In this document: positions 1 through 49,781 of the stretch, piece by piece
How positions within the stretch are numbered: position 1 is the first letter of the stretch
How the letters are laid out: each line of letters begins with the position of its first letter
Origin: Anaerolineales bacterium
Lineage (GTDB): Bacteria; Chloroflexota; Anaerolineae; Anaerolineales; Villigracilaceae
DNA: 49,781 nucleotides
Assembly (NCBI GenBank): GCA_030680795.1
Contig: JAUXUL010000040.1
Span: forward strand, 1-49,781
Direction: 5' to 3'
Made by a program: the position numbers and the translations under genes
The notes under the pieces: model-generated
Told to the model about the DNA's origin: nothing
The model's database searches: none
The model's input: only the letters and a program-made list of their open reading frames with translations

Positions 1-2
1 TC

Positions 3-1481
3 TCGCCTCATGCGCGCATTGCCTGCGTTGAATGTCACATCGGTCGCGAATTCATTGGCAATCAGATTTTCCGCAAAGCGGGCGACATGAGGCATGTGTT
101 TGCCACTCTCTTCGAAACATACGAATACCCGATCCGCGTCAAGAACATGCGCCCGGCGCCTGAGATCTGCGAAAAATGCCATTCGCCTGAAAAATTTTCG
201 GATGACAGTTTGCGAATCGCCACCCACTATGATCAGGACATGTCAGCCTATAACATATACCTGATCCTCAAAACAGGGGGAGGCGCAAAGCGCGAGGGAT
301 TGGGGCGCGGAATACATTGGCATATTGTGAATACCGTCTACTATTACCCAACGGATGAAGAGGCGCAGACAATCCCTTACGTGAAAGTGATCCAGGACGA
401 CGGTTCGGTTGTTGAGTACGTGGATGTTGAAGCCGGCTTTGACCCTGCCTCCATGGACGAGAGTCAACTTAGGCCAATGGATTGCATCACCTGTCATAAC
501 CGCATCACGCACCGCGTCTATACGCCGGAAGAATCCCTTGATAGCGCCTTCACCCTTGAAAAAATCGCCAAGGATATACCCGGCATTTACCAAAAAGGAG
601 TTGAGGTCTTGCGCGGCGACTATGCCTCCCAGCAAGAGGGCCTGAAGGCAATCGGCGAATTGGATAGCTACTACAAAAACGTTTTTCCAAAGTATTACTC
701 ATCCAATTCCGAAAAGGTCAAACAAGCGATTGAAGTATTGCAGGAAATTTTCGCTGATTCCGTCTTCCTCGAACAGAAAGTGGATTGGGACTCTCATCCC
801 ACGAACGTCGGTCACAGCAACTCGCCAGGTTGTTTTCGCTGTCACGACGGCAAGCATTTGAATGCTGAGAATGAAGCGATTCGCCTTGAATGTAACCTGT
901 GCCACTCCATCCCTGTGGTGGCTGGTCCAGAGGATTTTCTAACCTACATCGAGATCAGCCGCGGACCTGAACCTGAGACTCATCTCAACCCAAATTGGAT
1001 CAACCTCCACAACCAGGCGCTCGGGCCTTCATGTTCCAACTGCCATAGCACTAGCGACCCAGGCGGAACGAGCAACACATCCTTCTGCTCGAACAGCGCC
1101 TGCCATGGGAGTGTCTTCACCTTTGCAGGTTTCGATGCTCCGGCCTTGCGCGAGATCTTGAAATCACAATTGCCGCCGCCTGAACCCATGTCCGAAATCC
1201 CCACCCTGACAGGCGACCCGACCTATGATAATTACATTGGCGCACTGTTCTCCATCAAATGCAACGGGTGCCATACTGAAGGGGAGTCCGCTCCTGAAGG
1301 GTTGGATCTTTCCACCTACTCTGCCGCAATGAATGGCAGCAACAACGGCGCTGTGATCATTCCCGGGGACCCCGATAACAGCCTGCTGATACAAGCCCAA
1401 TCCGTTGATCATTTTAACAACTTCACCTCAGAGGAATTGGATGTCGTAAGGCAATGGATAAACCTGGGAGCTCCCAGGTAA
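3..1481 (+). CDS. multihaem c-type cytochrome, 5'-truncated by window edge
   Basis: The reading frame is open to the left edge and carries a haem motif CVECH at bases 24-38, before the first in-window ATG (87), so the gene starts outside the window. Counting from that ATG, further CxxCH motifs are CEKCH (28-32), CITCH (133-137), CFRCH (249-253), CNLCH (269-273), CSNCH (316-320) and CNGCH (392-396), plus a CX4CH variant, CSNSACH (334-340): eight haem sites visible. The first part (R.ACVECHIG) resembles NapC/NirT-type quinol-oxidising cytochromes; the last ~75 residues (LDLSTY, PGDPDNSLL, LDVVRQWINLGAP) resemble the small monohaem domain of PSCyt1/cytochrome-c families. Expected location is outside the cytoplasmic membrane, moving electrons from quinol to an acceptor. 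The exact partner cannot be told from this window. A terminator follows at once. Confidence 0.85.
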   Translation, partial: SPHARIACVECHIGREFIGNQIFRKAGDMRHVFATLFETYEYPIRVKNMRPAPEICEKCHSPEKFSDDSLRIATHYDQDMSAYNIYLILKTGGGAKREGLGRGIHWHIVNTVYYYPTDEEAQTIPYVKVIQDDGSVVEYVDVEAGFDPASMDESQLRPMDCITCHNRITHRVYTPEESLDSAFTLEKIAKDIPGIYQKGVEVLRGDYASQQEGLKAIGELDSYYKNVFPKYYSSNSEKVKQAIEVLQEIFADSVFLEQKVDWDSHPTNVGHSNSPGCFRCHDGKHLNAENEAIRLECNLCHSIPVVAGPEDFLTYIEISRGPEPETHLNPNWINLHNQALGPSCSNCHSTSDPGGTSNTSFCSNSACHGSVFTFAGFDAPALREILKSQLPPPEPMSEIPTLTGDPTYDNYIGALFSIKCNGCHTEGESAPEGLDLSTYSAAMNGSNNGAVIIPGDPDNSLLIQAQSVDHFNNFTSEELDVVRQWINLGAPR

Positions 1482-1500
1482 CCAAGTAAGCGCAGGCAAG

Positions 1501-1540
1501 AAAAGAGACATCCCTACATTGAGGATGTCTCTTTTTGTTT
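1501..1540 (+). terminator. intrinsic terminator after cytochrome gene
   Basis: A perfect 10-bp stem (1504-1513 with 1523-1532, AGAGACATCC/GGATGTCTCT) closes a 9-nt loop and runs into TTTTTGTTT. It ends the cytochrome transcript 20 bases after its stop codon. The remaining 160 bases to the end of the next gene (1541-1702) hold nothing I can identify apart from a short ATCCCTATATAGGAT palindrome near 1676-1690. Confidence 0.85.
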
Positions 1541-1702
1541 CATAGATTATCAGGCTCTGGAGTACAGACTTTTGTGTCGAGGAATGGCGAAAGCTTATTT
1601 CAAAAATTTGTGCGCTTGATGGGTATGCCTGTTTTACTTTTCCTGCAATAAACAGCCTGTGCGTGAACGGTTACGATCCCTATATAGGATCTGTCCAAAT
1701 AT

Positions 1703-2437
1703 TTATATTTTCTCCACCACCCAAAAGTGCGAAAGCCCAAATTTCCTCAACGGTGTGGCTTCCAATAATTGCAAAACCGCGCGCAGGAACTTTCCCAACA
1801 CGCCAAAACGCGCGATGATATTATCGTACGCGCCAAAGATGACCGTACGTTCGATGAATATCACCGGCAGTCCATCAAATAATTTTTGCATATCGCGCCT
1901 CGCATACACACGCACATGCGGCGCAAGTTTATCGCGCAATACACGCGGCAAATAATTCACGAACAATTTATTCCCAAAATAATATTTCCCTTTCCAAAAG
2001 ATACCGTGCGTTTCAAAGGGATAGCCGCGGTTGGGGCAAAAGATCACGGCGCGCCCGCCGATCTTCAACACACGCACCATCTCTTCAATTGCGGCCCGGT
2101 CATCCTGTACGTGTTCGATCACTTCGTGGCTGAGGATCAGGTCAAAGGTCGCAGCAGGAAGCGGGATGGATTCACCGGCGGCATTGATGATCTTATCCGA
2201 ATTGAATCTGGCATCGAGGGCGCGCTTAAAGTCATATTCCAAGCCGATCACATCCGCGCCCAAGCCTGTCAGCTTCTCAACATACATTCCCACCCCGCAG
2301 CCGTTTTCAAGCACCCACCCGTGGACGCCTTCGCCCGCAAAGCGTGAAATCATCTCAAGGCGGCGTTGCTGCCCATCTTGCCATATATAGGAAGGTTCGC
2401 CGCGCAAGGCGGCTTTTTGCATGTCTCTTTCAATCAT
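1703..2437 (-). CDS. class I SAM-dependent methyltransferase (Methyltransf_11 type)
   Basis: A 244-residue protein with a Rossmann methyltransferase core: motif I VLENGCGVGMY near residues 41-51, the acidic ribose-binding LEYD about 20 residues later, and SHEVIEHV as the post-II/motif IV region, typical of ubiE/COQ5-like small-molecule or lipid methyltransferases. The C-terminal third (LPRVLRDKLAPHVRVY, ERTVIFGAYDNI) resembles methyltransferases found with polysaccharide or lipid genes, but no substrate can be assigned. It stands alone, divergent from nusA. The start at 2437 has no Shine-Dalgarno; a TATAAT box ends seven bases upstream, so the mRNA is probably leaderless. Confidence 0.8.
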   Translation of the reverse strand: MIERDMQKAALRGEPSYIWQDGQQRRLEMISRFAGEGVHGWVLENGCGVGMYVEKLTGLGADVIGLEYDFKRALDARFNSDKIINAAGESIPLPAATFDLILSHEVIEHVQDDRAAIEEMVRVLKIGGRAVIFCPNRGYPFETHGIFWKGKYYFGNKLFVNYLPRVLRDKLAPHVRVYARRDMQKLFDGLPVIFIERTVIFGAYDNIIARFGVLGKFLRAVLQLLEATPLRKFGLSHFWVVEKI

Positions 2438-2444
2438 GGCGGAG

Positions 2445-2450
2445 ATTATA
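2445..2450 (-). promoter_or_regulatory. -10 box of the methyltransferase gene, leaderless type
   Basis: TATAAT on the minus strand, with only 7 nt (CTCCGCC) before the ATG. No ribosome binding site is present. It abuts the plus-strand -35 box of nusA, so the two promoters overlap back to back. Confidence 0.6.
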
Positions 2451-2452
2451 CC

Positions 2453-2481
2453 TTGCGCCTTGACTGCCTCTATGCTAAAAT
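2453..2481 (+). promoter_or_regulatory. promoter of the nusA operon
   Basis: TTGCGC (2453-2458), a 17-base spacer and TAAAAT (2476-2481). Predicted start near 2488, giving a leader of about 90 nt. The leader holds a perfect 9-bp hairpin, AGAAGTGGG (2518-2526) with CCCACTTCT (2532-2540), with no T-tract behind it. A TTGACT at 2460-2465 is too close to the -10 to serve as its -35. Confidence 0.55.
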
Positions 2482-2580
2482 TTCACACGTAAGGACAACC
2501 CAATAGAGAAAACGCCGAGAAGTGGGTAGCCCCCACTTCTTCGCTTGTAACTTGTAAATAGAAGTAATGGAGCAGGCAGC

Positions 2581-4443
2581 ATGCCAAAAAACGATTTTGC
2601 ATTAGCATTCAATGAAGTGCTGGAAGAAAAACAATTAACCAAGGATATTGTCGTTGCTGCAATTGAGTCAGCGATGGTATCGGCCTATCGCCGCGCGGTG
2701 GGCGCATCCACGGCACAGCACGTGGAAGCGAAATTAGACCCTGAAACAGGGGTTGTGACCGTGTATGCCGAGAAGGAAGTGGTCGAAGACAATATTATTG
2801 ATGCGCGCACCGAAGTGCTTCTGGAAGAGGCGCGCAAGGTCAACCTTGAGGTTCAGCCCGGTGACATGATCGTCGTCGAAACCACCCCCGCAGACTTTGG
2901 CCGTGTGGCTGCTCAAACTGCGCGCCAGGTGATCCAGCAACGCATCCGCGAGGCGGAACGTTCGAATCAAATGCAGTATTTCGAACGTCAGGTCGGTGAG
3001 ATCGTTTCAGGCCTGGTACAGGCCATCAATGCACAAGGCGTCACCATCGGCCTGGATATGAAGGCTGAAGGTGTCATGCCAAATAACCAAAAGATACCCG
3101 GCGAGCGCCTGAAATTGCATGACCGCATCCGCGCGGTGGTGATGGAAGTAAAGGACGGCACCCGCGGTCCGCAAATCATTCTGTCACGCGCACATCGCAA
3201 CTTCCTGCGTCGTTTGCTTGAAAATGAGGTACCTGAGATTTATCACGGAATTGTTGAGATTCGCGCGATCTCACGTGAACCGGGCGCGCGCGCAAAAGTG
3301 GCGGTCTCTGCCACACAACCAGGGATTGACCCGGTGGGGGCATGCGTAGGTATTAAGGGCGTACGCATCCAAGCTATCGTGAAGGAATTGCACGACGAAA
3401 AGATCGACATCATCCAATGGGATCCAGATCCCATCGTTTATATTTCCAAAGCCATCAGCCCGGCGCGCGTGAACGGCGTGTATCTGGTTGATAACGGAAA
3501 TGCGCGGACTGCCACAGTGGTGGTGGGCGAAGATCAATTAAGCCTGGCCATTGGACGTGATGGACAAAATGCCCGCCTCGCTGCGAAATTAACAGGCTGG
3601 CGCATCGACATCAAGTCATTGTCGGAGGCTACCGGCGATACCCTAAATAAATTACGGGCGAATAAAGAGCTCATGGCAATGCTGCCTGCGGCTGTGGAAC
3701 AAATTCCGCAAATCGAGGAAATTCTAGCTAAAAAAGCGGAGGGCCGCGCGATCACGCCGGAAGAGTATACGTTACTCGGTCAATTTGTAGAACGCGTGGA
3801 ACGCCGTACCGTTGAAATCAAGGAAGAAGCGGCCCGCGAGGAAGAGGAACGCTCAACCGCTGCACGCGCAGAGATCCCGACGGCGGCCTTCAACATGCCG
3901 CTTGATCAGGCTGGCATCAAGGAACATATCTTCAATATCCTCACCGAAGCCGGCTTTGAGACGGTTGGCAGTTTAATGTTTGCCATGAAGCTTGATCCCA
4001 ATAAGGTACTCGGACTCGCCGGAATTGGTCCAAAATCCATTCAAAATATTGAAGAAGCGCTTGGCGTCTTGTCCTTCTCGGAACCTGAGCCTGAACCAAT
4101 GAAGGCTGAAGAACCAGTCATTGCAGAAGCGCTGGCGGAACCTGTCCCAGCGGAGGAAGTGCCTGCCGAGACCGAGCAGGTGGATGGGAAGAAAGAGGTG
4201 AAGAAAGACGTCGTAGAAGAAGAGAACGAACATGCGAAGGACGGCGTCTCTTTGGATGAGTTGTTCAAGATGAAGCCGGAAATCTTCCAGACTACTGGGG
4301 CTGTCGAAGATGAATCCGCTGACAAGAAGAAAGACAAGAAAGGCAAGAAAAAAGCTGTTGAATTACAATTCGACGAAGACCTCGGCACAGTCGTGGGTCG
4401 CAAGATACATAAACGCGGCGAAGACGGCGGCGAGGATTGGTAA
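2581..4443 (+). CDS. nusA: transcription termination/antitermination factor NusA, long form
   Basis: NusA binds RNA polymerase and nascent RNA and controls pausing, termination and antitermination. The 620 residues show the N-terminal RNAP-binding domain (1-130), S1 domain (about 135-200), KH1 (about 230-290, [18 protein letters not shown]) and KH2 (300-345, [19 protein letters not shown]). It is far longer than Bacillus-type NusA (about 370): after a helical linker there is one helix-hairpin-helix domain (445-496, [16 protein letters not shown]), an acidic Glu/Pro-rich stretch, then a Lys-rich segment ending [17 protein letters not shown]. It is the first gene of the operon; rimP, its usual upstream neighbour, is absent here. 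Start ATG 2581 follows GGAGCAGGCAGC, a moderate Shine-Dalgarno. Confidence 0.97.
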
Positions 4444-4452
4444 AAATATAAT

Positions 4453-4479
4453 CCCTCCTCTGTGAAATGGAGGAGGGGG
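4453..4479 (+). promoter_or_regulatory. hairpin overlapping the ylxR ribosome binding site
   Basis: CCCTCCTC (4453-4460) pairs perfectly with GAGGAGGG (4470-4477) across a 9-nt loop. The 3' arm is the Shine-Dalgarno for ylxR, whose TTG start is at 4484, so the folded form would hide the ribosome binding site. Translating ribosomes finishing nusA (stop at 4443) end ten bases before the hairpin. Confidence 0.5.
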
Positions 4480-4483
4480 ATGA

Positions 4484-4792
4484 TTGAAGGTGAAGAAGAA
4501 ACCTGTCCAACGCGTAAAGCATGTGCCCCAACGTACTTGTGTGGGATGCCGCGAGGTTTTGCCAAAAAGGCAAATGCTGCGGATCGTACGCAATGTTGAG
4601 GGGGTACGCGTGGACCCAACCGGTAGACTGGCCGGTAGGGGCGCGTATTTGCATGACCGCCGTGATTGCTGGGTACGCGGCTTGAGGGGAGCATTGGCTC
4701 ATGCGCTCAAAGCAGAATTGACTGCCGAAGACCGCAGTGAATTGGAAAATTTCATAAATACCCTGCCACAAGACGCAGAGTCCGACAAGTAA
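4484..4792 (+). CDS. ylxR: YlxR family RNA-binding protein (DUF448)
   Basis: A 102-residue basic protein with the two family hallmarks, RTCVGCRE (17-24) and GRLAGRGAYLH (46-56). YlxR proteins are nucleic-acid binding and are encoded between nusA and infB in most bacteria; links to RNase P and global regulation have been reported in Bacillus. The gene starts with TTG at 4484 behind GGAGGAGGGG; GTG at 4490 is an alternative two codons in. Position after nusA and before infB supports the call. No L7Ae-like gene, which sometimes follows ylxR, is present. Confidence 0.93.
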   Translation: MKVKKKPVQRVKHVPQRTCVGCREVLPKRQMLRIVRNVEGVRVDPTGRLAGRGAYLHDRRDCWVRGLRGALAHALKAELTAEDRSELENFINTLPQDAESDK

Positions 4793-4864
4793 AGCCATGT
4801 GAACGAATAGCCACTCGCTGACAGGCTGCTCTTGTTGGGGATTTGAGAAGTAACGCAGGATTCG

Positions 4865-4907
4865 CCCTCACCTTACCCTCTCCCTTCGGGAGAGGGTAAG
4901 GTGAGGG
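4865..4907. repeat. 20-bp-stem palindromic repeat in infB leader (family A)
   Basis: A perfect inverted repeat: 4865-4884 pairs base for base with 4888-4907 around a TTC loop. Key sequence CCCTCACC...CTCTCCC. It lies between ylxR and infB, 16 bases before the infB Shine-Dalgarno. A related copy is embedded in the nadA coding sequence (27566-27614). It resembles REP-type elements rather than a terminator, since no T-tract follows. Confidence 0.85.
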
Positions 4908-4936
4908 AAAACCCGCAAATTAGAAGGAGGTGGCTT

Positions 4937-6709
4937 ATGAGCAGCAACGGTAATAAACTTGAATTACCCGCCAGCATCGTCATACGCGATCTGGCGCAAA
5001 AGATCGAAAAAAGCCCTATTGATCTGATCAAAAAATTGATGACGAACGGCGTGATGGCAACCATTAACCAGGCTGTGGATTTTGACACGGCGGCGATTGT
5101 GGTTGCTGAATATGGATTCGAGGCCGTTCTCGAAGCGGCAGATGAAGTTGCAACCAAAGAGGAAGCGGGTGAAGTACCGCTCTGGCGTCAAATGATCGCC
5201 GGGGAAGACGGTGCACAGTTGAAGTCACGTCCTCCTGTGGTGACGATCTTGGGTCACGTTGATCACGGCAAGACCAGCCTATTGGATGCGATCCGTTCCA
5301 CAGATGTGGCGGTCGGTGAAGCAGGCGGCATTACCCAACACATCGGCGCGTATCAGGTGGAGAAGAAGGGGCGTCTGATCACCTTCCTTGACACGCCCGG
5401 TCACGCCGCATTCACACAGATGCGCGCCCGAGGCGCGCAAGGCGCAGATATTGTCGTACTGGTCGTTGCAGCAGATGATGGCATCATGCCGCAAACAAGA
5501 GAGGCAATTGCTCATGCAAAGGCTGCGCGTGTACCGATCATGGTGGCTTTGAATAAAATTGACAAACCAAACGCCAACCCAGACCGCGTTAAACAACAAC
5601 TTGCGGAACTGGAACTTGTCCCCGATGATTGGGGCGGCAGCACCATGGTCGTGCTGGTCTCTGCCAAACAAAAACAAGGCATTGACGATCTGCTCGAAGG
5701 CATTTTGCTCGTGGCAGATAGTAACGATATCAAAGCCAATCCAAATGGAAAGGTGATCGGCACGGTAATCGAAGCCGAATTGGATAAATCCAAGGGGGTG
5801 CTGGCGACCCTGCTCGTTCAAAACGGAACGCTCGCAGCGGGTGATGTTGTCGTGGCCGGTACTTCCTACGGGAAACTGCGCGCCATCACCGATTACAAAA
5901 GCAAGTCCGTCAAGAAAGCGGGCCCTTCCACACCTGTGGCGGTGATGGGATTAAGTGATGTCCCTTCTGCGGGTGATATTTTCCAGGTTGTAAAAACAGA
6001 TAAAGAAGCCCGTATCATTGTCGCAGAACGGCTGGAAGCCATCAAAACACTGGCTCAGACACGCAAGAAAGTATCATTGGAAGACCTGTTCGCAAATGTG
6101 CAGGCAGGCGAGGCAAAGGGACTTAATCTCATCCTCAAAGCGGATGTGCAGGGTTCGCTTGACCCCATCGTTAATGAGTTGAACAAACTTGGCGAGGGCG
6201 AGATTGGCTTGCACATCCTCCATGCAGAAACAGGCAACATTGGCAACAATGATGTGATGCTTGCTTCCGCTTCAAAAGCGATTATCATTGGCTTCAACGT
6301 CCAGGCAGATGTGGACGCCCGCCGCATGGCTGAAAAAGAAGGCGTAGACCTGCGCTTGTACGAGATCATCTACCGCATGACCGAGGATATTGAGAAAGCC
6401 CTCAAGGGTATGCTCGAACCAAAACTTGTAGAAAAGACCCTCGGACGCGCTCAGGTATTGGAGGTATTCACTGCTTCCAAATTCGGCAGGGTTGCGGGAT
6501 GCAAAGTGACAGACGGTGAACTCAAACGCGGCGCGAAGGTACGACTCTACCGCGGTACGGATACTGTCTACGAAGGGGATCTCTCCTCATTGCGTCATGA
6601 AAAAGAAGACGTCAAAGAGATCCGCCAGGGATTTGAATGCGGTGTCGGCTTTAAAAGCTTCAATGACATTCAACCCGGCGACTTGCTGATGTGTTACATA
6701 GTAGAATAA
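4937..6709 (+). CDS. infB: translation initiation factor IF-2, short form
   Basis: IF-2 is the GTPase that places initiator fMet-tRNA on the 30S subunit and promotes subunit joining. Start ATG 4937 is chosen over an upstream in-frame ATG because AAGGAGG lies at 4924-4930. The 590-residue product has a brief IF2_N module (about 7-60), G1 GHVDHGKT (106-113), G3 DTPGH (152-156), G4 NKID (206-209), then domains II, 3 and the fMet-tRNA-binding C2 domain ([29 protein letters not shown]). It lacks the long charged N-terminal region of enteric IF-2. Third gene of the operon. Confidence 0.97.
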
Positions 6710-6710
6710 C

Positions 6711-6760
6711 GGGTCTCGGTACACCCTTCGCGAAAAACGCTCAGGCCTACTCGACCACCA
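6711..6760. repeat. dispersed repeat, family E copy 1
   Basis: Shares GGTCTCGGT, GCGAAAAACGCTC and CCTACTCGACCACC in the same order with 9361-9409. It fills the infB-rbfA gap. Neither copy contains an open frame. Confidence 0.6.
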
Positions 6761-6788
6761 ATCGAAAATCGTAAATCAAAAATCGCCT

Positions 6789-7139
6789 ATGCCATCAGGT
6801 ATTCGATTACAACGCATTGCAGATCGTGTAAAACAGGAACTCGCGGAGATGCTTATCCGCGAGTTGAGTGATCCGCGCCTGAAACAAATTTTTGTGACAG
6901 ATGTAAAGATAGACCGGGAACTCGCCTTTGCCGATATTTACGTCTCAGCCGTGGAGGGCGCTTCACGCGCTGCCGACATTCTCGCAGGACTTGAATCTGC
7001 CTCCGGTTTCATCAGGCGGATTCTGGCCTCAAGAGTCGAGGTGCGCGCATTTCCAAGGTTACGCTTCCATTGGGATCCCACCCCGGAACACGCAGACCAC
7101 ATCGAAAAGATAATGGCTGGGATAAGAAATAAAAAATGA
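6789..7139 (+). CDS. rbfA: 30S ribosome-binding factor RbfA
   Basis: A 116-residue single KH-like domain protein needed for late 16S rRNA 5'-end maturation and cold adaptation. Family signs include the start MPSGIRLQRIADRVKQELAEMLIRE, DPRLKQIFVTDVKIDRELAFADIYVS and the closing LRFHWDPTPEHADHIEKI. Normal length. There is no Shine-Dalgarno ahead of ATG 6789, where an AT-rich repeat-derived stretch (AATCGAAAATCGTAAATC) sits instead, so it may depend on upstream translation. Its place after infB is the usual one. Confidence 0.95.
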   Translation: MPSGIRLQRIADRVKQELAEMLIRELSDPRLKQIFVTDVKIDRELAFADIYVSAVEGASRAADILAGLESASGFIRRILASRVEVRAFPRLRFHWDPTPEHADHIEKIMAGIRNKK

Positions 7140-7209
7140 TGAGTGATAAAGGATGAAGGAAGCGTAAACCTTAATCCGTAAATCGTAAATCAAAAGAGGA
7201 TAAGAAATA

Positions 7210-8166
7210 GTGAATTTACAACTGACAGGGGAAATAAAAGCAAAATTAGCAATCGCGCAAAAGATTGTCATTGCATCGCATGTTCGCCCAGACGGAGATG
7301 CAATCGGGTCATTGCTTGGGCTGGGACTAGCCCTGCGTGATGCGGGGAAATCCGTGCAAATGATCCTGGCGGACGGTGTGCCCTCCTCCTTCAAATACCT
7401 TGAAGGCAGCGAGCTAATCCAGAAAGAACCGAGCGGAGATCACGACACCTTCATCACCGTAGATTGCGCCGATTTCAAACGCGCGGGGAAAGCATTTGAC
7501 AATTTCAGCCAACCCGATATTAATATAGACCATCATGTCACCAATGAAAAATTTGGAAAACTAAACTTGATCGAGGCGGATGAAGTTGCCACAGCCGCGA
7601 TACTCACCAAACACCTGCCGGAATGGGGATTGAAAATCACCCAACCGATTGCCGCCGCATTGTTAACCGGCATCATCACCGATACGCTTGGTTTCCGCAC
7701 ACCCAACACCACATCCAAATCGCTCAGGCAAGCGGCCGCATTGATGGAAACAGGCGTGGATATGCCTGAGATCTATATGCGCGCTTTGGTGAGAAAAACA
7801 TATCCCGCCGCGAAATATTGGGGCGCGGGACTCTCCAGCCTGCAAAGCAAGCATGGGATTGTCTGGGGAACTCTCACACTCGCAGACCGCAAGTCCGCCG
7901 GATATGGCGGCAACGATGATGCAGACTTGATCAACATGATCTCTGCCATAGACGGAAACAAAGTCGGAATGGTCTTCGTGGAACAAAAAGACAATCATGT
8001 AAAAATCTCATGGCGCGCACTGAAGCCGGGTGTGGATGTTTCACCAGTTGCACAATATTTCAAAGGCGGAGGTCATGCCGCTGCCGCAGGAGCAGATATC
8101 AAGGGAGGATTAGACGAAGTCCAAAAAGAAGCGCTAAAAAAGACTCGCGACCTGTTAAATCTCTAG
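7210..8166 (+). CDS. nrnA: DHH/DHHA1 phosphoesterase, NrnA-like
   Basis: A 318-residue bifunctional oligoribonuclease/pAp-phosphatase type protein that degrades short RNA leftovers and adenosine 3',5'-bisphosphate. Metal-binding motifs are visible in order: SHVRPDGDAIGS (20-31), VDCAD (about 79-83), IDHHVTN (the DHH triad, about 100-106), and the DHHA1 substrate motif FKGGGHAAAAGA near 282-293. The start is GTG 7210 with AGAGGA at 7195-7200. A DHH gene between rbfA and truB is the common arrangement in Gram-positive-like operons. Confidence 0.93.
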   Translation: MNLQLTGEIKAKLAIAQKIVIASHVRPDGDAIGSLLGLGLALRDAGKSVQMILADGVPSSFKYLEGSELIQKEPSGDHDTFITVDCADFKRAGKAFDNFSQPDINIDHHVTNEKFGKLNLIEADEVATAAILTKHLPEWGLKITQPIAAALLTGIITDTLGFRTPNTTSKSLRQAAALMETGVDMPEIYMRALVRKTYPAAKYWGAGLSSLQSKHGIVWGTLTLADRKSAGYGGNDDADLINMISAIDGNKVGMVFVEQKDNHVKISWRALKPGVDVSPVAQYFKGGGHAAAAGADIKGGLDEVQKEALKKTRDLLNL

Positions 8167-8262
8167 GGATAAAGTTACACAAAAGTGTCAAGTTGCCTGT
8201 TGCAAATTCGGATAAAATATGTCACAATCAAATAGTAAAAGGTTCAGGAGGAATAATTTAAC

Positions 8263-9186
8263 ATGAATAGCCAAGATATAAAGAACGCCATTTCCGGGGC
8301 ACTTGTAGTGGATAAACCTGTCGGGATGACATCTCATGATGTGGTTCAGGCAATCAGAAACGGCACAGGGTTGCGCCGCGCAGGTCACACAGGCACACTT
8401 GATCCACGCGCATCCGGTGTACTTGTCATTCTGGTTGGGCCGGCTGTGCGTTTAAGTGAATATGTCTCTGCCTCCGATAAACGCTACCAGGCTATCATCC
8501 GTTTGGGAGGTTCAACCGATACATTCGATGGGGAAGGCCAGGTGACTTTATCGAAAGACCCGCTCACTGTCACTGAAGCGCAATTTGAAGAAGCGCTCAA
8601 AACGTATATCGGTGAAATAGAACAAACCCCCCCGCCCTACTCTGCCGTCAAAGTGCAGGGACGCAAAGCCTACGAAATGGCGCGCAAAGGCGAAGAAGTA
8701 GACCTCGCCCCGCGCACCATCACTGTGCATCACCTCGAAGTGCTGGAATGGACTCCGCCTGAAGTTGTGATTGATGTACATTGCTCCTCTGGCACATACG
8801 TTCGCTCGCTTGCAAATGACCTCGGCATAAAACTGGGTTGTGGCGCATATCTCGTCGGCTTGCGCCGCACCAAAAGTGGAAGATTCTCATTGCGCGACTC
8901 AGTGCCGCTGCGAAAATTGCAGGAAGCCTTCACCGCCGGCAACTGGTATCAATACCTGATCCCCGCCGCAGAAGCTCTTGGCGACTGGCCTGCCGTAGAA
9001 CTCAACCCCGACGAAGTGGAAGGCGTACGCCATGGTCACCGCGTAAAAGTTGCAGGCGAACCCACAGAAACTAAAGTCCGCGGTGTAAGCACACAAGGCG
9101 AATTGGTCGCGCTCATGGAACTCACCATAAATGAAGACGGCTCCCGCGAGTGGCAGCCAAAGAAAGTCTTCTTCACTTCAGATTAA
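8263..9186 (+). CDS. truB: tRNA pseudouridine(55) synthase TruB
   Basis: TruB makes the near-universal pseudouridine at position 55 of the T loop of tRNAs. The 307-residue protein has the catalytic-aspartate motif HTGTLDPRASGVL (about 44-56), KRYQAIIRLGGSTDTFDGEG, the PPYSAVKVQGRKAYEMAR segment and SSGTYVRSLANDLG. The C-terminal part (about 235-307) is a PUA-like extension. ATG 8263 is preceded by a strong AGGAGG (8245-8250). The AT-rich gap before it (8167-8240) could hold a weak internal promoter (GGATAAAAT), but no good -35 is present. Confidence 0.96.
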   Translation: MNSQDIKNAISGALVVDKPVGMTSHDVVQAIRNGTGLRRAGHTGTLDPRASGVLVILVGPAVRLSEYVSASDKRYQAIIRLGGSTDTFDGEGQVTLSKDPLTVTEAQFEEALKTYIGEIEQTPPPYSAVKVQGRKAYEMARKGEEVDLAPRTITVHHLEVLEWTPPEVVIDVHCSSGTYVRSLANDLGIKLGCGAYLVGLRRTKSGRFSLRDSVPLRKLQEAFTAGNWYQYLIPAAEALGDWPAVELNPDEVEGVRHGHRVKVAGEPTETKVRGVSTQGELVALMELTINEDGSREWQPKKVFFTSD

Positions 9187-9209
9187 TTAACAACCTTACC
9201 CACCAAGCA

Positions 9210-9273
9210 TGATTCCCTGAGCGGAGCGAAGGGTCTCTGAGATAGTCATAGAGACCCTTCGCTGTCGCTCAGG
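9210..9273. repeat. palindromic repeat, family G
   Basis: CCCTGAGCG...GAGCGAAGGGTCTCT is mirrored by AGAGACCCTTCGCT...CGCTCAGG across a short loop. It is part of the 270-base truB-ribF gap, which otherwise holds a family E repeat (9361-9409) and the tail of a family D element (GCAATGACG, 9416-9424). Confidence 0.7.
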
Positions 9274-9360
9274 TAGACATCCCTAATAAGCATGAAAGTG
9301 CATAAGGTAACTATATAACATATCACACCTGCACTGGCGTGCGGCGCAAGTGTTGCGAGG

Positions 9361-9409
9361 GCTCGGTCTCTATATGTGCGAGAAAAACGCTCGCCCTACT
9401 CGACCACCA
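9361..9409. repeat. dispersed repeat, family E copy 2
   Basis: Second copy of the element at 6711-6760, sharing GAGAAAAACGCTC and CCTACTCGACCACC. Confidence 0.6.
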
Positions 9410-9422
9410 GCCCTTGCAATGA

Positions 9423-9450
9423 CGATAAGCCGCTGTTAAGGCGGCTTATC
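9423..9450 (+). promoter_or_regulatory. hairpin immediately before ribF start
   Basis: GATAAGCCGC (9423-9432) pairs perfectly with GCGGCTTATC (9441-9450), leaving an 8-nt loop, and ends six bases before the ATG of ribF. The only purine-rich candidate ribosome binding site (AAGG) is in the loop. It is too small to be an FMN riboswitch. Confidence 0.4.
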
Positions 9451-9456
9451 TATACG

Positions 9457-10374
9457 ATGCAACATTATCATTCCCTTGAAGCAGTATCCCTGCAAAACTC
9501 ATGGCTCACCGTCGGCGTCTTTGATGGCGTCCATCGCGGGCATCGCGAGATCATTCACAAACTCGTCAAAGGCGCACATGCACACCATTCGCTAGCCGTT
9601 GTCTTGACTTTTGATCCTCACCCCGCCAGCGTATTCACCGGCAAAGAGATTCGATGTCTGACCACATCAGACGAACGCGCAGATTTGCTCGCATCTCTTG
9701 GCGTGGACGTGGTCGTCACCCAACGCTTCACACGCGACCTGTCAACTGCCACTGCCCAGGAATATATGTCTCGTCTGAAAGAGACTCTTGGCCTCACCCG
9801 CCTGCTGATCGGCTATGATTTTGCATTGGGCAAAGGCCGCGAGGGCAATGCTGTCCGTCTGGCAGAAATTGGCAGAGAATTAAATTACACAGTGGAAGTC
9901 ATCAACGCCCTCAGCGATGAAAGCGGCGTGATCTCATCCACTGAAATCCGCAAACTCATTTCCACAGGCAATGTGAGCGAAACCGCGAAATTACTCGGCT
10001 ACGCCTACAACCTGAGCGGAGCTGTCATCCATGGCGATGGGCGCGGACACAGGATCAACATCCCCACCGCAAATATTGATTACCCAAAACAAAAGGTCCT
10101 CCCTGCCAATGGGATCTATGCCTGCTGGGCAACCCTCGGCCCGGAAAAATTCATGGCGGCAACCAACGTAGGTTTTAATCCCACATTCACACCTGAAAAG
10201 AAAATCCAAAGTATTGAACCCTATCTGCTTGATTTTGACCGCGATATTTATGGCGAGCAAGTCAAACTGGAATTTGTGGCGCGTCTGCGTGATGAATTAA
10301 AATTTACATCAGTCGAAGCCTTAGTCGAACAAATCCATAACGATATAGATCAGACACGCACAATCCTGACATGA
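9457..10374 (+). CDS. ribF: bifunctional riboflavin kinase / FMN adenylyltransferase
   Basis: RibF phosphorylates riboflavin to FMN and adenylates FMN to FAD. The N-terminal nucleotidyltransferase half shows GVFDGVHRGHREII (about 20-33) and LLIGYDFALGKGREGN, plus ISSTEIRKLI; the C-terminal kinase half shows GRGHRINIPTANIDYP and PANGIYACWA with GFNPTF. Start ATG 9457 is used because upstream codons back to 9376 are encoded by repeat sequence and do not match the family; this leaves 305 residues, the normal size. The stop overlaps the next start (ATGA at 10371-10374). Confidence 0.95.
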   Translation: MQHYHSLEAVSLQNSWLTVGVFDGVHRGHREIIHKLVKGAHAHHSLAVVLTFDPHPASVFTGKEIRCLTTSDERADLLASLGVDVVVTQRFTRDLSTATAQEYMSRLKETLGLTRLLIGYDFALGKGREGNAVRLAEIGRELNYTVEVINALSDESGVISSTEIRKLISTGNVSETAKLLGYAYNLSGAVIHGDGRGHRINIPTANIDYPKQKVLPANGIYACWATLGPEKFMAATNVGFNPTFTPEKKIQSIEPYLLDFDRDIYGEQVKLEFVARLRDELKFTSVEALVEQIHNDIDQTRTILT

Positions 10375-10811
10375 GAAACCGCGCTGGCATCATCCTGATC
10401 GAAGAAAACAAACTCGCGCTGATCGAACGTCATCGGGCTGGCTTGCATTACTTCATATTTCCAGGCGGCGGCATTGACGAGGGAGAAAGCGCGGAGCAAA
10501 CCGCAATCCGCGAGGTTGAGGAAGAATTGGGAATCATCGTTGCAATAAAACAAAAAGTGGCGGAAGTATTTTTCAACGAAAACACACAGTATTATTTCTT
10601 AGCCGAAAAACTCAGTGGAGAATTTGGCACCGGCACAGGCGAAGAATATGGAGACTATGATCCTATCCACGGAACATATCTTCCGCTCTGGATGCCGATT
10701 GAAGATGTATTGCATAAAAACGTTCTGCCGCGCGAGCTCGCAGAATTGGTTGTGCGGTCTCATCAACAAGGCTGGCAGAGCGAACCTGTTATGGTTTTTG
10801 AAGAAAATTGA
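10371..10811 (+). CDS. NUDIX hydrolase
   Basis: A 146-residue protein with a complete Nudix box, GX5EX7REVEEELGI, at about residues 26-48 (GGIDEGESAEQTAIREVEEE). Nudix enzymes cleave nucleoside diphosphates linked to another group; the substrate is unknown. Start codon overlaps the ribF stop by four bases, suggesting translational coupling, and this would fit a role near flavin or nucleotide metabolism, though that is only context. The 283 bases after it (10812-11094) contain no gene; an 9-bp dyad ACGCATGTC-T-GACATGCGT lies at 11050-11068 just ahead of the next gene. Confidence 0.88.
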   Translation: MRNRAGIILIEENKLALIERHRAGLHYFIFPGGGIDEGESAEQTAIREVEEELGIIVAIKQKVAEVFFNENTQYYFLAEKLSGEFGTGTGEEYGDYDPIHGTYLPLWMPIEDVLHKNVLPRELAELVVRSHQQGWQSEPVMVFEEN

Positions 10812-11049
10812 TACACGCACCTTACTAAGTGCGCCGCACTCACAGGGGAAGAAAAATTGTCTCGTAACAGCAACCAGCTCAAAGTCCAAAAAATGAAGCG
10901 TAAATCTTCGAATATCTTCAAAGCAGGGAACATTCCACTTCATCCATCGTCTATTTTACAACGCCGAAATTCTATTCTACCGTTTGTTGCATAAATTACT
11001 AAACTTGCTGGAAGAAATAACGGGTAAGAATCATAATTCTGGTTAAGTT

Positions 11050-11068
11050 ACGCATGTCTGACATGCGT
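11050..11068. promoter_or_regulatory. operator-like dyad upstream of DUF4349 gene
   Basis: ACGCATGTC (11050-11058) and GACATGCGT (11060-11068) form a perfect dyad around one base, 17 bases before the Shine-Dalgarno. It may be a protein binding site or a short hairpin; no clear -35/-10 pair was found around it. Confidence 0.35.
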
Positions 11069-11094
11069 GCGGCACTATGTAATTGGAGGATGAA

Positions 11095-12045
11095 ATGAAA
11101 TCACACATCAATGTACTTGCTTTGTTCGTTTTGTCAGGGTTGCTGTTTCTCAGCGCATGTGGAGGCGCTGCGGCGCCAGCCTCTGAAGCGCCCGCCGCAG
11201 ATGTTGTGAGAGTCTACGCCGAAGCACCTGCTGCTCAAAGTGCAGATGAAGCCGCCAAACGAGAAGGCGCACCTTCTTCCGCACTGTTAGTCGGACCTGT
11301 GTATAACACCGGTGTAGACTCTTCTGTTGCATCCACTACGCACATGATCATCAAAAGCGCGGAGCTCAAACTGCTGGTTGAAAACACAGATAATGCCATT
11401 GACCGCACCACACAGGTTGTTGGCGATTCCGGCGGATACATTATCAGTTCACGGGTGTGGTACCAGCCCTATTATGATGGTGAAAACTATAAATACGCCA
11501 CCATCACCATTGGCGTACCCGCCCTGCAATTTGAGCGCACCCTCAGCCGCCTGCGTGGGCTTGCCGTCCAGGTATTGGATGAAACCGCCTCAGGCGAGGA
11601 TGTGACCGATCAATATGTCGATTTGCAGTCACAGCTTATCAATCTCGAAGCGACCCGTGAACGTATCAAATCCTTCCTGGCGGATGCCAAATCAGTGGAT
11701 GAAGCCCTGCGTATCAATGCGGAACTGACCGAGATCGAACGCCAGATTGAGGAAATCAAGGGACGCATGAACTACCTGCAAGACCGTTCATCCTACTCCA
11801 CGATCACGATTAACTTTGAACCTGAACTGCCTGAAATCCTGCCTACTCCCACCCCGCAGCCGAATCCCTGGCAGCCTGGTGAGACCTTTGAAGACGCCAG
11901 GGAAACTGTCACTCGCGCATATCAAGGCATTGTGGATTTCCTGATCTGGGTCTTTGTAGTAATTGTCCCCATTCTCGCCCCACCCGCATTCCTGATCTGG
12001 CTGATTTGGAAACTGTTCACACGCAAACCAAACAAACCTGTGTAA
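11095..12045 (+). CDS. DUF4349 lipoprotein
   Basis: A 316-residue lipoprotein. The signal peptide ends in the lipobox LSAC with Cys22. After an Ala/Pro-rich linker comes the DUF4349 domain (about 80-250): IIKSAELKLLVENTDNAIDRTTQVVGDSGGYIISSR, GVPALQFERTLSRL, and a predicted coiled coil VDLQSQLINLEATRERIKSF...ELTEIERQIEEIKGRMNYL. A C-terminal transmembrane segment (about 275-305, FLIWVFVVIVPILAPPAFLIWLI) is followed by a basic tail. The domain has no established biochemical role; it is common in cell-envelope lipoproteins. Start ATG 11095 follows GGAGG (11085-11089) and is preferred over the in-frame TTG at 11083. Confidence 0.85.
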   Translation: MKSHINVLALFVLSGLLFLSACGGAAAPASEAPAADVVRVYAEAPAAQSADEAAKREGAPSSALLVGPVYNTGVDSSVASTTHMIIKSAELKLLVENTDNAIDRTTQVVGDSGGYIISSRVWYQPYYDGENYKYATITIGVPALQFERTLSRLRGLAVQVLDETASGEDVTDQYVDLQSQLINLEATRERIKSFLADAKSVDEALRINAELTEIERQIEEIKGRMNYLQDRSSYSTITINFEPELPEILPTPTPQPNPWQPGETFEDARETVTRAYQGIVDFLIWVFVVIVPILAPPAFLIWLIWKLFTRKPNKPV

Positions 12046-12099
12046 TAAAAGACCTCTTGCGAAAGTCTCTTGATTTACATCCTGCCACACTGCCTGCCA

Positions 12100-12143
12100 T
12101 TAACATGCCCTTAACAGAACCAAATTTTCTTTAATGGTATAGT
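12100..12143 (+). promoter_or_regulatory. Pho-box-like repeat and leaderless promoter of phoB-like gene
   Basis: TTAACA (12100-12105), five bases, TTAACA (12111-12116): an 11-bp direct repeat of the kind bound by PhoP in Bacillus. TATAGT follows at 12138-12143, and the ATG of the regulator lies only eight bases later without a Shine-Dalgarno. Suggests autoregulation by phosphate. Confidence 0.6.
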
Positions 12144-12151
12144 CATTGCCA

Positions 12152-12862
12152 ATGACTGAATCAATATTAATAGTTGAAGATGAACTCTCTTTACAAGAGA
12201 CTCTCGCGTACAGCCTGAAAAAAGAGGGCTATGCAGTTGAGGCTGTTGGAGACGGGCGCTCTGCATTGGAATCCGCTCGCAAGATGAAGCCTGACCTGAT
12301 CGTGCTGGACATCATGCTCCCCGAAATGGACGGCTTTGAAGTGGCGCGTATCCTTCGCAAGGAGATGACTACTGCCATTCTCATGCTCACTGCGCGCGAC
12401 GATGAAATTGACCGTGTCGTGGGTCTCGAAGTGGGCGCGGACGATTATTTGACCAAGCCTTTTTCCATGCGCGAACTGCTGGCGCGGGTGAAAGCACAAC
12501 TCAGGCGCACACGCATGCTACGTGAGGAAATGGGACAAAACAACAATTCAGAACCAAAGCATGAGACTTTGAAATTTGACAACCTGACCATCAACATCAC
12601 CCGCCGCGAAGTGACATTAAACAACGAACCCATCCAACTCAAGCCCAAGGAATATGAACTGCTTCTGTTCTTTGCGGAACACAAGGGACAAATGCTCTCC
12701 CGCGAGTTCATGCTTGAAAGGGTTTGGGGCTGGGATTACATCGGCGACAGCCGCACGGTGGATGTGCACATAAGATGGCTTCGCCAAAGGATAGAAAAAG
12801 ATGCCTCAAATCCTGTCCGCATTGTGACGGTAAGAGGCGGGGGATATCGGTTTGAAGGGTGA
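12152..12862 (+). CDS. phoB: OmpR/PhoB-family response regulator
   Basis: A 236-residue DNA-binding regulator. The receiver domain has acidic ED (10-11), phospho-acceptor Asp53 in [13 protein letters not shown], and Lys102 in LTKPF; the winged-helix effector (about 135-236) has [26 protein letters not shown] and VRGGGYRF. It sits directly before a PhoR-like kinase and upstream of pst genes that carry matching 11-bp repeats, so a PhoB/PhoP role in the phosphate-starvation response is the likely one. ATG 12152 is preferred to TTG 12146. PhoB versus a generic OmpR regulator rests on context. Confidence 0.85.
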
Positions 12863-12879
12863 AAGATGAAGGAATAATA

Positions 12880-12933
12880 CGTAATGCGTGATTTGACATT
12901 TACGGATTACGAATCACGCATTACGCAATCTGT
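12880..12933. repeat. inverted repeat between regulator and kinase genes
   Basis: GTAATGCGTGATT is mirrored by AATCACGCATTACG about 18 bases later. An in-frame ATG inside it (12884) would extend the kinase by 20 repeat-encoded residues; I reject that start. Similar AATGCGTAATAA and AATTACGCATCACAAATT fragments occur near 20875 and 24525. Confidence 0.55.
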
Positions 12934-12943
12934 GTTTATTAAA

Positions 12944-14170
12944 ATGGAACAATTCCCCATTTACCTTGCGATCATTTTTCTCCTCCTCACCGTGTGGTTT
13001 GCGTGGCGATATTATGATTTAAAGAAACGCATGAATGATTATGCAAGTCTCATTCGCAACCAGCCTGAAAAACTTCCCACTGACCTGAAAGGTTTTGAAA
13101 ATCTATCCAACGCAATTGCTTCCCTGCAAACAACCTTCAACCTTCAACTTTTAACTTTAGACACGCAAAACGCCCGCCTCTCCACCGTCCTAGAGCAATT
13201 GACCGATGGCGTGCTGATTGCCGATGCCAATGGACAGGTGCAATTTGCAAACCCTGCGGCGCGCAAACTGTTTGATGTGAACGACCCGCTCAATCACAGT
13301 GTTGCTGAAGTGATGCGTAATCATCAATTGATCGAGGCGTGGCGGCGCTGCCAGCAAACACGCGAGATGCAAAGTGAATCTATTGAATTGCCAGCGCGCC
13401 GTCATTTTTTGCAATTGTTCGTCATCCCCGATACGCACGAAGGCGGCAGTCTTTTGCTCGTGCAGGATCTGACCCGCGTACGTAAGCTCGAAAATGTAAG
13501 GCGCGACTTCATCTCAAACGTATCGCACGAATTGCGGACACCGCTCGCATCTCTCAAAGCTTTAACTGAGACATTGCAAAACGGCGCTCTCTCAGACCCG
13601 GAGGCTGGTCCGCGTTTCCTGGGCAGAATCTCCACTGAGGTGGATGCGCTCACCCAAATGGCGCAGGAACTGCTCGACCTCTCACGCATTGAGTCAGGAC
13701 AGGTGGAACTTGTGCTTACGCCTGTATCACCAAAGCAATTACTCTCTTCTGCGGCAGACCGAATGAAACTGCAAGCCGAACGCGCAGGATTAAAGATATC
13801 GATTGTGTGTGAAGAAAACCTGCCGCAGGTCCGCGCGGATAAAGCGCGGTTGGAGCAGGTGCTTGTGAATCTGATACACAATGCGGTCAAGTTCACAAAG
13901 CCGGGGCCCGGTGGGGAAATTGTCCTCGGAGCAGAATCGGTAAGCGGCGGGGTTAGATACGCGGTGCGGGATTCTGGAGTCGGAATCCCAGCGGAGAGCC
14001 TATCCCGTATCTTTGAAAGATTTTATCGGGTGGACGTGTCCCGCACAGGTTCAGGCACGGGACTTGGGCTTTCCATCTCAAAACATATCGTGGAAGCGCA
14101 CGGCGGAAAAATTTGGGCGGAGAGCGAAGAAGGCCGGGGAAGCGTTTTTTATTTCGAAATTCCCGTATAG
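12944..14170 (+). CDS. phoR: PhoR-like sensor histidine kinase
   Basis: A 408-residue membrane kinase: one N-terminal transmembrane helix (about 4-22), a short linker, a PAS domain (about 80-180, VLEQLTDGVLIADANGQVQFANPAARKLF), HisKA with the phosphorylated His195 in RRDFISNVSHELRTPLASL, and a HATPase_c domain with N box LIHNAVKFT, G1 DSGVGIP and G2 GTGLGLSI. This single-helix plus PAS layout with no large periplasmic sensor is that of PhoR kinases, which read phosphate status through the Pst transporter and PhoU. It is cotranscribed with the regulator upstream. No Shine-Dalgarno precedes ATG 12944. Confidence 0.85.
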   Translation: MEQFPIYLAIIFLLLTVWFAWRYYDLKKRMNDYASLIRNQPEKLPTDLKGFENLSNAIASLQTTFNLQLLTLDTQNARLSTVLEQLTDGVLIADANGQVQFANPAARKLFDVNDPLNHSVAEVMRNHQLIEAWRRCQQTREMQSESIELPARRHFLQLFVIPDTHEGGSLLLVQDLTRVRKLENVRRDFISNVSHELRTPLASLKALTETLQNGALSDPEAGPRFLGRISTEVDALTQMAQELLDLSRIESGQVELVLTPVSPKQLLSSAADRMKLQAERAGLKISIVCEENLPQVRADKARLEQVLVNLIHNAVKFTKPGPGGEIVLGAESVSGGVRYAVRDSGVGIPAESLSRIFERFYRVDVSRTGSGTGLGLSISKHIVEAHGGKIWAESEEGRGSVFYFEIPV

Positions 14171-14189
14171 CTCAATATGGCATTTTGCA

Positions 14190-15131
14190 CTATACACTCG
14201 CCTTCAAAACACGACTTTTTGTTAAAGGCTTGATTTGATACGCTCCACAAATTGCGGGAATTAAGAGCGTTTCAAATTTATTGAGGACAAACGCCTCTTC
14301 CTCAACCGACACTTGAATCTGCCCCTCGATCACGGTCAACCCGTGAAAGGATTCTCCCAAGGTATCCAAATCAACGATCTTCTTTTCAGCAAGAATCGTA
14401 TCCAATTTGAAATACTTACATTGAGTCAAAGTCTTCACGTTCCCATCATTGACTTGCGGCACATGCAAAACGGAGATTGTCGCATTTGGGTTTGAAACCG
14501 CCAGCGCCTTTTCAATATGCAATTTGCGAGTCTCTGTTTCAGGCCGCCCCCAATCGTAGACTCGATAGGTTAAATCCGATGTCTGTTGAATTTCGTAGAT
14601 CAACAAACCAGGTCCGAGCGTATGGATCGTGCCTGGACTCATAAACAATGTGTCACCCGCTTTTACTTCCAATGATTGAACTGTATCGAGGATTGTTCCA
14701 TTCTTGATCGAATCAGCCAATCCTTCGGCTGTGACATTTGATTTCATGCCCGCGATCAATTTGGCGTCGGATTCTGCTTCCAACACATGCCAGGCTTCGG
14801 TCTTACCGAAGAATCCCTCGCCTTCCAACTTAACCGCCTGCTCATCATTCGGGTGGACTTGTAACGACAACCACTGAGCGCAATCGAGAATCTTAATCAA
14901 TACAGGAAAGCGATTCCCCGTCTGCGCGACTGCGCGCGTTCCAAGTAAATCCGTCCCGAATTCTTCTGCCAGTTCCGCAAGGACGCGCCCAGCATAAGGT
15001 CCAGAAGAGACGCGGTTGCCCGCATAGATAATCCATGCCTCGGCGGTGGGAACGAGCCCAGGTCGCAGTTTTGCTCCGCCCCAGACATAGTCACGATATT
15101 CGGGGGCGAGAGAGAAGGGAGTTTTGTTCAT
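14190..15131 (-). CDS. manA: type I mannose-6-phosphate isomerase
   Basis: A 313-residue zinc enzyme interconverting mannose-6-phosphate and fructose-6-phosphate, feeding glycan precursors. Recognisable parts are LAPEYRDYVWGGAKL, the metal-binding LQVHPNDEQAVKLEG, GKTEAWHVLEAESDAKLIAG and the later metal site in PGTIHTLGPGLLIYEIQQTSDLTYRVYDWGR. The size matches the short Bacillus-type ManA. ATG 15131 is chosen over 15188, since the extra residues come from an inverted repeat and a -10 box sits six bases upstream. It is convergent with phoR and lies, unrelated in function, between the regulators and pst genes. Confidence 0.93.
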   Translation of the reverse strand: MNKTPFSLAPEYRDYVWGGAKLRPGLVPTAEAWIIYAGNRVSSGPYAGRVLAELAEEFGTDLLGTRAVAQTGNRFPVLIKILDCAQWLSLQVHPNDEQAVKLEGEGFFGKTEAWHVLEAESDAKLIAGMKSNVTAEGLADSIKNGTILDTVQSLEVKAGDTLFMSPGTIHTLGPGLLIYEIQQTSDLTYRVYDWGRPETETRKLHIEKALAVSNPNATISVLHVPQVNDGNVKTLTQCKYFKLDTILAEKKIVDLDTLGESFHGLTVIEGQIQVSVEEEAFVLNKFETLLIPAICGAYQIKPLTKSRVLKASV

Positions 15132-15137
15132 GGGGGT

Positions 15138-15143
15138 ATTGTA
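15138..15143 (-). promoter_or_regulatory. -10 box of manA, leaderless type
   Basis: TACAAT on the minus strand, six bases (ACCCCC) before the ATG; no Shine-Dalgarno. Confidence 0.5.
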
Positions 15144-15154
15144 ATCTGATTGAG

Positions 15155-15200
15155 TGACCGTGGACGGTGAAAACGGTCTGCGCTCCACCGTCCACGGTCA
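15155..15200. repeat. palindromic repeat, family F copy 1
   Basis: TGACCGTGGACGGTG (15155-15169) is the exact reverse complement of CACCGTCCACGGTCA (15186-15200). Related sequence occurs at 36869-36929 and inside ligA (47870-47938). Confidence 0.75.
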
Positions 15201-15206
15201 GAATAT

Positions 15207-15260
15207 TTAACAAGACGTTAACCCATCCTTCCATTGACCTTAAGACCCGCCTGATAACAT
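15207..15260 (+). promoter_or_regulatory. Pho-box array and promoter of first pst operon
   Basis: Four six-base boxes with exact 11-bp spacing: TTAACA (15207), TTAACC (15218), TTCCAT (15229) and TTAAGA (15240). The first two match the TTAACA-type PhoP box. TAACAT at 15255-15260 is a plausible -10, with TTGACC (15234-15239) as an optional -35. The pair of best boxes matches the pair upstream of the phoB-like gene. Confidence 0.65.
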
Positions 15261-15295
15261 CACAACATAAAAACATAACAAGGAGAAATAGAGAA

Positions 15296-16321
15296 ATGTC
15301 CAAAACTGTTCGTTCGTTAATGTTCGTATTTGCGGCAATGAGCATCCTGCTCGCCGCCTGCGGCGCTCCTGCGCCAACCGAGGCTCCTGAGCCTGCCGCT
15401 GCTCCCGCCGAGGACCCGATGGCGATGTATGCCCCCGACGCTGTTACAGGCGACATCATCACCGCTGGTTCCTCCACCGTATTCCCTGTCACTGAGCGCA
15501 TGGCTGAACTATTCCAACAGGAAGGCTACACCGGTAACATCACCGTTGACAGTATCGGCACTGGCGCTGGTTTCGAACGCTTCTGCGTTGCCGGGGAATC
15601 CGATATCTCCAATGCTTCCCGCGCCATCAAAGACAGCGAAAAAGAAGCCTGCGCCGCAATTGGCCGCGAGCCTATTGAATTCCGCGTTGCAACCGATGCT
15701 CTGGCCATTGTTGTGAGCGCCGAGAATGATTTCGTCACCGGACTCACCAAAGAACAACTTGGCAAGATCTATTCTGGCGAGTTCACCACTTGGAATCAGG
15801 TTGATGCCGCCTACCCCGCCGAAGCCATTCTTATCTACAGCCCCGGCGCTGATAGCGGCACCTTCGATTACTTCATTGAAGCCATTGTTGGTCCTCTCTT
15901 CAAAAACGCTGAAGGCAAGGCTGATCTCGACGCCGCTGAAGCCGCTCTGCTTGGTTTGGAAGGCGCGCAGTTCTCCGAAGACGATAACGTCCTCGTACAA
16001 GGTGTGGAAGGCAGCCCCTACGCGATCGGCTACTTTGGTTACGCTTACTTCGCTGAGAATACCGGCGCTTTGAAGGCCGTGGCAATCGAAGGTGTTGAAC
16101 CCTCCGAAGAGACCGTGAACGATGTTAGCTATCCTCTCGCCCGCCCGCTCTTCATCTACTCCACCGCCGAAATCATGCAAGAGAAGCCGCAAGTCGCCGC
16201 GTTCATTTACTTCTACTTGACCAATCTCGAAGACAACATTGTAGACATTGGTTACTTCCCCGCTCCCGCCGCAGATATGGATGGCGCAATGGAAACCTGG
16301 ATGTCCGCAACAAGCAAGTAA
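15296..16321 (+). CDS. pstS: phosphate ABC transporter substrate-binding lipoprotein PstS
   Basis: A 341-residue lipoprotein (lipobox LLAAC, Cys22) that captures phosphate outside the membrane for the PstCAB importer. The phosphate-binding loop GSSTVFPVTERMA and SRAIKDSEKEAC, plus TWNQVD and SPGADSGTFDYF, are typical of PstS. It starts at ATG 15296 with AAGGAG at 15280-15285; an in-frame upstream ATG at 15167 is in the regulatory region and is rejected. First gene of pstS-C-A-B-arsC-phoU, under a Pho-box array. Confidence 0.95.
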   Translation: MSKTVRSLMFVFAAMSILLAACGAPAPTEAPEPAAAPAEDPMAMYAPDAVTGDIITAGSSTVFPVTERMAELFQQEGYTGNITVDSIGTGAGFERFCVAGESDISNASRAIKDSEKEACAAIGREPIEFRVATDALAIVVSAENDFVTGLTKEQLGKIYSGEFTTWNQVDAAYPAEAILIYSPGADSGTFDYFIEAIVGPLFKNAEGKADLDAAEAALLGLEGAQFSEDDNVLVQGVEGSPYAIGYFGYAYFAENTGALKAVAIEGVEPSEETVNDVSYPLARPLFIYSTAEIMQEKPQVAAFIYFYLTNLEDNIVDIGYFPAPAADMDGAMETWMSATSK

Positions 16322-16340
16322 GAAATAAAAAATAGTATAC

Positions 16341-16371
16341 TGGGCTGGTCTCAAAAAATGAGGCCAGCCCA
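16341..16371 (+). promoter_or_regulatory. intercistronic stem-loop between pstS and pstC
   Basis: TGGGCTGGTCTCA (16341-16353) pairs with TGAGGCCAGCCCA (16359-16371), 13 bp with one G-U, loop AAAAA. No T-tract follows, so it is more likely to stabilise the pstS mRNA end or reduce read-through than to stop transcription fully; this would favour more binding protein than permease. Confidence 0.65.
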
Positions 16372-16411
16372 TTCGTGCTGATAAGCAAGCCTATGGAATC
16401 ATAGAGCGCAA

Positions 16412-17353
16412 ATGAAACAAGAAAACACAATCTTGGAAAATAAAAATTTCCGTCCGCTCGATCTAAAAAAGAAAATGCGCCCTGGCGAAAGTGTGATTCA
16501 ATCCCTGTTGTTTATTTCAGGGGTTTTGTCCGTTTTCATCACCGTCGCCATCGTCTACGAATTGGGCAAGGAAGCCCTGCTTTTCTTCAACAACCCCGAT
16601 GTGACCCTGGCTAAATTTTTTGGGACAACCCGCTGGCAGCCAGGCATTGGACTATTCGGGATCTGGCCGCTGGTGACCTCGACCCTCATCACGAGCGCCA
16701 TTGCGATCTTCGTCTCGCTTCCTCTCGGACTGGCAGCGTCCCTGTTTCTAAGTGAATACGCCTCCCCGAAAGCGCGATCAGCGTTAAAACCCATCCTTGA
16801 GATACTCGCGGGAATCCCAACGGTTGTTTACGGTTATTTTGCATTGCTCTTCATGACTCCCCTCCTGCAAAAGATTTTCGGCGAGGGTGTGCAAGTGTAC
16901 AACATGGCATCTGCCGGCATCGTCATGGGCATCATGATCCTGCCACTGATCTCATCCATGAGCGAAGATGCGTTAAGCGCAGTGCCTCGCGTTCTTCGTG
17001 AAGGCGCGTATGCCATGGGCGCAACAAAATTTGAAACTAGTTTGCAGGTTGTCCTGCCCGCTGCGTTATCTGGCATCGGTGCGGCGCTCATCATCGGCAT
17101 CTCCCGCGCCGTCGGCGAGACCATGATTGTCGCCATTGCCGCGGGCGCTGGCCCAAATTTCACCTTTGATCCATTTAAGGCCGCCGAAACGATGACAGGT
17201 CACATTGCCCGTATCAGCGGCGGCGACTTGAGTTACAACACCATTGATTACACCAGTCTTTTTGCGGTTGCATTAATGTTATTCCTCGTGACTTTGGTTT
17301 TGAATCTCATTAGCCAGACAATTATTAACAGATTTCGCCAGAGGTATGAATGA
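16412..17353 (+). CDS. pstC: phosphate ABC transporter permease PstC
   Basis: A 313-residue six-helix membrane permease that forms the phosphate channel with PstA. The coupling-loop motif EDALSAVPRVLREGAYAMGATKFETSLQVVLPAALSGI and GISRAVGETMIVAIAAG identify the family; GIPTVVYGYFAL is the conserved helix region ahead of it. The product ends in a four-base overlap with pstA (ATGA at 17350-17353). The start ATG 16412 has no strong Shine-Dalgarno (ATAGAGCGCAA). Confidence 0.95.
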   Translation: MKQENTILENKNFRPLDLKKKMRPGESVIQSLLFISGVLSVFITVAIVYELGKEALLFFNNPDVTLAKFFGTTRWQPGIGLFGIWPLVTSTLITSAIAIFVSLPLGLAASLFLSEYASPKARSALKPILEILAGIPTVVYGYFALLFMTPLLQKIFGEGVQVYNMASAGIVMGIMILPLISSMSEDALSAVPRVLREGAYAMGATKFETSLQVVLPAALSGIGAALIIGISRAVGETMIVAIAAGAGPNFTFDPFKAAETMTGHIARISGGDLSYNTIDYTSLFAVALMLFLVTLVLNLISQTIINRFRQRYE

Positions 17354-18588
17354 ATCCAAACCACGATCATTACCCCGAAGGCGAAACCCTTCGTCAATCC
17401 CTCAAAAAGCGCTATCGAAGTGCGTCCCTCTGGCAGGCGATATTCTTCTCCGCGTTAGTGATCGCCATGATCAGCCTCGCCGCGCTCCTTTATAACGTGA
17501 TAGATGGCGCATTCGGTTACGTGGCTTTTGAATACAAGAATGACCCAGCCGAATTCACCGCGAAACCGCTGGATGATCTAAACAAGCAGGAATTGCTGGA
17601 TATTCTCAAAGCCAATCTTTCCTCTGGCGCGTATACGAAGCTGGATAACGAAAAACTTATGAAGAAACGCTCCAAGTCAGTTCTATACACGCTGGTATTG
17701 GAGCGCCTCATTCAAATTGACACAAAACAAAACTGGTCAATGACCGACTCCATTTTACACAGTTCAGGGATCAAAACAGAAGTTTCAGAAAAATATCCAA
17801 AAGCAAAGCTCGAATTCCGCTCATGGCTTACGCCAGTGTTCCTCACCACACCCATGTCTTCCAAAGCGGAGTTCGCAGGTGTGCGTACAGCCATCCTCGG
17901 CTCATTATGGATGGTGGGAATCGCCATTCTTTTCGCCCTGCCCATTGGCACAGGCGCAGCGATCTATCTCCAAGAATACGCTATAAAAAATTTTTTGAGC
18001 CGCGTTATTCAAACCAATATTAATAATCTCGCGGGCGTGCCAAGCATTGTTTATGGAATGCTCGGGCTTGCCATTTTCGTCCGCGCATTTGAACCCTTTA
18101 CCAGCGGAAGCATGTTCGGCATTACAGATTCAAACGGACGTACGATCCTATCCGCAGGTTTGACCATGGGCGTGCTTGTCCTGCCGCTGATCATCATCAA
18201 CGCGCAGGAAGCCATCAAGGCTGTGCCTGATTCGCTGAGGCAAGCCGCATACGGCGTAGGCGCCACCCGATGGCAAACGATCTGGCATCACGTTCTGCCC
18301 AATGCCCTGCCAGGCATTCTGACAGGCAGTATTCTGGCGGTCTCGCGCGCCATCGGTGAAACTGCTCCGCTCATCGTAGTAGGCGCATCCACTTTCATCA
18401 GCCTTGACCCTGATGGGCCGTTCTCGAAATTCACGGCGTTGCCAATCCAAATCTACCAATGGACAACGCGTGCCCAATCTGAATTCCATTCTATTGCAGC
18501 GAGCGCCATCATTGTGTTGTTGGTTCTACTATTGACCCTAAATGCCACCGCGGTATTAATCCGCAACCGTGTGCAGAGAAAATATTAG
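17350..18588 (+). CDS. pstA: phosphate ABC transporter permease PstA with large extra loop
   Basis: A 412-residue permease, partner of PstC, against about 280-300 for ordinary PstA. Helix 1 is at about 27-50, but helix 2 begins near residue 177: the loop between them (about 52-175) is a ~125-residue, mostly hydrophilic extension (LDDLNKQELLDILKANL, DTKQNWSMTDSILHSSG) predicted to lie outside the membrane. The rest is standard: GVPSIVYGMLGLAIFV, coupling loop NAQEAIKAVPDSLRQAAYGVGATRWQTIWHHVLPNALPGI, and AVSRAIGETAPLIVVG. Extended loops occur in some PstA proteins of other phyla; here it might contact PstS or the envelope. Confidence 0.93.
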   Translation: MNPNHDHYPEGETLRQSLKKRYRSASLWQAIFFSALVIAMISLAALLYNVIDGAFGYVAFEYKNDPAEFTAKPLDDLNKQELLDILKANLSSGAYTKLDNEKLMKKRSKSVLYTLVLERLIQIDTKQNWSMTDSILHSSGIKTEVSEKYPKAKLEFRSWLTPVFLTTPMSSKAEFAGVRTAILGSLWMVGIAILFALPIGTGAAIYLQEYAIKNFLSRVIQTNINNLAGVPSIVYGMLGLAIFVRAFEPFTSGSMFGITDSNGRTILSAGLTMGVLVLPLIIINAQEAIKAVPDSLRQAAYGVGATRWQTIWHHVLPNALPGILTGSILAVSRAIGETAPLIVVGASTFISLDPDGPFSKFTALPIQIYQWTTRAQSEFHSIAASAIIVLLVLLLTLNATAVLIRNRVQRKY

Positions 18589-18638
18589 GTTGATACAAAC
18601 CCTAAAGGTTTTTATCCTAAATCAAGACGACAAAATTT

Positions 18639-18765
18639 CGTCATTGCGAGCCGCCGCTCTTGTACTATGGCGGCGAAGCAATCTCCTCGCCATGTTGGGG
18701 ATTGCTTCGGGCTAAGAACAAGCGTCGCCCTGAGCCTGTCGAAGGGAACGCCCCTCGCAATGACG
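18639..18765. repeat. palindromic element, family D copy 1, inside pst operon
   Basis: Bounded by CGTCATTGCGAG and CTCGCAATGACG as inverted ends, with an inner inverted pair GAAGCAATC / GATTGCTTC and an internal family G palindrome (CCCTGAGCCTGTCGAAGGG). It occupies most of the 206-base pstA-pstB gap. Three more copies lie at 31318-31401, 33419-33525 and 35166-35262. No transposase is encoded; it is MITE- or REP-like. Confidence 0.85.
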
Positions 18766-18794
18766 GATGTACGGTAGAGAATAAGGAATAAAAT

Positions 18795-19583
18795 ATGCAA
18801 AATACTCAAATACCGGAATATGCAATTGAAACAAAAAATCTTTTTGTCTTTTATGGCTCCTTTGCCGCGGTCAGTGAGGTGAACTTAAAGATCGAAAAAC
18901 AAAAGGTCACCGCCATCATTGGGCCGTCAGGCTGTGGAAAATCAACCCTCCTGCGCGCCTTCAATCGCATGAATGATTTTGTGCCGAGCAGTTATGTCAC
19001 TGGCGAAGTGCTCATGCGCGGACAAAATATATATGGCTCGAACATAGACCCGGTTGAAGTCCGCAGAAACATCGGCATGGTTTTCCAAAAACCGAATCCG
19101 TTTCCAAAATCCATTTATGAAAATATCGCCTGGGGCGCGCGCATCAATGGCTTTAAGGGAAACATGGACGAACTCGTGGAGCAATCCCTGCGCGGCGCGG
19201 CGCTTTGGGAGGAAGTAAAAGACCTACTCAAGAAGAACGCCTACGAACTTTCAGGCGGACAGCAGCAACGCCTGTGCATTGCGCGCACCATCGCCATCCA
19301 GCCTGATATCATTCTGATGGACGAACCCGCCTCCGCGCTCGACCCGATTTCCACGCTTCGCATCGAAGAACTCATGCAGGAACTCAAGAAAAACTATACC
19401 ATCATCATCGTCACCCACAACATGCAGCAAGCCGCGCGTGTTTCAGATTACACCGCCATGATGATGTTGGAAAAAGACGGTTCACGCTCTGGCACAGTGA
19501 TAGAATTTTCGGAAACAAAAAAGATATTCACAAATCCAAAAGATAAGCGCACGGAAGATTATGTGACGGGAAGATTTGGGTAA
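18795..19583 (+). CDS. pstB: phosphate ABC transporter ATPase PstB (copy 1, canonical)
   Basis: A 262-residue ATPase that drives PstCA. All motifs are intact: Walker [11 protein letters not shown]-loop in [13 protein letters not shown], signature LSGGQQQRL, Walker [14 protein letters not shown] and switch His in [10 protein letters not shown]; the family ending [10 protein letters not shown] is present. It is the only one of the three PstB proteins here with fully standard motifs. It follows pstA after a repeat element rather than at the usual tight spacing. Confidence 0.95.
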
Positions 19584-19655
19584 TAAATTAAACACAAAGG
19601 ACACGAAGTACACAAAGGTTTAAACCTATTTTCTTGTGTACCTAAAGAGGACACC

Positions 19656-20099
19656 ATGAATAAAGCCAAAGTCATTTTCTTATGCACAGGCAACTCGGCG
19701 CGCAGTCAAATGGCAGAGGGACTCCTGCGTGCAATGGCGGGGGAGCAGTTTGAAATTTTCAGCGCAGGCACACAGCCGAGGGGCAGGATCCTGCCCGAGG
19801 TCCAGGAAGTGATGCTCGATGCTGGCATTAACATTTCAGGTCAGTGGTCCAAGTCAGTGATGGAGTATCTTGGCAAAACCGTCTTCGCGCATGTCATCAC
19901 CGTATGTGCGGAAGCGGAGGAAAATTGTCCCGCCGTGTTTTTGAGCATGGGGACTCACGATCACTGGCCCTTCGATGACCCCGCCAAATTTCACGAAGAA
20001 ACCCGCCTCGACTCCACCCGGCGCGTGCGCGACCAAATTGAAGATCGTCTGCGCCTTTGGCTGGACGAGCAGGGTATTACGCCAAAAGAGTATCGTTAA
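19656..20099 (+). CDS. arsC: low-molecular-weight phosphatase / thioredoxin-type arsenate reductase
   Basis: A 147-residue LMW-PTP fold protein with the P-loop CTGNSARS (CX5R-S, residues 10-17) and the downstream acid in DHWPFDDPA. This is the ArsC family that reduces arsenate to arsenite using thioredoxin. Its position between pstB and phoU fits detoxifying arsenate taken up by the phosphate importer; a protein-tyrosine phosphatase role is the alternative. Start ATG 19656 follows AGAGGA. The preceding gap carries an ACACAAAGGACACGAAG-type repeat with no gene. Confidence 0.85.
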   Translation: MNKAKVIFLCTGNSARSQMAEGLLRAMAGEQFEIFSAGTQPRGRILPEVQEVMLDAGINISGQWSKSVMEYLGKTVFAHVITVCAEAEENCPAVFLSMGTHDHWPFDDPAKFHEETRLDSTRRVRDQIEDRLRLWLDEQGITPKEYR

Positions 20100-20125
20100 T
20101 AGTAAAATAACCAAACTGTGTAGTG

Positions 20126-20168
20126 CGACATTCATGTCGCTTTACAATTATCGGCGACATGAATGTCG
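20126..20168. repeat. 15-bp perfect inverted repeat between arsC and phoU
   Basis: CGACATTCATGTCGC (20126-20140) and GCGACATGAATGTCG (20154-20168) with a 13-base loop; each arm is itself partly palindromic. An in-frame ATG at 20163 falls within it, which is why the phoU start is set downstream. Confidence 0.8.
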
Positions 20169-20189
20169 TGGTACAAACATAGAGGTCTT

Positions 20190-20870
20190 ATGATCAGAAA
20201 AACATTTGAGAGTGAAATTCAACAGGTAAAAGATGAAGTGCTTTTACTCGGCAGCATGGTGGAGCATGCCATCATCGGCTCAGTGGAGGCGCTGAAGAAG
20301 CGCGACATCAAGGCTTCCGAGAAGATCATGGCTGAAGATAATGAGATCAACAAGAAGCGTTTCGCCATTGAAAATCAGTTGATGATCCTGATCGCCACGC
20401 AGCAACCCATGGCGCACGATCTGCGCCTGCTTGCTTCATGTATGGAAATTATTTCCGAGTTGGAGCGTATGGGAGATTACGCCAAGGGCATCGCGAACAT
20501 CAACCTCCGCATGGGCGAAGAACCTTTGCTCAAGCCATTGATCGACATCCCGCGCATGGCGCAAAAAGGCGCGGACATGCTCCATCGGGCCTTGTCCGCC
20601 TTCATCAATGAAGATGTGGAAGCCGCAAAGGGCATCCCCGTCGAAGATGATGAAGTGGATGCGCTTTATAATCAGGTCTATCGCGAGTTGATGACCTTCA
20701 TCATCCAGGATCCCAAGTCCATTGAGCGCGCAAACTGGTTATTATGGGTTGCGCATAATTTGGAGCGTGTGGCAGACCGTGTCACAAATATTTGTGAACG
20801 GACTGTGTTCATTGCCACAGGCGAATTCAGCGAGATCAAATCCAGTGACGATGAGTTTTGGAAGAAATAA
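20190..20870 (+). CDS. phoU: phosphate signalling complex protein PhoU
   Basis: A 226-residue all-helical protein made of two PhoU three-helix repeats, with metal-binding E/D-x-x-x-D motifs (MAEDNEINKKRFAIENQLM, IEDDEVDALYNQVYRELM) and the characteristic RLLASCMEIISELERMGDYAKGIANI and HNLERVADRVTNICERTVFI. PhoU represses Pho signalling by relaying Pst state to PhoR and limits phosphate uptake. ATG 20190 (AGAGG six bases before) is used in place of 20163. Last gene of the first pst operon; a terminator follows. Confidence 0.95.
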   Translation: MIRKTFESEIQQVKDEVLLLGSMVEHAIIGSVEALKKRDIKASEKIMAEDNEINKKRFAIENQLMILIATQQPMAHDLRLLASCMEIISELERMGDYAKGIANINLRMGEEPLLKPLIDIPRMAQKGADMLHRALSAFINEDVEAAKGIPVEDDEVDALYNQVYRELMTFIIQDPKSIERANWLLWVAHNLERVADRVTNICERTVFIATGEFSEIKSSDDEFWKK

Positions 20871-20884
20871 GAATAATGCGTAAT

Positions 20885-20924
20885 AAAAAAGGCGGACACA
20901 AAAAATCCTTGTGCCCGCCTTTTT
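20885..20924. terminator. bidirectional terminator between phoU and pstB2
   Basis: AAAAAGGCGGACACAA pairs with TTGTGCCCGCCTTTTT (one A-C mismatch). T-tracts occur on both strands, serving the convergent phoU (+) and pstB2 (-) genes. Confidence 0.85.
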
Positions 20925-20944
20925 GCAAAGTAATTACCAAACTA

Positions 20945-21703
20945 CTACCCCATCCTGCCCGTAATATACGCCTCAGTCAATTCTTCCTTCGGCTTTGTGA
21001 ACATGTCACTTGTGGGTGCAAACTCCACCATCTCCCCCAGCCAAAATAATCCTGTGTAATCTGAAACACGTGCGGCTTGCTGCATATTGTGGGTGACAAT
21101 CACAATGGTGTAATCCTGTTTGAGTTCTGCGATCAATTCTTCCACGCGTAAAGTTGCAATCGGGTCAAGCGCGGAAGTGGATTCGTCCATTAAAATTACT
21201 TCGGGCTGCACAGCCACCACACGCGCAATGCATAATCTTTGTTGCTGGCCCAACGATAGCCCCATTGCATCTGATTTCAAAATATCTTTTACTTCGTCCC
21301 ACAAGGCGGCGGCGACCAGACTCTTTTCCACCACTTCGTTAAGATTTACATCCATGCCCATCACACGCGGACCGAATGCCACGTTGTCATAAATGGATTG
21401 CGGAAATGGATTCGGCTTTTGGAAGACCATGCCCACCCGCTGACGCAGGTTGACCACGTCCATGCCTGGGTTGTAAATATCTTCACCTTTTAAGAGGACT
21501 TTCCCTTCCAGGCGGGTGCCTGAGATGGTGTCATTCATTCGATTCAAACACCGTAAAAATGTGGACTTGCCACAACCTGACGGTCCGATCAACGCGGTCA
21601 CTTTTTGCGGCTGTATCTCAAGATTGATATTTGAAAGCGCCTTTGACGTGCCGTAATAAAAATCGAGTTTTTGGATGGAGAAGGAAGATGGATCTGTGGT
21701 CAT
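20945..21703 (-). CDS. pstB: PstB paralogue (copy 2) with altered signature motif
   Basis: A 252-residue PstB-type ATPase encoded alone, divergent from the second pst operon. Walker [11 protein letters not shown]-loop [13 protein letters not shown], and switch [10 protein letters not shown] are intact. Two deviations are visible in the DNA: the ABC signature reads LSLGQQQRL rather than LSGGQ, and Walker B is followed by DESTSALDP in place of DEPxSALDP. It is otherwise close to PstB throughout, ending [10 protein letters not shown]. It may serve either permease pair. The start has no Shine-Dalgarno; TACAAT lies six bases before it. Confidence 0.92.
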
Positions 21704-21709
21704 GGGATG

Positions 21710-21715
21710 ATTGTA
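21710..21715 (-). promoter_or_regulatory. -10 box of pstB2, leaderless type
   Basis: TACAAT on the minus strand, six bases (CATCCC) before ATG 21703. Confidence 0.5.
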
Positions 21716-21764
21716 TCAAAAGAAAGGATGAATTATGAAGGATGAAGGATAAAGCGGTCTTACA

Positions 21765-21828
21765 TGTTTACCTGCCTGCCTGTTTACGTGTCCACTTTTT
21801 TACTTGTGTACGTGTCTACCTGCGACTA
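21765..21828. repeat. eight-unit degenerate 8-bp tandem repeat at pstS2 promoter
   Basis: Consecutive units TGTTTACC, TGCCTGCC, TGTTTACG, TGTCCACT, TTTTTACT, TGTGTACG, TGTCTACC, TGCGACTA; a ninth diverged unit (GTCTTACA) precedes at 21757. Consensus about TGTNTACC. The array covers the -35 and part of the -10 of pstS2. Confidence 0.7.
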
Positions 21829-21832
21829 TAAT
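21804..21832 (+). promoter_or_regulatory. leaderless promoter of second pst operon
   Basis: TTGTGT (21804-21809), 17-base spacer, TATAAT (21827-21832). ATG follows eight bases later, leaving no room for a Shine-Dalgarno. No TTAACA-type Pho box was found here, unlike the first operon. Confidence 0.6.
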
Positions 21833-21840
21833 CCCATCCA

Positions 21841-22713
21841 ATGAAAAGTGTCCTCATTCTCTTTCTTCTTTCCTCTTTCATGCTCACCTCCTGCGGTTCT
21901 TTCAATAATTCATCCGCTTCCGATTCAACCGCGAATTACATCGAAAACAAAGGCTCTGACACCATCGTCAACCTGGCCCTGGCCTGGGCCGAGACCTATC
22001 AAAGCCGCCATCCGGATATCCGCATATCAGTAACAGGCGGAGGGTCAGGCACAGGAATCGCCGCGCTGATCAATAACACAGTGGATATTGCAAATGCGTC
22101 GCGCAGGATCAAGCAGGAGGAGATTGATGAAGCGAAGAAAAATGGGATTGAACCTGTTGAGTTCATTATTGCCCGCGATGCAATTGCGGTGATCGTCAAT
22201 GCGGAAAACCCTGTCAGCGAATTAACGCTTGAACAGATCTCGGGAATTTACAGCGGGGAGATTACGAACTGGAGCGAGGTGGGCGGCGAAGACCGTCCCA
22301 TCGTCAAATTGTCGCGCGAAACAAACTCCGGCACGCATGTTTATTTTTTGGAAACTGTTTTACGCTTGGGGAACAAGGAAGATAAAACTTTGTTTTCAAT
22401 GGATACTTTGTTGCTGCCATCCTCGGAAGGCATTATTTCGGAAGTGCGCGATAACCCAAATGCAATTGGCTACGACGGACTGGGTTATGTGCCAGATGAT
22501 TTGAAAACGATCGGGATTGCAAAAGAGGCAGGCAGCGCGTATGTGCTGCCTGCCATTTCAACGGTGAACGATAAAACCTATCCCATCGCCCGCGATCTTT
22601 ATATGTATACCAATGGCGAGCCAACGGGCGTCGTTAAAGAATATCTTGATTGGATCCTTTCCGCCGAGGCACAGCAGATCGTGGCCGAGTTGGGTTTTGT
22701 GCCTGTTAAGTAA
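21841..22713 (+). CDS. pstS: second phosphate-binding lipoprotein PstS-like
   Basis: A 290-residue lipoprotein (lipobox MLTSC, Cys18). It has the PstS-type fold markers GSDTIVNLALAWAETYQSRHPDIRISVTGGGSGTGIAAL, NASRRIKQEEI, GEITNWSEVGGEDRPIV and SRETNSGTHVYFLE; the GSDT start of the binding loop and TGGGSGTG are those of the PstS group lacking long inserts. It is clearly diverged from the first PstS, which suggests a different affinity or expression condition. Stop is two bases before pstC2. Confidence 0.92.
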   Translation: MKSVLILFLLSSFMLTSCGSFNNSSASDSTANYIENKGSDTIVNLALAWAETYQSRHPDIRISVTGGGSGTGIAALINNTVDIANASRRIKQEEIDEAKKNGIEPVEFIIARDAIAVIVNAENPVSELTLEQISGIYSGEITNWSEVGGEDRPIVKLSRETNSGTHVYFLETVLRLGNKEDKTLFSMDTLLLPSSEGIISEVRDNPNAIGYDGLGYVPDDLKTIGIAKEAGSAYVLPAISTVNDKTYPIARDLYMYTNGEPTGVVKEYLDWILSAEAQQIVAELGFVPVK

Positions 22714-22715
22714 CC

Positions 22716-23612
22716 ATGAAGAATAATTTGACCTTTCGTGAATTTCTCATCACCCGCCTGATACAAGCCGCCGGGTATTCAGCGATTGTATTTGTCGCGC
22801 TTATCTTTTTCTTTCTCCTGCGTGAGGGTTTACCTACGCTCGCCGAAGTGGATGGATCGTCACTGCTTAATATTCGCTGGTATCCGATTGAGGGTTTTTT
22901 TGGGATTTTGCCGCTCATCACTGGCTCGCTCATCGTCACCCTCGGCGCGGCGCTCATCGCCGTTCCATTTGGGATCGGCACAGCCGTTTACATCTCCGAG
23001 ATTGCGCCGCGTTGGATGCGTGAAATCTTAAAGCCATTGGTGGAATTGCTGGGCGGACTTCCCTCCGTTGTGTTGGGATTTCTTGGCATACTTGTCCTCT
23101 CACCATATCTGCGCGTCTTTCTGGACCTGCCAACTGGTCTGACAGCCTTTACAGGATCCTTGCTTTTAGGAGGCATCGCGGTTCCAACGGTCGTATCCGT
23201 TGCCGAGGACGCGCTGGATGCAGTCCCGCGCGCATATCGCGAAGGAGCATGGGCATTGGGCGCAACACAATGGCAAACCATCTGGCGTGTGACCCTTCCC
23301 GCCGCTCGTTCCGGTGTCTTGACCGCCGTCATGCTCGGTGTTGGCCGCGCCATCGGCGAAACCATGACCGTCATGATGGTAACGGGCAATGCACCTGTAT
23401 TAGCTGTAAAACTCAGCAGTCTCTTCTCTCCCGTCCGCACCATGACCGCCACGATTGCCGCAGAAATGGGCGAAGTTGCAAATGGAAGCACCCACTATCA
23501 TGTCCTTTTCTTTATCGGCATGGTCCTATTCATAATTTCATTGATCGTGAATATCATCGCCTCTTCTGTTGTCTTCCGCGCGAAGAAAAGAGCGGAGAGA
23601 ATTCTTTCGTAG
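22716..23612 (+). CDS. pstC: second phosphate permease PstC
   Basis: A 298-residue permease with six predicted helices; LLGGLPSVVLGFLGI, EDALDAVPRAYREGAWALGATQWQTIWRVTLPAARSGV (coupling loop) and GVGRAIGETMTVMMVTGNAP identify PstC. Starts two bases after pstS2, with no separate ribosome binding site apart from bases in the pstS2 end, so coupled translation is likely. Confidence 0.94.
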   Translation: MKNNLTFREFLITRLIQAAGYSAIVFVALIFFFLLREGLPTLAEVDGSSLLNIRWYPIEGFFGILPLITGSLIVTLGAALIAVPFGIGTAVYISEIAPRWMREILKPLVELLGGLPSVVLGFLGILVLSPYLRVFLDLPTGLTAFTGSLLLGGIAVPTVVSVAEDALDAVPRAYREGAWALGATQWQTIWRVTLPAARSGVLTAVMLGVGRAIGETMTVMMVTGNAPVLAVKLSSLFSPVRTMTATIAAEMGEVANGSTHYHVLFFIGMVLFIISLIVNIIASSVVFRAKKRAERILS

Positions 23613-23634
23613 GAAAGAAGATAATCGAATTCAA

Positions 23635-24498
23635 ATGATGAGACTTTTTGCCCGCAATCGTCACACCGTCCAAAGGCTTGGATTCAGCCTGATTACCCTC
23701 ATGGCAGTGGTGACCGTGCTGCCTATTGTCGGCACGATCATCTTCATTCTTCTCAAAGGCGGATCTGCCATTTCGTTTGAATTCCTCTCAGGCTTCCCAC
23801 ATAACGGAATGCGCGCAGGCGGCATCCTGCCAGCGATCATCGGCACGTTGTATCTCACCATTGGCACAGCGGTTTTCTCCGTCCCGCTTGGAATTGCCGC
23901 CGCCATTTATCTGGCAGAATATGCCAAAGACAACCAGGTGACTCGCCTCATCCGCCTGGCAATCATCAACCTCGCAGGTATTCCTTCCGTAGTCTATGGG
24001 TTGTTCGGCTTGGGCTTGTTCGTCTTGTTCCTGCAATTCGGTACGTCCATCCTCGCCGCATCGCTCACGCTTTCGATCATGACTTTGCCTGTCATCATCA
24101 GCACAGCGGAAGAGGCGCTGCGCTCCGTGCCGCAAGCCTTTCGCACCGTGAGCATTTCACTCGGCGCCACCCGCTGGCAGACCATCCGCCGTATTGTCTT
24201 GAAGGAAGCCCTTCCTGGAATTTTAACTGGCGTGATCCTCGGCTTGGAACGCGCCGCGGGCGAAACCGCCCCCATCCTTTTCACGGGCGCGGCTTTCTTC
24301 CTTCCACGCCTGCCTCAATCCCCCTTTGATGCAACCATGGCTTTGCCGTATCATCTTTTTGTCATTTCCACGCAAGTGCCTGAAATGCCGATCCAAATTC
24401 AATACGGCACGGCGCTTGTTTTGCTTGTCTTTGTATTGAGCATGAATATGATTGCAACTGTGATTCGTTCTCGCGCCCGCGCCAAACGCCAATGGTGA
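23635..24498 (+). CDS. pstA: second phosphate permease PstA
   Basis: A 287-residue permease of ordinary PstA size, without the long loop of the first PstA. Family segments: IPLGIAAAIYLAEYA-like helix start, NLAGIPSVVYGLFGLGLFV, coupling loop STAEEALRSVPQAFRTVSISLGATRWQTIRRIVLKEALPGI, and LGLERAAGETAPILFTGAAFF. ATG 23635 (or 23638) is used; an upstream in-frame ATG at 23569 would overlap pstC2 and add basic residues not seen in the family. Confidence 0.93.
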   Translation: MMRLFARNRHTVQRLGFSLITLMAVVTVLPIVGTIIFILLKGGSAISFEFLSGFPHNGMRAGGILPAIIGTLYLTIGTAVFSVPLGIAAAIYLAEYAKDNQVTRLIRLAIINLAGIPSVVYGLFGLGLFVLFLQFGTSILAASLTLSIMTLPVIISTAEEALRSVPQAFRTVSISLGATRWQTIRRIVLKEALPGILTGVILGLERAAGETAPILFTGAAFFLPRLPQSPFDATMALPYHLFVISTQVPEMPIQIQYGTALVLLVFVLSMNMIATVIRSRARAKRQW

Positions 24499-24549
24499 AA
24501 TCCCAGCCCTCAATGTTAATTCCCAATTACGCATCACAAATTATCAACC

Positions 24550-25308
24550 ATGACAAACAAGATAACCATTGAATCCCTCTCACTCCAATACTCCGATGGC
24601 ACCGAGTCATTGCGCGGTATCAGTATGGGAATCCGTCAGAACGCTGTGACAGTTCTCTTCGGTCCAGCGGGAGGCGGAAAATCCACTTTACTGCGCTGTC
24701 TCAATCGCTTGAACGATCTGACTGAGGTGAAAGCCAGTTCGGGTAAGATCCTGATTGACGGAGAAAATATCCTTGACCCACAGATCGATGTGATCGCCTT
24801 GCGGCGCAAAGTAGGCATGGTCTTTGCGCGCCCCGTCCCATTGCCGATGAGCATTCGCGAAAATATTATTTACGGTTTGGAACTCGCAGGTGAGAAACGC
24901 AAATCAAAACTGGATGATGCCGTTGAACGAAGTTTAAAACTCTCGGCAGTTTGGGATGAAGTGAAGGATAGATTGAATGACCCCGCCATTGCGCTTTCAG
25001 GCGGACAACAACAGCGTCTATGCCTTGCGCGAGTGATCGCCTTGCAGCCCGAGGTAATTTTGATGGATGAACCCACCTCCGGCCTGGATCCGATCTCAAC
25101 CGGCAAAGTGGAAGCCGCCCTGCTGGAATTGAAAAAGGAATACACTGTAATTCTTGTACCGCACTCCATACAACAAGCCGCGCGCACTGCCGATCATGCC
25201 GCTTTCTTTTTACAAGGCGAGCTGATCGAATACGATGACGGTAAAAAAATGTTCACCACACCGAAGCAAAAGAAAACTGAAGACTATATCATGGGCAGGT
25301 TTGGATAA
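24550..25308 (+). CDS. pstB: PstB paralogue (copy 3) lacking the Q-loop glutamine
   Basis: A 252-residue PstB-like ATPase closing the second operon. Walker A is GPAGGGKST, signature LSGGQQQRL and Walker B VILMDEPTSGLDPIS are intact, and the switch His is kept (VPHSIQQAAR). The Q-loop, normally [14 protein letters not shown], reads GMVFARPVPLPMSI, so the Gln that coordinates Mg and couples to the permease is Ala93. It may be slower, or coupled differently, or share work with one of the other two PstB proteins. Weak inverted repeat AAAGACCGTC/GACAGTCTTT follows (25312-25337) as a possible terminator; no Shine-Dalgarno at the start. Confidence 0.9.
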   Translation: MTNKITIESLSLQYSDGTESLRGISMGIRQNAVTVLFGPAGGGKSTLLRCLNRLNDLTEVKASSGKILIDGENILDPQIDVIALRRKVGMVFARPVPLPMSIRENIIYGLELAGEKRKSKLDDAVERSLKLSAVWDEVKDRLNDPAIALSGGQQQRLCLARVIALQPEVILMDEPTSGLDPISTGKVEAALLELKKEYTVILVPHSIQQAARTADHAAFFLQGELIEYDDGKKMFTTPKQKKTEDYIMGRFG

Positions 25309-25397
25309 TAAAAAGACCGTCAAACGACAGTCTTTCCATTCATCCTTCATCCTTCACGCGAAGCGTTCATCGTTTCGACTTCGCTCAACGCAAGCCT

Positions 25398-27002
25398 TTA
25401 TATCAACCGATCACCCTCTTCTGAAACTGAATCCACGCGATAGTGACAACCGCGACTCTGGCGGTTATGCCGCGCGGCTTGAGCCACAATCAACGCGGAT
25501 TCAACCGCGTTTCGCAAACCGATCAGGCCGTCGCTTAATTTTGTCGTTCGATAAAATGTTTCGATTTCATTTTGCAAATGACGCAGTTCGCGGATGGCGC
25601 GTGAGAGTCTTTCTCCGCTGCGCACCAGTCCCACATAATGCCACATGATGTTTTGAATGGTCTGCATGTCCCCTTGAATCAGCGCTGGATCTGAATCCGC
25701 ATCGAGGTGGCTCTCATCCCAGGGGGGGATCATCTCGCGAGTTGGAATGCGAAGCGGGGCTTCGTCAAGTTTGGATTCAATATCACGCGCGGCGCGATGT
25801 CCCCAAACCAGCCCTTCCAGTAATGAAGTGGAGGCGAGCCGATTTGCACCATGCATGCCCGTGCAGCTGACTTCGCCAACCGCATAAAGATTCTCGATGC
25901 TGGTTTTCCCAACTTCATCCACTTGCGCGCCGCCGCAGAAATAATGCGCGGCAGGCACAACGGGAATCGGGTCGCGTGAAATATCCACGCCGAATTTCAA
26001 ACAGGTGGAATAAATATTCGGGAAGCGCGCGCGGATTTCATCCGCCGATTTATGCGAGGCAATATCCAGCAGCACATGCGAGTATCCGCGCGTTTCCATG
26101 ATGTGATGAATGGCGCGTGAAACCACATCGCGCGGCGCGAGGTCTTTCCATTCGGGGGAATACTCTTCCATGAAGGCGTGCCCATCGGGGGTAAGCAGTA
26201 TGCCGCCCTCGCCGCGCACCGCTTCCGAGATAAGGAAGCCTTCCGAGCCCGGCACTGCCAGCGCAGTTGGATGAAACTGCACATATTCCGCGTTGATGAT
26301 GCGCGCCCCCGCACGAGATGCCATTGCGAGACCATCGCCCCGCGCGCCCTGCGGGTTGGTTGTGTTGCGATAAATTCTTCCCAACCCGCCTGTTGCCAGA
26401 ATAGTGACAGCGGCTAAGGTTCGATGTACTGCGCGTCCTTTGCGGTCGAATACATACGCGCCGTGACAGGTAATAGGTTTATAAGTATCAAGCGGATCGC
26501 GTGAATGGTGTGGATAGGTGATCAGGTCAACCGCAGTAGCGTCTGTAAACCATTGTATATTTGGTTTGGACTGTAGAGCATGGATCAATCCCCGGCTGAT
26601 CGCCGCGCCTGTGCCATCGCCAACGTGCAGGATGCGCCGGCGTTGATGCGCGGCTTCGTTTCCATACGCTAATTTGCCATCCTGACTTCGATCAAATTTT
26701 ATGTTTGAAATATTAATCAGGATTTCATTAAGCAGCGGGGGTCCTTCTTCTGCGAGGATGCGTGCCGCTGCGGGCAGGGATGCGCCTGCACCTGCTGTAA
26801 GAATATCTTCGACAAGCAGATCCGCATTGTCGTCTGTGCCGCGATGAATGATGCCGCCCTGCGCCCAATAGGTATTCGAGTCGTTCGGGTCGGGTGCGCG
26901 TGTAATGAGCGCAATGCGTCGTTTGGGATTTTCGGCAAGCCGCAACGCAGCAGTTGCCCCCGCGATTCCACTTCCAATGATTAATACATCAGTCTGTAAC
27001 AT
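25398..27002 (-). CDS. nadB: L-aspartate oxidase NadB
   Basis: A 534-residue flavoprotein that oxidises L-aspartate to iminoaspartate, the first step of de novo NAD synthesis. The FAD dinucleotide motif VLIIGSGIAGATAALRLAE is at about 4-22; further family motifs are THWAQGGI-like NTYWAQGGII, TILATGGLGRIYRNTTNPQGARGDGLAMASRAGA, EYVQFHPTAL, and LYAVGEVSCTGMHGANRLASTSLLEGLVWG, with the C-terminal helical domain LQNEIETFYR. Last gene of nadC-nadA-nadB. No Shine-Dalgarno; a tandem array of GTGTC repeats lies just upstream. Confidence 0.96.
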   Translation of the reverse strand: MLQTDVLIIGSGIAGATAALRLAENPKRRIALITRAPDPNDSNTYWAQGGIIHRGTDDNADLLVEDILTAGAGASLPAAARILAEEGPPLLNEILINISNIKFDRSQDGKLAYGNEAAHQRRRILHVGDGTGAAISRGLIHALQSKPNIQWFTDATAVDLITYPHHSRDPLDTYKPITCHGAYVFDRKGRAVHRTLAAVTILATGGLGRIYRNTTNPQGARGDGLAMASRAGARIINAEYVQFHPTALAVPGSEGFLISEAVRGEGGILLTPDGHAFMEEYSPEWKDLAPRDVVSRAIHHIMETRGYSHVLLDIASHKSADEIRARFPNIYSTCLKFGVDISRDPIPVVPAAHYFCGGAQVDEVGKTSIENLYAVGEVSCTGMHGANRLASTSLLEGLVWGHRAARDIESKLDEAPLRIPTREMIPPWDESHLDADSDPALIQGDMQTIQNIMWHYVGLVRSGERLSRAIRELRHLQNEIETFYRTTKLSDGLIGLRNAVESALIVAQAARHNRQSRGCHYRVDSVSEEGDRLI

Positions 27003-27015
27003 AAGGGGTCAGGTG

Positions 27016-27104
27016 TTCGGGTGTCAAGGTGTCGAGTGTCAAGGTGTCGAGTGTCGAGTGTCGGGGTGTCGAGTGTCAAGGTGTCGAGTGTCGGGGTGTC
27101 GAAA
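27016..27104. repeat. tandem GTGTCAAG/GTGTCGA array between nadA and nadB
   Basis: Alternating GTGTCAAG (or GTGTCGGG) and GTGTCGA units, basic period 15 bases, about eleven GTGTC cores. On the strand of the nad genes it reads as repeated TTGACAC/TCGACAC. It fills the 142-base gap together with TTGACAC-rich sequence (27108-27140) at the end of nadA. Confidence 0.75.
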
Positions 27105-27144
27105 AGGTTTTGACACTTTTGACTTAGACACTTTGACACATTTT

Positions 27145-28209
27145 TTATCCGATCTCGATCATTCTTCTTACTGCGCGTTCGGCGCGGATGCGAATATCCT
27201 CAGGGATGTCAATGATGTAACGGTCAAGTTTCAAAGCGTTGAGCGTGTCCTCCATTGTAATGGTGTTCATATGCGGACAACGTATCATGCACAGGCGCAG
27301 CATATCTTTTTCAGGGTTTGCCGCGGCAATGTTATCTCCCATGGAACATTCAGTTAAGACTAGATATTGCGGCGCTTTAGAGTCTTGCACAAACTTGATC
27401 ATGGCACTGGTGCTGCCTGAAAAATCGGAGGCGGCGGTCACTTCGGGGCTGCATTCAGGGTGCGCAAGAATGGCAACCTCGGGGAATTGCGCGCGTACGG
27501 TTTCAATATCGTTTACGGTGAATTTCTCATGCACTTCACAGCGGCCCGTCCAGCCGATCATTTTTCCCTCACCCCCTGCCCCCTCTCCCTGAGGGAGAGG
27601 GGATGGGGTGAGGGCGCGCGTCGGAAAGATAATATGCTTGCCAGTTTCACGCGCGACATTGGCAGCCAGATATTCGTCGGGTAAAAAGATGATCGTATCT
27701 GTTTTAAGTGATTCAACAACCGCCTTTGCATTTCCAGAGGTACAGCAAATATCGCTTTCGGCTTTGACATCTGCGTAGGTGTTCACATAAGTCACAATAG
27801 GCACGCCGGGGAATTTTGCTTTGAGCGCACGCACATCTGCAGCGGTGATACTTTCAGCCAGTGAACAGCCCGCTCGGTTGGAGGGTAATAAAACCTTTTT
27901 CGTCGGGTTCAGTATCTTAGCGGTCTCGCCCATGAATTTCACGCCGCAAAACACAATGATATCTTTATCGGTCTGCGCGGCTTTGCGGCTTAACTCCAGA
28001 GAGTCGCCGACAAAATCGGGGATGGAATTGAACAACGCAGCCTCCATATAGTTATGCCCCAAGATCACCGCGTTGCGTTCCTTCTTCAATTTGTTGATCT
28101 CAACTGCGATCTCTGCCTTGTAACGCAATTCTACGTCTGGAACAACATTCGCAAGTTTTTCCTTCATCCCAGCGTACATTTCATCAATATTGGTTACTTG
28201 TGAAAGCAT
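27145..28209 (-). CDS. nadA: quinolinate synthase NadA with repeat-derived insert
   Basis: NadA condenses iminoaspartate with dihydroxyacetone phosphate to quinolinate using a [4Fe-4S] cluster. Family segments: ILGHNYMEAALFNSIPDFVGDSLELSR, FCGVKFMGETAKIL, AGCSLAESI, YVNTYADVKAESDICCTSGNA, LPDEYLAANVARETGK, HPECSPEV and CPHMNTI, which include the expected cysteines. The 354 residues include an extra segment at about 197-217 (core TPSPLPQGEGAGGEG) between the conserved ARETGKHII and GRCEVHEKF. Its DNA is a family A palindrome. The frame is kept, so the enzyme may still work. AGGAG eight bases before ATG 28209. Confidence 0.95.
   Translation of the reverse strand: MLSQVTNIDEMYAGMKEKLANVVPDVELRYKAEIAVEINKLKKERNAVILGHNYMEAALFNSIPDFVGDSLELSRKAAQTDKDIIVFCGVKFMGETAKILNPTKKVLLPSNRAGCSLAESITAADVRALKAKFPGVPIVTYVNTYADVKAESDICCTSGNAKAVVESLKTDTIIFLPDEYLAANVARETGKHIIFPTRALTPSPLPQGEGAGGEGKMIGWTGRCEVHEKFTVNDIETVRAQFPEVAILAHPECSPEVTAASDFSGSTSAMIKFVQDSKAPQYLVLTECSMGDNIAAANPEKDMLRLCMIRCPHMNTITMEDTLNALKLDRYIIDIPEDIRIRAERAVRRMIEIG
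27566..27614. repeat. family A palindrome inside nadA
   Basis: CCCTCACCCC...CCCTCTCCC, TGA loop, GGGAGAGGGG...GGGGTGAGGG: imperfect 22-24-base arms, closely related to the perfect palindrome in the infB leader (4865-4907). Confidence 0.85.
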
Positions 28210-28225
28210 GATTTCTCCTGTTTAC

Positions 28226-28258
28226 AAACCCTAAGGGTTTTGAAAACCTTTAGGGTTT
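28226..28258. repeat. inverted repeat between nadC and nadA
   Basis: AAACCCTAAGGGTTTT (28226-28241) faces AAAACCTTTAGGGTTT (28243-28258), 15 of 16 pairs. It overlaps the nadC stop codon. Half copies occur at 18597-18613 and near 33943-33962. No T-tract on the transcribed strand. Confidence 0.7.
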
Positions 28259-29090
28259 ATTGTTCCCTTGTCCATTGCAAACTAAAGTCAAACACCTTTG
28301 ACGAATGAGTAAGCGCGCCGACGGAAATATAATCCACGCCGGTCTCTGCGATTTGGCGCACTGTTTCCAAAGACACATTTCCTGACGCTTCAAGTTTTGC
28401 GCGTCCGTTCGTAAGGCGGATTGCTTCGTTCATCATCTCAATGGACATGTTGTCCAAAAGGATTCTTTCGACCCCCAGATTTAACGCGACTTTCACGTCC
28501 TCCAGGGTTCTTGTTTCAACCTCGATTTCCAGCCCGCTCTGAAAATCTCGCGCGCGCCTGACGGCTTCTTTGATCCCGCCCGCGAAATCTATATGGTTGT
28601 CCTTGATGATGATCATGTCAAATAGTCCAATGCGATGATTTTCTCCCCCGCCGAGTTTGACTGCGAGTTTATCCAATGTGCGTAAACCTGGAGCGGTCTT
28701 GCGCGTATCGAGGATGACCGCTTTTGTTCCAGAGACCGCGTCCACGAATTGACGGGTCAACGTGGCGATGCCCGACATGCGGCCGAGATAATTAAGCGCG
28801 GTACGCTCGCCTGTGAGTAGGGGGCGGGAATGTCCACGCAGATGAACCAACTCCGAGCCAGCGGTGATGCGCTGCCCTTCATCCACAAATACTTTAAATT
28901 GAATTGAGTCATCCAGTAAATGAAATGCGGCACGGGCAATATCCAAGCCTGCAATCACACCGTTTTGTTTGGCGATGATCTTTCCGTTCATCAGCGCATC
29001 TGCAGGGACAATGCTATTGGTGGTTACGTCGCCTGTACGAATATCTTCGTCAAGCGCGTGGCGGATGGATTCAAGGATTTCGTTTTGCAT
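28257..29090 (-). CDS. nadC: nicotinate-nucleotide pyrophosphorylase (carboxylating) NadC
   Basis: NadC converts quinolinate and PRPP to nicotinate mononucleotide. The 277-residue protein has EDIRTGDVTTNSIV, ERTALNYLGRMSGIATLTR, DTRKTAPGLRTLDKLAVKLGGGENHRIGLFDMIIIKDNHI and EVETRTLEDVKVALNLGVERILLDNMS, all diagnostic. First nad gene of its transcript: a terminator for the primosome operon ends at 29112 and a TATAAT follows at 29101-29106. There is no Shine-Dalgarno. Confidence 0.96.
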   Translation of the reverse strand: MQNEILESIRHALDEDIRTGDVTTNSIVPADALMNGKIIAKQNGVIAGLDIARAAFHLLDDSIQFKVFVDEGQRITAGSELVHLRGHSRPLLTGERTALNYLGRMSGIATLTRQFVDAVSGTKAVILDTRKTAPGLRTLDKLAVKLGGGENHRIGLFDMIIIKDNHIDFAGGIKEAVRRARDFQSGLEIEVETRTLEDVKVALNLGVERILLDNMSIEMMNEAIRLTNGRAKLEASGNVSLETVRQIAETGVDYISVGALTHSSKVFDFSLQWTREQ

Positions 29091-29100
29091 GGCAGCAAAG

Positions 29101-29106
29101 ATTATA
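29101..29106 (-). promoter_or_regulatory. -10 box of the nadC-nadA-nadB operon
   Basis: TATAAT on the minus strand, ten bases before ATG 29090, leaving at most a few nucleotides of leader. The -35 region would fall inside the terminator stem of the upstream operon and is not recognisable. Confidence 0.55.
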
Positions 29107-29111
29107 TAACG

Positions 29112-29148
29112 AAAAACAGGCTCCGAGTTGCGCTGAACCCGAAGCCTG
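29112..29148 (-). terminator. intrinsic terminator of the dnaB-dnaD-dnaC operon
   Basis: On the minus strand CAGGCTTCGGGTT pairs with AACTCGGAGCCTG (13 bp, two wobbles) around CAGCGC, followed by TTTTTC. It separates the primosome genes from the nad genes. Confidence 0.85.
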
Positions 29149-29177
29149 CTCCTGAATCATGAATCATCCTTTTATTT

Positions 29178-30704
29178 TTACTTGTGCGGATTTGCCCTAC
29201 CCGCTTTAGACACGCGCCGATATGCAGGCATATCAATTTCACAGACTTGATTTTTTGGATCCAGAAATTTATTGCATAGGCTAGGGTAATTGATGGCAAA
29301 GGAATCCAGATTTAATGTAGTAGTCAATACGGTAGGCAGATCGTTATAGTAACGATAGTTTAAAATATTAAGTAACTTATCCTCTGACCAATTAGAACTA
29401 CGGCTGCTTTCCCTTAAATCATCTAAAATTAACAAAGGTGTTATGCGAATTTCATGAAGCCGCCTGCCAAGCGAGATATCAGAATCGTCGTTAAAAGTCT
29501 GACGCAGGTAATCAAGCAAGTTGGAGATATCAAGAAACATGGCCTGCCCGCCTTCAGCGATACGGTAATTTCCAATTGCAGCTGCCAGATGTGTTTTTCC
29601 ACAAAATGATTGTCCAAGAATTGCCAGCCAATTTTTAGGCTGTTCTGCAAAAATTGCTGCTGCATTATAGGCTTTGCTTAGTGTTGTTAGATCATGGTGT
29701 GTGATTTCCACTTTTGCAGTTTCTTTTTCTTTAATTTTATTTCCAAATCTGTCTAGTTTTTCAACTGTTGTGATTATAGAGACTACTTTACCGAGTTCGT
29801 TTTCACGCATTTGAAAATTCGCTAAAGTCATTTTTTTTATTTCGGGTTGAGACATCATTGAAGCGCCAGGGTTGCTTATTTCGTTTGGCCTACGGTAATC
29901 GGATGCGCTGATTTTGACGTGCTTGACGAATTTATCATCTTGCAATCGAGATCGAATTCGTCCTTCAATTTCATCTAGCATAAGATTAGTTGTAATAACG
30001 GTAGGTAGTTTATTGATATAACGATAATTAATAATTTGGAACAACTTCTCTTGCGCCCAACCTGTTGCATTTTGTGTTCCAAAGTCATCAAGAATTAACA
30101 AATCGGCGTTGCGGATTTCATCAAAACGTTGTTCAAATGTAATCTCAGGGTCTGCATACGCAAAGCGTAAAGAATCCAACAAATCGGGAACAGTGATAAA
30201 TAAAGTGGGCACACCATGATTGACCGCGTTGTTTGCAATTGCGGCGGCGAGATGAGTCTTTCCGCAACCGTATCCACCTTCCAGTAAAAGCCAGCAGTTT
30301 TCTTCAGCGCCGAGGCGTGTGTTTGTAAAGTCGTTGCAAATTTCCCATGCCTTATGAATACTCTCTCTTTCCAGCGGGGTCATGTGCAATGCCTTTTCAT
30401 GTCCTAATGGATAAAAATTCTCCAAGGTTAAATGACTCAAACGGTCTAAATTACTTAAAGCAAACAAGCGCGAGCGTGCGCTATCAGCCACATCCTTTGC
30501 GCGGCATACACACGATTCCAATTTACCGAACTTCTCATGCCCAAGCGGCACATCGTAACGCACATAGCCAACTCCCCCACAATGCGGGCAGTTCGGGTCG
30601 CCAAGAGCCTTCACGAGATTAATCCCGGTTGGTGAATTCGGAGAAGTCGCTGTCTGTGTATCTTTTTGCATCTTTGACAGTGTCTTGTTGATCTTTTCTT
30701 TCAT
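29178..30704 (-). CDS. DnaC-like helicase loader with two AAA+ ATPase domains
   Basis: About 508 residues. An N-terminal zinc-ribbon-like region (CPHC at 39-42, CVC at 65-67) leads into a first DnaC/IstB-type AAA+ domain with Walker A GGYGCGKTH (143-151), Walker B LLILDD (202-207) and the arginine-finger region GRIRSRLQDD. A second, homologous domain begins again at MTLANF and has Walker A GQSFCGKTH (364-372), Walker B LLILDD (424-429) and the shared NYRYYNDLPTVLTTTLNLD, but its finger region reads YPSLCNKFLD without the matching arginine. Ordinary loaders have one ATPase domain. It should load DnaB; dnaD-like and dnaB genes lie upstream. ATG 30704 (AAAGGGAAAG before it) is chosen; it overlaps the dnaD-like gene by 86 bases, and ATG 30671 is an alternative. 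Confidence 0.88.
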   Translation of the reverse strand: MKEKINKTLSKMQKDTQTATSPNSPTGINLVKALGDPNCPHCGGVGYVRYDVPLGHEKFGKLESCVCRAKDVADSARSRLFALSNLDRLSHLTLENFYPLGHEKALHMTPLERESIHKAWEICNDFTNTRLGAEENCWLLLEGGYGCGKTHLAAAIANNAVNHGVPTLFITVPDLLDSLRFAYADPEITFEQRFDEIRNADLLILDDFGTQNATGWAQEKLFQIINYRYINKLPTVITTNLMLDEIEGRIRSRLQDDKFVKHVKISASDYRRPNEISNPGASMMSQPEIKKMTLANFQMRENELGKVVSIITTVEKLDRFGNKIKEKETAKVEITHHDLTTLSKAYNAAAIFAEQPKNWLAILGQSFCGKTHLAAAIGNYRIAEGGQAMFLDISNLLDYLRQTFNDDSDISLGRRLHEIRITPLLILDDLRESSRSSNWSEDKLLNILNYRYYNDLPTVLTTTLNLDSFAINYPSLCNKFLDPKNQVCEIDMPAYRRVSKAGRANPHK

Positions 30705-31305
30705 CTTTCCCTTTTTCCTTCCAGCGTGCCAGGATGGCTTCCACATATTTCCAATTGCGGATGTTACGGCTGACTGCAATTTCAAACGCCTCTTCAAACC
30801 AGGCGCTCGGATAATTTTTTTCCGCTTCACGCAGCATGTCTGATAATAGAGGCGTGAGCGCGCCAAAGTTCTCTTCATACAACCTAAAGACATTCGATTT
30901 ATTCAATTGCGCAGACATGCTCTTTGCGGATCCGCGCCATTGACCATTTGCGACCGCCTCCGCTACGAGACGCCCACGCGGGGAGTTGAGGAAATAAAAA
31001 ACATCCGCTTCATGCTGTGACCCTTCGACAGAAGAACGCTCAGGGCGGCGCTTGAGCAGGGTGCCTCTTTCGATAGATTTCCTCAGCCCGATCCGTATCT
31101 CATTAAGACCCATCCCCAGCGACTCAGCCTCGAAATCTGTTTCGCACAACGCGCGGAAGTTTCCCTCCATATGCTCGATCCGCCAGATGGCGTAGAGAGT
31201 CACTTTCAACTCCGCAACGTCGTCAATCTCGTTTATCAAACGAATGAACGAATCGGGCACCTGGGTGAATGTTTCAGAGGAGGTAAAGCCGTTGAAATTA
31301 GGCAT
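30619..31305 (-). CDS. dnaD: DnaD-like replication protein
   Basis: A 228-residue protein with an N-terminal winged-helix-like region (ELKVTLYAIWRIEH...GLNEIRIGLRKSIERGTLL) and a C-terminal DnaD/phage-associated domain NVFRLYEENFGALTPLLSDMLREAEKNYPSAWFEEAFEIAVSRNIRNWKYVEAILARW. DnaD proteins act at initiation and restart to bring the loader and DnaB helicase to DNA. Residues 87-97 (RPERSSVEGSQ) are encoded by a family G palindrome (31021-31045), an apparent in-frame insert. It lies between dnaB and the dnaC-like gene, overlapping the latter. No Shine-Dalgarno at 31305. Confidence 0.85.
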   Translation of the reverse strand: MPNFNGFTSSETFTQVPDSFIRLINEIDDVAELKVTLYAIWRIEHMEGNFRALCETDFEAESLGMGLNEIRIGLRKSIERGTLLKRRPERSSVEGSQHEADVFYFLNSPRGRLVAEAVANGQWRGSAKSMSAQLNKSNVFRLYEENFGALTPLLSDMLREAEKNYPSAWFEEAFEIAVSRNIRNWKYVEAILARWKEKGKDERKDQQDTVKDAKRYTDSDFSEFTNRD

Positions 31306-31317
31306 GGCAGATTAGAT

Positions 31318-31401
31318 GTCGTTGCGAGGAGGGTGCTCTTCCCGACGAAGCAATCTCCCTGTATGCCAGGAGATTGCTTCGCGATGTGCGCTCGCAATGA
31401 C
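31318..31401. repeat. palindromic element, family D copy 2
   Basis: Ends GTCGTTGCGAGG and CTCGCAATGAC; inner pair GAAGCAATCTCC / GGAGATTGCTTC. It fills almost exactly the gap between the dnaB stop (31403) and the dnaD-like start (31305). Confidence 0.85.
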
Positions 31402-31402
31402 A

Positions 31403-32800
31403 TTATTCATTCGGTCGAAAAACCTTCGTCGCCGCATTTTCAAATTTTGCCAGTGCGCTGCGGAAAATCAATTCCACTTGACCCACGGGGCCATTACGAT
31501 GTTTGGAAACCAGGATCTGGGCAACATTCTGTTTGTCTGAATCCTGCTCGTATTGATCGGGACGATAAATGAACATGACGATGTCGCTGTCTTGTTCAAG
31601 ACTGCCCGACTCGCGCAAATCCGAAAGCACCGGGCGTTTATCTGTACGCTGCTCCACAGCACGGCTCAACTGCGCGGCAGCCAGCACAGGCACATCCAAC
31701 TCGCGCGCCAGCACCTTCAAACTGCGCGAGATGTGCGAAACTTCCTGCACGCGGTTGTCGTTGCGAGAGTCGCCGCCCATCAATTGCAGATAATCAACGA
31801 GGACCAGGTCTACGCCGAATTCCATGTGCAGGCGGCGGCATTTGGTTCGCAATTGCAAGGGCGTGATGGCAGGTGTATCGTCGAGGTAAATATGCGTATC
31901 GGAAAGCACTTCAATAGCATGCGTGAAGAGGGGCCATTCGTTTTCCAACAATTTCCCTGTCCGCAGGCGCTGAGAGTCGATACCTGTCTCCATTGCGATC
32001 AAACGCTGAACCACCTGCTCATTGGACATTTCCAATGAAAAAACGGCCACATGCTTTTTATGGATCAACGCGGCGTTCTTCGCAATGGATAACAGAAAAC
32101 CGGTCTTACCCTGACCGGGACGACCTGCAATGATCAATAGATCGGATGGCTGCAAACCACCCAGCAATTTATCAAGGTCATAAAATCCAGTCGGGACGCC
32201 ATGAAAATCATCGGGGCGTTTGGAAAGATCATCAATTCGGTCATAGTAACTGGAGAGGACGGCACGAATCGGCTGCAGGTCATGCTTCAGCCGTTTTTCA
32301 CTGACATTGAACACGGCTTTTTCCGCTTCGTTCATTACATTTTCTATGGTGCTGCCTTTATACGCCAGAGACGCAATTTGATTCGCCGCATTGATCATCT
32401 TACGCCGAATCGAATTCTCCTCCACGATCCGTCCATATGCTTCCGCGTTCAGAGACGTGGGCACCTGGTTGATCAGTGAGGTGAGATAGGCAGAGCCCCC
32501 GATTTCCGCAAGTTGCCCAGCCCGCTCCAATTCTTCGGATAAGGTCAGCAGGTCAACTGGAATGCGCTGCTCATGCAAGCGCGCAAACGCATCCCAGATC
32601 CATTTATTGCGATGAATGTAAAAATCATCTGCCGCGAGGAATTGGGCAACGTCGTAGTAGATTTCGGAGTTAATCAACACCGCCCCTACAACTGCTTCTT
32701 CGGCCTCCCGACTATGCGGGACTACCGTTGACATTGGGCTGGAGAGGGCGGCGGATTGATCATCCCCGTAGGGAACATCAGGAGGGAAATAATCTGTCAT
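31403..32800 (-). CDS. dnaB: replicative DNA helicase DnaB
   Basis: A 465-residue RecA-type hexameric helicase that unwinds DNA at the fork. The N-terminal domain (about 28-130) begins PHSREAEEAVVGAVLI; the motor domain has Walker A GRPGQGKTGF, FSLEMSNEQVVQRLIAMETGI, Walker B VDLVLVDYLQLM, SRSLKVLARELDVPVLAAAQLSRAVEQR and SDLRESGSLEQDSDIVMFIYR. Length is normal and no intein interrupts it. It starts 15 bases after the DUF151 nuclease gene and heads dnaB-dnaD-dnaC. Confidence 0.97.
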   Translation of the reverse strand: MTDYFPPDVPYGDDQSAALSSPMSTVVPHSREAEEAVVGAVLINSEIYYDVAQFLAADDFYIHRNKWIWDAFARLHEQRIPVDLLTLSEELERAGQLAEIGGSAYLTSLINQVPTSLNAEAYGRIVEENSIRRKMINAANQIASLAYKGSTIENVMNEAEKAVFNVSEKRLKHDLQPIRAVLSSYYDRIDDLSKRPDDFHGVPTGFYDLDKLLGGLQPSDLLIIAGRPGQGKTGFLLSIAKNAALIHKKHVAVFSLEMSNEQVVQRLIAMETGIDSQRLRTGKLLENEWPLFTHAIEVLSDTHIYLDDTPAITPLQLRTKCRRLHMEFGVDLVLVDYLQLMGGDSRNDNRVQEVSHISRSLKVLARELDVPVLAAAQLSRAVEQRTDKRPVLSDLRESGSLEQDSDIVMFIYRPDQYEQDSDKQNVAQILVSKHRNGPVGQVELIFRSALAKFENAATKVFRPNE

Positions 32801-32815
32801 TTTGGGGTATCAGTT

Positions 32816-33379
32816 TCAAGTTGTGTTCGAATCGGGTTTGTCTTTGTCTGGGCTGTCAATATCCAGCTTGTCAATAAAATCCTTGAACACGGATAATCTG
32901 TCACTGGCTTCTTCTGATAACGGCTGCGATGGTTCTCTTTTGGCAGGGGCGCTCGTTTCGGGTAGATCCTGATCCGGCGTCATGCCTGCCACATCCATCA
33001 CGCTGGGATGGATAAGGATGGGTACATGCGCACGTACGGCAATCGCAATCGAATCCGAGGGACGTGAGTCAACATGGATCTCGCGCCCATCCACTTCCGC
33101 GACAATGTCGCCATAAAATATATCATCCTGCAATTTTACAATTTCCACACGGATAACGCGCGCATTGAAGGCGCTAAAGATATTCTTGAGCAGGTCATGC
33201 GTGAGCGGGCGCACCATTTCAACTTCCTGCAAGGCAACTGTAATAGCCTCGGCTTCGTAGGGGCCAACCCAAATGGTAAGATAGCGTTCGGTGTTGACCT
33301 GCTTAAGGACGACCACACGCTGCGGCGCCATTAAGTGCACACGAATACTATCAATGATCACTTCTATCATATCTGGCAT
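32816..33379 (-). CDS. bifunctional nuclease family protein (DUF151)
   Basis: A 187-residue protein with the BFN/DUF151 domain: MIEVIIDSIRVHLMAPQRVVVLKQ, RYLTIWVGPYEAEAITVALQ, PLTHDLLKNIF and GREIHVDSRPSDSIAIAVRAHVPI. Plant and thermophile homologues have DNase/RNase activity; the role in bacteria is not settled. The C-terminus is acidic (FKDFIDKLDIDSPDKDKPD). ATG 33379 (GGAG at about 33387-33390) is chosen because the frame upstream to 33556 is encoded by a family D repeat. TAAAAT lies at about 33402-33407 as a possible -10. First gene of the minus-strand operon. Confidence 0.9.
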   Translation of the reverse strand: MPDMIEVIIDSIRVHLMAPQRVVVLKQVNTERYLTIWVGPYEAEAITVALQEVEMVRPLTHDLLKNIFSAFNARVIRVEIVKLQDDIFYGDIVAEVDGREIHVDSRPSDSIAIAVRAHVPILIHPSVMDVAGMTPDQDLPETSAPAKREPSQPLSEEASDRLSVFKDFIDKLDIDSPDKDKPDSNTT

Positions 33380-33418
33380 AAGGGAACTCCAATACTTATA
33401 TTTTAGCATAAATAAATC

Positions 33419-33525
33419 CGCCATAGCGAGACGATGCTCTCCCGAAGGGGCCCGAAGCAATCCCCATAATAATGTTGGAGATTGCTTCGCCACTCGCCGT
33501 TTGAGGCTCGCGACTCGCAATGACG
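33419..33525. repeat. palindromic element, family D copy 3
   Basis: Diverged left end CCGCCATAGCGAG, inner GAAGCAATCCCC / GGAGATTGCTTC, right end CTCGCAATGACG. It separates the DUF151 gene from the tRNA-Pro promoter. Confidence 0.75.
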
Positions 33526-33536
33526 GTCGTTTCGAT

Positions 33537-33565
33537 TTGCCAGAAAAAAGAAACAAGGCTATAAT
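33537..33565 (+). promoter_or_regulatory. promoter of tRNA-Pro
   Basis: TTGCCA (33537-33542), 17-base spacer, TATAAT (33560-33565); the tRNA begins 15 bases after the -10. Confidence 0.75.
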
Positions 33566-33579
33566 CGGCTTCGCTCAAT

Positions 33580-33655
<76 letters not shown>

Positions 33656-33665
33656 ATTTGTACTT

Positions 33666-33699
33666 AAAACCGTTCTTTCACAAGGACGGTTTTATTTTT
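33666..33699 (+). terminator. intrinsic terminator after tRNA-Pro
   Basis: AAAACCGTTCTT (33666-33677) pairs with AAGGACGGTTTT (33682-33693), one G-U, loop TCAC, then ATTTTT. Confidence 0.9.
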
Positions 33700-33757
33700 G
33701 CATGTTTAATTATCAATCCCCATTCCATAAATATTTTCAAATATGATCACTGATAAC

Positions 33758-33786
33758 TTGCAAATCTATCTTCTCTCGGTTATCCT
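33758..33786 (+). promoter_or_regulatory. promoter of the selenocysteine tRNA gene
   Basis: TTGCAA (33758-33763), 17-base spacer, TATCCT (33781-33786), ending seven bases before the tRNA. Confidence 0.6.
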
Positions 33787-33793
33787 TGCACAC

Positions 33794-33887
33794 GGGAGTG
33801 GTTAGGTCCCGGTGGGCTTCCTGGTCTTCAACACCTGTGGCGGGTCGCTTTGCGGGTCGCGGTGGGTTCGACTCCCATCCACTCCCG
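33794..33887 (+). tRNA. selC: selenocysteine tRNA (UCA anticodon)
   Basis: A 94-nt tRNA with all bacterial tRNA-Sec hallmarks: 8-bp acceptor stem GGGAGTGG/CCACTCCC with discriminator G33887; 6-bp D stem AGGTCC/GGGCTT around CGGT; anticodon loop CTTCAAC giving anticodon TCA (anticodon stem CTGGT/ACCTG with one T-T mismatch); a long variable arm of about 23 bases that folds as a stem with a TTT loop; and T arm GTGGG-TTCGACT-CCCAT (5 bp). It is charged with serine, converted by SelA and delivered by SelB to UGA codons. CCA is not encoded. No selenoprotein or selA/selB gene was recognised in the window. Confidence 0.92.
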
Positions 33888-33977
33888 CTCCAATTTATTT
33901 ATAAAAACTAAAGGTCTGTTTGCATATTTGTGTCTTCAAATCACAAAAGGTCTTTAGGGTTTCTTACAAGGAGAAAC

Positions 33978-35156
33978 ATGTCCCTTCCAGAACCTGAAGT
34001 ATTTACAAGGCTTGTCTCACGTGTCTTTCGCATTGACGACCTAACCAGCGAAGACCCTCGCAAGGGATTCTTCCTGCGTTATCGCGGACAATTGATCGGC
34101 GAAGATTCTGCGCAAGCATACGACCGATTGGCTGAATTGCTCAGTCCACATAATACCATGCCGATCTTTCGCGTTGAGGCTGGACACCAAGTCATCTATC
34201 TTGCGCCGAAACAACCCGAACCCAAAAAAGACAAAGTTTCCACGAACATCATCCTTTTCGTGTTAACAGTATTCAGCGTAATGCTCGCGGGCGCGCAACC
34301 CGCAGGTCCCATCCCGAATGATCTTGCGGGACAATTGCTTATGCTTGCCAAAAGTATTTTCACAGGCTGGCCCTTTGCGTTAAGCCTGCTTGGAATTTTG
34401 GTGGCACATGAACTGGGTCATTACTTCATGAGCCGCTATCACCAGACGCCTGCCACTTTGCCATACTTCATTCCATTTCCATTTAGTCCGCTCGGCACAA
34501 TGGGCGCGGCGATCATCATGCGCGGCATCCCGAAGAACAAGCGCGTCCTTTTTGACATCGGCATCGCAGGTCCGATTGCGGGGCTGGTCGTCGCCATTCC
34601 TGTTTTGTTTTTTGGGCTATCCCTCTCAAGATTGGGAACAATTGACCCAAACCCAAACAGTTTCATCGAGGGAAATTCGCTTCTTTATCTTTTGGCAAAG
34701 TATGTCACCTTTGGTCAATTACTGCCCGCGCCTGTTGAACCGCAAGGGATTTTATACTGGCTGCAATATTTCTTCACAGGCCGCCCGATTCCATTTGGCG
34801 GCCTGGATGTGTTCATTCATCCGATTGCTTTCGCAGGCTGGGCGGGTATCCTCGTCACGGCGTTAAACCTGATCCCGCTAGGCACATTGGATGGCGGGCA
34901 TGTCATTTATGCCATGTTCGGCGAGAAAGCGCGCAAGGCATTTCCATTCATCATCGCTTTGCTGGTCCTGCTCGGCATTTCCTGGAGCGGATGGTGGTTA
35001 TGGGCGGCCCTGCTTTTCTGGCTGGGACGGGTCAACGCACAGCCATTGGACCAGATCACCACGCTCGACCCTGCCCGACGGCTGGTCGCTTATTCGATGA
35101 TCATTGTCTTCTTTTTGGTTTTCATGCCCGTCCCATTTATGACGATGGCACAATGA
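33978..35156 (+). CDS. M50-family membrane metalloprotease (site-2 protease type)
   Basis: A 392-residue polytopic membrane protein. A ~85-residue cytoplasmic head is followed by helices holding the zinc motif HELGH (His144-Glu145-His148) and, near residue 312, LGTLDGGHVIYAMFG, which supplies the third zinc ligand. GTMGAAIIMRG and PIAGLVVAIPVL between them are typical of the eukaryote-like/plant EGY branch of S2P. Such enzymes cut transmembrane segments, often of anti-sigma factors; an ECF sigma/anti-sigma pair lies 3 kb downstream but a link is speculative. ATG 33978 has AAGGAG (33968-33973); the upstream GTG at 33930 is rejected. Confidence 0.9.
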   Translation: MSLPEPEVFTRLVSRVFRIDDLTSEDPRKGFFLRYRGQLIGEDSAQAYDRLAELLSPHNTMPIFRVEAGHQVIYLAPKQPEPKKDKVSTNIILFVLTVFSVMLAGAQPAGPIPNDLAGQLLMLAKSIFTGWPFALSLLGILVAHELGHYFMSRYHQTPATLPYFIPFPFSPLGTMGAAIIMRGIPKNKRVLFDIGIAGPIAGLVVAIPVLFFGLSLSRLGTIDPNPNSFIEGNSLLYLLAKYVTFGQLLPAPVEPQGILYWLQYFFTGRPIPFGGLDVFIHPIAFAGWAGILVTALNLIPLGTLDGGHVIYAMFGEKARKAFPFIIALLVLLGISWSGWWLWAALLFWLGRVNAQPLDQITTLDPARRLVAYSMIIVFFLVFMPVPFMTMAQ

Positions 35157-35165
35157 AAATTTTTT

Positions 35166-35262
35166 CCGTCATTGCGAGGAGGGTGTTCTTCCCGACGAAG
35201 CAATCTCCCGCCAAATGAAGGGGATTGCTTCGGGCAAGAACAAGAGCGGCCTCGCAATGACG
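35166..35262. repeat. palindromic element, family D copy 4
   Basis: Ends CCGTCATTGCGAGG and CCTCGCAATGACG; inner GAAGCAATCTCC / GGGGATTGCTTC. It fills the gap after the M50 gene and its right end is directly followed by GAGGA, the likely ribosome binding site of the next gene. Confidence 0.85.
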
Positions 35263-35273
35263 AGGAAACTTGT

Positions 35274-36653
35274 ATGAAAAAAACACTCCCACTGTTATTG
35301 ATCACATCCATCATCTTAACCGCTTGTGGTGGAGCGAATGTCACAGCCACACCAAAAGCATCTGCCACGCAAGGCGGCGATAAAACTCCAACGGCAGAAT
35401 CAGTCGTCGAACCGGTCAGCAGGCTTGAGGTCCGGGAAGAGGCGTTGAACGGGTTGGAGATCACAGTCTGGACTCCCTGGTACGGCATCGAGTCGGATCT
35501 ATTCAATTCATTTGTCAATGATTTCAATACCCAAAATAAGTGGGGCATCCAAGTCAATTTGATAAATCAAGTTAACTTTGCAAACCTTTATGAGGCTGTG
35601 ACTGCATCCCTGCCAACAGAGGCAAGACCCGATCTTGTGATCGCATTGCCTGAGCACGCGCAGGGCTGGTACGCAGACGGCGCGGTGACAGACCTGACAG
35701 ATTATGTTGATGATCCAATATACGGAATGGACTCTGGTGATATTCCTTTTGTGTTTTGGAATCAGGATCTGGCAGGCGAGGTGCGCGTGGCAATTCCCGC
35801 ACAGCGAAATGCGCAATTTTTACTTTGGAATAAAACCTGGGGGGGCAGTCTTGGTTTTGAGTCTGCGCCAGATACAGCGGAAGTTTTTCGTGAACAAGCC
35901 TGCGGCGCGCAGCAGTCCATGCTCACCGATGAGTATGCGGAAAATGATGCGCTCGGCGGCTGGCTGGTGAACACCGAACCGATGACCGCCTACGCATGGC
36001 TGCTGGCATTCGGCGGCGGCGTTTTGGAGGAAGGCAGTTATCGTTTCCTCGCGCCAAAAAATATTGAGTCCTTTAAATATCTGCGTGAACTTTCTGAATC
36101 CGATTGCGCATGGCAAAGCGCAGGCGCCGACCCGATCATGGCATTTGCAAAGCGCGAGGCTTTGTTCATCACAGCCAGCCTGCACGATCTTCCATTTGTT
36201 GCGCGCGCATTTGCAAGCGCAAACAATACGGATAAGTGGAATGTAATCCCATTTCCCGGCCCCGCTGGGAATAATGGCACGCTGGCTGTGTACGGTTCCT
36301 CCTATGTTATTTTGGATTCAACCGAGCAGGAACAACTCGCGGCATGGTTATTCGTACGTTGGTTGTTGGATAATGAACAGGATGCGCGCTGGGTGGAGAC
36401 CACTCACCTCTTCCCGCTTCGCACTTCGACCCTCGACCTGCTCGGCGACTACGAGAAGACTCATCCACAATGGGCGCAAGCCGTGGACCTTTTGCCAGAA
36501 GGGATGATACAACCTCAACTGGCTTCCTGGCGTACAGTTAAAGTGATGCTTGGTGATGGATATACGCACATGTACCGCGTCAATGTCTCCAGCGGGCAGG
36601 TTGCTGCGATCCTCGCACAGATGGAATCCACTGCGAGGGATTTGAGTAAATAA
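35274..36653 (+). CDS. extracellular solute-binding lipoprotein, family 1
   Basis: A 459-residue lipoprotein (lipobox ILTAC, Cys18) with the fold of sugar-type ABC binding proteins: LEITVWTPWYGIESDLFNSFVNDFN at the start of the mature domain, PDLVIALPEHAQGWYADGAVTDLTDYV, and a C-terminal FPGPAGNNGTLAVYGSSYVILDSTEQEQLAAWLFVRWL. The ligand is probably a carbohydrate or glycerol-phosphate-like compound, but no permease or ATPase genes adjoin it, so the substrate is unknown and it may use permeases encoded elsewhere. ATG 35274 with GAGGA before it; the earlier in-frame ATG (35172) is inside a repeat. Confidence 0.88.
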   Translation: MKKTLPLLLITSIILTACGGANVTATPKASATQGGDKTPTAESVVEPVSRLEVREEALNGLEITVWTPWYGIESDLFNSFVNDFNTQNKWGIQVNLINQVNFANLYEAVTASLPTEARPDLVIALPEHAQGWYADGAVTDLTDYVDDPIYGMDSGDIPFVFWNQDLAGEVRVAIPAQRNAQFLLWNKTWGGSLGFESAPDTAEVFREQACGAQQSMLTDEYAENDALGGWLVNTEPMTAYAWLLAFGGGVLEEGSYRFLAPKNIESFKYLRELSESDCAWQSAGADPIMAFAKREALFITASLHDLPFVARAFASANNTDKWNVIPFPGPAGNNGTLAVYGSSYVILDSTEQEQLAAWLFVRWLLDNEQDARWVETTHLFPLRTSTLDLLGDYEKTHPQWAQAVDLLPEGMIQPQLASWRTVKVMLGDGYTHMYRVNVSSGQVAAILAQMESTARDLSK

Positions 36654-36666
36654 CCCCCATCCCCTG

Positions 36667-36690
36667 CCCTTCCCCCAAAAGGGGGAAGGG
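36667..36690. repeat. palindrome after solute-binding protein gene
   Basis: CCCTTCCCCC (36667-36676), AAAA, GGGGGAAGGG (36681-36690): perfect 10-bp stem, no T-tract. Preceded by CCCCATCCCCTG, so it resembles family A. Confidence 0.7.
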
Positions 36691-36706
36691 AGGACTTGGC
36701 GAAACT

Positions 36707-36882
36707 CTAACCCGCGAGGTAGTAAAGGAAGTTCCCAAGGAACCCATGCAGACACTTGTCCATTTTGTTCGCGGTCATATATCCCTGTTGAACATAAATA
36801 TATCTGTCCCAACTGCGGCGCGGCAACTCCAAAAGATTTGATCGAAGAATCGCAGATGCCAGAAGCGGACGATAGATCGTAG
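36707..36882 (+). pseudogene. possible frameshifted small zinc-ribbon gene
   Basis: One frame reads TLTREVVKEVPKEPMQT up to about 36754; another continues from 36757 as CPFCSRSYIPVEHKYICPNCGAATPKDLIEE to a stop at 36880-36882. The two CxxC pairs (CPFC and CPNC, 15 residues apart) form a typical zinc ribbon, and the two frames join naturally at MQT-CPFC if one base is missing or two are extra. No start codon lies in the ribbon frame. It could be a decayed gene, a sequencing error or chance; I lean to the first two. Confidence 0.35.
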
Positions 36883-36929
36883 ACCACAGACCGCGAACAA
36901 TGGTCTATCGTCCACGGTCCACCGTCCAG
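36869..36929. repeat. palindromic repeat, family F copy 2
   Basis: GGACGATAGATCGTAGACC opposite GGTCTATCGTCCACGGTCC. It lies just ahead of the yibE/F promoter and overlaps the end of the zinc-ribbon remnant. Confidence 0.65.
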
Positions 36930-36930
36930 T

Positions 36931-36936
36931 TATAAT
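36931..36936 (+). promoter_or_regulatory. -10 box of YibE/F gene, leaderless type
   Basis: TATAAT seven bases before ATG 36944, with no Shine-Dalgarno. The -35 region falls in the family F repeat. Confidence 0.5.
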
Positions 36937-36943
36937 CAGAGCC

Positions 36944-38122
36944 ATGAAAACTAAATCGTGGCTCTTTCCTTTTCTATTGCTCGTTGCAGCAATTGTGTAC
37001 GCCGTTCTTTCCAAAGTGCAATTACCGGGTGATGGATTCTCCACCTTTGGCGCGGATACCGTCCGCGCAGAAGTGGTGCAGATCGTGGAAGAAGGCCAGG
37101 TTGACATGGGCGGAATTCAGCAGACATACCAAATTGCGCGAGTAAACATTTTGGAAGGTGAGTATGCCGGCATCCCAATGGAAATTGATTATGGCAAACG
37201 GCAGATCCGTTCGGATGATTATCTAATGAATCCAGGCAACAAGATCATGGTCTCCATCAGCAAGACGCCGGACAATGTGGTCAATGCCTATTTTGTGGAT
37301 TACGTCCGCGCCGCGCCGATCCTCTGGCTGACAGCTATTTTTGCAATTGCCATCATCCTCATCAGCAGTTGGAAGGGGGTGCGAGCATTATTGAGTATGG
37401 CCTTCAGCTTGTACATCATTATTGGATTCATCATTCCGCACATTCTGATCGGCGAAGACCCCTTGCGTGTGAGCATCATCGGTTCGATCATTCTGTTGGC
37501 TGTGTCGCTCTACCTGACCTACGGCTGGACTTTGAAAACACATGCGGCAGTCATCAGCATGATGTTGGTTTTATTGCTGACTGGCGCGCTTTCTGGATTA
37601 TTTGTAGTCTTCGCAAAGTTGAATGGGACTGGCGATGAAAACGTGATGTTCCTGATGCAGTTGATGGAGACGCCGATCAACCTGCGCGGATTGCTGCTCG
37701 GCGGCATGATCATCGGCGCACTCGGCGTGCTGGATGACCTCGTGACGACCCAGGCCTCGGCTGTATTTGAACTGCATCATGCGAATCCAGCTCTCGGTTT
37801 TCGCAGACTCTACAATTCCGCGATGCGCATCGGGCAGGACCATGTAGCGGCTACGGTCAACACGTTGGTTTTGGCCTACGCTGGAGCGTCGCTCCCCATG
37901 CTGTTGATGTTCTCGCTTGGGCGCGGTGATTATGGTTATCTTATTAATTTTTCCTTTATCGCTGAAGAAGTGGTGCGGACTTTGGTCGGCTCATTGGGGT
38001 TGATCGCGGCTGTGCCGCTCACGACCGCCATTGCGATCTTTCTCGCTCAAAGGGCCGAGTCGCTTGGGAGGTGGGAACAGGTTCTTGGTCCCGAAGGAAG
38101 CGGGGAGGGGCATCATCATTAA
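36944..38122 (+). CDS. YibE/F family membrane protein
   Basis: A 392-residue polytopic protein. After one N-terminal helix there is an extracytoplasmic beta-type domain (about 25-120: VRAEVVQIVEEGQVDMGG, PGNKIMVSISKTPDN), then a series of hydrophobic helices including the family core GALGVLDDLVTTQASAVFEL, GQDHVAATVNTLVLAYAGASLPMLL and EEVVRTLVGSLGLIAAVPLTTAIAIFLA. YibE/F proteins are widespread membrane proteins of unknown transport role. It ends with a His-rich GEGHHH tail. Monocistronic as far as can be seen. Confidence 0.9.
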   Translation: MKTKSWLFPFLLLVAAIVYAVLSKVQLPGDGFSTFGADTVRAEVVQIVEEGQVDMGGIQQTYQIARVNILEGEYAGIPMEIDYGKRQIRSDDYLMNPGNKIMVSISKTPDNVVNAYFVDYVRAAPILWLTAIFAIAIILISSWKGVRALLSMAFSLYIIIGFIIPHILIGEDPLRVSIIGSIILLAVSLYLTYGWTLKTHAAVISMMLVLLLTGALSGLFVVFAKLNGTGDENVMFLMQLMETPINLRGLLLGGMIIGALGVLDDLVTTQASAVFELHHANPALGFRRLYNSAMRIGQDHVAATVNTLVLAYAGASLPMLLMFSLGRGDYGYLINFSFIAEEVVRTLVGSLGLIAAVPLTTAIAIFLAQRAESLGRWEQVLGPEGSGEGHHH

Positions 38123-38130
38123 CCCCTCCC

Positions 38131-38175
38131 GTCCCTTCGGGACACCCTCCCCAAATCCTTCGGATTTGGGGAGGG
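38131..38175. repeat. double hairpin repeat (family B) between YibE/F and sigma factor
   Basis: GTCCC-TTC-GGGAC (38131-38143), then a perfect 14-bp stem CCCTCCCCAAATCC (38145-38158) with GGATTTGGGGAGGG (38162-38175), TTC loop. The CTCCCCAAAT/ATTTGGGGAG arms recur in the 46.6-47.3 kb modules. Confidence 0.8.
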
Positions 38176-38242
38176 AAGGGTGGGGCGCAACTTCCCTCCG
38201 TCTCCTGCGTAAGATAAGGTAGAAAGTCAACTAAGGAGCAGC

Positions 38243-38851
38243 GTGAACGAAGAACAAACCTGGGCGCTCCAGGCGCAACAAGGCGACGATGAAGCTTTCA
38301 CAAGGTTGGTCGAAACCTATCAGACCCCGGTATTCAACTTGTGTTACCGCATGTTGGGCGAGCCTGAGTTGGCAGAGGATGCCGCACAGGAGACATTCTT
38401 ACGTGCCTACCAGCACCTGCACCGCTACGATCAGAAGCGTCCGTTTGCGACCTGGCTGCTTTCGATTGCAGCACATTATTGTATTGACAGACTGCGACGC
38501 AGAAAATTCCCCATGTTTTCGATGGATGCGGAGGATGAGGAGGGCAACACATTTGAATTGCCCGACCCCGCTTCTCCCAACCCCGAAGCTGAATCCATCA
38601 AAGGGCAGACGCGTGATCGAATCCACTCACTGCTCAAAGACCTGAATGAGACCGATCGCGCCGCGATCATTATGAGATATTGGCACGATTATTCAGAAAT
38701 TGAGATTGCCGAGTCTTTGCGATTGACGGTCAGCGCCGTGAAGAGCCGCCTGCACCGCGCCCGCAAGGAACTGGCAGGTATATGGCAGGCACAGGAAGAC
38801 GACCTGCTGGCCGAAATGGAAAGGAGACACCATGAATCACCAGCCTTTTGA
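38243..38851 (+). CDS. ECF-type RNA polymerase sigma factor
   Basis: A 202-residue sigma-70 family factor of the extracytoplasmic-function class. Region 2 (about 10-80) contains VETYQTPVFNLCYRMLGEPELAEDAAQETFLRAYQHLHRYD and region 4 (about 130-190) contains DLNETDRAAIIMRYWHDYSEIEIAESLRLTVSAVKSRLHRARKEL; regions 1 and 3 are absent. GTG start at 38243 with AAGGAG at 38233-38238. It overlaps the anti-sigma gene by 20 bases, the usual arrangement for a sigma and its cognate inhibitor. Target promoters are unknown; the third gene of the operon suggests an envelope function. Confidence 0.93.
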   Translation: MNEEQTWALQAQQGDDEAFTRLVETYQTPVFNLCYRMLGEPELAEDAAQETFLRAYQHLHRYDQKRPFATWLLSIAAHYCIDRLRRRKFPMFSMDAEDEEGNTFELPDPASPNPEAESIKGQTRDRIHSLLKDLNETDRAAIIMRYWHDYSEIEIAESLRLTVSAVKSRLHRARKELAGIWQAQEDDLLAEMERRHHESPAF

Positions 38852-39362
38852 AGGGTGGCTGTTGGACGATAAATATCTGAACGCAGCCGAGAAGCGCGAA
38901 CTAGACACGCACCTGCGGGTCTGTACTCATTGCACCGCACTGGTAGAAACAGGGCTAGCTTTGCGCTCTGCCCAGGTGGTAACGCCGGCGGCAGATTTTA
39001 CTCTGCGCTTCCAGCAACGGCTTGCCGCACAAAAGATTGCAGAACGCCGCCACAGGTTGTGGGGCTTGATCGTGTTGATAATTAGCGGAGTGGGCTTGCT
39101 TGGCTGGTTAGCGGCTCCCTATATTTACGCTTTTCTCTCATCTCCTGTAGAGTGGCTAACAGCGTCCATCGGCTATTTTCTATTTGTGTTTACATCCCTG
39201 CAGGCTTTCAGTGAAATCTTAAGGGTACTGGCGCGCATGGCACCGAACTTCATCCCACCGTATGCCTGGATGGTTATGCTCTCTGCTCTGGCAGGGTTGG
39301 GATTAATATGGGTTGTATCAATCTGGCGGTTTTCACGCAAGCCGCAAGGAGTAACTGTATGA
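38832..39362 (+). CDS. membrane anti-sigma factor (zf-HC2 type)
   Basis: A 176-residue protein with an N-terminal anti-sigma zinc-finger, YLNAAEKRELDTHLRVCTHCTALVETG (His-x3-Cys-x2-Cys), which holds the sigma factor at the membrane, and three hydrophobic helices (about 77-100, 108-140 and 147-167). ATG 38832 follows AAGGAG inside the sigma gene. There is no long extracytoplasmic sensor domain; signal input must come through the membrane segments or a partner. Four-base overlap with the next gene. Confidence 0.88.
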   Translation: MNHQPFEGWLLDDKYLNAAEKRELDTHLRVCTHCTALVETGLALRSAQVVTPAADFTLRFQQRLAAQKIAERRHRLWGLIVLIISGVGLLGWLAAPYIYAFLSSPVEWLTASIGYFLFVFTSLQAFSEILRVLARMAPNFIPPYAWMVMLSALAGLGLIWVVSIWRFSRKPQGVTV

Positions 39363-40414
39363 AAACGAAAACAAATTTAGTCCGCATGATCCTGTTGCTG
39401 GCATTGCTGATCCTGCCAACCAGTACTGTGTTTGCGCAAGGCCCAGGCGGAGACGTATTACTGTTTGGGCAAAACTACACGCTGGAAAGCGGAGATACGC
39501 TGGATGGAAGCCTGGCTGTGGTCGGCGGCAATGCCAAGATCGAAGAAGGCGCCACTGTGAATGGAGATATTGTCCTAGTCGGAGGAAACCTGACGATTGA
39601 TGGAGATGTCAATGGCGATGTGGCTTTAATCGGAGGAAACCTGACGATCTCCGGCAGCATAGCTGGCGATATTGTCATCGTTGGCGGTCAGGCATTGCTA
39701 ACTGAAACTGCAGTGGTCAATGGCGACATTGCCACCATCGGCGGAAGTATGGATAAGCAAACTGGCGCAATAGTAAGCGGCAGCATCACGAATAACGCGC
39801 CGCCTGTGATCAATGTGCCTGATATTCCCAATGTGCCAAATGTGCCAAATATACCTAATGTGCCGAATACGTCCGACATAAACGTCAATGTGAATCCGCT
39901 TTGGAATGCAGCCGGCAAACTCGGACAGGCCGTATTAGTGGCGCTCGTCGGTATGCTGCTCACGCTTTTCCTGCAGCCTCAATTGGAACGCGCTGGTGAC
40001 GCCATGCTGCGCCAGCCTTGGATGGCAGGCGGCTTAGGCCTGCTGGCCTTCATCGTCCTGCCCGTGGCAATTGTCATCATGACCATCACCCTGATCCTCA
40101 TCCCCATTGCTTTAATCGTGGCATTGGCCATCCCATTGGCATGGTTGTTCGGCATGGTGGCGCTCGGCCAGGAGGTCGGCGAGCGCTTTACAAAAGCCAT
40201 CAACCAGACCTGGGCGCCCGTCCTCTCCACAGGCTTTGGCACCTTCCTGCTCATGCTGGTAATCGGATTTTTAGATATGATCCCGTGTGTTGGCTGGCTG
40301 CCATCCTTCCTCGTCACCCTGGTTGCCCTTGGAGGCGTAGGAATGACCTGGTTTGGCACACACAGCGCCCCCGGGACGGTAAACCAACCAATGGAAGCGC
40401 CTCCCGCCGCTTAA
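39359..40414 (+). CDS. polymer-forming (bactofilin-like) membrane protein
   Basis: A 351-residue protein with a signal peptide (to about residue 28, STVFAQ). Residues about 40-150 are a beta-helix-like series of repeats, DGSLAVVGGNAKIEEGATVNGDIVLVGGNLTIDGDVNGDVALIGGNLTISGSI, like bactofilin/polymer-forming domains. A short Pro-Asn linker follows (NVPNVPNIPNVPNT), then four or so transmembrane helices to the end. The ATGA overlap with the anti-sigma gene and AAGGAG before it place it in the sigma operon as an output or signal partner. Function is unproven. ATG 39359 is used; 39308 lies in the anti-sigma frame region. Confidence 0.85.
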   Translation: MKTKTNLVRMILLLALLILPTSTVFAQGPGGDVLLFGQNYTLESGDTLDGSLAVVGGNAKIEEGATVNGDIVLVGGNLTIDGDVNGDVALIGGNLTISGSIAGDIVIVGGQALLTETAVVNGDIATIGGSMDKQTGAIVSGSITNNAPPVINVPDIPNVPNVPNIPNVPNTSDINVNVNPLWNAAGKLGQAVLVALVGMLLTLFLQPQLERAGDAMLRQPWMAGGLGLLAFIVLPVAIVIMTITLILIPIALIVALAIPLAWLFGMVALGQEVGERFTKAINQTWAPVLSTGFGTFLLMLVIGFLDMIPCVGWLPSFLVTLVALGGVGMTWFGTHSAPGTVNQPMEAPPAA

Positions 40415-40449
40415 CTCAATTGTGCGAGGAATCAATTATCCTCCCATGA

Positions 40450-40495
40450 TATAATATGCCCGCCTCGGAGAAAATCCGAGGCGGTTTTCTTTTTT
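40450..40495 (+). terminator. terminator hairpin, preceded by a -10-like box, ahead of C45 gene
   Basis: CCGCCTCGGA (40460-40469) pairs perfectly with TCCGAGGCGG (40475-40484), loop GAAAA, then TTTTCTTTTTT. TATAAT lies at 40450-40455 just before it and GGAGG for the next gene at 40496-40500 just after it. It ends the sigma operon, and may also attenuate the next gene. Confidence 0.85.
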
Positions 40496-40504
40496 GGAGG
40501 AAGA

Positions 40505-41614
40505 ATGTTCAAGCACGATATCCCAAATACCTCAGTTCACAACACCCCCCCACCCCTGATTGAAATCTCAGGTTCACACCGAGAAATGGGAGGTCAGATC
40601 GGCGAAGCCGCCCGCGTCCAGGTTCAAAACAGTATCGCCAACGCACGCATCCTGATTGACGCCGCATACAACACTCTCGAGCTCACCTGGGATGGAGCGA
40701 AGATACAAGCTCGCAAATACCTGCCTTTTGCAGAAGAGCGTTATCCCCACTATGTGGATGAACTGCGCGGGCTTGCCGAAGGCGCAAACGTCCCGTTTGA
40801 CGATATCATGGTACTCAATGCTATGGAAGCCGTCGCTATGGACGCGCTTCATCTTACCCGTTGTACCAGCATGGCGGTCAATGATGAGCGCACAGCAGAC
40901 GGCCACGTACTCGCCGCGCATAACGAAGATTGGATTCCAGAAGATGAAAACGATGTGCTGATCATCTCTGCCAAACCTGACGAGGATCCCCCGTTTCTTG
41001 CCATGACCTATGGCGGGCTGCTGCCCAATGTCGGCTTCAACGCTTATGGCATTGCTCAGTTAATTGACTCCGTTTACCCAGACGACTCACGCATCGGCAT
41101 CCCGCGTCTCATTGTGGCGCGAGCTGTTCTCGCCTCCCGCCGCATATCTGGCGCAATTGGGCGCACCCTCGTTCCACATCGTGCGGCCGGATACAATCAT
41201 TTATTGATCCACGAAAGCGGGGAGATCTATTCCATAGAAGTCTCAGCGCGTAAATTTGAAATCCTGTACGCCAACGACGGGTACCTGGTTCACACAAACC
41301 ATTACATTGACCCGCAAATGAGACAGGTCGAAAAAGATCCCGAAGAACTGCTCTCATCGCGTGTGCGTTACTTCCGCGCCTCGCGCCTGATCCGCCAGAA
41401 TGATAAACATTCCATCAAAAGTTTGCAAGCCATTCAAAAGGATCATGTCAACATCCCGAACTCGATCTGCAATCATAATATCGAGGGACTTGATCCGCTT
41501 GACCGCGAAAAGACAATCAATGCTTTGGTGATTGACCTGACCTCGCGTGAAATGCACATTGCCTGGGGAAATCCATGCCAGAACACGTATCACACATATC
41601 ACTTGAATGCGTAA
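40505..41614 (+). CDS. C45 family autoproteolytic acyltransferase/hydrolase
   Basis: A 369-residue Ntn-hydrolase like isopenicillin-N acyltransferase and related amidases. The N-terminal ISGSHREMGGQIGEAARVQV, the catalytic cysteine Cys120 in LTRCTSMAV (the chain is expected to be cut before it), and DGHVLAAHNEDWIPED, with later YGIAQLIDSV and YNHLLIHESGEIYSIEVSARK, are family features. Likely hydrolyses or transfers an acyl group from an amide; substrate unknown. No signal peptide is seen, so probably cytoplasmic. Start at 40505 with GGAGG four bases away. Confidence 0.88.
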   Translation: MFKHDIPNTSVHNTPPPLIEISGSHREMGGQIGEAARVQVQNSIANARILIDAAYNTLELTWDGAKIQARKYLPFAEERYPHYVDELRGLAEGANVPFDDIMVLNAMEAVAMDALHLTRCTSMAVNDERTADGHVLAAHNEDWIPEDENDVLIISAKPDEDPPFLAMTYGGLLPNVGFNAYGIAQLIDSVYPDDSRIGIPRLIVARAVLASRRISGAIGRTLVPHRAAGYNHLLIHESGEIYSIEVSARKFEILYANDGYLVHTNHYIDPQMRQVEKDPEELLSSRVRYFRASRLIRQNDKHSIKSLQAIQKDHVNIPNSICNHNIEGLDPLDREKTINALVIDLTSREMHIAWGNPCQNTYHTYHLNA

Positions 41615-41659
41615 ATAATGAAAAGAAAAGCGCTGCCCTGAGGCTCTCGAAGGGAAGAA

Positions 41660-41690
41660 AGAGTCCGCTGAATGAGCGGGCTCTTTTATT
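41660..41690. terminator. bidirectional terminator between C45 and MFS genes
   Basis: AGAGTCCGCT (41660-41669) pairs with AGCGGGCTCT (41675-41684), loop GAATG, T-rich on the plus side (TTTTATTT) and TCTTTCTTCC on the minus. A family G palindrome, CCCTGAGGCTCTCGAAGGG, lies at 41637-41655. Confidence 0.75.
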
Positions 41691-41707
41691 TGCAGGCATG
41701 TATTTCA

Positions 41708-42868
41708 TCAACCCTCCGATGATATGGGTATTCCTGGTTCCTTCAAAAACAAAGCCAGAGGGGATGCCAGCAAGACCAAGCCGGTCGTCATCGTCAACAC
41801 CAAGGGAAAACCATACAACTCAGCCAGATGACCGCTGTAGAGCAACCCCAACGCACCGGCTGAAAAGATAAATCCAAGCGCAAGCCCGGAGGCCAACGCC
41901 ATTCCGCCGGGAATGATCCGCTGGGCAAAAATCACCATGATGCTGTGCACCGCGCCGGTGAATGCGCCCGCCAGAGGGATAAGCAGATATAACCACCACG
42001 ACCAGCCAATTAAACTGGCAATATAAATTGGGATCGCAGAAAGGAACAAAACGCCTGCGGCTATAAAGCGTTTTGAATAACGATCTCCAAAGTAACCGCC
42101 AAATACATTCCCAAGCGCAGAGCCGCCCATGAATAAGCCCGCCATGCTTCCGTATATTGTTGCGCCTTGACCGAGGTCCTTGATGTATTTGGGAATAAGA
42201 TTGACCATATTAGCCTGCGCCCATGACTGCAAAGCCGCCACCAACGCCAGAACCAGAATGAATACGATCCCTGCCTGCGTACGCGTGGGATGAGTCACTT
42301 GAGCAGGTATCGGATGCGGGTGATTGGCACGCAATTGATAAAGCAAGGAAAAACCAACAGGGATGGAAACAATCGGGATAATGAACATGCCAGGCAGTTT
42401 ATATGAAGCGAGGATAAGCCCTGTCATTATCGGACCAATAAAATGACCAAGTTGACCTGCCATAAAGAAGAGAGATGCAGCGGTTGTCTCACGGCCCTTT
42501 AAGAGGTCACGCCCGCGTAAGGTGGCTTGCACCACGCCAGTTGGATGAAAGGCCGAGGAACCCAGCGCCGCGATAATAAGGTACGCCAGCCCGGCATTGC
42601 CCGGAACGGTCAACGCCGCAGAATAAAAAACAGTCATCCAAAGGACGCCGCCTGTGGCAAGCCAGCGAGGCCCGACACGGTCTGATATCCAGCCAAAGAA
42701 GGGCTGCGTTAGTGCAGATGTCCAGATGTAAATTGTGGAAAATAATGCGATCTGTGATTCGCTTAACCCGAGATAGGTCAGCAAAACGGGGCGGCTGGCA
42801 TTGAAGGTATCCACCATGAAGTGGCTGAGAGCAATGGATGAAAAAATGGAATCAAGGAATAATGACAT
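41708..42868 (-). CDS. major facilitator superfamily exporter, Fsr-like
   Basis: A 386-residue 12-helix MFS protein. ALSHFMVDTFNASRPVLLTYLGLSESQIALFSTIYIWTSALTQPFFGWISDRVGPRWLATGG and LGSSAFHPTGVVQATL match the fosmidomycin-resistance (Fsr/RosA-like) group. Residues after helix 6 form the usual central loop (YQLRANHPHPIPAQVTHPTRTQAG). The exported compound is unknown. It starts eight bases after the nadD stop with no Shine-Dalgarno, so it is probably cotranscribed with nadD. Confidence 0.88.
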   Translation of the reverse strand: MSLFLDSIFSSIALSHFMVDTFNASRPVLLTYLGLSESQIALFSTIYIWTSALTQPFFGWISDRVGPRWLATGGVLWMTVFYSAALTVPGNAGLAYLIIAALGSSAFHPTGVVQATLRGRDLLKGRETTAASLFFMAGQLGHFIGPIMTGLILASYKLPGMFIIPIVSIPVGFSLLYQLRANHPHPIPAQVTHPTRTQAGIVFILVLALVAALQSWAQANMVNLIPKYIKDLGQGATIYGSMAGLFMGGSALGNVFGGYFGDRYSKRFIAAGVLFLSAIPIYIASLIGWSWWLYLLIPLAGAFTGAVHSIMVIFAQRIIPGGMALASGLALGFIFSAGALGLLYSGHLAELYGFPLVLTMTTGLVLLASPLALFLKEPGIPISSEG

Positions 42869-42876
42869 GTTTTTTA

Positions 42877-43488
42877 TTATTGATCACGATACAGATGATG
42901 CGATTCGATATAATCATAGACGGATGGAGGCACATAATAACGGTACACCTCCCCTGCGGCAATTCGGCGGCGCAATTCACGCGAGGAGACAGGTTGCAGA
43001 AGAGCATCAATAAAAGTGGTTTTTTCCGTAATGCCGGGGAGTTGCGCTTCAATCTCAGCCAGGTTGGATAAGTCGCCCGGGCGGCGCATCACGCCAATTT
43101 TGGAAACAGCAGTTACAAGCTCCGTGCTGAAGCGCCAGGTGGGCAGATCCCACAGTGAATCGCCGCCGATCAAAAGGATGATGTCGGCTGAGGGTTCCTG
43201 TTCGGCCAGCAATCTGACCGTGTCTATTGTATAGTGTGGTCCAGGACGGCCAATTTCAAGATGTGAGATTTCAAAAATCGGGTTGTCGGCCACCATGCTT
43301 TGCAGCATCGCCAGACGATGCTCGAGCGGTGTGATTGCCTGTTCCTGTTTGTGCGGGGGATCTGGCGTGAGCACCCAGAACAGGCGGGAGAGGTCGAATT
43401 GATAAGCGGCTTCACTGGCTAGGATGAGATGCCCGATGTGCGGCGGGTCAAAGGTGCCGCCAAAGAGTCCGATTTTTGTGCGTGACAT
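42877..43488 (-). CDS. nadD: nicotinate-nucleotide adenylyltransferase NadD
   Basis: A 203-residue enzyme that adenylates nicotinate mononucleotide to deamido-NAD, following the nadB-A-C reactions. The nucleotidyltransferase motif GLFGGTFDPPHIGHL is at about 5-19 and the second ATP motif is PVSSRELRRRI near the end, with LIGGDSLWDLPTW between. Normal length. ATG 43488 is chosen over 43512 because TATACT ends six bases upstream and the extra residues do not fit the family. It is not linked to nadC-A-B. Confidence 0.95.
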   Translation of the reverse strand: MSRTKIGLFGGTFDPPHIGHLILASEAAYQFDLSRLFWVLTPDPPHKQEQAITPLEHRLAMLQSMVADNPIFEISHLEIGRPGPHYTIDTVRLLAEQEPSADIILLIGGDSLWDLPTWRFSTELVTAVSKIGVMRRPGDLSNLAEIEAQLPGITEKTTFIDALLQPVSSRELRRRIAAGEVYRYYVPPSVYDYIESHHLYRDQ

Positions 43489-43494
43489 GAGGGA

Positions 43495-43500
43495 AGTATA
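43495..43500 (-). promoter_or_regulatory. -10 box of nadD, leaderless type
   Basis: TATACT on the minus strand six bases (TCCCTC) before ATG 43488. A second TATACT on the plus strand (43525-43530) may serve the divergent oxidoreductase gene. Confidence 0.5.
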
Positions 43501-43567
43501 TCGCAATATCAACCGTCTCCTGGTGTATACTCCGCACAGTCAAATCAAATATTGTTGAGGAAAGAAT

Positions 43568-44737
43568 ATGACTCAAACTTACGATACCATCATCATCGGC
43601 GCCGGCGTGATGGGCGCCAGTATTGCCTTTCACCTCGCCGAACGCGGAGTCAAAACCGTCATTCTCGAACGCAAGGCCACCGCTTCCGGCGCGACCGCGC
43701 ACTCCAGCGGACTCGTCCGCATGCATTATGACCTCGCCGCTGAGTCCGAACTTGTTTTTGCCAGTTACAAGAAATATTTTAGCAATTGGAAGGAACGAGT
43801 CGGTGGCGATTGCGGCTTCATCAACACAGGCTTCTTGAAAATCGCTACACGTGAACATGAAGATAAACTGCGCGGCAACGTCGCCAACCAACAACGCATC
43901 GGTATCAACACCTCCATTATCACCGCCGATGAGGTCAGGAAACTCTTCCCCGATATCGCCACCGACCAATTCGACTTCGCTGCCTACGAACCCGATTCAG
44001 GCTACGCCGATGCAACGCTCACCACCAACTCGTTCATCGAAGCCGCCAAACACATCGGCGCGACGTTGATTCAAAATTGCGAAGTGACCGCCATCCACAC
44101 GTCAGGCGGAAAAGTTGTCAGCGTGAGTACAACTAAAGATGACCTCTCCAGCCCAATCGTTGTCAATGCGGCGGGGGTGTGGGCGAAGCATGTCGCAAAA
44201 CTCGCCGATGTCGATATCCCGCTTGAGACGTGGACTCACGATGTGGCGTTCCTCCATCGCCCGCCGTCGCTTGGCAAAATCCCCGCGGTGATCGACGATA
44301 CCCTCAACTGTTACTTCCGCCCTGAGGGCAGTGCGCTGATCCTTGCCGCAGGCGAAGATGAAAGCCTGCGCGGCGAAGCGCCCGATGCCGAAGACCAAAC
44401 ACCCACGCCCACCTTCCTTGAAAAATTAATCGACGCGCTTGTTCAGCGCATTCCAAAAATCGAAGAGAGCGGCTTGCACTCCATCCACGTCGGGCGCGAC
44501 GGCATCACCCCCGACCAGCGCGCCATCTACAGCGCGGCGGGTCCCGACGGTTTCTATCTCGCCTGCGGTTTGAGCGGCACGGGCTTCAAGACCTCCCCCG
44601 CCGCGGGCGCAAGTTTGGTCGAGTTGATTTTGGACGGCGCGCCCAAAACCGTGGACATCACGCCCTTTCGATTCAGTCGCTTCGCCGAGGGGAAATTGCT
44701 CGAGGGCGAATATGGATATGGAAATATTTGGAAGTAG
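43568..44737 (+). CDS. FAD-dependent oxidoreductase, DAO family
   Basis: A 389-residue flavoprotein of the D-amino-acid oxidase/sarcosine oxidase/glycine oxidase superfamily. FAD-binding DTIIIGAGVMGASIAFHLAERGVKTVILERK at 4-34, then TAHSSGLVRMHYD; PIVVNAAGVWAKHVAKL in the middle; and near the C-terminus SAAGPDGFYLACGLSGTGFKTSPAAGASLVELIL. Likely oxidises an amine or amino acid; the exact substrate is not evident. Ribosome binding site GAGGAAAG precedes ATG 43568. Stands alone; a terminator follows. Confidence 0.88.
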   Translation: MTQTYDTIIIGAGVMGASIAFHLAERGVKTVILERKATASGATAHSSGLVRMHYDLAAESELVFASYKKYFSNWKERVGGDCGFINTGFLKIATREHEDKLRGNVANQQRIGINTSIITADEVRKLFPDIATDQFDFAAYEPDSGYADATLTTNSFIEAAKHIGATLIQNCEVTAIHTSGGKVVSVSTTKDDLSSPIVVNAAGVWAKHVAKLADVDIPLETWTHDVAFLHRPPSLGKIPAVIDDTLNCYFRPEGSALILAAGEDESLRGEAPDAEDQTPTPTFLEKLIDALVQRIPKIEESGLHSIHVGRDGITPDQRAIYSAAGPDGFYLACGLSGTGFKTSPAAGASLVELILDGAPKTVDITPFRFSRFAEGKLLEGEYGYGNIWK

Positions 44738-44744
44738 ATGAAAG

Positions 44745-44783
44745 ACTGCGGAGGGATTTTACAACTTCGCAGTTTTTATTTTG
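44745..44783 (+). terminator. terminator after FAD oxidoreductase
   Basis: ACTGCGGAG (44745-44753) pairs with CTTCGCAGT (44765-44773), one G-U, followed by TTTTTATTTT. Confidence 0.85.
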
Positions 44784-44895
44784 TCCCGCATCGCTTCGGA
44801 CTCAGGGGAGGGTTGATTCGGTCTCAATTAGCCAAAGTTCAGTTTCATTTGCGCAATGTTGTCACCGCTTATCAATAAAAGATTCCAATACCTCA

Positions 44896-45678
44896 TCATA
44901 TTGTCTCAACATAATCGTATAAATCTGGAAAATGGTTTTGACGCAACCTGAATTTAGTGCCGTGATTATGACCGGTCCTAGCATCGAAATCCACCAGAAT
45001 ATGCCCTTGCTTGATGCCAACAAGAAATTTTTCCAAACTAAACCCCTTAAGCATTAATATGTTTATATAATGATAAAACTCGCGACCATCAATTCGCTTT
45101 ACTTGAGCTTGAACATAAAAACAATTAAGAAGTTTTGTCCCTGCCTTATGGAACAAATCATTGAAACCCCAATATGGTTGCGGCTCAAGTTCCCCCAAGC
45201 CAACCCGTTGCTCAACTGAACGCAACCATGCAGAATGCTTTTCACTGACCGATATGGCATTAAAGGAAACTAATACTTTCTGTTGATTTTCATCGATTAC
45301 TACTTGAAAGCCGCGATCACTCCGCCCCAAGCCATGTATGGTCTGGCGAAAACTCATTTCATTTTTGGGGTAGACGCTACCTGCTTTCGTGTGTTTCCAG
45401 CCATATAAAGGCAACAATTCCAACGGGACAAATTTCATTGCTGTAGGAGATGGCTCTACATGGAAAAGCGTTGTTAATGACGATGTACCCAGCCTTTGGC
45501 ATTTTAATTCCCATTCAGATGCATTCGGAATTGGCAGGTTATTCTCTTCAATGCCAAGAAGATCCTCAAGGGTATTCCCAACTCCCCCATGATTTCCTTG
45601 CCGTGAATTAGGAACAAATCCCATTCCTCGTATCTCAACAAGCTTTGACTTGAGCTCATCTTTAGTAAATGGCTTCAT
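44896..45678 (-). CDS. type II restriction endonuclease, MvaI/BcnI family
   Basis: A 260-residue endonuclease of the monomeric MutH-like MvaI/BcnI group. The family pattern is clear: GMGFVPNSRQGNHGGVGNTLEDLLGIEENNLPIPNASEWELKCQR near the N-terminus, holding the acidic/lysine active-site motif E-x-E-L-K, and the conserved C-terminal DARTGHNHGTKFRLR. MvaI cuts CCWGG and BcnI cuts CCSGG, so a related site is likely, but specificity cannot be read here. It overlaps the methyltransferase by four bases (ATGA, 45675-45678) and is translated second, as expected for safe establishment. AT-richer than its surroundings, pointing to horizontal transfer. Confidence 0.9.
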   Translation of the reverse strand: MKPFTKDELKSKLVEIRGMGFVPNSRQGNHGGVGNTLEDLLGIEENNLPIPNASEWELKCQRLGTSSLTTLFHVEPSPTAMKFVPLELLPLYGWKHTKAGSVYPKNEMSFRQTIHGLGRSDRGFQVVIDENQQKVLVSFNAISVSEKHSAWLRSVEQRVGLGELEPQPYWGFNDLFHKAGTKLLNCFYVQAQVKRIDGREFYHYINILMLKGFSLEKFLVGIKQGHILVDFDARTGHNHGTKFRLRQNHFPDLYDYVETI

Positions 45679-46541
45679 TTTAAACTCATGCTTAACTGAA
45701 ATTTATCTCCATTAATACGTTTTACTGCTTGTTCACAATATTCGGGAGATAGATCAATTCCTATATAGTTTCTACTGAGTCTTTTTGCGGCTATCGCTGT
45801 TGTGCCAGAACCCATAAACGGGTCTAAGACGATCTGAGCTTGTGTAGACTCTATACACCTTTGGGCAAGTGCAATAGGGAATGGTGCGGGATGGGAATTG
45901 TTCATTTCTTGCACAAATTCCCAAACATCTCCCACTGCATTGGCTTTACGTGCCAATACAAATTTAGGCTTTGCAATCAAATAGATTACCTCATAAGTCG
46001 GCAAGAAATAGCCGGGGTTAAAATTAATTCCACCCTTTCTCCGCCAAATGATTATTTGGCGGACGGGAAATTCCCGAACGATGTCATGTCTGTCTTGAAG
46101 CAAACCATCTTGGACCCGCCACTTATGATTATAGAAGATTGCCCCGTCTTCTTTCAACAGGCGCATCATTTCCCGAAGGCATATTCTTTGCCATTCAACA
46201 TATTTGTCGTGTGGCATGTTATCGTCATGATGAGAATAACCCTTAACCAACGCTGCGTTTTTCCATTTTCCGCCTCTGCCATCCTTCATTCCATTTCCCG
46301 TTGAGTTTTTCAAATTATAAGGCGGAGAAGTTACGATCAAATCCAAGCTTTTATCCGGCATAGATCTCATAACATCCAAAGTATCGCCACAAATTATTTT
46401 ATTTAAAACGTCCTTAATACTGTACGTTTTTGTAATAGCTGTTTGAATATTAGGGCGAATGATATATTCAGCCTGCGCCTCTTGCGTTTTATGCATTGCA
46501 GTATTTAGTGTTTTTTTGTTAAAAGTTGATTTTGTGACCAT
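45675..46541 (-). CDS. DNA methyltransferase of the MvaI/BcnI-type system (beta class)
   Basis: A 288-residue modification enzyme. The catalytic motif IV LIVTSPPYNLKNS comes before the SAM-binding motif I VLDPFMGSGTTAIAAKRLSRNYIGIDLSPEYC, giving the beta-class order. TSPPY is typical of N4-cytosine methylases, in line with M.MvaI, although some N6-adenine enzymes also use it. It should protect the sites cut by the adjacent endonuclease. TATACT ends seven bases before ATG 46541 with no Shine-Dalgarno. Confidence 0.9.
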   Translation of the reverse strand: MVTKSTFNKKTLNTAMHKTQEAQAEYIIRPNIQTAITKTYSIKDVLNKIICGDTLDVMRSMPDKSLDLIVTSPPYNLKNSTGNGMKDGRGGKWKNAALVKGYSHHDDNMPHDKYVEWQRICLREMMRLLKEDGAIFYNHKWRVQDGLLQDRHDIVREFPVRQIIIWRRKGGINFNPGYFLPTYEVIYLIAKPKFVLARKANAVGDVWEFVQEMNNSHPAPFPIALAQRCIESTQAQIVLDPFMGSGTTAIAAKRLSRNYIGIDLSPEYCEQAVKRINGDKFQLSMSLK

Positions 46542-46548
46542 AATTCCA

Positions 46549-46554
46549 AGTATA
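46549..46554 (-). promoter_or_regulatory. -10 box of restriction-modification operon, leaderless type
   Basis: TATACT on the minus strand, seven bases (TGGAATT) before the methyltransferase ATG. No control (C) protein gene or C-box-like repeat is seen. Confidence 0.5.
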
Positions 46555-46590
46555 GCATTTTCTTTTCAGAAATTAAGATTAATATAAACA

Positions 46591-47350
46591 GAAAACGAGG
46601 CTGTGGGTGAAGGGGAGTGCGACCCCCTCTGTCCTTTGGACATCTCCCCCAAATACGACGACGAAAATTTGGGATGCAGATTCAACGATCAACTCGTCGG
46701 ATTTGGGGGAGACGTGGTGACAGGCTTTTACCTGCAAATACGACAACCAAAATTATTTATGTGGATTCGGTTTGCGTCAATGTCGGATTTGGGGGAGAAC
46801 TGTATCACGCAGATACACGTCCAAACGAAAACGGGACCGTGGGTGAAGGGCAGTCCCGTTTTTGATTCGACCTCACCCCCTCTGTCCTTCGGACATCTCC
46901 CCCAAATACGGCAATGAAAATTTGGGATGCGGATTCAAAGGTCAACTCGCCGGATTTGGGGGAGACTTGGCGATAGGCTTTTATCTGTAAACACGACAAC
47001 CAAAATTATTTATGCGGAGTCGGGATTGCGTCAATGTTGGATTTGGGGGGGAACTGTATCACGCAGATACACGTCCAAACGAAAATGGGACTGTTGGTGA
47101 AGAGCGGTGCAACCCCCTCTGTCCTTCGGACATCTCCCCCAAATACGACAACCAAAATTTGGGATGCGGAGTCAACGGTCAACTCGTCGGATTTGGGGGA
47201 GACTTGGCGATAGGCTTTTATCTGTAAACACGACAACCAAAATTATTTATGCGGAGTCGGTTTGCGTCAATGTTGGATTTGGGGGAGAACTGTATCACGC
47301 AGATACACGTCCAAACGAAAACGGGACCGTGGGTGAAGGGCAGTCCCGTT

Positions 47351-47352
<2 letters not shown>
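46591..47352. repeat. three tandem copies of a ~240-bp module
   Basis: Units begin with GAAAACG at 46591, 46827, 47081 and (final partial) 47317, giving periods of 236, 254 and 236 bases. Each unit has ACCCCCTCTGTCC-TTC-GGACA, an inverted pair CTCCCCCAAAT/ATTTGGGGGAG, a second ATTTGGGGGAG, and TATCACGCAGATACACGTCC. Inside each unit two half-units share CGACAACCAAAATT and ATGCGGAGTC, so the module is itself a diverged duplication. A hairpin GGGAC...GTCCC flanked by A and T runs (46827-46862, 47317-47352) looks like a terminator. Small open frames cross the units, but they change frame between half-units and lack ribosome binding sites, so I call the region non-coding. It fills the 845-base gap between the restriction-modification operon and ligA. 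Confidence 0.85.
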
Positions 47353-49468
<2,116 letters not shown>

Positions 49469-49545
49469 TTCCCTTCCTCGCCCTCAACTGGACAGAAACT
49501 TTCCCCTCGACTAAACTTACGTTATTCTGCTTCGGAGGCTCTTAT

Positions 49546-49781
49546 ATGGATATGCATAACATTGATAACGCCACAACCAGGCGTATCGCCGCATTACAGG
49601 CGCGCGTGGATACCATGAAAGAACATAATTATTATTTTTATAACCAGCCGGTTGAAGAGATTTTGGATGGAGCGAGGGTGCGCGTCAACGGGCGGGTCAT
49701 GGGGATGTACGCTTCATACTCCTACCTGGGCCTGGTCGGGCATCCGAGAATTAACGAGGCCGCGAAGAAAGCGGTGGACCA
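49546..49781 (+). CDS. alpha-oxoamine synthase family enzyme, 3'-truncated by window edge
   Basis: The 78 codons visible start MDMHNIDNATTRRIAALQ and run into VNGRVMGMYASYSYLGLVGHPRINEAAKKAVD, the conserved N-terminal strand of PLP-dependent alpha-oxoamine synthases (8-amino-7-oxononanoate synthase, 2-amino-3-ketobutyrate ligase, serine palmitoyltransferase). These condense an amino acid with an acyl-CoA. The N-terminal style (YFYNQPVEEILDGARVRVNGR) is nearer the sphingolipid/polyketide-like members than BioF, but the catalytic part lies outside the window. GGAGG at 49534-49538 supports ATG 49546. Confidence 0.8.
   Translation, partial: MDMHNIDNATTRRIAALQARVDTMKEHNYYFYNQPVEEILDGARVRVNGRVMGMYASYSYLGLVGHPRINEAAKKAVD

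Follow-up and report, generated by a model that had tools for sequence, protein, structure and literature searches.

A tandem palindromic array next to ligA in an Anaerolineales genome as a probable local expansion of a DUF559-linked mobile element

Introduction

An intergenic region of an Anaerolineales bacterium (Chloroflexota, family Villigracilaceae; assembly GCA_030680795.1) contains a threefold repeat at positions 46591-47352 of contig JAUXUL010000040.1. The whole stretch of 49,781 nucleotides that was analysed is called the window here. What kind of element the repeat represents, and why it stands between restriction-modification (R-M) genes and the DNA ligase gene ligA, is the question raised by this locus. 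The original prediction, made from the letters of the window, considered a tandem small-RNA array with a switchable fold, a protein-binding or recombination site tied to the R-M locus, and an expanding repeat. The last option is the one supported by the present analysis, in a much wider context; homologues of the unit are found genome-wide. With a probability of roughly 70%, the array is interpreted as the tandem triplication of a non-autonomous copy of a homing-type mobile palindromic element that is linked to DUF559 nuclease genes.

Architecture of the array

Sequence comparison bears out three near-identical tandem units at 46591-47352, and alignment likewise bears out two related half-units within each of them. 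Periods of 236, 254, and 236 had been given; these do not hold, as three units have two spacings, which are 253 and 237 bp. All features of the array are given on the plus strand unless stated otherwise. Unit 1 (46622..46874) extends from the element start ACCCCCTCTGTCC up to unit 2 and is matched by the covariance model R1 at 46615-46733 with 76.6 bits. Unit 2 (46875..47111), whose 3' hairpin is cut off, is matched at 46868-46986 with 76.8 bits, and unit 3 (47112..47352) at 47105-47223 with 80.4 bits.

According to the alignment, every unit comprises one intact palindrome, in half-unit a, and one decayed related palindrome, in half-unit b. The intact palindromes, identified from inverted pairs and alignment, lie at 46644..46711, 46897..46964, and 47134..47201 in units 1 to 3, and the left side of half-unit a carries an outer arm and a small GTCC-TTCG-GGAC hairpin. 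In half-unit b the left palindrome arm is gone. The decayed palindromes, placed by alignment, lie at 46730..46800 in unit 1 (with a weak R1 match at 46735-46791, E 0.21), 46980..47055 in unit 2, and 47217..47291 in unit 3, and are followed by a 3' tail ending in a terminator-like hairpin, AAAACGGGAC...GTCCCGTTTT. This hairpin had been ascribed to each unit; it is complete in unit 1 (46828..46862, with its arms among the inverted pairs) and in unit 3 (47318..47352, from the sequence), and it is truncated in unit 2. It is absent from the output of the consensus scan, which has a loop limit of 8, probably because its loop of about 15 exceeds that limit.

The long inverted pairs are as first described. 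In unit 1, 17 of 18 positions of CTCCCCCAAATACGACGA (46644-46661) pair with 46694-46711, and for CTCCCCCAAAT additional candidate partners are present in the second half-unit. The pairings look like a switchable fold because six copies of one palindrome stand side by side. Tandem Repeats Finder does not list the array at 46591-47352, on which ground its reading as a short-period tandem repeat was rejected. Unrelated short-period tandem repeats occur in the window at 27011-27102 and 39805-39868.

Dispersed copies in the genome and the family

A search for homologues elsewhere, which the original prediction had suggested, found them dispersed in the same genome and in relatives. With unit 1 as the query, BLAST against the own genome returned 14 rows, of which 11 fall outside the array and represent 9 places. 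The pattern CCCCCAAATNCGNC has 24 genomic occurrences, including 7 within the array, versus 0 for the reversed control. The element is built from an outer arm ACCCCC, the small hairpin GTCC-TTCG-GGAC, and a long stem CTCCCCCAAATNCGAC...GTCGNATTTGGGGGAG, and an outer right arm, e.g., GGGTGGGGG, is often present. The covariance model, built from 21 elements (12 from the own genome and 9 from the family), returned 57 rows that amount to 37 distinct places in the own genome, 34 of which are outside the array; the first look of this search scored 150 of 871 candidates. The copies are found in both orientations and lie mostly outside open reading frames. Pairing in the stem is kept despite sequence change, with 8 of the 16 consensus pairs changed on both sides. 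An extra solo copy is located in the window itself, at 38115..38196 on the plus strand (R1, 60.9 bits).

The pattern CTCCCCCN{10,40}GGGGGAG is present in 54 of 61 genomes of the bacterial family. Compared with its reversed control, it is more frequent in 54 genomes, tied in 3 (zero each), and less frequent in 4, and the totals over the 61 genomes are 425 versus 41. Palindromes of the kind that flanks DUF559 genes, CCCCTCTCC...GGAGAGGGG, occur 15 times in the own genome, with a control of 0. Those with CCCCTCTCC recur in 10 of the 15 genomes that were searched (with a single copy in one of the 10; control 0), and the exact pattern was not found in the other 5. A wider class of palindromes with outer arms, such as CCCTCTCCC...GGGAGAGGG, is represented in the window at 4876-4896, 27581-27601, and 36668-36689. 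In the genome of locus L162 (G117), CCCCTCTCC palindromes are often paired at about 50-100 bases, in a manner that is reminiscent of BIMEs.

A tandem small-RNA or switch array would account for the strong alternative pairings. The region 46400-47500 gives no Rfam match at E up to 1, and a known structured RNA or riboswitch was rejected for that reason. The element also occurs at many places and in both orientations, mostly outside frames and once in frame in a gene, which speaks against this reading, and the dispersed copies keep pairing too, which means that covariation is no specific sign of an RNA function here. A small-RNA array is therefore hardly credible, and a dispersed palindromic element is the reading followed below.

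In-frame insertion in a MobA-like gene and the peptide frame

One copy of the element is inserted in frame in a gene for a MobA-like NTP transferase (PF12804). This site was compared in 12 genomes of the genus, fetched out of 57 searched: it is filled in frame in 7, the own genome included, and uninterrupted in 5. Clear in-frame copies are held by five loci (L199, L201, L202, L203, and L209) and decayed remains by two (L200 and L207). The frame through the element stays open in the MobA-like gene. The fuller copies read PPS...DTSPKS...GFGGGRVG, which is the same frame as the ISPKYD...QLVGFGGD of the array. No target-site duplication was seen by eye at this site, the one site compared. If a frame counts as open when it extends for 40 codons or more to each side of the element, 1 of 28 distinct element places examined in the own genome (30 loci) is in frame in a recognised gene. 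One further such open frame, at L233, matches no recognised gene, and another copy, at L023, sits in a broken integrase gene.

The array itself had been credited with a short peptide frame kept in all three units. The frame does exist; in unit 1 it is shifted relative to the other two, and in units 2 and 3 GFYL is immediately followed by a stop. A comparison of synonymous and non-synonymous differences, proposed as a check, gives 2/10, 1/9, and 1/5 in the three pairwise comparisons of units, over about 26 synonymous and 85 non-synonymous sites, which means that the GFGGD peptide is not selected in the array. The peptide is the element's own stop-free frame, without purifying selection. A conserved small protein in the array was rejected because of this and of the frame shift between units.

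Neighbourhood of the array

On the minus strand, the array is preceded by an MvaI/BcnI-family restriction endonuclease gene (44896..45678; PF15515, 6.8e-59; PADLOC REase_II) and an N6/N4 DNA methyltransferase gene (45675..46541; PF01555, 8.4e-43; also found by PADLOC). It is followed on the plus strand by the NAD-dependent DNA ligase gene ligA (47387..49468). The described position between an R-M operon and ligA is correct as to adjacency; what it omits is that both genes point away from the array, which occupies a divergent intergenic region between the methyltransferase start at 46541 (minus) and the ligA start at 47387 (plus). A selenocysteine tRNA gene is also present in the window, at 33794-33886.

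This arrangement raises the possibility of a regulatory region, in which repeated promoters and hairpins would set methyltransferase expression and insulate ligA. The array fills the divergent intergenic region, and a promoter scan places one promoter-like site, TTGACG-17/18-AATAAT, in every half-unit b on the minus strand, facing the methyltransferase (46752-46780, 47005-47034, and 47242-47270). A further promoter-like site for ligA, TTGATT-18-TATAAT, lies at 47351..47380 on the plus strand and has its first hexamer at the array end; TATAATGCAA precedes ligA in the window and in 9 of 19 relatives' ligA loci. The scan found 5 promoter-like sites in the array versus 1.6 expected, and 3 of the 5 are one site repeated, which weakens the case. 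The element is also found at 34 distinct places outside the array, and its model has no match in any of the 19 relatives' ligA loci, of which two hold just 172 and 959 bases upstream of ligA. A regulatory function of the array is thus very unlikely.

The same loci bear on the idea of a site tied to the R-M locus, for which adjacency is the argument. An orthologue of the DAO gene (43568-44737 in the window) stands directly upstream of ligA in 4 of the 19 relatives, and the element is found in none of the 19. Since DAO adjoins ligA in those 4 relatives, the R-M genes and the array, which separate the two genes in the window (43568-47387), look like an insert, and the tie between array and R-M locus is one of adjacency. 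No DUF559 gene or clear relic of one was found in the window. The best candidates for a relic had E of about 0.02-0.05, which is chance-like, and were rejected; the match of L036 in the window is the palindromic element's own translation and hence no DUF559 relic.

Association of palindromes with DUF559 genes

By a fixed motif test, 31 of the 34 DUF559 loci sampled from the bacterial family have a palindrome in the 180 bases that precede the gene, and all five own-genome loci are among the positives. The 34 loci, which consist of these 5 and of 29 others (the best-scoring one per genome), were drawn from 155 DUF559 matches in 49 of 61 genomes. Three loci, L040, L042, and L055, fail the motif test and show a palindrome by eye, and they are still counted among the 3/34 failures. 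Two gene families served as controls: the upstream palindrome is found in 0 of 30 PIN-domain genes and 1 of 30 Y1_Tnp genes. Among random stretches of window positions 1-46000, 42 of 2000 pass the test. A RAYT/Y1 transposase as the partner was rejected on the basis of the 1/30 Y1_Tnp loci. Several elements are clustered in and beside a broken DUF559 gene at G000:C45:6744-7908 (L004, L008).

A sequence-blind folding test agrees, with a median z of -2.58 upstream of family DUF559 genes versus 0.24 for PIN genes (p 2e-7; 29 of 34 DUF559 and 27 of 30 PIN loci kept). Downstream, the palindrome is found in 10 of the 34 family loci and the folding difference from PIN is not significant (p 0.08), which indicates that flanking is mainly one-sided in this family.

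The association extends to named DUF559 loci in other lineages. These loci, the best 80 among 568 candidates that were confirmed, are skewed to Bacteroidota (47); they also include Chloroflexota, Proteobacteria, Cyanobacteria, candidate phyla, a Methanophagales archaeon, and others. In these best 80 of 568, a palindrome with a pyrimidine arm is present on at least one side in 55, of which 35 have it on both; upstream it occurs in 42 and downstream in 48, and distant stretches of the same loci have it in 16 of 1275. None was detected by this test at 25 of the 80, 22 of which are among the 47 Bacteroidota. Folding of the same 80 gives z of -0.69 upstream (p 2e-5) and -1.47 downstream (p 3e-13) versus -0.09 for the distant stretches, with 76 and 79 of the 80 flanks kept.

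It may be asked whether the palindromes spread by other means, such as replication slippage, an unidentified transposase, or template switching at hairpins, with DUF559 as a passenger for which they serve as landing pads and as linkers that host genes tolerate. Genomes without DUF559 still hold palindromes (G018 9, G036 6, and G038 6), from which it follows that copies can persist or spread without DUF559, and in the own genome 37 element places far exceed 5 DUF559 genes. Against a passenger role, the link is specific among the two control families tested (PIN 0/30, Y1_Tnp 1/30), and the palindrome count rises with the DUF559 count over 61 genomes (Spearman 0.60, with kinship ignored and fragments counted). 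A passenger role for DUF559 is considered rather unlikely, and a role of DUF559 in palindrome movement is preferred. In the excerpts obtained from open-licence PubMed Central literature on DUF559 or in-frame palindromic repeats, no paper linking DUF559 to palindromes was found.

DUF559 inside conserved genes

Of the best 80 of 568 DUF559 matches, 33 belong to frames longer than 300 aa, and in one of these, L162, a stop interrupts the match. Pfam identifies host domains around DUF559 in all 12 long ORFs tested: LeuRS (3), HisF, MetH, RecJ, RuvC, HsdR, methylmalonyl-CoA mutase, an AMP-binding enzyme that is acetyl-CoA synthetase-like according to Pfam, and two R-M enzymes. In the family of the window's bacterium, DUF559 with palindromes is also seen inside ORFs of 1207 and 1470 aa (L065 and L068).

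In 13 Bacteroidota loci among the best 80 of 568, DUF559 is located in LeuRS, ahead of the editing domain (L104, L105, L114, L117, L124, L125, L130, L131, L142, L144, L154, L167, and L176). For L131, L117, and L104 the host was assigned by Pfam, and for the other ten by eye from a conserved motif. In L131 the left and right palindromes are, by eye, mutually inverted and have outer arms. In 21 Bacteroidota genomes, all of them picked for having DUF559 somewhere and 7 of them already known as filled, the LeuRS site is filled in 9, without insert in 9, occupied by a relic in 1, and not classifiable in 2. The relic, judged by eye, is a short palindrome-like stretch in G134 (L255). Pedobacter species differ among themselves at this site; one of the loci scored as insert-free, L262 of Pedobacter chinensis (G125), carries about 14 additional residues of a different sequence, which may be a repeat of another kind. 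The filled and absent states were compared for LeuRS, and the evidence from the other host genes is their embedding of DUF559. What is observed at the LeuRS site is compatible with either order of events, and to this extent they also suit a passenger DUF559.

The DUF559 nuclease and its relatives

The DUF559 profile matches the endonuclease-like protein PDB 3hrl (3.6e-39) and PDB 3r3p, a "Mobile intron protein" (1.5e-5), which is presumably I-Bth0305I. The latter is described as an EDxHD homing endonuclease in the cited excerpt (PMC3943268), and a DUF559 gene is assigned to the EDxHD homing family in an excerpt of another paper (PMC9403480). The Caulobacter DUF559 protein VsrA (CCNA_02930) has been studied as a Vsr-like repair nuclease (PMC12907096, in part), and Legionella mutation and recombination hotspots include segments with transposase and DUF559, as stated in an excerpt of PMC12308824. 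DUF559 as a known defence gene was rejected: L037 has no PADLOC match and L039 has three weak ones, the best of which is named homing endonuclease (E 9e-5).

Comparison with known systems

Rickettsia palindromic elements (RPEs) and in-frame MITEs are described in the excerpts consulted as about 100-150 bp long, both intergenic and in-frame, and encoding a stop-free peptide (PMC2229807, PMC10969869). The present elements are like them by description, and RPEs sit in other phyla. Unlike RPEs, for which no partner nuclease is named in these excerpts (PMC2229807, PMC10969869), the palindromes described here are accompanied by a specific nuclease gene, DUF559. The target-site duplication of RPEs is listed as "?" in the part of PMC2229807 consulted.

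REP/REPIN sequences and their RAYT genes offer a second parallel: palindromes flank the gene, solo copies are dispersed, and the palindrome number tracks the gene number (PMC2817692, from an excerpt). In contrast to REP/RAYT, the partner is the DUF559 nuclease and not a Y1 HUH transposase, whose genes have the palindrome in 1 of 30 Y1_Tnp loci, and the present elements also enter conserved genes in frame. In combining palindromes with a partner nuclease the element resembles REP/RAYT, and in having palindromes in frame it resembles RPEs, but its partner gene differs from RAYT and from RPE descriptions.

EDxHD (Vsr-like) homing endonucleases such as I-Bth0305I provide a third, through the 3r3p profile match, insertion at a fixed site, and the coexistence of filled and empty alleles. 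Unlike EDxHD homing elements, the insert stays in an open frame, its ends are palindromes, and DUF559 is a single short domain; the comparison with introns and inteins draws on Pfam scans of the embedding ORFs. Caulobacter VsrA (CCNA_02930) shares DUF559, is a proposed mismatch-repair nuclease, and palindromes are not mentioned in the excerpt of the paper on it (PMC12907096).

Proposed mechanism

The evidence is comparative throughout: dispersal, in-frame insertion, the DUF559 linkage, and the filled and empty states are established, and cutting, homing, and the origin of the array are inferred. In the mechanism put forward here, movement of the palindromes would be driven by DUF559. The nuclease may cleave either an empty allele or a solitary palindrome, and a copy that bears DUF559 would then serve as the repair template, so that palindrome-DUF559-palindrome is installed. 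Loss of the DUF559 gene would leave a solo palindrome, and the solo palindromes would be both the remnants of the element and its targets. Within a host gene, the element would be read through as a short stop-free linker, instead of being removed by splicing in the manner of an intron or intein. As for the present locus, the element may have arrived between the DAO gene and ligA, either together with an R-M operon or next to one, and the array would then have grown by unequal exchange or repair slippage.

A broader proposal, to which even odds are given, is that a widespread unnamed class of mobile elements may exist, in which a Vsr/EDxHD-like DUF559 gene framed by inverted palindromes homes into conserved bacterial and archaeal genes and remains unspliced. 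Such elements would survive unspliced in host genes because their ends provide linkers that are in frame and free of stops. The common solo palindromes of many genomes whose arms are GGAGAGGGG or GGGGGAG would be their non-autonomous offspring and landing sites, and the array in the window would be a local expansion of them.

Implications

If this is true, a common class of bacterial interspersed palindromes would gain a driver and a lifestyle, and the presence of nuclease domains and low-complexity linkers inside LeuRS, MetH, and HisF would be explained. The spread of protein-coding palindromes such as the Rickettsia RPEs, which is an old question, would become testable, and the DUF559-linked elements would represent a case of homing without splicing.
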